Positions 1 to 37,141 of a DNA stretch of 37,141 nt are shown one piece after another (the stretch's first letter is position 1; each line of letters starts with the position of its first letter). The notes under the pieces were generated by a model. That model searched no databases. It saw only the letters and a program-made list of their open reading frames with translations, and was not told the origin of the DNA. Source of the stretch: Candidatus Contendibacter sp. (lineage in GTDB: Bacteria; Pseudomonadota; Gammaproteobacteria; Competibacterales; Competibacteraceae); contig JAJHPN010000148.1 in assembly GCA_020890855.1 (NCBI GenBank), forward strand, positions 1-37,141, read 5' to 3'. A program made the position numbers and the translations under genes.

Positions 1-218
1 ATCACTTCGCCGGTGGCGACGATGGCGCCTTCCTGACGCAGGATCGCGCCAAGAACGCCATCTGCCGGGGCGGGAATATCCAGCACCACTTTATCGGTTT
101 CCAGATCGACCAGGTTTTCCCCGCGCTTGACCGGATCGCCCGGTTTCTTTTTCCAGTTGATCAGCGTGCCGTCGGCGACGGATTCGGGCAAAGTCGGGAC
201 TTTCACTTCTACGGTCAT
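1..218 (-). CDS. sucB: 2-oxoglutarate dehydrogenase E2, dihydrolipoyl succinyltransferase (N-terminal part, cut by window edge)
   Basis: Only about 72 N-terminal codons are inside the window; the gene runs off the left edge. The product begins MTVEVKVPTLPESVADGT and holds a lipoyl domain with the lipoate-accepting lysine in the motif LETDKVVLD. E2 accepts the succinyl group from SucA on its lipoamide and passes it to CoA in the TCA cycle. It follows sucA on the same strand after a 55-base gap, and an AGGGA-like ribosome site precedes the ATG. Identity as sucB rather than another E2 rests mainly on the sucA neighbour; the catalytic domain is not visible. Confidence 0.93.
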   Translation of the reverse strand, partial: MTVEVKVPTLPESVADGTLINWKKKPGDPVKRGENLVDLETDKVVLDIPAPADGVLGAILRQEGAIVATGEV

Positions 219-273
219 GTTATCGGTTTCCCTAGTGTGGTTCCGGGTTATGGTTCGGTCTGAGCTGCCGTGG

Positions 274-3102
274 CTACTGGTTCAGGGCGTCATCAACCAG
301 TTGCTGTTGCTGCTCAACATGGACGCTGTAATAGCCGACCGCCGGCGACGCCAACGGGGCGCGGCCCGCATAAATCAGCCGCTGGTGCGGCTGTAGACCC
401 CGTTCCAGGTGATGCAGGCTCTGGTACCAGGCGCCCTGATTCTTCGGCTCTTCCTGACACCAGACCACATCGAACATATTGGGATATTGATTCAGGGTCT
501 GGTTGTACAACGCCTGTGGGAACGGATAGAGCTGCTCGATGCGAATGATCGCAACATGGTCCAGCTTCCGCTCGCGGCGGGCTTCCAGCAGGTCGTAGTA
601 CACCTTGCCGCTGCACGCGACGATCCGAGTAATTTTGGCCGGATCGTGATCATCGATCTCGCCGATGATTTCCTGAAAGCTGCCTTCGGTCAGGTCTTCC
701 AGCGTATTGACCGCCAGCCGATGGCGCAGCAGGCTCTTGGGACTCATCACCACCAGCGGCTTGCGGAAGCTGCGTTTCATCTGCCGGCGCAGCATGTGGA
801 AACATTGCGCCGGGGTTGAAGGCACGACGACCTGGATATTGTTCTCGGCGCACAGTTGCAGGTAGCGCTCCAATCGGGCCGAGGAATGCTCCGGTCCCTG
901 GCCTTCAAAGCCGTGCGGCAGCAACATCACCAGCCCGCACAGCCGGCCCCACTTGGTCTGGCCGGACGTGATGAACTGATCAATGACCACCTGGGCGCCA
1001 TTAGCGAAATCGCCAAATTGCCCTTCCCAGATGGTCAGGCCGTTCGGCTCGGCGGTGGCGTAGCCGTATTCAAAGCCCAGCACCGCTTCCTCGGACAAAA
1101 TCGAATCGATGACAATGAAGGTGGGCTGGCCGGGGAACAGATTCATCAGCGGCACATAGCTGGCGCCGTCCTTTTGATTATGCAGCACTGAATGGCGATG
1201 GAAAAAGGTGCCGCGCCCGCAGTCCTGGCCGGAAATCCGCACCAGATAGCCTTCCTTGAGCAAGGTCGCATACGCCAGGTTTTCGGCAAAGCCCCAGTCC
1301 AGCGGCAACGCGCCCGCCGCCATCTTGCGCCGGTCATCCATGAGCTTGGCGACCCGCGGGTGCATTTCCAGACCCGCTGGAATTTTCAACAGCCGTTCCG
1401 AAAGCTCCTGGATCATGGTTAGCGGCACGGCGGTATGCACCGGGATGCTCCAGTCTTCGTTGCTGTACAGGGTCCAGTCGATGGAATACGGCCCCTTGAC
1501 CACCGGCAGGGTAGGGCGGGACACTTGCTTGCCAGCGTCCATGTCGGCGCGATACTTGGCCTGCATCTCCGCGAAATCCGTGTCGGCGATCACGCCTTCG
1601 GCCACCAGTTTCTCAGCGTACAGGGTGGCGGTTGTTTTCCGCGCCCGGATTTTCTTGTACATCATCGGCTGGGTGGCGGCGGGTTCGTCGGCCTCGTTGT
1701 GACCCAGCCGCCGGTAGCAGACCATATCGATCACCACATCCTTGTTAAAGGTCATCCGGTACTCCAGCGCCAGCCGGGTGACGAACAGCACCGCTTCGGG
1801 ATCATCGCTGTTCACATGGAAGATCGGCGCCTGCACCATCTTGGCCACATCGGTGCAATACAGAGCCGAGCGGGTGTCGAGCGGGTTGCTGGTGGTGAAT
1901 CCGATCTGGTTGTTGATGACGATATGCACGGTGCCGCCAGTGCGATAACCGCGCACCTGCGAAAATTGCAGACCTTCCATGTTGACGCCCTGACCGGCGA
2001 ATGCGGCGTCGCCATGAATCAGCACCGGCATCACGGTATTAAACGGCGGGGTTTCCGCGCCGGGTTGCCGCCGCCGCTCCATGCGGGCGCGAACCGAACC
2101 TTCGACGACCGCATTGACGATTTCCAAATGCGAGGGATTGAACGCCAACGCCAGATGGAGCGGTCCGCCGGGGGTACTGACGTCGGAGGAAAACCCCATG
2201 TGATATTTCACATCGCCGGCGCTGCCAACCCGGCGCTTGCCCTCAAACTCCTCAAACAGTTCGGCAGGCGACTTGCCAATGATATTGACCAGGACATTCA
2301 AGCGGCCTCGGTGGGCCATGCCGATCACGATCTCCTGGACGCCTTGGGCGCCCGCCTGCTGCACCAGGTCATCCATCATCGGGATCAGGCTCTCGCCGCC
2401 TTCCAGCGAAAATCGCTTCTGCCCGACATAGCGGGTGTGCAGATAACGCTCCAGCCCCTCGGCGGCGACCAGCCAGTGCAATAACTCCTTGCGCTGCCCG
2501 GCATCCAGGTTGAGCTTGGCCCGCTGCCCTTCCAGCCGTTGCTGAATCCAGCGCTTCTCAGTGGTTTCATTGATATGCATGTACTCGGAACCGATCGTGC
2601 CGACGTACACCTCGCGAATCAGGGCAAGGATTTCCCGCAGTGGCCATTGCGCGGGCGCGACCAGTGAGCCGGTGTTGAACGAAGCGTTCAGGTCAGCATC
2701 GCTCAGACCGTGGTAGGCGGGATCGAGATCAGGCGCGGGCGGCCGTTCGCGCAAGCGCAACGGGTCCAGATCAGCGGCCTTATGACCCCGGTTGCGGTAG
2801 GCATTGATGATGCGCAGGACCGAAGCTTGTTTTTCCGCCGCCGCCGGACTCAGCACCTGCCCGCCGCCGCCCACACTGACCCGTGGCTGCCGCGCCGCCT
2901 GGGTGAAGGCATCGCGGATTGGGCCATGCGCGACATCGTGAGTGCCTACGGTCTGGCTCTGCAACACATGGAAGTACTGTCGCCAGTTGGCGCTGACCGA
3001 CTCCGGGTCGTTCAGGAAGCTTTCGTACAGTTCCTCGATGAAAGCCGCGTTGCCGCCGAACAGGGGCGAACTTTGGCGAAACTGCTCGATGAGTGTGCTC
3101 AT
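274..3102 (-). CDS. sucA: 2-oxoglutarate dehydrogenase E1 component
   Basis: This is the thiamine-diphosphate-dependent E1 subunit that decarboxylates 2-oxoglutarate and succinylates the lipoyl domain of SucB. The product has 942 residues, close to the usual length of about 930-945. Visible marks are the N-terminal LFGGNAAFIEELYESFL segment typical of OGDH E1, GMAHRGRLN at 261-269, the ThDP/Mg region GDAAFAGQG at 364-372 with NNQIGF at 397-402, and RRLGHNEADEP at 464-474. The C-terminal half carries the transketolase-like pyrimidine-binding region and the OGDH C-terminal domain. It is first in the sucA-sucB order and is divergent from dksA. No strong Shine-Dalgarno site is seen before the ATG. 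The gene appears intact. Confidence 0.97.
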   Translation of the reverse strand: MSTLIEQFRQSSPLFGGNAAFIEELYESFLNDPESVSANWRQYFHVLQSQTVGTHDVAHGPIRDAFTQAARQPRVSVGGGGQVLSPAAAEKQASVLRIINAYRNRGHKAADLDPLRLRERPPAPDLDPAYHGLSDADLNASFNTGSLVAPAQWPLREILALIREVYVGTIGSEYMHINETTEKRWIQQRLEGQRAKLNLDAGQRKELLHWLVAAEGLERYLHTRYVGQKRFSLEGGESLIPMMDDLVQQAGAQGVQEIVIGMAHRGRLNVLVNIIGKSPAELFEEFEGKRRVGSAGDVKYHMGFSSDVSTPGGPLHLALAFNPSHLEIVNAVVEGSVRARMERRRQPGAETPPFNTVMPVLIHGDAAFAGQGVNMEGLQFSQVRGYRTGGTVHIVINNQIGFTTSNPLDTRSALYCTDVAKMVQAPIFHVNSDDPEAVLFVTRLALEYRMTFNKDVVIDMVCYRRLGHNEADEPAATQPMMYKKIRARKTTATLYAEKLVAEGVIADTDFAEMQAKYRADMDAGKQVSRPTLPVVKGPYSIDWTLYSNEDWSIPVHTAVPLTMIQELSERLLKIPAGLEMHPRVAKLMDDRRKMAAGALPLDWGFAENLAYATLLKEGYLVRISGQDCGRGTFFHRHSVLHNQKDGASYVPLMNLFPGQPTFIVIDSILSEEAVLGFEYGYATAEPNGLTIWEGQFGDFANGAQVVIDQFITSGQTKWGRLCGLVMLLPHGFEGQGPEHSSARLERYLQLCAENNIQVVVPSTPAQCFHMLRRQMKRSFRKPLVVMSPKSLLRHRLAVNTLEDLTEGSFQEIIGEIDDHDPAKITRIVACSGKVYYDLLEARRERKLDHVAIIRIEQLYPFPQALYNQTLNQYPNMFDVVWCQEEPKNQGAWYQSLHHLERGLQPHQRLIYAGRAPLASPAVGYYSVHVEQQQQLVDDALNQ

Positions 3103-3221
3103 TAAATTATCGACTCACGGGGTTTTGAGAGGCGCCGATGAATGCCTGCCCAACGGGGGCGGCGGTCTTGGGTATAGCGCAAACAGACTTGGGTCGAGCG
3201 ATTTGGAAAATAATCGTTAAA

Positions 3222-3250
3222 ATTATAACGACAGCACGGGTTAGGATAAA
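3222..3250 (-). promoter_or_regulatory. Candidate sigma-70 promoter for sucAB
   Basis: Read on the minus strand, a perfect TATAAT (3222-3227) lies 17 bases downstream of TTTATC (3245-3250), a weak -35. It sits in the AT-rich patch between divergent sucA and dksA, about 120 bases upstream of the sucA start. Only the -10 is strong; no start-site data are available. Confidence 0.35.
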
Positions 3251-3313
3251 CCTGCATTCGTGGTTTATTCCAAACCGGTTTTTGCCATGCGAACAAGGCT
3301 GCTGTACATTTCC

Positions 3314-3345
3314 GCGCTGACATCGCCAAGCATTGATGTCAGCGC
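3314..3345 (+). promoter_or_regulatory. Leader hairpin upstream of dksA
   Basis: There is a perfect 11-bp inverted repeat, GCGCTGACATC (3314-3324) and GATGTCAGCGC (3335-3345), with a 10-base loop. It lies 68 bases before the dksA start inside the roughly 310-base sucA-dksA gap. No T-run follows, so it is more likely a leader structure or a protein-binding palindrome than a terminator. The rest of the gap holds only the candidate sucA promoter; I see no further gene in it. Confidence 0.5.
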
Positions 3346-3412
3346 CGTGGCGGATGGAGCAATAGACTGGTTCCGCCGCTTTAAACTTGACTCCATTCAC
3401 GAGGGAATCGCG

Positions 3413-3838
3413 ATGGCCTCTACCCACCCGCTTGCGCCGGCGGCGCCCACCCCCTATCGGCCCGCTGAAGATGAAGCGTACATGAGCGACGCCCAGTTGG
3501 CTTACTTTCGTAAGGCGCTGCTGGACTGGAAACAGGATCTGCTGACCGAAGTGGGCCGTACGGTCAACCACATGCAGGATGAATCCACGGCGTTTCCTGA
3601 TCCGAATGACCGCGCCACTCAGGAGGAAGAGTTTAGCCTGGAATTGCGCACCCGCGACCGGGAGCGCAAGTTGCTCAAGAAAATTAATGAGTCTCTGGCG
3701 CAGATTGATAGCGGCGATTATGGTTATTGCGAAGCCTGCGGGGTGGAGATAGGGCTGCTGCGAATGCAGGCCCGCCCGACCGCGACGCTGTGCATCGATT
3801 GCAAGATGCTGGAAGAAATCCGCGAAAAGCAGGGCTGA
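3413..3838 (+). CDS. dksA: RNA polymerase-binding transcription factor DksA
   Basis: DksA binds the RNA polymerase secondary channel and acts with ppGpp in the stringent response. The product from this start has 141 residues (E. coli DksA has 151). The coiled-coil tip carries the essential acidic pair in FPDPNDRATQEEEF (D63, D66, with A68). The zinc finger has four Cys: C106, C109, C127 and C130 (CEAC and CIDC). I chose the ATG of MASTHPL because a GAGGGA ribosome site precedes it and the homologous region starts here; the frame is open further upstream to 3260, but that extension would run through the leader hairpin and resembles nothing. The neighbour gluQRS starts 12 bases downstream, the common dksA-gluQRS pair. 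Confidence 0.95.
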   Translation: MASTHPLAPAAPTPYRPAEDEAYMSDAQLAYFRKALLDWKQDLLTEVGRTVNHMQDESTAFPDPNDRATQEEEFSLELRTRDRERKLLKKINESLAQIDSGDYGYCEACGVEIGLLRMQARPTATLCIDCKMLEEIREKQG

Positions 3839-3850
3839 TCTCCGGCCGGC

Positions 3851-4753
3851 ATGGCGAAACCGTCTCCGCTGCGTGGCCGGTTCGCGCCTTCTCCCACCGG
3901 GCCGCTGCATTTCGGTTCACTGATTGCCGCGCTCGGCGGTTTTCTGGAGGCCCGGAGCCGGGGCGGCGAATGGCTGATGCGGATTGAAGATGTAGATGCG
4001 CCGCGCACTATCCCCGGCGCAGCGGACGCCATTTTGCGGGTATTGGCGCGTTATGGGTTAGATTGGGACGGGCCAGTCTTGCACCAGAGCCGGCGAACTG
4101 AATATTATCAGGCGGCGTTGGATCGATTACAGGGCGCCGGATTGGCCTATCCCTGCACCTGCACCCGGCGGGAGCTGGCGGTGAATCCCCGCGCTGGCGA
4201 CGGTAGCTCCATCTATCCCGGCCATTGCCGAACCGGCGTCCGTCATCCCGACCGTCCTCAGGCGATGCGGTTGCGGGTTGACGATGCGTCGCTGGTCTTC
4301 CGTGACGCCATTCAGGGCGACTACTCCCAAACTTTGGGCAGTGAATCCGGCGACTTTGTAATCCGCCGCGCCGACGGCTGCTTTGCTTATCAGTTAGCCG
4401 TGGTCATCGATGACGCCGATCAGGGGATTACCCAGGTGGTGCGTGGCGGTGACCTGCTCGATTCCACCCCGCGACAAATTTATTTACAGCAGCTTCTCGA
4501 TCTCCCCACCCCTGAATACGCTCATTTGCCGATAGCCGTTGACCTGCACGGTGACAAGCTGAGCAAGCAAACCGGAGCGCCACCGCTTGATGAGCGTAAT
4601 CCCGGCCCGACCCTGTGGAATGCGCTACGCTTCCTAGGACAACAGCCACCGCCGGAACTGTCTTGTGCGCCAGTCGCCGAAATCATCCGTTGGGCGCTGG
4701 CGCATTGGCGATTGGGCAGTGTGCCGACGGTCTGGCCGCGCCGCCAGGATTAA
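3851..4753 (+). CDS. gluQ: Glutamyl-Q tRNA(Asp) synthetase
   Basis: This paralogue of glutamyl-tRNA synthetase lacks the anticodon-binding domain and attaches glutamate to the queuosine base of tRNA-Asp. The product has 300 residues, the usual length. Class I marks are the HIGH-like PLHFGSL at 18-24 and KLSK at 236-239. A zinc site is formed by C102, C104, Y122 and C126. The start follows dksA by 12 bases, so the two are probably co-transcribed. The gene symbol is also written gluQRS or yadB. Confidence 0.95.
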   Translation: MAKPSPLRGRFAPSPTGPLHFGSLIAALGGFLEARSRGGEWLMRIEDVDAPRTIPGAADAILRVLARYGLDWDGPVLHQSRRTEYYQAALDRLQGAGLAYPCTCTRRELAVNPRAGDGSSIYPGHCRTGVRHPDRPQAMRLRVDDASLVFRDAIQGDYSQTLGSESGDFVIRRADGCFAYQLAVVIDDADQGITQVVRGGDLLDSTPRQIYLQQLLDLPTPEYAHLPIAVDLHGDKLSKQTGAPPLDERNPGPTLWNALRFLGQQPPPELSCAPVAEIIRWALAHWRLGSVPTVWPRRQD

Positions 4754-4825
4754 CCGCTCCCTAAATCTCGATTGGCGCATCTTGACTCAAACCGGCAAAC
4801 CGTAGACTAGAATAAAAAACGCCTG

Positions 4826-4862
4826 AACCGGGTTTGCCCGAAGCGCCTGCTTCGTCCCGGTT
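4826..4862 (+). promoter_or_regulatory. Leader hairpin before acs
   Basis: Outer arms AACCGGG (4826-4832) and CCCGGTT (4856-4862) enclose a second perfect stem, CGAAGC and GCTTCG. The structure sits 43 bases before the acs start. A TTGACT element at 4782-4787 with TAGACT 15 bases later, or TAGAAT 20 bases later, may be part of the promoter, but neither spacing is good. The hairpin could be a gluQ terminator lacking a T-run or an acs leader structure. Confidence 0.35.
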
Positions 4863-4905
4863 GTAGACAGCACAAAATTCACTTCACCAAAGGAGAAACA
4901 CCCTC

Positions 4906-6843
<1,938 letters not shown>

Positions 6844-6870
6844 CTGCTGGCAATAATCCGGTTGGATTGC

Positions 6871-6905
6871 ACCCGGCCGCCTCGCGAAGGCGCGCCGGGT
6901 TTTTA
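6871..6905 (+). terminator. Rho-independent terminator of acs
   Basis: The arms ACCCGGC and GCCGGGT enclose a second stem CGCCT/AGGCG, and a run of five T follows directly. It begins 28 bases after the acs stop codon. Confidence 0.85.
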
Positions 6906-7063
6906 TTGCAGCGGCGTCCGGCATGAATTTCCGTTGTTGCCTGGTTGAATTGAGCAAGGCACATTGGTCAAAATTACCAGGAAGAATCGAAAAATAATCT
7001 AGGGATGGATCCACGCCCTAACCCGGAAACCCGTCCACCCCCATCCGCAGCAGGAGATCAGCC

Positions 7064-7375
7064 ATGAGCGATGTAGACCCCATCATCGGCAGTTGGTACC
7101 GTAATCAGGAAACTGGCAACGATTTCGAGGTGGTCGCCCTGGATGAGGACGCCCAGACCATTGAAATCCAGTACTTTGATGGAGAAATTGAAGAACTGGA
7201 TCTGGATGACTGGTATGAACTGGCGATTGAAGCTATTGAAACCCCGGAAGATAGCGCCGGTCCGTTCGACGAGATCGTGGTGGACGATCTGGACTATGAC
7301 AAGGAAGACGAGGAGGAAGATGACAAGGAATTCAGCGACGAGGACGATCTGCTTGTTGACCGGGATGAGGACTGA
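7064..7375 (+). CDS. Small acidic protein, DUF6763-like
   Basis: This is a 103-residue, strongly acidic protein of unknown function. The first 60 residues (starting MSDVDPIIGSWYRN, with IEIQYFDGEIEELDLDDWYEL) look like a short gammaproteobacterial family that I believe is DUF6763, where a WY motif and alternating acidic strands suggest a small beta-barrel fold. Residues 75-103 are a low-complexity Asp/Glu tail. CAGGAG lies before the ATG. It stands between the acs terminator and htpG. I cannot assign a role; the family call is from memory and not checked. Confidence 0.8.
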   Translation: MSDVDPIIGSWYRNQETGNDFEVVALDEDAQTIEIQYFDGEIEELDLDDWYELAIEAIETPEDSAGPFDEIVVDDLDYDKEDEEEDDKEFSDEDDLLVDRDED

Positions 7376-7536
7376 ACGCCGGATTGACCCCGCCCGGCGG
7401 GGGATGACTGGTGGCGGTGGGGTGGTGATCGGCGATCAAGCACCGGTGGCGATGGGGGGTGGTCTGGCTTGAAATCTCGCTGCTTGCCCGCATATCGGCC
7501 TCCACCATATCAGCCCCATCCAGGAGACCGTTCCCC

Positions 7537-9438
7537 ATGACCGTCGAAGCGCACAAGGAAACCCTTGGTTTTCAGGCCGAAGTACAGCAATTGTTGCGGC
7601 TTGTCGCCCATTCCCTGTATTCCCATAAGGAAGTTTTTCTCCGCGAACTGATCTCCAACGCCTCCGATGCCTGCGACAAGTTGCGTTTCGAGGCGTTGAC
7701 CGACAGCGCTCTGTACGAGAGCGATCCGGAATTGAAAATCCGGGTTAGTTTTGACAAGGACGCCCGCACCATTACCGTGACCGACAACGGTATTGGGATG
7801 GATCGCCAGGAGGTCATTGACAATATTGGCACCATCGCCCGCTCTGGCACTCGCCAGTTCATGCAGAAGCTGAGCGGCGATCAGGCCAAAGACGCCAACT
7901 TGATCGGTCAATTTGGCGTCGGGTTTTACTCCAGTTTCATTATCGCGGACAAGGTGACGCTATTAACCCGTCGCGCCGGGATGGGGTCGGAACACGGGGT
8001 ATTCTGGGAATCTGCCGGTGAGGGTGAATACACCCTGGAAACCGTGGAAAAATCCACTCGCGGCACTGAGGTGATTCTGCATTTGCGCGAGGATGAGGCG
8101 GAATTGCTGAATGAGTGGCAACTGCGCTCGATCATCACCAAGTATTCCGATCACATCACCTTGCCGGTGTTAATGCCGGTGCAGAAATTCGGCGATGACA
8201 AGGACGCGCCGCCGACCATGGTCGAAGAACGAATCAACCAGGCGGCGGCGCTGTGGGCGCGCCCCAAGAGTGAGGTTACCGAAGAGGAATACAAGGAGTT
8301 TTACAAGCATATCGGCCACGATTTTGAAGACCCGCTGGCCTGGACGCATCATCGGGTCGAAGGCAAGCTGGAGTATGCCTCGCTGCTGTTTATCCCCGCC
8401 CGCGCCCCGTTTGACCTGTGGGACCGCGAACAGCGTCACGGGGTAAAACTGTATGTGCAGCGCGTGTTTATCATGGACGATGCGGAACGCCTGATGCCGC
8501 GCTATCTGCGCTTTGTGCGGGGTGTGATTGACTCCAACGACCTGCCGCTGAACATCTCCCGCGAGTTGTTGCAGAGCAGCAAGGTGGTGGACAGCATCCG
8601 CGCCGGTTCGGTAAAAAAGGTCTTGGGCCTGCTGGAAGACATGGCCGGCAATGATGCTGAAAAATACGGCAAGTTCTGGAAAGAATTTGGCCGGGTCATC
8701 AAGGAAGGGTCAGCGGAGGATTATGGCAATCGGGAGCAGATCGCCAAACTGCTGCGGTTCGCCTCAACCCATAACGACAACGCCGACCAAACGGTTTCTC
8801 TGGCGGATTACATCGGGCGAATGAAGGACGGGCAGGACCAGATTTACTACATCGTCGCTGACAGCTTCGCCGCCGCCAAAAACAGTCCGCATCTGGAAAT
8901 TTTCCGCAAGAAGGGTCTGGAAGTATTGTTGCTGACCGACCGGGTGGACGAGTGGCTGATGTCGCACCTGACCGAATTTGAGGGCAAGCATTTTCAGTCT
9001 GTCGCCAAGGGCGCGCTCGATCTCGACAAGATTGCTTCGGAAGAGGAAAAGCAGGAGCAAAAACAGGCTGAAGATCAATTCAAGGACTTGCTGACGCGCG
9101 TCAAGGCGGTGCTGGGCGACCGGATCAACGAGGCCCGCATTTCCTCGCGGCTAACCGATTCGCCGGCCTGTCTGGTGGTGGATGAACACGCGCTCAGCGC
9201 CCATCTGGAGCGGTTGTTGCGCGACGCCGGTCAGAGCGTGCCGATCAGCAAGCCCTATCTGGAACTCAACCCTGCCCATTCGCTGGTGCAGCGCCTGAAA
9301 GCCGAGGCTGACGCGGGTCGTTTCAGTGACTGGACCCACCTGTTGTTCGAGCAGGCGGTGCTGGCGGAAGGTGGGCAACTGGAAGACCCGGCCAGTTTCG
9401 TCAAACGGTTGAATGGGTTGCTGCTGGCGATGGGGTGA
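7537..9438 (+). CDS. htpG: Molecular chaperone HtpG (Hsp90)
   Basis: ATP-dependent Hsp90 chaperone of the cytosol. From this start the product has 633 residues (E. coli 624). The GHKL ATP site is visible as [15 protein letters not shown] (N41), DNGIGM at 83-88 and GQFGVGF at 124-130. The middle domain has the conserved [11 protein letters not shown]. The C-terminal dimerisation domain is complete. I chose the ATG of [12 protein letters not shown] because CAGGAG precedes it and homologues begin here; an upstream in-frame extension to 7459 has no support. The 160 bases before it hold a short GC hairpin (CCCCGC/GCGGGG near 7388) but no recognisable heat-shock promoter. Confidence 0.97.
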
Positions 9439-9454
9439 TGCCCTTGGGAAACGA

Positions 9455-9474
9455 TACCCCGCTCTGTCGGGGTA
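9455..9474 (+). terminator. Possible weak terminator after htpG
   Basis: Arms TACCCCG and CGGGGTA form a 7-bp stem with a 6-base loop, 16 bases after the htpG stop. No T-run follows, so termination is uncertain. Confidence 0.35.
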
Positions 9475-9560
9475 GTGGCTAAAACCGACAATTTTGCTAA
9501 ATTGATTAAGTCGCTGACCTCGATCAGCTCGTTTCAATCAACCCAAGGAGACGCCCGGAC

Positions 9561-9995
9561 ATGATGCAATTGAAGGAAGTATTGAAAACCAAGGGTGGCC
9601 AGCCTGTCACCGTGCCGGCCACCGCCACCGTCGCCGACGCCATCCACGCCATGCATGATCATAAAGTAGGCTCAGTGATGGTGCCGAATGCGGATGGCTC
9701 GCCAGCCGGCATCTTTACCGAACGCGATGTGCTGAAGCTGTGCGCCGAGGGCCGCACTGATTTTGCCAAAATGTCGATTCGGCCGTGCATGACCTGCGAT
9801 ATGATCACGGGCAAGCCCAATGATACGGTCAGCGAGATTCTCGTGATCATGACCGCCAAGCGCTTCCGGCACATGCCAGTGGTGGAGGAAGACGGCAAAA
9901 TGATGGGGGTTGTGTCCATCGGCGATCTGGTCAAGGCCAAACTTGAAGAAACCGCTCGGGAAGCCAAGTCCCTGCGCGATTACATCCATTCCTGA
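9561..9995 (+). CDS. Tandem CBS-domain protein
   Basis: The 144-residue product consists of two CBS domains, roughly residues 10-65 and 78-135, with the typical GIFTERDVLK and GVVSIGDLVK strands. Such stand-alone pairs bind adenine nucleotides and act as energy sensors; the partner is not known here. The C-terminal helix (EETAREAKSLRDYIHS) resembles that of small CBS proteins of proteobacteria. AAGGAG precedes the start; two adjacent ATG codons (9561, 9564) make the exact first residue uncertain. It begins a tight cluster with the YcgN-like protein and the metallo-hydrolase. Confidence 0.9.
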   Translation: MMQLKEVLKTKGGQPVTVPATATVADAIHAMHDHKVGSVMVPNADGSPAGIFTERDVLKLCAEGRTDFAKMSIRPCMTCDMITGKPNDTVSEILVIMTAKRFRHMPVVEEDGKMMGVVSIGDLVKAKLEETAREAKSLRDYIHS

Positions 9996-10043
9996 TCCAT
10001 GCTGGGGATGCCGCCCGGCATTCCCGCGGTTCCCCCGCTCCTC

Positions 10044-10487
10044 ATGAATTCCAGCCCGCCGTTCTGGCAAAACCGCACGCTCGCCGATTTCACCCTGGTC
10101 GAATGGGAGGCGCTGTGCGACGGTTGTGGCAAGTGCTGCCTGCACAAACTGGAAGATGTGGACACCGGCCGGCTGTTTCACACCAATGTCGCCTGCCGGC
10201 TGCTGAATTTACAGACGGGCCAGTGCAGCCGCTATGCTAACCGGTTCCGTTGGGTTCCTGACTGCGTGCAACTCACCCCTGCGGAAGTTCAGCAGATCAA
10301 TTGGTTGCCGGTGACTTGCGCTTACCGGCTGCTGGCGGAGGGGAAACCCCTGCCCAACTGGCATCCGCTGATCACCGGCGATCGGCAATCTACTCAGCGG
10401 GCGGGTATGAGCATGTGCGGTTGGGCGTTGCCCGAACGTCGCGTCCGGCGATTGGAAGACCACATCATCGAGTGGCCCTTATCATGA
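10044..10487 (+). CDS. YcgN family (UPF0260) Cys-rich protein
   Basis: The 147-residue product resembles E. coli YcgN, a family of unknown function thought to bind an Fe-S cluster or zinc. Eight cysteines are conserved in position: C25, C28, C31, C32 in LCDGCGKCCLHK, then C51, C61, C74 and C92, the last in TCAYRLLAEG. I chose the ATG at 10044 because PFWQNRTL is where the family similarity starts; an upstream in-frame ATG at 9999 would add 15 residues with no resemblance. Neither has a clear ribosome site. Its stop overlaps the next gene by four bases (ATGA), which implies translational coupling. Confidence 0.88.
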   Translation: MNSSPPFWQNRTLADFTLVEWEALCDGCGKCCLHKLEDVDTGRLFHTNVACRLLNLQTGQCSRYANRFRWVPDCVQLTPAEVQQINWLPVTCAYRLLAEGKPLPNWHPLITGDRQSTQRAGMSMCGWALPERRVRRLEDHIIEWPLS

Positions 10488-11185
10488 AAGTCCGCTGTTT
10501 TACCCTGGGTTCATTCCAGGTCAATGCTTACCTATTACAGGATCCCGCCACCGGTTGTTGCGCCGTTGTCGACACCGGCGAAGGGCCGCAACTGGCCTAC
10601 GCGCTGGCGAAGCTGGAGCCACGCCCGGATTTGCAAGCAATCCTGTTGACCCACGCCCATTTCGACCATGCGGGTGGGCTGGCGGACCTGCAACGGGAAT
10701 TCCCCAGCGCGAAGACTTATCTGCCGGCGCTGGAGCAGCCGTTGTTCGCCATGCTGCCGCAGCAAGGCTCACTGTTGTTCGGGATGCCCAATTTCGACCG
10801 TCCCTGTGGACGGATCGACCAGCAACTGGCCGACGGCGATAGCCTTGAGGTGGGCGAGTGGCGTTTTCGCTTCCTGTCCACGCCCGGCCATACGCCCGGC
10901 CAGGGTTGCTATTACGATGATAGCTATATCTTTGTTGGCGATACCTTGTTTGCCGGCAGTGTTGGCCGTACCGACTTTCCGCTCAGCGATCCGGAACTGA
11001 TGGAGCAAAGCCTGCGCCGATTGCTGGAATTGCCGGGGCATTTGATCGTGTGCAGCGGCCACGGTCCGGTGACCACGCTGGAACAGGAACTGCAAACTAA
11101 TCCCTATCTCGATGCGGTTCGCCGCGAACGGGGATTAGCCGGGTCAGGCGACCGGTTTCTCGATTCAGCGCCGCGCTGGAGCTGA
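10484..11185 (+). CDS. Metallo-beta-lactamase-fold hydrolase, glyoxalase II-like
   Basis: The 233-residue product has the full metal-binding set: THAHFDH at 56-62, H136 in STPGHTPG, D153 in VGDTLF and H193 in CSGHGP. The layout matches small glyoxalase II-like hydrolases such as YcbL, which cleave thioesters such as S-lactoylglutathione. It lacks the C-terminal helical domain of GloB. The start is fixed by the ATGA overlap with the YcgN-like gene and by homology; the frame is open further upstream inside that gene but this is a shadow. The true substrate is not known. Confidence 0.9.
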
Positions 11186-11198
11186 TGGGGGTCCCGCC

Positions 11199-11978
11199 AT
11201 GTGCGAACTGCTCGGGATGAGCGCCAACGTTCCCACCGATATCTGCTTCAGCTTCACCGGCCTGATGCAGCGTGGCGGCAACACCGGCCCACATCGTGAC
11301 GGCTGGGGAATCGCCTTTTACGAAGGGCGCGGTTGTCGGGCTTTCCACGATCCTTCTCCCAGCGCTGAATCAGAAATTGCCCGTCTGGTGCAGCGCTACG
11401 CGATCAAGAGCCGGATCGTCATCAGTCATATCCGCCGCGCCAACCGAGGCCGGGTCTGTCTGGAGAACACCCATCCATTTAGCCGTGAACTGTGGGGCCG
11501 GCACTGGGTGTTCGCCCACAACGGTCAGTTGCGCGGCGTCAAACGATTGCCTCTGGATTTCTACCAGCCGATTGGTTCAACCGACAGCGAGCACGCCTTC
11601 TGCTGGCTGCTGGGCCGCATTCGCGCCCGGTTTCCCGACCCGCCGCGCCAGTCCGCCGGGCTGTGGCGGCATATCCATACCCTTTCCCGCCAACTGGGCG
11701 AGCGTGGCGTTTGCAATTTTCTGCTCAGCGACGCCCAACATCTGTACGCCCATTGCAGCAGTCAGTTGTCCTGGCTGACCCGCCGGGCGCCTTTCGGCCA
11801 AGCCCGGCTGATGGATGCCGACATGACGGTGGATTTTCAGCAGGAAACCACGCCCAATGATGTCGTCACCGTGGTGGCGACCCGCCCGCTGACTGATAAC
11901 GAAGCGTGGACCGTGATGCCGCCCGGCGCTCTGACCATCTTTAGCGCCGGCGAACCGGTAGCGGCGTTTAGCCGCTAG
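11199..11978 (+). CDS. Class II glutamine amidotransferase, YafJ-like
   Basis: The 259-residue product has only an N-terminal-nucleophile glutaminase domain. Cys2 is the nucleophile after Met removal. Further marks are [10 protein letters not shown] at 32-41, SHIRRAN near 76-82 and the oxyanion FAHNGQLRG near 105-113. It resembles E. coli YafJ; no synthase domain is attached, so the ammonia acceptor is unknown. It starts 13 bases after the metallo-hydrolase and probably belongs to the same transcript. A GGGGG stretch precedes the ATG at ribosome-site distance. Confidence 0.9.
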
Positions 11979-12065
11979 TGGGGTGGATCGCGGCGCTGAA
12001 TACCCGCCTTGATTGTAGTTTTTTTGATGCATATTGCCACGTTCGTGCGATTTTTGCGGCGTAAA

Positions 12066-12109
12066 CCTATCGGATGTTCTATAGTAAAACCTGAAATCCA
12101 TTCGATAGG
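12066..12109 (+). promoter_or_regulatory. Leader hairpin before slyD
   Basis: CCTATCGGATG (12066-12076) pairs with CATTCGATAGG (12099-12109) over 11 bp with one G-U pair, around a 22-base loop. It ends 7 bases before the slyD ATG, and the only ribosome-site-like bases (ATAGG) lie in its 3' arm, so folding could limit initiation. Confidence 0.45.
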
Positions 12110-12116
12110 CCCCTCC

Positions 12117-12596
12117 ATGAAAGCAGCGCAGAATAAAATCGTATCCCTGCATTACACGTTGACCGATGAATCTGGTGTGGTGCTAGATTCCAGTCGCGAG
12201 GGTGAGCCGTTCGCCTATCTGCACGGCCACGGCCATATCATCCGGGGGCTGGAAGCGGCGCTCGAAGGCTGCGAAGCCGGGTTTAACGGAGCCATTCAGG
12301 TTGCGCCCGCCGACGGCTATGGCGAACGCAATCCCCAGGCCGTCTTTGAGGTGCCTCGCGACCAGTTTCCCCCCAGCGAGGACATTCAGGTCGGGATGCA
12401 AGTGCAGGGCGAGGGTGCCGATGGCCTGATGAATTTCATGGTGGTCGGGATTGACGATCAGCATGTGGTGTTGGACGCCAACCATCCGATGGCTGGCAAA
12501 ACCCTGAATTTCGAGGTTGATCTGCTGGATGTGCGGGAAGCGACGGCCCAGGAGCTGGCCCATGGTCATGTTCATACCCACGGCCATGATCACTGA
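12117..12596 (+). CDS. slyD: FKBP-type peptidyl-prolyl isomerase SlyD
   Basis: Cytosolic prolyl isomerase and chaperone with a metal-binding tail. The product has 159 residues. It shows the FKBP half with PFAYLHGHGHIIRGLEAAL, the insert-in-flap region at about 70-125, the returning strand NHPMAGKTLNFEV at 122-134 and a His-rich tail with H149, H151, H153, H155, H157 and H159. In E. coli the SlyD tail binds nickel for hydrogenase maturation; here the tail is shorter and has no Cys. I chose the ATG of MKAAQNKIV from homology; the frame is open further upstream to 12009 without support. Confidence 0.93.
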   Translation: MKAAQNKIVSLHYTLTDESGVVLDSSREGEPFAYLHGHGHIIRGLEAALEGCEAGFNGAIQVAPADGYGERNPQAVFEVPRDQFPPSEDIQVGMQVQGEGADGLMNFMVVGIDDQHVVLDANHPMAGKTLNFEVDLLDVREATAQELAHGHVHTHGHDH

Positions 12597-12624
12597 TTCA
12601 CCGGCGCGGGTTGGCGTGTAGAAT
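12597..12624 (+). promoter_or_regulatory. Candidate sigma-70 promoter for minCDE
   Basis: TTCACC (12597-12602) and TAGAAT (12619-12624) are separated by 16 bases, directly after the slyD stop and 43 bases before minC. No other promoter-like pair is visible in this short gap. Confidence 0.35.
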
Positions 12625-12666
12625 ACCGCGCAGCATTCAATACCCGCTTAGAGACTCTCTATCGCC

Positions 12667-13386
12667 ATGCTGTTGCACTTCCCCTATCAAACGGATTCCG
12701 AACCGCCGCCCTTTGAACTCAAGGGCAGTCTGTTCACCTTGACGGTCCTCCATCTTTTCCAGCTGGATGAGGCCGCTATCGAGCGGCGTCTGGCTGAAAA
12801 GATCAAGCAAGCTCCGAGCTTTTTCGATAACACGCCGGTGGTTATCGATCTGGAGGGGATGGTCCTGCCGCCAGAGGGGGTCAATTTCAACGGGTTGTAC
12901 GAGTTGTTGCGCAAGCACGGCATGGCCCCGGTGGGGGTTCGCAACGGTAGCCCGGAATTGCAGGCGACCGCCCGGCTGGCCGGTTTGCCGGTACTGCCGG
13001 AAAGTCGTTCCTCAGGGGTTTCCAAAAAATCTGAACGTGCTGAACCAGCGCTGGCCCACGCTCAAATCATCGATCATCCGGTGCGATCCGGTCAGCAGTT
13101 TTATGCGCCGGATGGCGATCTGATCGTCTTGGGTGCGGTCAGCGCCGGCGCGGACGTCATCGCCGATGGTAATGTCCATGTTTATGGCGTGCTGCGGGGA
13201 CGCGCCCTGGCCGGGATCAAGGGCAATGCCGAGACGCGGATTTTCTGTCACAGCCTTGAGGCTGCCTTGATCTCCATCGCTGGCCGCTACCGGGTCAGCG
13301 AACATATCAGCCCCACGGACTGGGGCAAGGCTGCGCAAATTCGTCTGATGGACGATCACTTGGTCATCGAACCGCTGATTCGCTGA
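12667..13386 (+). CDS. minC: Septum site-determining protein MinC
   Basis: Inhibitor of FtsZ ring formation away from mid-cell. The 239-residue product has the MinC N-terminal domain (FELKGSLFTLTVLHL onward) and a C-terminal beta-helix domain with the ladder GDLIVLGAVSAGADVIADGNVHVYGVLRGRALAG, which binds MinD. The linker near 115-135 is Ser/Glu rich. It is first in the minC-minD-minE order; minD follows after 61 bases. The ribosome site before the ATG is weak (GAGA). Confidence 0.95.
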   Translation: MLLHFPYQTDSEPPPFELKGSLFTLTVLHLFQLDEAAIERRLAEKIKQAPSFFDNTPVVIDLEGMVLPPEGVNFNGLYELLRKHGMAPVGVRNGSPELQATARLAGLPVLPESRSSGVSKKSERAEPALAHAQIIDHPVRSGQQFYAPDGDLIVLGAVSAGADVIADGNVHVYGVLRGRALAGIKGNAETRIFCHSLEAALISIAGRYRVSEHISPTDWGKAAQIRLMDDHLVIEPLIR

Positions 13387-13447
13387 AAGACAACAAGATT
13401 ACAGCTTCAGCGCATTTTTCAAACACAACCTTAAATGGGATAGCAGC

Positions 13448-14260
13448 TTGGCAACCGTTATTGTGGTGACCTCCGGCAAGGGAGGCGTAGGCAAAACGAC
13501 GACTAGCGCCAGCTTCGCCACCGGTCTGGCCCAGCGCGGCTATCGGACCGTGGTGATCGATTTTGACGTGGGTTTGCGCAATCTTGATCTGATCATGGGT
13601 TGCGAGCGGCGAGTCGTGTATGACTTCATCAACGTCATTAACAACGAGGCCAATCTCAATCAGGCGCTGATTCGGGACAAGCGGGTGGAAAATCTGTACA
13701 TCCTGCCGGCTTCGCAAACCCGCGACAAGGAGGCGCTCACCAAGGACGGGGTCGAGCGGGTCCTCAACGAACTCCGGCAGAATTTTGAATATGTCGTGTG
13801 CGATTCGCCTGCAGGCATTGAGCGGGGCGCGTTGATGGCGCTGTACTTTGCCGATGAAGCCTTGGTGGTGACCAATCCCGAAGTGTCATCGGTGCGCGAT
13901 TCCGACCGGATTCTCGGCATCCTGGCCAGCCGGTCGCGGCGGGCCGAGCAGGGCGATATCCCGGTCAAGGAGCATCTGGTGCTGGCGCGCTATGCGCCAG
14001 AACGCGCCCATCGGGGCGACATGCTCAGCGTCGATGATGTGCTGGAGATTCTCGGCATCTCGCTGCTGGGGGTGATTCCCGAATCGCCGGCGGTGTTGCA
14101 GTCCTCAAACGCCGGTGTGCCGGTGATTTTGGAGGATGACAGCGACGCTGGCAGCGCTTATGGCGATCTGGTGGATCGATTTCTAGGCAAGAGCCTGCCA
14201 CACCGGTTTGTCACGGTCCAGAAAAAGGGGTTGTTGCAGCGCTTGTTCGGCGGGAGTTGA
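13448..14260 (+). CDS. minD: Septum site-determining ATPase MinD
   Basis: Membrane-associated ATPase that recruits MinC and oscillates with MinE. The 270-residue product has the deviant Walker A GKGGVGKT at 10-17 with the signature lysine K11, the DFDVGLRNLDLIMGCERR switch region and a C-terminal amphipathic membrane helix (KKGLLQRLFGG). The start codon is TTG: the protein must begin just before ATVIVVTSGKGG, and no ATG or GTG lies there. GGGATAG upstream gives a modest ribosome site. Only three bases separate its stop from minE. Confidence 0.97.
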   Translation: MATVIVVTSGKGGVGKTTTSASFATGLAQRGYRTVVIDFDVGLRNLDLIMGCERRVVYDFINVINNEANLNQALIRDKRVENLYILPASQTRDKEALTKDGVERVLNELRQNFEYVVCDSPAGIERGALMALYFADEALVVTNPEVSSVRDSDRILGILASRSRRAEQGDIPVKEHLVLARYAPERAHRGDMLSVDDVLEILGISLLGVIPESPAVLQSSNAGVPVILEDDSDAGSAYGDLVDRFLGKSLPHRFVTVQKKGLLQRLFGGS

Positions 14261-14263
14261 GTC

Positions 14264-14545
14264 ATGGGCATGTTTGACAACTTTTTTAGCCGGTCTCCAA
14301 ACAAGTCGACCGCGGCGGTCGCCAAGGAGCGACTACAGATTATCGTGACGCACGAGCGGGGCGGACGTCATCGCAGTCCCGACTACCTGCCGGCGCTCAA
14401 GAAGGAACTGCTAGAGGTCGTGCGTAAATATGTTCATGTCGATCAGAGCCAGATCAAGGTGCATCTGGATCGCGACGGCGATTGTGAGGTGCTGGAGCTG
14501 AACATCACCCTGCCGGATGAAGAACAGCGGATGGGCGTCAGTTAA
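14264..14545 (+). CDS. minE: Cell division topological specificity factor MinE
   Basis: It displaces MinC and stimulates the MinD ATPase, which drives pole-to-pole oscillation. The product has 93 residues (E. coli 88). The N-terminal membrane/MinD-binding part contains [14 protein letters not shown], and the C-terminal topological specificity domain contains [17 protein letters not shown]. The start is 3 bases after minD, consistent with co-translation. Confidence 0.96.
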
Positions 14546-14562
14546 CGGCCTTGGCGCAGGCA

Positions 14563-15003
14563 ATGGGCGGTCATGGCCATTTTTCTGACGCGAACGATGA
14601 CCAGCAACCGGCTGGTGTGGTTGGCGAGCGGGTCCGGCTGGATAAATGGTTGTGGGCGGCGCGATTTTTCAAGACCCGCGCCTTGGCCGCTGATGCGGTG
14701 ACTGGCGGTAAAGTGCATGTGGACGGACGGCGCGTCAAGCCTGCCCATTTGATGCGCTTGGGCGAAGCGTTGCGGATTCAGCGCGGTCCTGAAGAATATA
14801 TGGTGGTGGTCAGGGGGTTGAGCAGCCGGCGCGGCCCCGCCCAACAAGCTCTGCTGTTGTACGATGAAACCACTGAAAGCCGTCAGCGCCGCGAACAGCT
14901 TCGTGAGCAGCGCCGCTTGCAAATGACCGACGCTCCGCAGTCCGCCACCCGTCCTACCAAACAAGATCGCCGCCGGATTGTCCGGTTTATCCGTGATGAA
15001 TGA
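14563..15003 (+). CDS. hslR: Heat shock protein 15, S4-domain RNA-binding protein
   Basis: Hsp15 binds stalled 50S subunits carrying nascent peptidyl-tRNA. The 146-residue product has an S4 domain starting VRLDKWLWAARFFKTRALA, with VHVDGRRVKPAHLMRLGEALRI, then a basic C-terminal region rich in Arg/Gln (RQRREQLREQRRLQ) and ending KQDRRRIVRFIRDE, as in the family. I prefer the ATG at 14563 (GCAGG in front); a TTG at 14551 in the same frame is also possible. The first 20 residues are Gly/His rich and variable. It follows minE closely and may be read from the same transcript. Confidence 0.9.
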   Translation: MGGHGHFSDANDDQQPAGVVGERVRLDKWLWAARFFKTRALAADAVTGGKVHVDGRRVKPAHLMRLGEALRIQRGPEEYMVVVRGLSSRRGPAQQALLLYDETTESRQRREQLREQRRLQMTDAPQSATRPTKQDRRRIVRFIRDE

Positions 15004-15268
15004 TGAATCAGGATTTCAGCGCCATTTGTTCACCCGGACTCTTCGACCGGTTCACCTCAAGCGATTTTTGAACCGCAGCAGTAAAATTTCCGTTGATAAA
15101 GCACGGCGATCGTTTCCGGATTGCTCACTGTGGCATCCGGTTAGTATGTGAACTCTAATTTGGTCTGCTAGTTTTCCTGATCAGTAATGGCTGCCGGGAG
15201 GGTCAGCGAGTGGCGCTCCCGGATGGGATAACACTAGAAATTTCGCAGAATTAATGAGGCGCCACATC
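15004..15268. other. 265-base intergenic region before the phasin gene
   Basis: No coding or RNA gene is visible. It holds a 7-bp inverted repeat CCGGGAG (15194-15200) / CTCCCGG (15216-15222), and a TTGCTC/TAGTAT pair (15121-15147) with a spacing of only 15 that could be a weak promoter for the phasin gene. Confidence 0.4.
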
Positions 15269-15748
15269 ATGAAAACAGACCGGTTTGAACATCAGTTGAC
15301 TAACAATGCCCGCGACTTCGCCCGCCAAATCTGGTTGGCGGGGCTGGGTGCGTTTGCCCGGACTCAGGAAGAAGGCGGTAAGTTCTTTGATGCGCTGGTT
15401 CAGGAAGGACAGGCGGTGGATAACCAGATGAAGAAAACCGCCGAAGAGAAATCCGGACCGGTGAAAGAAAGCGTCGGGGCGATGAAGGATAAAGTAGGGG
15501 AAATCCGCGATAAGGCGACCGGCGCCTGGAACAAACTGGAAGAAGTTTTTCAGACGCGGGTGGCGCGGGCGCTGCGCCGGTTGGGCGTACCGACCAAGGA
15601 TGATATTCAGCAATTGTTTGAGCAGGTCGATGTGCTGACCCGGAATATTCAGGAACTGACCCAGGCCGAGGCCGAGATCAAGGCGCGCAAGGCCCGCCCG
15701 GTCAAGTTCACTGAGCCGGTCGCCCGAGTGGCTGAGCCAGCGGTCTGA
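15269..15748 (+). CDS. Phasin-type polyhydroxyalkanoate granule-associated protein
   Basis: The 159-residue product matches the PhaF/PhaI-like phasin family: ARDFARQIWLAGLGAFARTQEEGGKFFDALVQEG near the start, a central amphipathic helix with Lys/Glu/Ala content, and RALRRLGVPTKDDIQQLFEQVDVLTRNIQEL near 105-135. Such proteins coat PHA granules and affect their number and size. There is no Lys/Ala-Pro histone-like repeat tail as in PhaF, so it is the short PhaI-like form. I chose the ATG at 15269 because GAGG lies 9 bases in front; an ATG at 15254 would add five residues. No PHA synthase is in the window. Confidence 0.9.
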   Translation: MKTDRFEHQLTNNARDFARQIWLAGLGAFARTQEEGGKFFDALVQEGQAVDNQMKKTAEEKSGPVKESVGAMKDKVGEIRDKATGAWNKLEEVFQTRVARALRRLGVPTKDDIQQLFEQVDVLTRNIQELTQAEAEIKARKARPVKFTEPVARVAEPAV

Positions 15749-15860
15749 CTGACGGTAAAACTGCCGGGTGGCAAAGAGCTGGACGGCATCCTGCCAAATT
15801 GACCGTTCGCCAGTCGCAAGGTAACGTAAGTCGCTTACCTGAATGAGACGGACGGACGTG

Positions 15861-16100
15861 ATGGCGAAAAAGCTTCCTCCCCTTCCTTTTGAAGCGGCGC
15901 TGGCGGAACTGGAACATCTGGTAGGGCAGCTTGAGCAGGGTGAACCCACTCTCGATGAGGCGCTACAGCGCTTCGAGCAGGGCGTAGCCCTGGTCCGAAG
16001 CTGCCAGGCTGCCTTGCGCCAGGCCGAGCAGAAAGTCGAACAGTTGCTGGAACAAAATGGCGAGCCGGTCATTTTGCCGTTCAGTGCGGCGGCAGGCTGA
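15861..16100 (+). CDS. xseB: Exodeoxyribonuclease VII small subunit
   Basis: Small subunit of exonuclease VII, which degrades single-stranded DNA with XseA. The 79-residue product has the family core FEAALAELEHLVGQLEQGEPTLDEALQRFEQGVALVRSCQ and a helical tail. I chose the ATG of MAKKLPPLPFE by homology; an in-frame ATG at 15843 has no better ribosome site. It is followed after 5 bases by ispA, the standard gammaproteobacterial xseB-ispA-dxs order. Confidence 0.95.
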   Translation: MAKKLPPLPFEAALAELEHLVGQLEQGEPTLDEALQRFEQGVALVRSCQAALRQAEQKVEQLLEQNGEPVILPFSAAAG

Positions 16101-16105
16101 CGGTC

Positions 16106-16996
16106 ATGGTTGCGAAACAGATTGAAGGCTATCAGGCTCGCGCCACCCGAGCGCTCGATCGCCGCTTGCCCGCCGCTGAGTTACATCCTGGCGATCTGCA
16201 TCAGGCCATGCGTTACGCGGTGCTGGGCGGCGGCAAGCGTATCCGGCCGACGCTGGTTTATGCCGCTGGTGCCGCAGTGGGCGCACTGTTGGAAACGTTG
16301 GACGGTCCGGCCTGCGCAGTGGAGTTCATCCACGCTTATTCCCTGATCCACGACGATCTGCCGGCGATGGACAATGACGATTTACGCCACGGTCAACCGA
16401 CTTGCCACAAGGCGTTTGGCGAGGCGCTGGCGATTTTGGCCGGCGATGCCTTGCAGGCGCTCGCCTTTCAGGTTCTCAGTCAGGATCAGGCGATGGTCTC
16501 CGATCCGGCGATTCGCTTGCGGATGGCTGGAGTTCTGGCCCAGGCGGCTGGTTCGCGCGGCATGGTCGGTGGTCAGGCCATTGATCTGGCGGTGGTGGGC
16601 CGGGATGACCTGAGCTTGGCGGAACTGGAAAATATGCACATCCACAAGACGGGCGCATTGATCCGCGCCAGTGTGCTGTTGGGGGCGCTGAGTCAGTCCG
16701 CGATTGACCCGGTAGCGCTGGAGCGGCTGGATCGCTACGCCAAGTGTATCGGTCTGGCGTTCCAGATTCGGGACGACATTCTTGATGTGATCGGCGATAC
16801 CGCCACCCTCGGCAAAGCCCAGGGCGCCGATCGGGCGCTGGGCAAGCCGACCTATCCGGTCTTGTTGGGACTGGACGGCGCTCGTGTGCACGCCCGCGCC
16901 TTGTATGAAGAAGCGCTGGCGAGTCTGGAGCCATTGGGTGCGGAGGCCGAACCGCTGCGCTGGATCGCCGGTTATGTCGTCGACCGCTCCTACTAG
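16106..16996 (+). CDS. ispA: Farnesyl diphosphate synthase (polyprenyl synthetase)
   Basis: Condenses IPP with DMAPP and GPP to farnesyl diphosphate. The 296-residue product has GGGKRIRP at 41-48, the first Asp-rich motif DDLPAMD (D83, D84, D89) and the second DDILD (D223, D224, D227). The two-residue insertion within the first Asp motif (DDxxxxD) is typical of bacterial short-chain FPP/GGPP synthases. It lies between xseB and dxs in the usual order. The C-terminus ends YVVDRSY, typical of IspA. Confidence 0.95.
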   Translation: MVAKQIEGYQARATRALDRRLPAAELHPGDLHQAMRYAVLGGGKRIRPTLVYAAGAAVGALLETLDGPACAVEFIHAYSLIHDDLPAMDNDDLRHGQPTCHKAFGEALAILAGDALQALAFQVLSQDQAMVSDPAIRLRMAGVLAQAAGSRGMVGGQAIDLAVVGRDDLSLAELENMHIHKTGALIRASVLLGALSQSAIDPVALERLDRYAKCIGLAFQIRDDILDVIGDTATLGKAQGADRALGKPTYPVLLGLDGARVHARALYEEALASLEPLGAEAEPLRWIAGYVVDRSY

Positions 16997-17035
16997 ATTT
17001 TCCACGGAACACACGGAAAACGCAGAAAAAATGGC
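16997..17035. repeat. Possible dispersed intergenic repeat element
   Basis: Right after the ispA stop comes TTTTCCACGGAACACACGGA followed by AAACGCAGAAAA. I recall this CACGGAA-rich pattern as a widespread intergenic repeat that often produces spurious predicted proteins rich in FCVFRVFRG. Only one copy is in this window, so the repeat nature is inferred. It separates ispA from dxs (179-base gap); the rest of the gap shows nothing clear. Confidence 0.4.
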
Positions 17036-17175
17036 AAAAGGATGTTGACCGAACCCTGGCCTGTCGCCGGCCCTGGTTTGACGCCTTATTCACTGTCCGT
17101 CTTCTCAATGTCCCGCGTCTTTTGTGAAAAGATAACTTCGCCACGTTTCCCCACCCCGGACTTTTACTCCCTGCG

Positions 17176-19059
17176 ATGACCACTGGCTCCGTTTTTCCCC
17201 TGCTGGAACAGATCGATACCCCGCTGGAGTTGCGCCAGTTACCAGAGACGCGCCTGCCGGGCCTGGCCCACGAACTGCGTGAATTTCTGATCCAGACGGT
17301 GGCCCGGACGGGCGGGCATTTTTCCGCCAATCTGGGTACGGTGGAGCTGACCATCGCCCTGCATTACGTGTTCAATACCCCCGATGATCGACTGGTGTGG
17401 GACGTGGGCCATCAAACCTATCCACACAAGATTCTGACCGGTCGCCGCGCCCGGATGGGCAGTCTGCGGCGCAAGAACGGCATTGCCGGTTTTCCCAAAC
17501 GCGGGGAAAGTCCTTACGACGCCTTTGGCGTTGGCCATTCCAGCACCTCGCTCAGCGCCGCGCTGGGGATGGCGCTAGCCGCTGAACGGGCCGGCAGCGA
17601 CCGTCAGGTGGTTGCCGTCATTGGCGATGGGGCGATGACCGCCGGCATGGCGTTCGAGGCGCTCAATCATGCCGGGCATTTGAAAAGCGATCTGCTGGTG
17701 GTGCTCAATGACAATGAGATGTCGATTTCGCCCAATGTCGGGGCCTTGTCGGCGCACCTGACCCAATTGCTGTCCAGCCGGCTGTTCTCGACGGTTCGTG
17801 AAGGCGGCAAAAAGGTGCTTAGCCATGTTCCGCCGATGCTGGAGGTGGCCCGCCGCGCCGAAGAACATGTCAAGGGGCTGCTGATTCCGGAGGGGACGTT
17901 ATTCGAGGAACTGGGTTTCAAGTACTTCGGGCCGGTGGATGGCCACGATTTGCTGGCGCTGATCCAAACCTTGCGTAATCTGCGAGCGCTGACCGGACCA
18001 CGATTGCTGCACGTCGTCACCCGCAAGGGCAAGGGTTACCAGCGGGCTGAGGAGGAGCCGGTCGGCTATCACGGCGTTGGCGCATTTGATCCGGCTTGCG
18101 GGCTGAAACCAACCAAACCGGGCGGTGGGCTGACCTATACCCAGGTCTTCGGCGAGTGGCTGTGCGACATGGCGGCCCAGGACAAGCGGCTGATCGGGAT
18201 TACTCCGGCGATGCGCGAGGGTTCCGGGATGGTGGAGTTTGCCGAACAGTTCCCGGATCGCTATTTCGATGTCGCCATTGCTGAACAACATGCAGTGACG
18301 TTCGCCGCCGGATTGGCCTGTGACGGTCTCAAGCCAGTGGTGGCGATTTATTCCACCTTTCTGCAACGCGCCTATGATCAGCTGATTCACGATGTCGCTC
18401 TGCAAAACCTGCCCGTGTTGTTCGCCGTTGACCGGGCTGGACTGGTGGGACCGGATGGGCCGACGCACGCGGGCAGTTTTGATTACAGCTTTCTGCGTTG
18501 CATTCCCAATCTGGTGCTTATGGCTCCCGCTGACGAAAACGAGTGTCGGCAGATGCTCTACACTGGGTTTCAGTTGAACCAGCCGGCGGCAGTGCGCTAT
18601 CCGCGTGGTCAGGGGCCGGGGATGAAGGTCGAGCGGGAGATGCAGGCATTGCCCGTAGGTAAAGCCGAGCTCCGCCGCCGGGGCCGGGATTTGGCGTTGC
18701 TGGCGTTCGGCGGCATGGTGGCGGTCGCTGAAGCGGTGGCGGAACGGTTGGACGCGACGGTAGTGAACATGCGCTTTATCAAGCCGCTGGATGAGGCGCT
18801 GATCGTGCAAATGGCCGCTGAGCATCGCGTTCTGGCGACGCTGGAAGAGAATGTCGTGGCGGGCGGCGCGGGCAGCGCAATCAATGAATGTCTGGCGGCG
18901 CGGGGGATTTCCATTCCGGTTCGCCATCTGGGCTTGCCAGATCGTTTTGTGGAACAGGGCGAGCGCGGGGAGCTGCTCGCTGAATGTGGCCTGAATGTGG
19001 ACGGTGTGTTGCGGCAACTGACAGCGTGGGATCAGGTGAGTTTGCCGCTCCCCAGGTAA
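17176..19059 (+). CDS. dxs: 1-deoxy-D-xylulose-5-phosphate synthase
   Basis: First enzyme of the MEP isoprenoid pathway; condenses pyruvate and glyceraldehyde 3-phosphate with thiamine diphosphate. The 627-residue product has the ThDP motif GDG (150-152) ending at LNDNEMSIS (N178/N180), the transketolase-type [12 protein letters not shown], and [15 protein letters not shown] in the middle domain. The C-terminal transketolase domain is complete. It needs thiamine diphosphate, which the thiDE genes elsewhere in the window help to make. A weak 8-bp hairpin (19062-19080, one G-U) follows the stop without a T-run. Confidence 0.97.
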
Positions 19060-19104
19060 TGCCTGAGTATTTTACTTAGGGAATTAACGGCCGTCAGACT
19101 TATC

Positions 19105-19122
19105 CAACCGGTAAACCGGTTG
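19105..19122 (+). promoter_or_regulatory. Operator-like palindrome before folE2
   Basis: CAACCGGT and ACCGGTTG form perfect 8-bp arms around AA. It ends 22 bases before the folE2 start. It does not resemble the Zur box I know for gammaproteobacteria. A protein-binding site or a short leader hairpin are both possible. Confidence 0.4.
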
Positions 19123-19144
19123 TGAACCCAATGTGAGGAATTGC

Positions 19145-20002
19145 ATGAAGCCATTGATCATGAATGCTGCGGCCATGCCGGCGCTGATCCCGATTCCGGA
19201 TGTGCAAAACAGCGCCGATACCCGCCGACTGGCGATCAACAAGGTGGGCATTAAGGATATTCGCCATCCGGTCAAGGTGCGCGACCGCAGCGGCGGCGAA
19301 CAGCACACCATCGCCACCTTCAACATGTATGTGAATCTGCCCCACAACTTCAAGGGCACCCACATGTCGCGGTTTGTCGAGATCCTGAACGTGCCGGGGC
19401 GCGAAATCTCGGTGGACTCGTTCAAGGATATGCTGCTGGAGATGACCGATCGGCTGGAGGCGGAGGCCGGTCATATCGAGATGACCTTCGTCTATTTCGT
19501 CAACAAGGCGGCCCCGGTCTCCGGGGTGCAAAGCCTGATGGATTATGAAGTCACTTTCACTGGCGAAATTCGCGCCGGTCAACCGGCCATGAACCTCAAA
19601 GTCGTGACGCCAGTGACCAGCCTGTGTCCCTGCTCAAAGAAAATCTCTCAATACGGCGCCCACAATCAGCGTTCTCACGTCACGATCAGCGTCCGCACCC
19701 GGGGCTTTATCGGCATTGAAGATCTGATTGATCTGGCCGAAAAGGAAGCTTCCTGCGAGCTATACGGCCTGCTCAAGCGCCCGGACGAGAAATATGTGAC
19801 CGAGCGGGCCTACGAAAATCCCAAGTTTGTCGAGGACATGGTGCGCGACATCGCCGCCCGGCTGAATCAGGATGACCGGGTGGCGGCCTATGCAGTCGAA
19901 TCGGAAAATTTCGAGTCGATCCACAATCATTCCGCTTACGCGATGATCGAGCGCGACAAGGATGCCGAGGAGGCGATGCTGGTTCAGCCAGAATCGGTCT
20001 GA
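19145..20002 (+). CDS. folE2: GTP cyclohydrolase FolE2 (type IB)
   Basis: Makes dihydroneopterin triphosphate from GTP, the first step of folate synthesis. It is the FolE2 family, which is unrelated in sequence length to FolE and uses metals more loosely than zinc-dependent FolE. The product has 285 residues. The conserved [18 protein letters not shown] region holds C161 and C163 and the His near 173. HPVKVRDR and GTHMSRFVE are also typical. I chose the ATG at 19145 because GAGG lies 6 bases in front; the frame is open to a GTG at 19133. No zinc-stress genes are adjacent. Confidence 0.94.
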
Positions 20003-20026
20003 ACCGGTCAGAACAGTCGCGATCCG

Positions 20027-20455
20027 ATGAATTGGCCTGACCGCCTGGCGATAGCGGCCATCGCGGTTTATCAGCGTTATTTGTCGCCGTATAAGGGCTT
20101 TTGCTGCGCCCACCGCGTCCGGCATGGCGGCCCGTCCTGTTCCGAATATGCCCGTCAAATAATTCTGAGCGCCGGTTGGCGGCGGAGTCTGGCGGCGTTT
20201 CAGGAGCGGCTGCGGGCGTGCCGGGCGGCGGCCATCCAGTCGGCTGCCGATCAAGATGAGCAACAGCGCAAGAAGCGGCGGCGCGATGCGGTGCTGGACT
20301 GCTTGCCCGACGCCTGTCCGATTTTCCCCGACGCCTGTCCCGACCGTTGCGATAGTGGGTGTATCCCGGATTTCTGCGGGCGGATGAGCGGGTGGAGGTT
20401 GAGCCGTTCCAAACCCTGCGTCTGCCAAGCCGGTGTTGGGCCTGGCAAAGAGTGA
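20027..20455 (+). CDS. YidD-like membrane protein insertion factor with Cys-rich tail
   Basis: The first 55 residues match the YidD family: AIAAIAVYQRYLSPYKGF, then CCAHRVRHGGPSCSEYARQ, with the conserved Cys before SEYA. YidD assists membrane protein insertion by YidC, and it is normally next to rnpA and yidC, not here. After an Arg/Gln-rich helix (60-88) comes a Cys/Asp-rich stretch (about 90-118: DCLPDACP, FPDACPDRCDSGC, DFC). I have seen comparable Cys-tailed variants in gammaproteobacteria but cannot name them. No clear ribosome site is visible. Function is inferred only from the N-terminal domain. Confidence 0.75.
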   Translation: MNWPDRLAIAAIAVYQRYLSPYKGFCCAHRVRHGGPSCSEYARQIILSAGWRRSLAAFQERLRACRAAAIQSAADQDEQQRKKRRRDAVLDCLPDACPIFPDACPDRCDSGCIPDFCGRMSGWRLSRSKPCVCQAGVGPGKE

Positions 20456-20475
20456 AACAGATTTGAGTAATCAAT

Positions 20476-21129
20476 ATGAAAGTTGTGCAAAGCTGGGATG
20501 ATGGCGTTGTCGATGATGCCCGGCTCACCGATCTGTTGCGCCGGTATCGGGCGACTGCGACCTTCAACCTCAACCCTGGCCTGCATCAACCGCAACGCTC
20601 ATTCAGTTGGCGCTATGGCGACAAGGAGGTCTGGCGATGGGGGCAGGATGAACTCGTTGCGGTCTACGCCGGGTTTGAAATTGCCAACCATTCCCTGACC
20701 CATGCCTTTCTGCCCGATTTATCGCCAGTGGATTTGCGGCGGGAGGTGCATGAGAGCCGGCTGATCTTGCAGGAGTGGTTTCGCCAGCCGGTGCGGGGAT
20801 TTTGCTATCCATTCGGCGGGTTTAATGCGGCGGTGAAAGAGGCCATTCACGTTGCTGGTCACTGTTACGCGCGCACAGTTAGCGAACTGGATCCGGTTTT
20901 CCCGCCAGCCGATCCGCTGGAATTTGGCGCTCATTGCCGGTTTGCCGATCCGGACTTCTGGAACCGTTATCAATCCGTCAGGGCGGCCAGTGGGGTGTTT
21001 TTTTTCTGGGGCCACAGTTACGAGTTGATCAGTGAGGCGATGTGGGCAGACCTGGAAGAGAAAATCGCCCGCATCAGCGCTGATCCGGACGCCGAATGGG
21101 TCAATATTGAAACCCTGTTTAGTGAATAA
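20476..21129 (+). CDS. Polysaccharide deacetylase-family protein
   Basis: The 217-residue product has the NodB-fold metal triad: the Asp pair in SWDDG (D8, D9) and H72/H76 in ANHSLTHAF. GFCYPFGGFN at 108-117 corresponds to motif 3, and FFFWGHSYEL near the C-terminus supplies the late His. There is no signal peptide, so it should be cytosolic. The family removes acetyl groups from N-acetylated sugars, and some members act on other amides or sugars. It starts 20 bases after the YidD-like gene and precedes the polyamine genes by about 100 bases, so its link to them is only positional. Confidence 0.87.
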   Translation: MKVVQSWDDGVVDDARLTDLLRRYRATATFNLNPGLHQPQRSFSWRYGDKEVWRWGQDELVAVYAGFEIANHSLTHAFLPDLSPVDLRREVHESRLILQEWFRQPVRGFCYPFGGFNAAVKEAIHVAGHCYARTVSELDPVFPPADPLEFGAHCRFADPDFWNRYQSVRAASGVFFFWGHSYELISEAMWADLEEKIARISADPDAEWVNIETLFSE

Positions 21130-21162
21130 GCCAGCCAGAATTTGAATAATATTCATGGACTG

Positions 21163-21191
21163 TTGAGTCATAGATAAAACGCTGTTACTCT
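21163..21191 (+). promoter_or_regulatory. Candidate promoter for the polyamine genes
   Basis: TTGAGT (21163-21168) and TACTCT (21186-21191) lie 17 bases apart in an AT-rich gap before nspC. The -10 is poor, so this is a weak prediction. Confidence 0.25.
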
Positions 21192-21233
21192 TATTAGTTG
21201 TGTACTTCAAAATTTATGGAGCATCAATAGCCA

Positions 21234-22340
21234 ATGAAAAAATTAACTACCCCTTATTATCTGATCGATGAAATAAAATTGCAAAGAAACTTGCAGATAA
21301 TCGAGCGGGTCCGCCAAGCTTCCGGAGTTAAAGTTGTGCTGGCGCTGAAATGCTTTTCAACGTGGTGTGTATTTGATTTGATGCGGTCATCTCTGGATGG
21401 GACCACCAGCAGTTCGCTGTTTGAAGCCCGGTTGGGACGCGAAGAATTTGGCAAAGAGGTTCATGCCTACAGCGTAGGCTTCTCAAAAAGTGACATTCAG
21501 TCCGTTCGCAAATTTGCCGATAAAGTGATTTTTAATTCGCTCTCCCAGTTGAGGATGTATCAGTCTGAAGTTAAAGGTATTGAAGTCGGATTGCGGATTA
21601 ATCCCGGTATCAGCTATTCCCATTTTGATCTGGCCAATCCAGCCAGACGGTATTCAAGACTGGGTGCTTCCAACCCGGATGAGATCATGAAGTCATCTGC
21701 CCTGTTTAGTGGAGTCATGTTCCATTTTAACTGTGAAAATGACGATGTTGAGAATATCTGTGCAGCGATTGATGTTATCAGTGAAAATTATGGAAGTCTG
21801 CTGGAAAAAATGCAATGGGTCAGTCTCGGCGGCGGTCTTTACTTCACCAAAAATGGCTATCCGCTGGATCGATTCTGTCAAAAATTAAAGAGTTTTAGTG
21901 AAAAATTTGGCATTCAGGTTTATCTGGAGCCAGGTGAAGCCGCCATTACTGATTGTGCGGAATTGGTGACTACCGTTCTCGATGTCATTCATAATGAAAT
22001 GGATGTGGCGATTGTCGATGCCTCAGTAGAAGCGCACATGCTGGATCATTTGATTTATCAAACAACCGCCAGAATTGCTGCGCCGGAATCTGGACCCTAC
22101 CCGGTCATTATTGCGGGACGAACCTGTCTGGCGGGCGATGTCTTTGGCGAATATGCACTGAGTGCCCGACTGGAACCCGGCAGTGAAATTCGGATTGCTG
22201 ACGCGGCTGGGTACACGATGGTCAAGAAAAACTGGTTTAACGGTTTGCCGATGCCGGCTATTGTGGTCCAGCGATTGGATGGGCGCATCGAGATCGTCAA
22301 AACATTCAAGTACCAGGATTTTAAACGCAGTCTTTCGTAA
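21234..22340 (+). CDS. nspC: Carboxynorspermidine decarboxylase
   Basis: PLP enzyme of alanine-racemase fold that decarboxylates carboxynorspermidine and carboxyspermidine to norspermidine and spermidine. The 368-residue product has the family hallmarks: VVLALKCFSTW with the PLP lysine K39, HFNCEN, VSLGGGLYFTK, LEPGEAA and the C-terminal VDASVEAHMLDHL. The gene is visibly more AT-rich than its neighbours (many AAA, ATT, TTT codons). A GGAG lies about 12 bases before the ATG. Eleven bases separate it from the synthase gene, so the two form an operon. Confidence 0.93.
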   Translation: MKKLTTPYYLIDEIKLQRNLQIIERVRQASGVKVVLALKCFSTWCVFDLMRSSLDGTTSSSLFEARLGREEFGKEVHAYSVGFSKSDIQSVRKFADKVIFNSLSQLRMYQSEVKGIEVGLRINPGISYSHFDLANPARRYSRLGASNPDEIMKSSALFSGVMFHFNCENDDVENICAAIDVISENYGSLLEKMQWVSLGGGLYFTKNGYPLDRFCQKLKSFSEKFGIQVYLEPGEAAITDCAELVTTVLDVIHNEMDVAIVDASVEAHMLDHLIYQTTARIAAPESGPYPVIIAGRTCLAGDVFGEYALSARLEPGSEIRIADAAGYTMVKKNWFNGLPMPAIVVQRLDGRIEIVKTFKYQDFKRSLS

Positions 22341-22351
22341 GTGATGGGGAA

Positions 22352-23710
22352 ATGAACATGAAGAAAAACGTGCTGATTATCGGCGCGGGCGGGGTCGCCC
22401 ATGTCGCTGCGCATAAAGCGGCGATGAATAACACCGTGCTAGGCGATTTGTGCATTGCCTCACGGACGCTGGCCAAATGCGATGAAATTATTGAAAGTAT
22501 CAAGCGCAAAGGGCATATCCAGAATCCTGCTCATCGGCTCTATTCGCGTCAGATCGATGCTCTCGATATTCCCGCGACGATTCGGCTGATCAAAGAAACT
22601 GAATCCGAAATCGTGGTTAATCTAGGTAATGCTTTTATTAATATGTCAGTGTTGGAAGCTTGCCTGGAAACCGGGGCGGTGTATATCGACACGGCGATTC
22701 ATGAGGAGCCGGACAAGGTTTGTGAAACCCCACCGTGGTACGCCAATTATGAATGGAAGCGTAAGGATCGCTGTGCTGAAAAGGGACTAACCGCCATTTT
22801 GGGCGCCGGGTTTGATCCGGGTGTGGTGAACGCCTACTGCGCCCTGGCGGTAAAACGCTATTTCGATCAGATCGATACTATTGATATTCTGGATGTTAAT
22901 GCGGGCAGTCACGGCAAGTATTTCGCCACTAATTTCGATCCGGAAATCAATTTCCGTGAGTTTATCAAGGTCTGGACCTGGATTGACCGGCAGTGGCAAG
23001 AATATCCAACCCACTCGGTCAAGCGCATCTATGATTTTCCGGTCGTTGGTCGTTGCCCAATCTACCTGAATGGGCATGATGAATTACACTCGCTTTCAAA
23101 AAACATTGATGCCAACAGCATCCGGTTCTGGATGGGGTTTGGGGATCATTACATCAATGTATTCACTGTCTTGCGCACGCTGGGATTTTTGTCGCATTTG
23201 CCGGTCACGCTCACGACCGGACAGGAAGTCGTCCCGCTCAAAGTCGTCAAGGCGCTGTTGCCGGACCCACAAACCCTCGCCCCTGGTTATACCGGCAAGA
23301 CCTGTATTGGCAACTTCGTTAAGGGTCGGAAAGATGGGCGGCAGCGCGAACTGTTCATTTACCAGGTTTCGGATCATCATCAATGTTTTGAAGAAGTGGA
23401 GTCGCAGGGCATCAGTTACACCGCCGGCGTTCCGCCAGTAGCGGCGGCCATGCTGGTCGCACAAGGGGTGTGGGATCCGAAAACCATGGTCAATGTCGAA
23501 GAACTGGATCCAGAGCCGTTTATCGCCCTTCTGGACCAGATGGGTCTGCCTACCGAAATTAAGGAGATCGAGCCAGGCGGCAAGGATTCATTCAACGGTG
23601 CGGTTCGGGCGTTGGAGCAGGAACTGGCGGAATCAACCGCAACGGTTACGGTTTCAGCCGCTAATCCGCTGATTGCCTTGGCCCCCAGACCGGCCCGTTC
23701 GCCTCAGTAA
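22352..23710 (+). CDS. Carboxynorspermidine synthase (saccharopine dehydrogenase-like)
   Basis: NADPH-dependent enzyme that condenses aspartate semialdehyde with putrescine or diaminopropane to give carboxyspermidine or carboxynorspermidine. The 452-residue product has an N-terminal Rossmann motif (VLIIGAGGVAHVAAHKAA), VVNLGNAFINMSVLEACLETG and GAGFDPGVVNAYCA, as in the Lys1-like/CANSDH family. The last 35 residues are Ala/Thr/Pro rich and look family-external. Adjacent nspC makes the polyamine role much more likely than lysine metabolism. ATG codons at 22352 and 22358 are both possible; GGGGAAATGAAC gives a GGGG ribosome site before the first. Confidence 0.92.
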   Translation: MNMKKNVLIIGAGGVAHVAAHKAAMNNTVLGDLCIASRTLAKCDEIIESIKRKGHIQNPAHRLYSRQIDALDIPATIRLIKETESEIVVNLGNAFINMSVLEACLETGAVYIDTAIHEEPDKVCETPPWYANYEWKRKDRCAEKGLTAILGAGFDPGVVNAYCALAVKRYFDQIDTIDILDVNAGSHGKYFATNFDPEINFREFIKVWTWIDRQWQEYPTHSVKRIYDFPVVGRCPIYLNGHDELHSLSKNIDANSIRFWMGFGDHYINVFTVLRTLGFLSHLPVTLTTGQEVVPLKVVKALLPDPQTLAPGYTGKTCIGNFVKGRKDGRQRELFIYQVSDHHQCFEEVESQGISYTAGVPPVAAAMLVAQGVWDPKTMVNVEELDPEPFIALLDQMGLPTEIKEIEPGGKDSFNGAVRALEQELAESTATVTVSAANPLIALAPRPARSPQ

Positions 23711-23768
23711 CCAACAATTAGTAACGCTTGGGAAAAGTGCGGAAAGCAAAGCGGGATCAAGATAGACA

Positions 23769-23798
23769 GGCAGGAACAATCGAATGAGTGTTCCTGCC
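23769..23798 (+). promoter_or_regulatory. Perfect hairpin between carboxynorspermidine synthase and decarboxylase genes
   Basis: GGCAGGAACA (23769-23778) and TGTTCCTGCC (23789-23798) form a 10-bp perfect stem with a 10-base loop, in the 124-base gap. There is no real T-run (GTCTTTA follows). It may be an attenuator, an RNA processing site or an operator controlling the decarboxylase. Confidence 0.5.
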
Positions 23799-23834
23799 GT
23801 AGCGTCTTTAGTCAGGCTATGAAGGAAAATACCG

Positions 23835-24989
23835 ATGCACCGTGATTACTATTCCGCCATTGAATGGGAAAAAATTATCGCTTTTTCCCGGTCGCGGGAG
23901 ACGCCATTTTTAATCGTGCTACTGGACATGATTCAGGACAAATTCGGGCAATTCCGCGCTGGTTTTCCTGATGCTAAAATTTATTATGCAGTCAAGGCTA
24001 ATCCGGGTCTTGAAGTGCTGGGTTTATTGCGAGATTTGGGTTCGTATTTTGATATTGCTTCAATCTATGAGCTGGATAAAGTACTGAGCCTCGGCGTGTC
24101 GCCTGACCGCATCAGTTTCGGTAATACCATCAAAAAAGCCAGGCACATCGGCGCAGCCTATGATAAAGGGGTCAGGCTTTTTGCCAGTGATTGTGAGGCG
24201 GACATTCGCAATCTCGCCCAAGAGGCTCCCGGTTCGCGGGTGTTCTTCCGTATTCTGATGGACGCCGTTACTTCGGACTCCGATTGGCCCTTGTCGCGCA
24301 AATTTGGTTGTCAACCCCGCATGCTGACCGATTTGGCGTTATTAGCGGCCGATTTGGGACTGGACCCTTATGGCGTCTCATTTCATGTCGGTTCACAACA
24401 GCGGGAAATCCCGGCTTGGGATGCGGCCATTGCTCAAGCCCGTTCTCTGTTTGATCGGTTGGATAGAGAACAGGTTCGATTCAAGGCGATGAATATGGGG
24501 GGCGGTTTTCCAGCCGATTATCTGGTTAAAACCAATCCACTGGCGGTGTACGCTGAAGAAATCAACCGTTATCTCGGTTTGCATTTCGGCGGTGCGATTC
24601 CAGAACTCTATCTGGAGCCGGGCCGTGGTCTGGTGGGCGAGGCCGGCATATTGGTGAGCGAAGTGGTGTCGGTCGCCAAAAAATCGAAAACCGATTTGAA
24701 ACGCTGGGTTTATACCGATGTCGGCATTTTTAATGGATTAATGGAAACCCTGGGCGAGTCGATCAAGTATCCAGCGTATACCGAAAAAACCGGGCTAACC
24801 GGTGATGTGATTCTGGCAGGCCCGACTTGCGACAGTCTGGATATCATGTATGAGCATTTTAAGTACCAACTGCCGCTATCGCTGGAAAGCGGCGACCGAA
24901 TTTACTGGCTCTCGGCGGGCGCTTATACCGCTTCCTATAGCGCGATTGAATTCAATGGCTTTCCGCCATTGAAGACCTATTATTTATAG
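23835..24989 (+). CDS. Ornithine/lysine decarboxylase, fold III
   Basis: PLP decarboxylase of alanine-racemase fold making putrescine (or cadaverine). The 384-residue product has the PLP lysine K54 in YYAVKANP, HVGSQ at 184-188, MGGGFP at 221-226, EPGRG at 261-265 and the catalytic GPTCDSLD with C332 and D333. The 384-residue length and the motifs fit bacterial ODC/LDC of this fold. Substrate specificity between ornithine and lysine cannot be read from the sequence. With nspC and the carboxynorspermidine synthase it gives a complete ornithine-to-spermidine set. GAAGGAAAA precedes the ATG. Its 3' end faces metH with 14 bases between. Confidence 0.9.
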   Translation: MHRDYYSAIEWEKIIAFSRSRETPFLIVLLDMIQDKFGQFRAGFPDAKIYYAVKANPGLEVLGLLRDLGSYFDIASIYELDKVLSLGVSPDRISFGNTIKKARHIGAAYDKGVRLFASDCEADIRNLAQEAPGSRVFFRILMDAVTSDSDWPLSRKFGCQPRMLTDLALLAADLGLDPYGVSFHVGSQQREIPAWDAAIAQARSLFDRLDREQVRFKAMNMGGGFPADYLVKTNPLAVYAEEINRYLGLHFGGAIPELYLEPGRGLVGEAGILVSEVVSVAKKSKTDLKRWVYTDVGIFNGLMETLGESIKYPAYTEKTGLTGDVILAGPTCDSLDIMYEHFKYQLPLSLESGDRIYWLSAGAYTASYSAIEFNGFPPLKTYYL

Positions 24990-25003
24990 CCGGTCACGGG
25001 CCG

Positions 25004-28000
25004 CTATTCACCTGGTTCCCCGGCCTCATAGCCGAGATTAGGCGCGAGCCACTTTTCTGCTTCCGCCAGGGTCCAGCCTTTGCGCCGGGCGTAATCGGCA
25101 ACCTGATCGCGATCCAGCTTGCCGACGCCAAAATAGCGCGCTTCGGGGTGGCTGAAATACCAGCCGCTCACCGCCGCCGTTGGCGTCATCGCGAAATTGC
25201 CGGTCAGGTAAATTCCGGCATTACGTTCCACCTCCAGCAATTGCCAGAGCAGACCTTTTTCGGTGTGATCGGGACAAGCCGGATAACCCGGGGCTGGACG
25301 AATCCCGCGATAGTTTTCGGCGATTAAATCATCATTGCCCAGTGTTTCATCGGCGGCGTAGCCCCAGAACTCTTGACGCACTCGTTCATGCAGGCGCTCG
25401 GCAAACGCCTCCGCCAAGCGGTCAGCCAGCGCCTTGAGCAGAATAGCGCTGTAGTCGTCGTGATCCCGCTCAAAAGCCATCACCCGTTCTTCAATGCCAA
25501 TGCCGGTAGTGACAGCGAATCCGCCCAGATAATCAGCCACGCCCGAGTCACTGGGCGCAACCCAGTCAGCCAGGCAGCGATGTGATTTTCCGGCGGGTTT
25601 TGGCGCTTGCTGACGCAAGTGGTGCAACGTCATTAATCGCTGTTCCCGACGATCATCCATATAAAGCGTAATGTCGTCATCGCCGCTGCGGTTGGCGGCA
25701 AAAAAGCCAATTACTGCCCGCGCTTTCAGCCAATGTTCGCTAATAATTTTATTCAGCATGACTTGCGCGTCATTGAATAAATGCTGGGCAGTTTCTCCGC
25801 TTTGTGGATCAGAAAAGATCGCCGGATAGCGTCCGCGTAATTCCCACGCCTGAAAGAATGGCGTCCAGTCAATATACTCCACTAATTCCGCCAGTGGATA
25901 ATCATCCAGCGCATGAACGCCTAGAAAACCCGGTTTAGGCGGCAGATATTGATTCCAGTCGCATGGAGTCCGATTAGCGCGAACCTGCGCCAGTGGCGAC
26001 AGCGGATCGCGTCCACGCCGGTGAGCATGTTGCTCACGCTTCACCACGTAATCCTGCTTGGTGCGCGCAATAAAATCGGCTTTTGAATCAGCTCCGATCA
26101 GGTTTTGCGCCACGCCAACCGCCCGTGAGGCATCCTTGACGTAGACCACCGGGCCGGGATAGTGCGGATCAATTTTGACTGCGGTATGCATCGCTGAAGT
26201 TGTTGCGCCGCCAATCAATAATGGAATGGTGAAACCCTGGCGCTTCATTTCTTTGGCGACATTCACCATCTCATCCAACGATGGGGTAATCAGTCCGGAC
26301 AGGCCAATCATATCGGCCTGATGCGCCTGGGCGGCGTCCAAAATTTTTTGCGCCGGCGTCATCACGCCCAGATCAATCACCTCGAAGTTATTGCATTGGA
26401 GAACGACGCTGACAATGTTTTTGCCAATATCATGAACGTCGCCCTTTACCGTCGCTAGTACCATGCGGCCATTTGTGCGGCGTTGCTTGCCAGCCTGTTG
26501 TTCAGTAATAAATGGAATCAGCCACGCCACTGATTTTTTCATGACGCGGGCTGATTTGACGACTTGCGGTAAAAACATCTTGCCGGCCCCAAATAAATCG
26601 CCCACCACATTCATGCCATCCATCAATGGCCCTTCAATCACTTGCAATGGCCGTTCAAACTGCTGGCGGGCTTCCTCGGTGTCCGCTTCGATAAATTCAT
26701 CAATGCCTTTAATCAGCGCGTGTTCCAGCCGTTTTACGACCGGCCAGGACCGCCATTCTGCGCTCTCGCTCTTGGCGCTTTTCCCCGTCGGCGCGGAAGC
26801 ATCTTCCCGGTAGCGATCCACAATTTCCAGTAACCGTTCGGTGGCGTCGGGACGACGATCCAGAAGGACATCTTCGACCCGTTCTCGCAGTTCAGTCGGA
26901 ATTTCCTCATAAATCGCCAATTGACCGGCGTTGACAATACCCATCGTCATGCCGGCGTGAATCGCGTGATACAGAAAGACCGAATGTAGCGCCTCCCGCA
27001 CCGGATTATTGCCCCGGAATGAGAAAGAGACATTGGAGACGCCGCCGGAAATCAGCGCATAAGGCAGTTCCCGTTTAATCCGCCGGGTGGCGGCAATAAA
27101 GTCCATCGCGTAGTGATTATGTTCCTCAATGCCCGTAGCGACGGCGAAGATATTGGGATCAAAAATAATATCCTGGGGCGGAAAATCAAGCTGCTCGGTC
27201 AGAATCCGATAAGCCCGCTGGCAAATGGCGAACTTGCGATCTTCAGTATCGGCTTGCCCTTGTTCATCAAAGGCCATCACAATCGCGGCGGCGCCATAAG
27301 CGCGAACCAGTCGGGCCTGTCGGATAAATGCCGCTTCGCCTTCTTTCAAACTGATCGAGTTGACGATGGGTTTGCCCTGTACGCACTTGAGGCCCGCTTC
27401 CAGGATTTCCCACCGCGATGAATCCAGCATGACCGGCACGCGGCTAATATCCGGTTCCGCGGCGATCAGATGAAGGAAAGTCACCATTGCTTCCTGCGAA
27501 TCGAGCATTCCCTCATCCATGTTAATGTCTATCAGTTGCGCCCCGTTTTCGACCTGTTGCCGGGCAATCTCCAGCGCCGCGTTGTAATTACCGGCTTTAA
27601 TCAACCGCTTGAACACCGCCGATCCTGTGACATTGGCGCGTTCGCCGACATTGATAAAGCCGAGCGGCGGGCCGATATTCAGCGGTTCCAGGCCCGCCAG
27701 TCGGCAGCGCGGTTCAATCACTGGAATGGGTCGCGATGGCAAATCCTTGACGGCTTCGGCAATGGCGCGGATATGCGCCGGCGTCGTGCCACAGCAACCG
27801 CCAACGATATTTAGCAACCCGCTTTCGGCGAATTCGCGAATGACCGCCGCCATGTGTTCCGGGGTTTCATCGTATTCGCCAAAGGCATTGGGCAAGCCGG
27901 CATTGGGATGGGCTGAAACGGCGGTATCGGCAATCCGGGCCAGTTCAGCCAGATAGGGGCGTAATTGAGTGGCTCCCAAGGCGCAATTCAAGCCGAATGA

Positions 28001-28720
28001 CCACGGGCGGATGTGTGACAGCGAGTTCCAGAACGCCTCAGTGGTCTGGCCGGACAGAGTTCGCCCGGAAGCGTCAGTGATGGTTCCAGAGATCATGACC
28101 GGCAATTTTTGTCCGGTTTGTGCAAAAAATTGCTGAATGGCGAACAAGGCCGCTTTGGCGTTAAGCGTGTCAAAAATGGTTTCAACCAGCAGCAGATCAG
28201 CGCCACCCTCAACCAGTCCCTGAATCGCCTCAGTATAAGCAACCACTAGATCATCAAAGCTGACATTGCGAAAACCGGGATTATTGACATCGGGGGACAG
28301 GCTGGCGGTTCGGTTGGTCGGGCCGAGAATACCGGCTACAAAACGAGGATGATCTCCAGTATGGTATTGACCAGCCACACTGCGGGCTAATTGGGCGGCG
28401 GTCCGATTTAATTCAAAGGCAAACTGCTCCATGCCGTAGTCACGCAGGGCGATGACTGTGGAATTAAACGTGTTGGTTTCAATAATATCGGCGCCGGCGT
28501 CAAGATAGGCCGCATGAATCTCGCGGATGATCGCCGGTTGCGTCAACGTCAGCAGATCATTATTGCCCTTGAGGTCGCTAGGCCAATCATGGAAGCGTTC
28601 GCCCCGATAATCGCTTTCCTGCAACGAGTAACTTTGAATCATGGTGCCCATCGCTCCATCCAGAATCAGGATGCGGCGAGTCATTAGTTCGGATAATTCA
28701 GCAGTGCGATCGATGATCAT
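25004..28720 (-). CDS. metH: Cobalamin-dependent methionine synthase
   Basis: Transfers the methyl group from methyltetrahydrofolate to homocysteine through cobalamin. The product from this start has 1238 residues (E. coli 1227). The homocysteine domain has zinc ligands C246 (GLNCALG), C309 and C310 (GGCCGTTP). A pterin-binding domain follows (about 350-620), then the cobalamin cap and domain with DVHDIG, where H763 is the axial ligand, and the C-terminal activation domain with [16 protein letters not shown] chose the ATG of MIIDRTAEL; the frame is open upstream to 28801 without support. Only 99 bases lie before the start, too short for a cobalamin riboswitch. It follows the two-component genes on the same strand. 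Confidence 0.97.
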
Positions 28721-28819
28721 GAGCGACGGTATCCTGTCATTTTTTCTGTAAAACAGTGGCTTTAAGCGTGATTTGATATAGAAAAACCGGGCTTGACACA
28801 AGGCTTGTCAGGCGCTGCG

Positions 28820-29440
28820 CTACAGCGTCTCTTCGCCATCAACCAGCGCCAGCGTCCGGATCAGATCCGCAATGGACGACGCCTCCAGTTTTTCCATGAC
28901 GCGCCGTCGGTGAATTTCCACAGTGGAGATGCTGATGTCGAGTTCAGCGGCGATGGTTTTGTTGTACTGACCGTTCGCTACCCGCTCCAGCACTTCCCGC
29001 TCACGGGGCGATAACCGCGCCAACCGCGCCGCCGCGGCATCGCGCTGCGCCTGGCGGCAACGATCCTGGGTATCGAGCGCCAGCGCCTCGCGGACTCGGG
29101 TCAGCAGCAGTTCACCCGGAAAGGGTTTTTCGATGAAATCGAGGGCGCCCGCTTTCATGGCTCTGATCGCCATCGGCACATCGCCGTGGCCGGTCATAAA
29201 AATGATGGGCATCCGATGCCCCTCGGCGCAGAGCTTTTTTTGTAAATCCAGACCGCTCATCTGCGGCATCCGCACATCCAGCACCAGACAACCCGGCCGG
29301 CGAACCGCGTCCGCGGCGAGAAAGTCGGCAGCGCTGGGGAATGCTTCCACCGCCAGCCCACTGGCGCGCAGCAGCAGGCCGACGGCGTCGCGCACCGCCG
29401 GATCATCGTCTACCAGGAACACCGTTGATAACTCACTCAT
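28820..29440 (-). CDS. FixJ-type response regulator
   Basis: The 206-residue product has a receiver domain (D11, D12, phosphoacceptor D55, T83, K105) and a C-terminal LuxR-type helix-turn-helix (about 138-200: LSPREREVLERVANGQYNKTIAAELDISISTVEIHRRRVMEKL), the FixJ/TtrR/NarL-like layout. The start ATG lies inside the end of the kinase gene (ATGAGTGA, 8-base overlap), so the two are translationally coupled. A second possible start is 15 bases upstream (MDVICMSEL). Its targets are unknown; copA and the upstream genes are reasonable guesses. Confidence 0.93.
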   Translation of the reverse strand: MSELSTVFLVDDDPAVRDAVGLLLRASGLAVEAFPSAADFLAADAVRRPGCLVLDVRMPQMSGLDLQKKLCAEGHRMPIIFMTGHGDVPMAIRAMKAGALDFIEKPFPGELLLTRVREALALDTQDRCRQAQRDAAAARLARLSPREREVLERVANGQYNKTIAAELDISISTVEIHRRRVMEKLEASSIADLIRTLALVDGEETL

Positions 29441-30953
29441 GCAAATAACGTCCATAAACTGGCAAGGTGAAATGAAAAGATACCCCGCGATCCGGGTTCG
29501 ACGTCGCCCACAGTTCACCCCCCTGGGATTCAATGATCGAGCGGCTAACCGATAGCCCGAGGCCCATGCCGCCTGGTTTGGTGCTGAAAAACGGCTGAAA
29601 CAGCCGACTGGCCGCTTCGGCGCTGAACCCATATCCGGTATCAGCCAAAGTGACCAGCGCGGTATCGGGATCCTGCAGGGCGGTGCGGATGGTCAGCCGG
29701 CGCGGACCCTCAGCGCCTTGCATCGCTTCAATGGCGTTGCGGGCCAGATAAAGCGTCGCTAACTGAATTTGGATATCGTCACCCAACACGGCGGGCAGAC
29801 TCCCGGTCAGTTCCAGATTCAGCGTCACCTTGGCCTGACGCAGCTCCAGTTGGGCGTAGTGAATCACGGCGCGAAGCAATGTGTTCAGATCGAGCGCTGC
29901 GCGGGCATCTGGATGTTTTTGCACCAAGCCCCGCAGGTGACGAATGATTTCACCGGCGCGCAGCCCCTGATTGACGACGGCGTCCAGGGCGCCAGTCAAG
30001 GCCCGGGGGTCAGTCTGATCCTGGCGCAACAAGGCCAGACCCGCCTGGGTGTAGGCGACAATAGCGGCCAGCGGCTGGTTGAGTTCGTGCGCCAAATTGG
30101 AGGCCAGTTCGACCGCCAGCCGGAGGCGGGCCATCTGGGCCAGCTCCACCTGTTGCCGGCGCAATTGATCCTCGGCCAGTCGATGGGCGGTGATGTCCTC
30201 GGCCAGTCCGGCAATCCGGTAAATGTAGCCGGCCTCGTCGCGGATGGGAAAGCCGCGATCCCGAATCCAGCGGACCGCGCCATCGGGCCGCACAATCCGG
30301 TATTCCTCATCAAGGCAACCCAATTGCCGCCGGGCGACATGCGCGGCGTGAACCCGCTCTCGATCATCGGCATGAACGGCTTCAATCCAGTCCAGCGGCC
30401 GCTCGTGAAATCCCTCCGCCGGTCGTCCCCAAATCTCTTCATAAGCGGGACTGACATAAAGCAGCCGCTCTTCCTCAATGCCGTACACCCAGAACACTTC
30501 CCGAATGTGTTCAGCCAGCTGGCGAAACCGTTCTTCGCTGTCGCGCAGGGCGATCTCCACCTGGGTGCGGGCGGTTACCTGCTGCTCCAGCGTCTGGTTG
30601 ATTGCCAGCAGTTCCGCAGTGCGTTCCCGAAACTGATTTTCCAGCGCGTCGCGGGTGCGCCGCGATTGTCCTTCGATTCGTTCCAGGCGCCGCGCCTGGG
30701 CGTGATGGACGCGGCGCACGATATCCCCATGAACGCGGAGCAGGGCGTAGAGCAGAACGCTGCCGGGAACGATCGCCAGCAGGTCTTTGAGCGTCTTGTC
30801 CAGCGGTGAGGGCGGCGCGCCGCCAGACCAGAAGGCCAGCAACTCGTCAGCGCCGAACAGCCAGAACAGACTGAACAGCAGGTACAGCAGGCTGATCAGC
30901 GCTGGATTGGGAATCACGGCTCGGTCAGCGCGGTGGTCAGCGTTGAGGTCCAT
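29433..30953 (-). CDS. PAS-domain sensor histidine kinase
   Basis: The 506-residue product (from MDLNADHR) has two membrane helices (about 18-34 and 56-73), a coiled coil (about 80-140), one PAS domain (about 140-256; the IEAVHADDRERVHAAH region is of PAS_3 type), a HisKA domain with H289 in NLAHELNQPLAAI and a HATPase domain with DTGYGF and GMGLGLSVSR. The layout is FixL/TtrS-like. I see no obvious haem-ligand FixL motif in the PAS, so the signal is unknown. The start overlaps the end of the small membrane protein gene by 17 bases; the open frame extends further to 31067. No clear ribosome site precedes the ATG. Confidence 0.9.
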   Translation of the reverse strand: MDLNADHRADRAVIPNPALISLLYLLFSLFWLFGADELLAFWSGGAPPSPLDKTLKDLLAIVPGSVLLYALLRVHGDIVRRVHHAQARRLERIEGQSRRTRDALENQFRERTAELLAINQTLEQQVTARTQVEIALRDSEERFRQLAEHIREVFWVYGIEEERLLYVSPAYEEIWGRPAEGFHERPLDWIEAVHADDRERVHAAHVARRQLGCLDEEYRIVRPDGAVRWIRDRGFPIRDEAGYIYRIAGLAEDITAHRLAEDQLRRQQVELAQMARLRLAVELASNLAHELNQPLAAIVAYTQAGLALLRQDQTDPRALTGALDAVVNQGLRAGEIIRHLRGLVQKHPDARAALDLNTLLRAVIHYAQLELRQAKVTLNLELTGSLPAVLGDDIQIQLATLYLARNAIEAMQGAEGPRRLTIRTALQDPDTALVTLADTGYGFSAEAASRLFQPFFSTKPGGMGLGLSVSRSIIESQGGELWATSNPDRGVSFHFTLPVYGRYLHE

Positions 30954-31245
30954 GGTGATGATTGGAAGCGGTTCGACGGGCCGGCGTCCGCTGATCTTCC
31001 AGTAGCGGTTGCGCCGGTTCGACCGTGTAGTCGCCCTCGATAATCCCGGGCGCGGCGCGGCGAGCATGGTTCACGATCCGGCGGTATTGCCACCATAGCC
31101 AGCCGCCCGCCGCCAATCCGGCGATCAGCAGGACGACGAACAGCACCGAAGCCAGGGCGAACCCGGCGACAATCGCCATGGTTGATGTCAGGACCAAGCC
31201 CAGCCGGCCCAGCAGGGAAGTGTTAGGTAACGGCGGCAGCTTCAT
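30937..31245 (-). CDS. Small membrane protein of unknown function
   Basis: The 102-residue product begins MKLPPLPNTSLLGRLGLVL and has one long hydrophobic region (about 18-52, with AAGGWLWWQYRR at its end) that can form one or two membrane helices, followed by a polar Arg/Pro-rich tail. I do not recognise a named family. Its start forms an ATGA overlap with the preceding microprotein gene, and its end overlaps the histidine kinase by 17 bases, so it lies inside the copA-kinase unit and may assist copper export or sensing. That link is inference. Confidence 0.7.
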   Translation of the reverse strand: MKLPPLPNTSLLGRLGLVLTSTMAIVAGFALASVLFVVLLIAGLAAGGWLWWQYRRIVNHARRAAPGIIEGDYTVEPAQPLLEDQRTPARRTASNHHHGPQR

Positions 31246-31322
31246 GGGCGGGGGCTCCAAAACCACCAGACGATCAGGCCAATCAGGCTCAGTCCGGTGA
31301 GATTGACAAGGAGGGTGATCAT
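31242..31322 (-). CDS. 26-residue single-TM microprotein next to copA
   Basis: This is a short open frame, MITLLVNLTGLSLIGL plus IVWWFWSPRP, almost wholly one hydrophobic helix ending in a Trp/Phe patch. An AAGGAA ribosome site sits 6 bases in front of the ATG. It starts 10 bases after copA ends, and its stop shares ATGA with the next gene. The IVWWFW motif recalls the N-terminal membrane anchor I know from cupredoxin-domain proteins near copper ATPases, here without a cupredoxin domain. Its role is unknown. Confidence 0.65.
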   Translation of the reverse strand: MITLLVNLTGLSLIGLIVWWFWSPRP

Positions 31323-31332
31323 GGAAATTTCC

Positions 31333-33600
31333 TTAACGATCATCGTGCGGCGATGGGCGGGCGGTTGTGGGCGGTTGAAACTTGCGCAAGCGGTTAGCGT
31401 TGCTGACCACGGTGAATGAGGACAGCGCCATCGCCGCGCCGGCCAGCATCGGGTTGAGCAGCAGGCCGGTGAGGGGATAGAGCGCACCGGCGGCCAACGG
31501 AATCCCCAGGCTGTTGTAGACGAAGGCTCCGAACAGATTTTGGCGGATGTTGGCGACGGTCGCGCGGGAAATGGCAATGGCGTCGGCAATCCCGTGCAAC
31601 GAATGGCGGGTCAGGGTCAGACCGGCGCTCTCAATCGCAATATCAGTCCCGCCGCCCATCGCAAACCCGGCGTCGGCTTGGGCCAGCGCCGGGGCGTCGT
31701 TGATCCCGTCGCCGACCATGCCCACTACGTCACCCTGCGCCTGCCATTCGGCAATCCGCGCGGCTTTGTCAAGCGGCGTGGCCTCGGCGACCACGTCATC
31801 AATCCCGGCTTGATTGGCAATGGCCCGGGCAGTAGCCGCATGATCGCCAGTCAGCAGCACCAGCCGCAATCCCGATTCTCGCAGCCGGCGTAACGCAGCG
31901 GCGGCATCGGGCCGGATCGGATCGGCGATGGCGATGATCCCGGCCGGCTGGCCGTTGACGGCGATGAGCACCGGTGTTTGTCCGGCGGCGGCGGATTGGA
32001 CGATCCCGGCCTGGAGCGGGGCGGTGTTAATGCCGTGGCTTTCCAGCAAGCGGCGATTGCCCACCAGCAGCGTCTGTCCGGCCAGATGACCCGTCACCCC
32101 CTGTCCGGCGATCGCTTCAAACCGATCCACCGCAGGCAGTTCCAGATGGCGTTGACTGGCGGCATTCAGCATCGCCTGCGCCAACGGATGTTCGGAACCG
32201 GCTTCCAGTCCCGCCGCCCACTGGAACAGTTCATCCTCGGTAAAGCCGGGCAAGGCCATGATCGCGGCGACGGTCGGGCGACCGACGGTGACGGTGCCGG
32301 TCTTGTCCAGCGCCAGCATGGTCAGTTGCCCCGCCCGTTGCAGCGCCGCGCCGTCGCGAATCAGGATGCCGTATTCGGCCGCCTTGCCGACGCCCACCAT
32401 GATCGAAATCGGCGTCGCCAGTCCCAGTGCACAGGGACAGGCGATGATCAGCACGGTCAAGGTGGTGACCAGCATGTAGCTGATTTTGGGTTCTGGGCCG
32501 AGGTTGAACCAGGCCAGCGCGGTCAGCACCGCGATGATCAACACCGTGGGCACAAACACGGCAGCGACCTGATCGGCCAGCCGGCCAATCGGCGGCTTGC
32601 TGTTCTGGGCCTGGCGCACCCGGTCGATGATGTGAGCCAACACCGTATCTGCGCCGACCCGGGTCGCCCGGAACACGAAACTGCCGGTCTGATTCAGACT
32701 GCCGCCAGTCACGGCATCGCCCGGCTGCTTGCTGACCGGCAGCGGTTCGCCGGTGAGCATGGCTTCATCGACCGAGGACGCGCCGCTGACCAGTTCGCCA
32801 TCCACCGGAATTTTCTCGCCGGGCCGCACCCGGATCAGCACGCCGGGTTGCAAGGTTTCAATGAGAACGTCGCGTTCCTGATCGCCGTCCACGATCCGGG
32901 CGGTTTTGGGTTGCAGGCCGATCAGGCGGCGGATCGCAGCGGAGGTTTTGCCCCGCGCCCGGCTTTCCAGCGCCGAACCGAGATTGATCAAGGCGATAAT
33001 CGTGACCGCCGCCTCGAAATAGGCGTGTTGGGCCAGACTCGGTACGCTAGCGGGAAACAGCGCGACCAGCATCGAATAACCCCAGGCGGAACCGGTCCCC
33101 AGCGCGATCAGGGTGTCCATGTTGGCGTGGTGAAGGCGGAATTGTCGCCAGGCGCCGATGAAAAAATGCCCACCGCTGTAGGTCATTACCGCCAGAGTTA
33201 GCAGACCGGTTGCGATCCAGAATCCTTGGCCGGCCAGCGTGGCGAGCGCCGGCAGCCACCCGGCCATTTCCGCAATCATCAGTGGCGCGGCCAGCGCAGC
33301 GGCGACTGCGGTATTGCCGATTAACCGCCGGTCATGCGCTCGTTCCGCCGCGTCGCGTTCAGCCTCCTCGCCGGCATCGTCGCGCAAGGCGACAGCGGTG
33401 TAACCCGCCGCCTGCACAGCGTGAATCAGCGCATCAAGCGTAGCGGAACCCACTACTTGGGCGGTGCGATCAGCGAAATTGACGCCAGCGTCCACCACGC
33501 CGGACGTTTCGCGCAAGGCGGTTTCGACCGCAGCGACACAGCCGGCGCAACTCATTCCGGTAATCGCTAGCCGCTGGCGGTTGGAGGGGGCAGCGCTCAT
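31333..33600 (-). CDS. copA: Copper-translocating P1B-type ATPase
   Basis: Exports Cu+ across the inner membrane. The 755-residue product has one N-terminal heavy-metal-associated domain (GMSCAGC, C18 and C21), TGEP at 283-286, the ion-binding CPC motif at 388-390, phosphorylation D432 in [13 protein letters not shown] (nucleotide domain), and [10 protein letters not shown]. The last two helices carry YNSLG and MALSSF, the Cu+-specific signatures (N, Y, M, SS). I chose the ATG of [10 protein letters not shown] because GGAG precedes it; the frame is open upstream to 33654. It follows hemL by 53 bases and is followed by the microprotein. It could be CopA or a CcoI/FixI-type assembly ATPase; one N-terminal domain leaves both open. 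Confidence 0.94.
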
Positions 33601-33653
33601 CGTTGAGGTTCTCCAGGTCAAGGATGGTCGGGGATTAGGCAACGGCTGACCCA

Positions 33654-34937
33654 TTAAATCCGGGCCAATACCCGCTGCGCGGCGTAGAGGGTCGCTGCGA
33701 TCTCGACCTCGGTATGCGCCGCCGACATGAAACCGGCCTCGAACGCGGATGGCGCCAGGTAGACGCCTTCGGCCAGCATCCCGTGAAAGAAGCGCTTGAA
33801 CCGCTCGACATCACAGGCGATGGCCTGAGCATAAGTCGTCACCACCGGTGCGTCGGTGAAGAAGAACCCGAACATCCCGCCGACCGCATGGGTGGTCAGT
33901 GGGATGCCGGCGGCATGAGCGGCGTTCGCCAGACCGGCGCATAACTGGCTGGTTTTGGCGGCGAGATCGGCGTGAAAACCGGGGACAGCGAGCAATTCCA
34001 ACGTGGCCAGCCCAGCGGCCATCGCCACCGGATTGCCCGACAACGTCCCAGCCTGATAGATCGGTCCCAGCGGCGCGAGTTGCTCCATGATCGCTCGCCG
34101 CCCGCCAAAAGCGCCGACCGGCATTCCTCCGCCGATGATCTTGCCCAGCGTGGTCAGGTCGGGTTTGACGTCGTACAGCGCTTGCGCCCCACCCAGCGCA
34201 ACCCGGAAACCGGTCATCACTTCATCAAAAATCAGCAGGCTGCCGGCCTGATCGCAGCATTCACGCAACCCGGCCAGAAAACCGGGCAGCGGGGGAATGC
34301 AGTTCATGTTGCCGGCGACCGGTTCAACGATGATCGCGGCGATGTCGTTCCCCATCGCGGCGAACGCCTGTTGAACCTGCGGCAAGTCGTTATAGGTCAG
34401 GGTGATGGTGTGCGCCGCCAAGGCGGCTGGAACGCCTGGCGAGGTCGGAATGCCGAGGGTGAGCGCCCCGGAACCGGCCTTGACCAGCAGCGAATCGGAA
34501 TGACCGTGATAACAGCCCTCGAACTTGATGATTTTGTCGCGCCCGGTGACGCCCCGCGCTAGCCGGATCGCGCTCATGGTTGCTTCGGTGCCGGAGTTGC
34601 ACAGCCGCACCCGCTCCATGGTGGGCATCCATTCGCCAATCCGGCGAGCCATGACGGTTTCCAGCGCGGTCGGCGCGCCAAAGCTCAAGCCGTTGATCGC
34701 CGCATTCTGGACCGCGCTGATCACCGCCGGATGAGCGTGACCGGCGATCATCGGTCCCCACGAGCCGACGTAGTCAATGTAGCGGCGGTCGTCCTCGTCA
34801 TAGAGATAAGCGCCAGCGCCGCGTTTGAAGAAGATCGGCGTTCCGCCCACCCCGCGAAAGGCGCGCACCGGCGAGTTGACCCCACCGGGAAGATAGCGCT
34901 GGGCTTCGGCAAACAATTGTTCAGAACGGGTGGTCAT
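33654..34937 (-). CDS. hemL: Glutamate-1-semialdehyde 2,1-aminomutase
   Basis: PLP enzyme converting glutamate 1-semialdehyde to 5-aminolevulinate, the haem precursor. The 427-residue product is of usual length. [10 protein letters not shown] near the start, [26 protein letters not shown] and the PLP lysine K266 in [17 protein letters not shown] are visible. Its ATG overlaps the thiE stop by four bases (ATGA), as often seen in thiD-thiE-hemL units. Confidence 0.97.
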
Positions 34938-35575
34938 GCACGGTTTCCTTGAGCAAACAGGGCGGAATAACGGCGGGCGGCGGCCTGAATGTCCGGCTGG
35001 CCGAATACGCCGCTGACGACCGCCAGCGCATCTACTCCGACCTCCAGCAGCGCCGGCGCATTGTCCGGGGTGATGCCGCCAATGGCGACGATGGGAATGG
35101 TCAGAACGGTGCGGGCTTGTCGCAACAGTTCCAACGGAGCGCGGACTTCGTTGGGTTTGGTCGGTGATGGGAACACCGCGCCGAAAGCGACATGGTCAGC
35201 GCCGGCTCGCTCCGCTTCCAGCGCCAGGTCCAGCCGGTCATAGCAGGACACGCCGATCAGGGCGTTTTGGCCGAGACGGGCGCGGGCGACTGCCAATGCC
35301 GGGTCATCCTGACCGAGATGCACGCCGGCGGCGCCCACCTGGAAGGCCAGTTCCACATCGTCATTAATAATGAGCGGGATCGCGTAACGCCGGCACAGGG
35401 CATTCAACGCCTGCGCTTGCGCCAGCCGCCGGGGGGCGTCGGCGCTCTTGTCGCGGTACTGGATCAGCCGAGCGCCACCCAGAATCGCCTGCTCTACCGC
35501 CGCGATCAGCCGGTCATCGGCGATCAGCGCGGCGTCGGTGATCGCGTACAGTCCCCGGCAAGACGGTTTATTCAT
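34934..35575 (-). CDS. thiE: Thiamine-phosphate synthase
   Basis: Joins HMP-pyrophosphate and thiazole phosphate to thiamine phosphate. The 213-residue product is a TIM barrel with IQYRDKS near 38-44, [18 protein letters not shown], and [13 protein letters not shown] near the end. Its ATG overlaps the thiD stop by 8 bases (ATGAATAA) and its own stop overlaps hemL by 4, so thiD-thiE-hemL are tightly coupled. Confidence 0.96.
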
Positions 35576-36398
35576 GGTGGTCTCGATCAGTTTCGGCCCA
35601 GAACAGCCGGTTGGGGATCATTTGCCCATTACCGGCCCGGTAGCCGGCTTGCAGCGAACGCCAAGTGTAATGTTGCGCCCGGTAGAAGGCCGACAGCATT
35701 GCGGGTTCAGAACCGGGGCTCTGGACTTGGGCGAGCAGGGCGGCAATCGCGGCGGCCAGAGTGCAGCCGGAGCCGTGATGCTCACCGGGTAAGCGCGGCC
35801 AGCGCCAGCTTTCCAGCCGCCGGTTGTTGCCATACAGGGTATTGATCACTCCGTCCGCGGGTTCATGCCCACCAGTGAGCAACACCTGGCGACAGCCCCG
35901 CGCCAGCAGCGCCATACCACACGCTTCCAGAGTATCGGCTTCCGGGGCCAACCGCCGGGCTTCGATACTGTTGGGCGTTAGCACCATGGTCAGCGGCAGC
36001 AGCAGATCGCGAATCGCCTCGATCAAATCGCTATTGGCCAGCGCAGTTCCGCCACCGGCAGCCAGCACCGGGTCCAGCACCACCGGAATATCAGGATGGT
36101 TGATGAGTAATTCATGCAGGGCGGCGGCGTTATCGGCGCTGCCAAGCGTTCCAATTTTGAACGCGGCAACCGGCAGATCGGCCAGCACGGCTCGCGCCTG
36201 GGCCAGCACCAGCGCCGACTCGACCGGTAGCAGGTTATGCACATCATGGGTGTCCTGAACCGTGAGTGCGGTGATTACCGGTGCGGGATGGCAGCCGAGA
36301 CTGACCAGGGTTTCAATATCAGCGGCGATGCCGGCTCCGCCGCTGGGATCGTTGCCGGCCAGGATCATGACGACGGGAGGCGAAACGAAAGCGGTCAA
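35568..36398 (-). CDS. thiD: Hydroxymethylpyrimidine/phosphomethylpyrimidine kinase
   Basis: Phosphorylates HMP and HMP-P in thiamine synthesis. The 276-residue product has LAGNDPSGGAGI at 13-24 and the catalytic GEHHGSGCTLAAAIAA with C212. It starts with TTG: GGAG lies 7 bases in front, and the usual 8-10 residues before the AGNDPSGG motif need this start; the nearest ATG (M11) would remove the first strand. It heads the thiD-thiE-hemL-copA-kinase-regulator unit. No TPP riboswitch is seen upstream. Confidence 0.93.
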   Translation of the reverse strand: MTAFVSPPVVMILAGNDPSGGAGIAADIETLVSLGCHPAPVITALTVQDTHDVHNLLPVESALVLAQARAVLADLPVAAFKIGTLGSADNAAALHELLINHPDIPVVLDPVLAAGGGTALANSDLIEAIRDLLLPLTMVLTPNSIEARRLAPEADTLEACGMALLARGCRQVLLTGGHEPADGVINTLYGNNRRLESWRWPRLPGEHHGSGCTLAAAIAALLAQVQSPGSEPAMLSAFYRAQHYTWRSLQAGYRAGNGQMIPNRLFWAETDRDHHE

Positions 36399-36402
36399 GG
36401 CG

Positions 36403-36416
36403 AGACTCCAGAGTCT
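36403..36416 (-). promoter_or_regulatory. Palindrome covering the thiD ribosome site
   Basis: AGACTC-CA-GAGTCT is a perfect 6-bp inverted repeat around two bases, and it contains the GGAG ribosome site (forward CTCC, 36406-36409). In RNA the two-base loop is too tight for the full stem; it is more likely a protein site or chance. Confidence 0.25.
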
Positions 36417-36543
36417 ACGGTCAAAACAGGGGATGGTCGATTGCGTTGCAATTAGATGGCCCCGATTCCAGGCTAAACTGAAAATGCGTTATCTGTTGAA
36501 TGCTTTTGGCTGGAATGCAAGGTCGGGATTCTGCTGGCTGCAC

Positions 36544-36569
36544 CATCCTGTATTGAATAATACAGGATG
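36544..36569 (+). promoter_or_regulatory. Perfect inverted repeat before the RtcR-like pseudogene
   Basis: CATCCTGTATT (36544-36554) and AATACAGGATG (36559-36569) are perfect 11-bp arms around GAAT. The 3' arm contains the AGGA ribosome site (36564-36567) of the ATG at 36577. It can act as an operator or as an RNA hairpin hiding the ribosome site. Confidence 0.6.
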
Positions 36570-36576
36570 TTCCGGC

Positions 36577-37027
36577 ATGAAAAAGCAGAACCCCGCCGCT
36601 GAAACCGATCCTGGTCAGTTATCAGCCATGCCGACCTCAAGGCCGCTGAAGGCGCTGCCGGGGCTGGTCTCGACCCGCTTGCCCAACCGCCGCGTTCAAG
36701 GAGTTCGCCCGGATTGTCCTGCTCAACGACTCTCCTGTCGGCCAGACCCAGCGCTATCGGGACTCATTGCTGGCGCGCACCGGCACGGCGCTGGCGCTTC
36801 ATCCCGTCACGCTATCCAGCCCGATAGACGTTGGCGAGATTGATCAAGCGGCCCGGCAGGTGCTGAATGAATTGACTGCGGGATTGTCCCCTGGCCTGGC
36901 GTTGATGTTTCACCTGAGTCCTGGAACGCTGACCATTATGATGGCGATTTGGGTTCTCTTGGCGAAAACCCGCGTTCCGGCGGAACTGATCCGATCCTCA
37001 GAGACGTATGGGGTCCTAGAGCGCTGA
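36577..37027 (+). pseudogene. Degenerate RtcR-like sigma-54 activator, N-terminal CARF-type domain only
   Basis: The bases from 36701 read EFARIVLLNDSPVGQTQRYR, later LMFHLSPGTLTIMMAIWVLL and AKTRVPAELIRSSETYG, very like the N-terminal domain of RtcR, a CARF-type ligand sensor fused to a sigma-54 AAA+ activator. Upstream parts of the same domain are in other frames: PILVSY (36605-36622) in one, HADLKAAEGAAGAGLDPLAQ (36627-36686) in another. Restoring it needs one base less in the A-run after the ATG, and frame changes near 36623 and 36690. The frame then stops at 37025-37027 before any AAA+ or HTH part. The multiple disruptions make it a remnant. The 114 bases after it show nothing I can identify. 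Confidence 0.75.
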
Positions 37028-37141
37028 CCGGTTTGAACGGGGCTACCTTGGTGGTGGGGTCAGGAGGATCGACAACCGCCTGCGGTTCATGCGGGCATAG
37101 TGCTTCATGGTCATCTCAGCTCTGGAGTGAAATCGTATGTG

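Follow-up and report, generated by a model that had tools for sequence, protein, structure and literature searches.

A short frame follows copA

The window, a stretch of 37,141 nucleotides from Candidatus Contendibacter sp., carries on its minus strand a copA gene, behind it a frame of 26 codons encoding MITLLVNLTGLSLIGLIVWWFWSPRP*, and then a gene for a 102-aa membrane protein (Table 1). The copA stop codon TAA (31335–31333) is separated by 10 nt from the ATG of the short frame (31322–31320). The sequence-only reading of this DNA had described a frame with its own AAGGAA ribosome site, placed 10 bases after copA and sharing an ATGA with a membrane-protein gene. Both positions were confirmed in the sequence, and the ribosome site is present, 6 nt before the ATG. 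The 26-aa protein matched no Pfam or NCBIfam model, a comparison that is hard for very short queries, and an Rfam search of the region returned nothing.

Table 1. Features around the short frame, with their positions in the window.
Feature	Position	Strand	Basis and remarks
copA, Cu(I)-exporting P1B ATPase with one HMA domain	31333..33654	-	Pfam and NCBIfam matches; the true start may lie slightly downstream of 33654
AAGGAA ribosome-binding site, 6 nt 5' of the microprotein ATG	31329..31334	-	Sequence
Single-helix microprotein (probable bare CupA-type anchor), 26 aa	31242..31322	-	Translation; found in 27 of 37 family genomes; pN/pS 0.30
ATGA overlap of the microprotein stop and the start of the next gene	31242..31245	-	Sequence; the -4 overlap recurs in 30 Competibacteraceae loci
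102-aa membrane protein, translationally coupled to the microprotein	30937..31245	-	Behind the microprotein in Competibacteraceae only

The 102-aa membrane protein matched no family in Pfam or NCBIfam. Its gene was present in all 30 Competibacteraceae loci examined, always with the 4-nt overlap. Further downstream, on the same strand as copA (28820–31067), are genes for a histidine kinase with a PAS domain and for a LuxR-type response regulator.

The microprotein is conserved and under selection

A similarity search was performed on 59 genomes, 37 of which belong to the family of the window, Candidatus Competibacteraceae. The microprotein was found in 27 of these 37, each copy being a closed frame of 26–27 aa that begins with ATG. 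The first reading had judged such a frame unlikely to arise by chance, and the conserved length, start and stop bear this out. It had also named conservation in relatives, which the frame survived, and the ratio of synonymous to non-synonymous change as checks. In 30 Competibacteraceae loci pN/pS was 0.30 in the coding frame and 0.95 and 2.07 in the two other frames. As LI[VI]WWFW had served as a search pattern in part of the later sampling, the ratio was recomputed outside the LIVWWFW motif, giving 0.43 for 28 Competibacteraceae loci obtained by whole-genome similarity searches only and 0.39 for 27 Halomonadaceae loci. Inside the motif, the values were 0.07 in Competibacteraceae and 0.02 in Halomonadaceae, the latter being biased by the search pattern. 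These ratios show purifying selection on the encoded protein, and the 26-aa frame is almost certainly a real gene whose product is selected.

The presence of the microprotein closely followed that of the pump. Wherever a family genome encoded a full-length CopA of the window's type, the microprotein was present too (23 of 23 genomes, each searched for both), and none of the 10 family genomes lacking it had a complete CopA of this type: nine carried other P1B pumps only or gave no match, and in the tenth (G029) CopA was cut at a contig end. In genome G020, the microprotein was kept with copA on another contig, and loci L166, L170 and L183 are further cases in which the two are separated. Survival of the gene unlinked to copA makes action as a protein likelier than action as a cis element.

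Several of these loci had further peculiarities. In L170 and L183 (genomes G364 and G267, of one family), the bare form stands directly before an RNase D-like gene; copA is 538 nt away in L183 and is not found nearby in L170, so that the peptide can persist away from the pump. Genome G003 has two copies of the microprotein gene (L003 on C104 and L031 on C69), both at contig starts, and its copA ends at another contig edge, which represents either a duplication or an assembly break at the junction.

The microprotein matches the anchor of CupA-type proteins

The sequence-only reading missed one relationship: the microprotein appears to be a homologue of the membrane anchor that CupA-type copper chaperones carry. 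In other lineages this anchor is fused to a cupredoxin domain and encoded at the same operon position. The head of this fused form matched the Pfam family Cupredoxin_1 (PF13473), and the fused form matched pneumococcal CupA (PDB 2mry/4f2e) with E=1e-21. The CupA copper ligands, a first Cys and C-x-M-x-M, are kept in 52 of 54 fused forms, which public records annotate as 'cupredoxin domain-containing protein'. Mean pairwise identity within the fused proteins was 58% in the anchor, 48% in the head and 26% in the linker. The anchor is thus more conserved than the copper-binding head, unlike what would be expected of a mere tether.

Bare and fused anchors have in common the pattern N-x-x-G-x-x-L-I-x-x-I-[VI]-W-W-F-W. 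The window microprotein was matched by the anchor profile, aligned with the fused forms and with the CupA-like protein of Lactococcus, and, as in CupA operons, its gene adjoins that of a Cu(I) ATPase. Its frame stops after 26 aa, leaving no cupredoxin-like head with Cys and C-x-M-x-M. No cupredoxin remnant was found downstream of the Competibacteraceae copies, and no Cupredoxin_1 domain was found in the whole genome of the window organism. On a comparison of about 21 aligned residues together with synteny, the microprotein very probably belongs to the same family as the CupA-like anchor. Lacking the head, it is not a CupA; the best reading of its sequence is a CupA-type anchor alone, or 'headless CupA'.

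A match of about 21 residues in a hydrophobic helix could also be produced by convergence, in which a transmembrane microprotein of separate origin resembles the CupA anchor by chance. However, the position after copA, the 4-nt overlap and the residue pattern are all common to bare and fused forms, and the evolutionary results given below count further against this explanation, which we regard as improbable.

Bare and fused anchors occur behind copA across Gammaproteobacteria

A profile search with the peptide gave matches in 84 of 369 class-wide genomes, some of the weakest of which are chance matches; a pattern scan of named genomes yielded 279 relatives, of which 80 were kept. Two architectures were found. 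In the first, the peptide stands alone (22–41 aa); this form occurs in Competibacteraceae, in Halomonadaceae (Halomonas, Vreelandella, Billgrantia, Modicisalibacter and Salinicola) and in many other families of Gammaproteobacteria, and every bare form has one uncharged hydrophobic stretch. In the second, found in Alcanivorax, Alloalcanivorax, Marinobacterium, Pseudohongiella, Ferrimonas, Mariprofundus and others, the peptide forms the N-terminal part of a larger protein (about 117–125 aa). Among 153 distinct loci with copA, the anchor gene lies at most 70 nt from copA in all but three, and it overlaps the copA stop by 4 nt in 101. No bare form was present among the plasmid records searched.

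In a phylum-wide sample of 398 genomes, the additional carriers were confined to Gammaproteobacteria and one family of another class. A protein of the CupA-like family from a Lactococcus cop operon has the anchor MSQIIVLIVGLVLIVFIAWWFF, which matches, so that the motif extends beyond Gram-negative bacteria. The forms of Hymenobacter and Shewanella agree with the anchor motif as well.

Two loci of unusual appearance were also inspected. Behind copA on a Methylocystis rosea plasmid (L204, 2757–3818), a 353-aa frame encodes a signal peptide and tetratricopeptide repeats followed by a CupA-like anchor and head. In genome G118, an open frame of 877 aa was considered as a candidate CopA–anchor fusion but proved to be a fused gene of the usual kind, 120 aa long and following copA (L139).

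This distribution bears on the translational coupling that the first reading had pointed out. Coupling to the downstream membrane protein is true in Competibacteraceae but restricted to that family; elsewhere, the gene downstream of the anchor varies by lineage and is often uncoupled. ATGA-type coupling to the 102-aa gene therefore cannot be the general function of the anchor. The 4-nt overlaps on both sides of the frame in Competibacteraceae would suit a translational coupler or leader, which passes ribosomes from copA to the downstream gene and in which the peptide itself is irrelevant. Nevertheless, selection acts on the amino acids and not on an open frame alone, the downstream gene is not constant, and fusion to a copper domain in other lineages would be unexpected of a coupler. 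We consider this the least probable of the explanations weighed here.

The head has changed more often than the anchor on the CopA tree

CopA itself was searched, to avoid selecting loci by the peptide, and the regions behind high-scoring CopA genes with no clear match in the first round were inspected, which added six divergent anchors. The resulting 85 CopA loci comprised 41 with a bare anchor, 25 with anchor and head, and 19 with neither; the anchor was thus present in 66. As 19 of these comparable loci have none, the anchor is not strictly needed by CopA. On the tree of the 85 loci, the presence of the head changed at least 14 times and that of the anchor six times; deep branches of this tree are weakly supported, horizontal transfer would alter the counts, and much of the sequence material comes from metagenome assemblies. 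A topology uniting all bare anchors in one clade was rejected (p-AU 8e-6).

Two sister pairs of bare and fused forms are fully supported on the CopA tree, which argues against separate origins. One locus, L147, whose sister L160 is fused, has an intact 30-aa anchor and, about 60 bp further on, the frameshifted sequence FICQMQMYRGSLIVH, in which the last part of a CupA-like head can be recognised. Decay of the head next to an anchor that is still intact indicates that, at least in L147, the head was lost and the anchor was kept, and it largely excludes convergence. The direction of change is seen for L147 only, and bare anchors may have gained heads elsewhere.

Head loss of this kind means that some bare anchors arose from fused genes, as would be the case if the microprotein were a functionless remnant of a CupA gene, still made but drifting. 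This explanation is improbable, since pN/pS of bare anchors is 0.24–0.30 in two families where the bare form is both ancient and universal, the frames are closed and nearly constant in length, and the anchor is retained apart from copA in G020, L166, L170 and L183.

A different lesion was found in L151 (G386:C2:124400-132400, reverse strand), where a TGA stands at the first copper-ligand Cys, with an intact anchor before it and the rest of the head frame intact. Selenocysteine at this position was considered but not supported, as neither a tRNA-Sec (ARAGORN, hits examined) nor a SelB over the cut-off was found; the TGA is probably a nonsense mutation. The number of metal-binding domains in CopA offered no usable contrast with which to explain head loss, since one N-terminal CxxC is present in nearly all loci of all three states. 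Halomonadaceae CopA has two or three.

Predicted topology and role at CopA

The distribution of charges around the aromatic motif was examined. In 98 bare anchors, there was no Lys or Arg before the motif and an average of 1.1 after it, and fused forms had 2.6 in the 15 residues that follow it. By the positive-inside rule, this pattern places the N-terminus outside and the C-terminus in the cytoplasm, which is the most likely orientation of the anchor helix. CopA structures put the entry of Cu(I) at the cytoplasmic interface. The anchor helix would most likely pack against the membrane-spanning part of CopA and place WWFW at the cytoplasmic face near the Cu(I) entry. In the fused state, the helix would keep the CupA chaperone head at the entry site; in the bare state, it would still stabilise or tune the pump, and the HMA domain or soluble chaperones would supply Cu(I). 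The predicted topology fits the function of CupA, which takes up copper on the cytoplasmic side and passes it to CopA (PMC5646241, PMC7558416).

The sequence-only reading had raised the frame as a possible modulator of CopA. Almost strict linkage of the anchor gene to copA, the overlap of the two in many loci and their co-occurrence speak for a role at CopA, while we infer the topology, the binding to CopA and the effect on the pump from sequence. In our favoured reading, to which we assign a probability of roughly 0.6, the microprotein is a CupA-type anchor without its head that serves as a small helical partner stabilising or tuning CopA; that it contacts CopA at all is marginally more probable than the reading as a whole.

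The main competitor is a small membrane protein with a partner other than CopA, for example another copper protein or the FtsH protease, which would make it comparable to MgtR, MgtU or MgtS. Proteins of 28–31 aa do act on Mg2+ P-type ATPases via FtsH (PMC10710835), and in Competibacteraceae a conserved membrane protein is encoded alongside. On the other hand, CopA is the sole constant neighbour across the class, and the fused CupA form suggests copper delivery to CopA. We consider another partner unlikely, yet more plausible than a remnant, a coupler or convergence.

Implications and comparison with known systems

P1B copper pumps are usually described as single polypeptides, and a conserved helical partner, if true, would call for changes in the purification, modelling and assay of CopA. 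More broadly, and as a tentative proposal to which we give somewhat less than even odds, most Gammaproteobacteria CopA pumps may have an overlooked single-helix subunit, with CupA-type chaperones consisting of this subunit and an optional copper-binding head; many times over, the chaperone would have been built on the subunit or reduced to it. The first reading had called the frame too short for the usual gene callers, and rightly so; being below their size limit, the anchor family may well lack annotation in many copper operons. Our search, which covered open-access literature, found no description of a CopA-linked microprotein of this kind.

CupA of Streptococcus pneumoniae is a membrane-anchored Cu(I) chaperone (PDB 4f2e, 2mry) whose membrane leader, at the N-terminus, is about 22 aa long (PMC5646241), and a 2020 review confined CupA to a few streptococci (PMC7558416). 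Like the window gene, it is encoded with copA; fused relatives of the microprotein have the CupA domain and its ligands, and the matching anchor of the Lactococcus cop-operon homologue ends in WWFF. In contrast, the window protein is headless, without the Cys, the Met pair or other CupA copper ligands. Deletion of the leader raises the copper sensitivity of S. pneumoniae, and the interaction of the leader with CopA was called speculative (PMC5646241). Bare anchors provide a natural separation experiment for CupA and imply that the membrane leader is more than a tether, a role that the pneumococcal work left as speculation (PMC5646241). That a CupA-type anchor exists without a head suggests a working partnership between the anchor itself and the pump.

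Among other P-type ATPases, KdpF, an accessory subunit of KdpFABC, is likewise a small single-helix protein (29–30 aa) encoded with its ATPase (PMC10654040; PMC3618439). Its ATPase is of class P1A, however, and no sequence relation to the microprotein was found; the association of KdpF with its ATPase is known structurally, whereas that of the microprotein with CopA is predicted. MgtR, MgtU and MgtS are also single helices of 28–31 aa with a P-type ATPase partner (PMC10710835), but they control transporter turnover via FtsH, or act on another transporter, and none of them is known to occur as the anchoring part of a larger chaperone. In common with this class of accessory proteins, the microprotein family has about 20–40 aa and a single predicted helix, is encoded with the ATPase and is present when the ATPase is (23 of 23 family genomes; 66 of 85 loci). 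The microprotein is thus similar, in size and setting, to the small accessory proteins known from other P-type ATPases.
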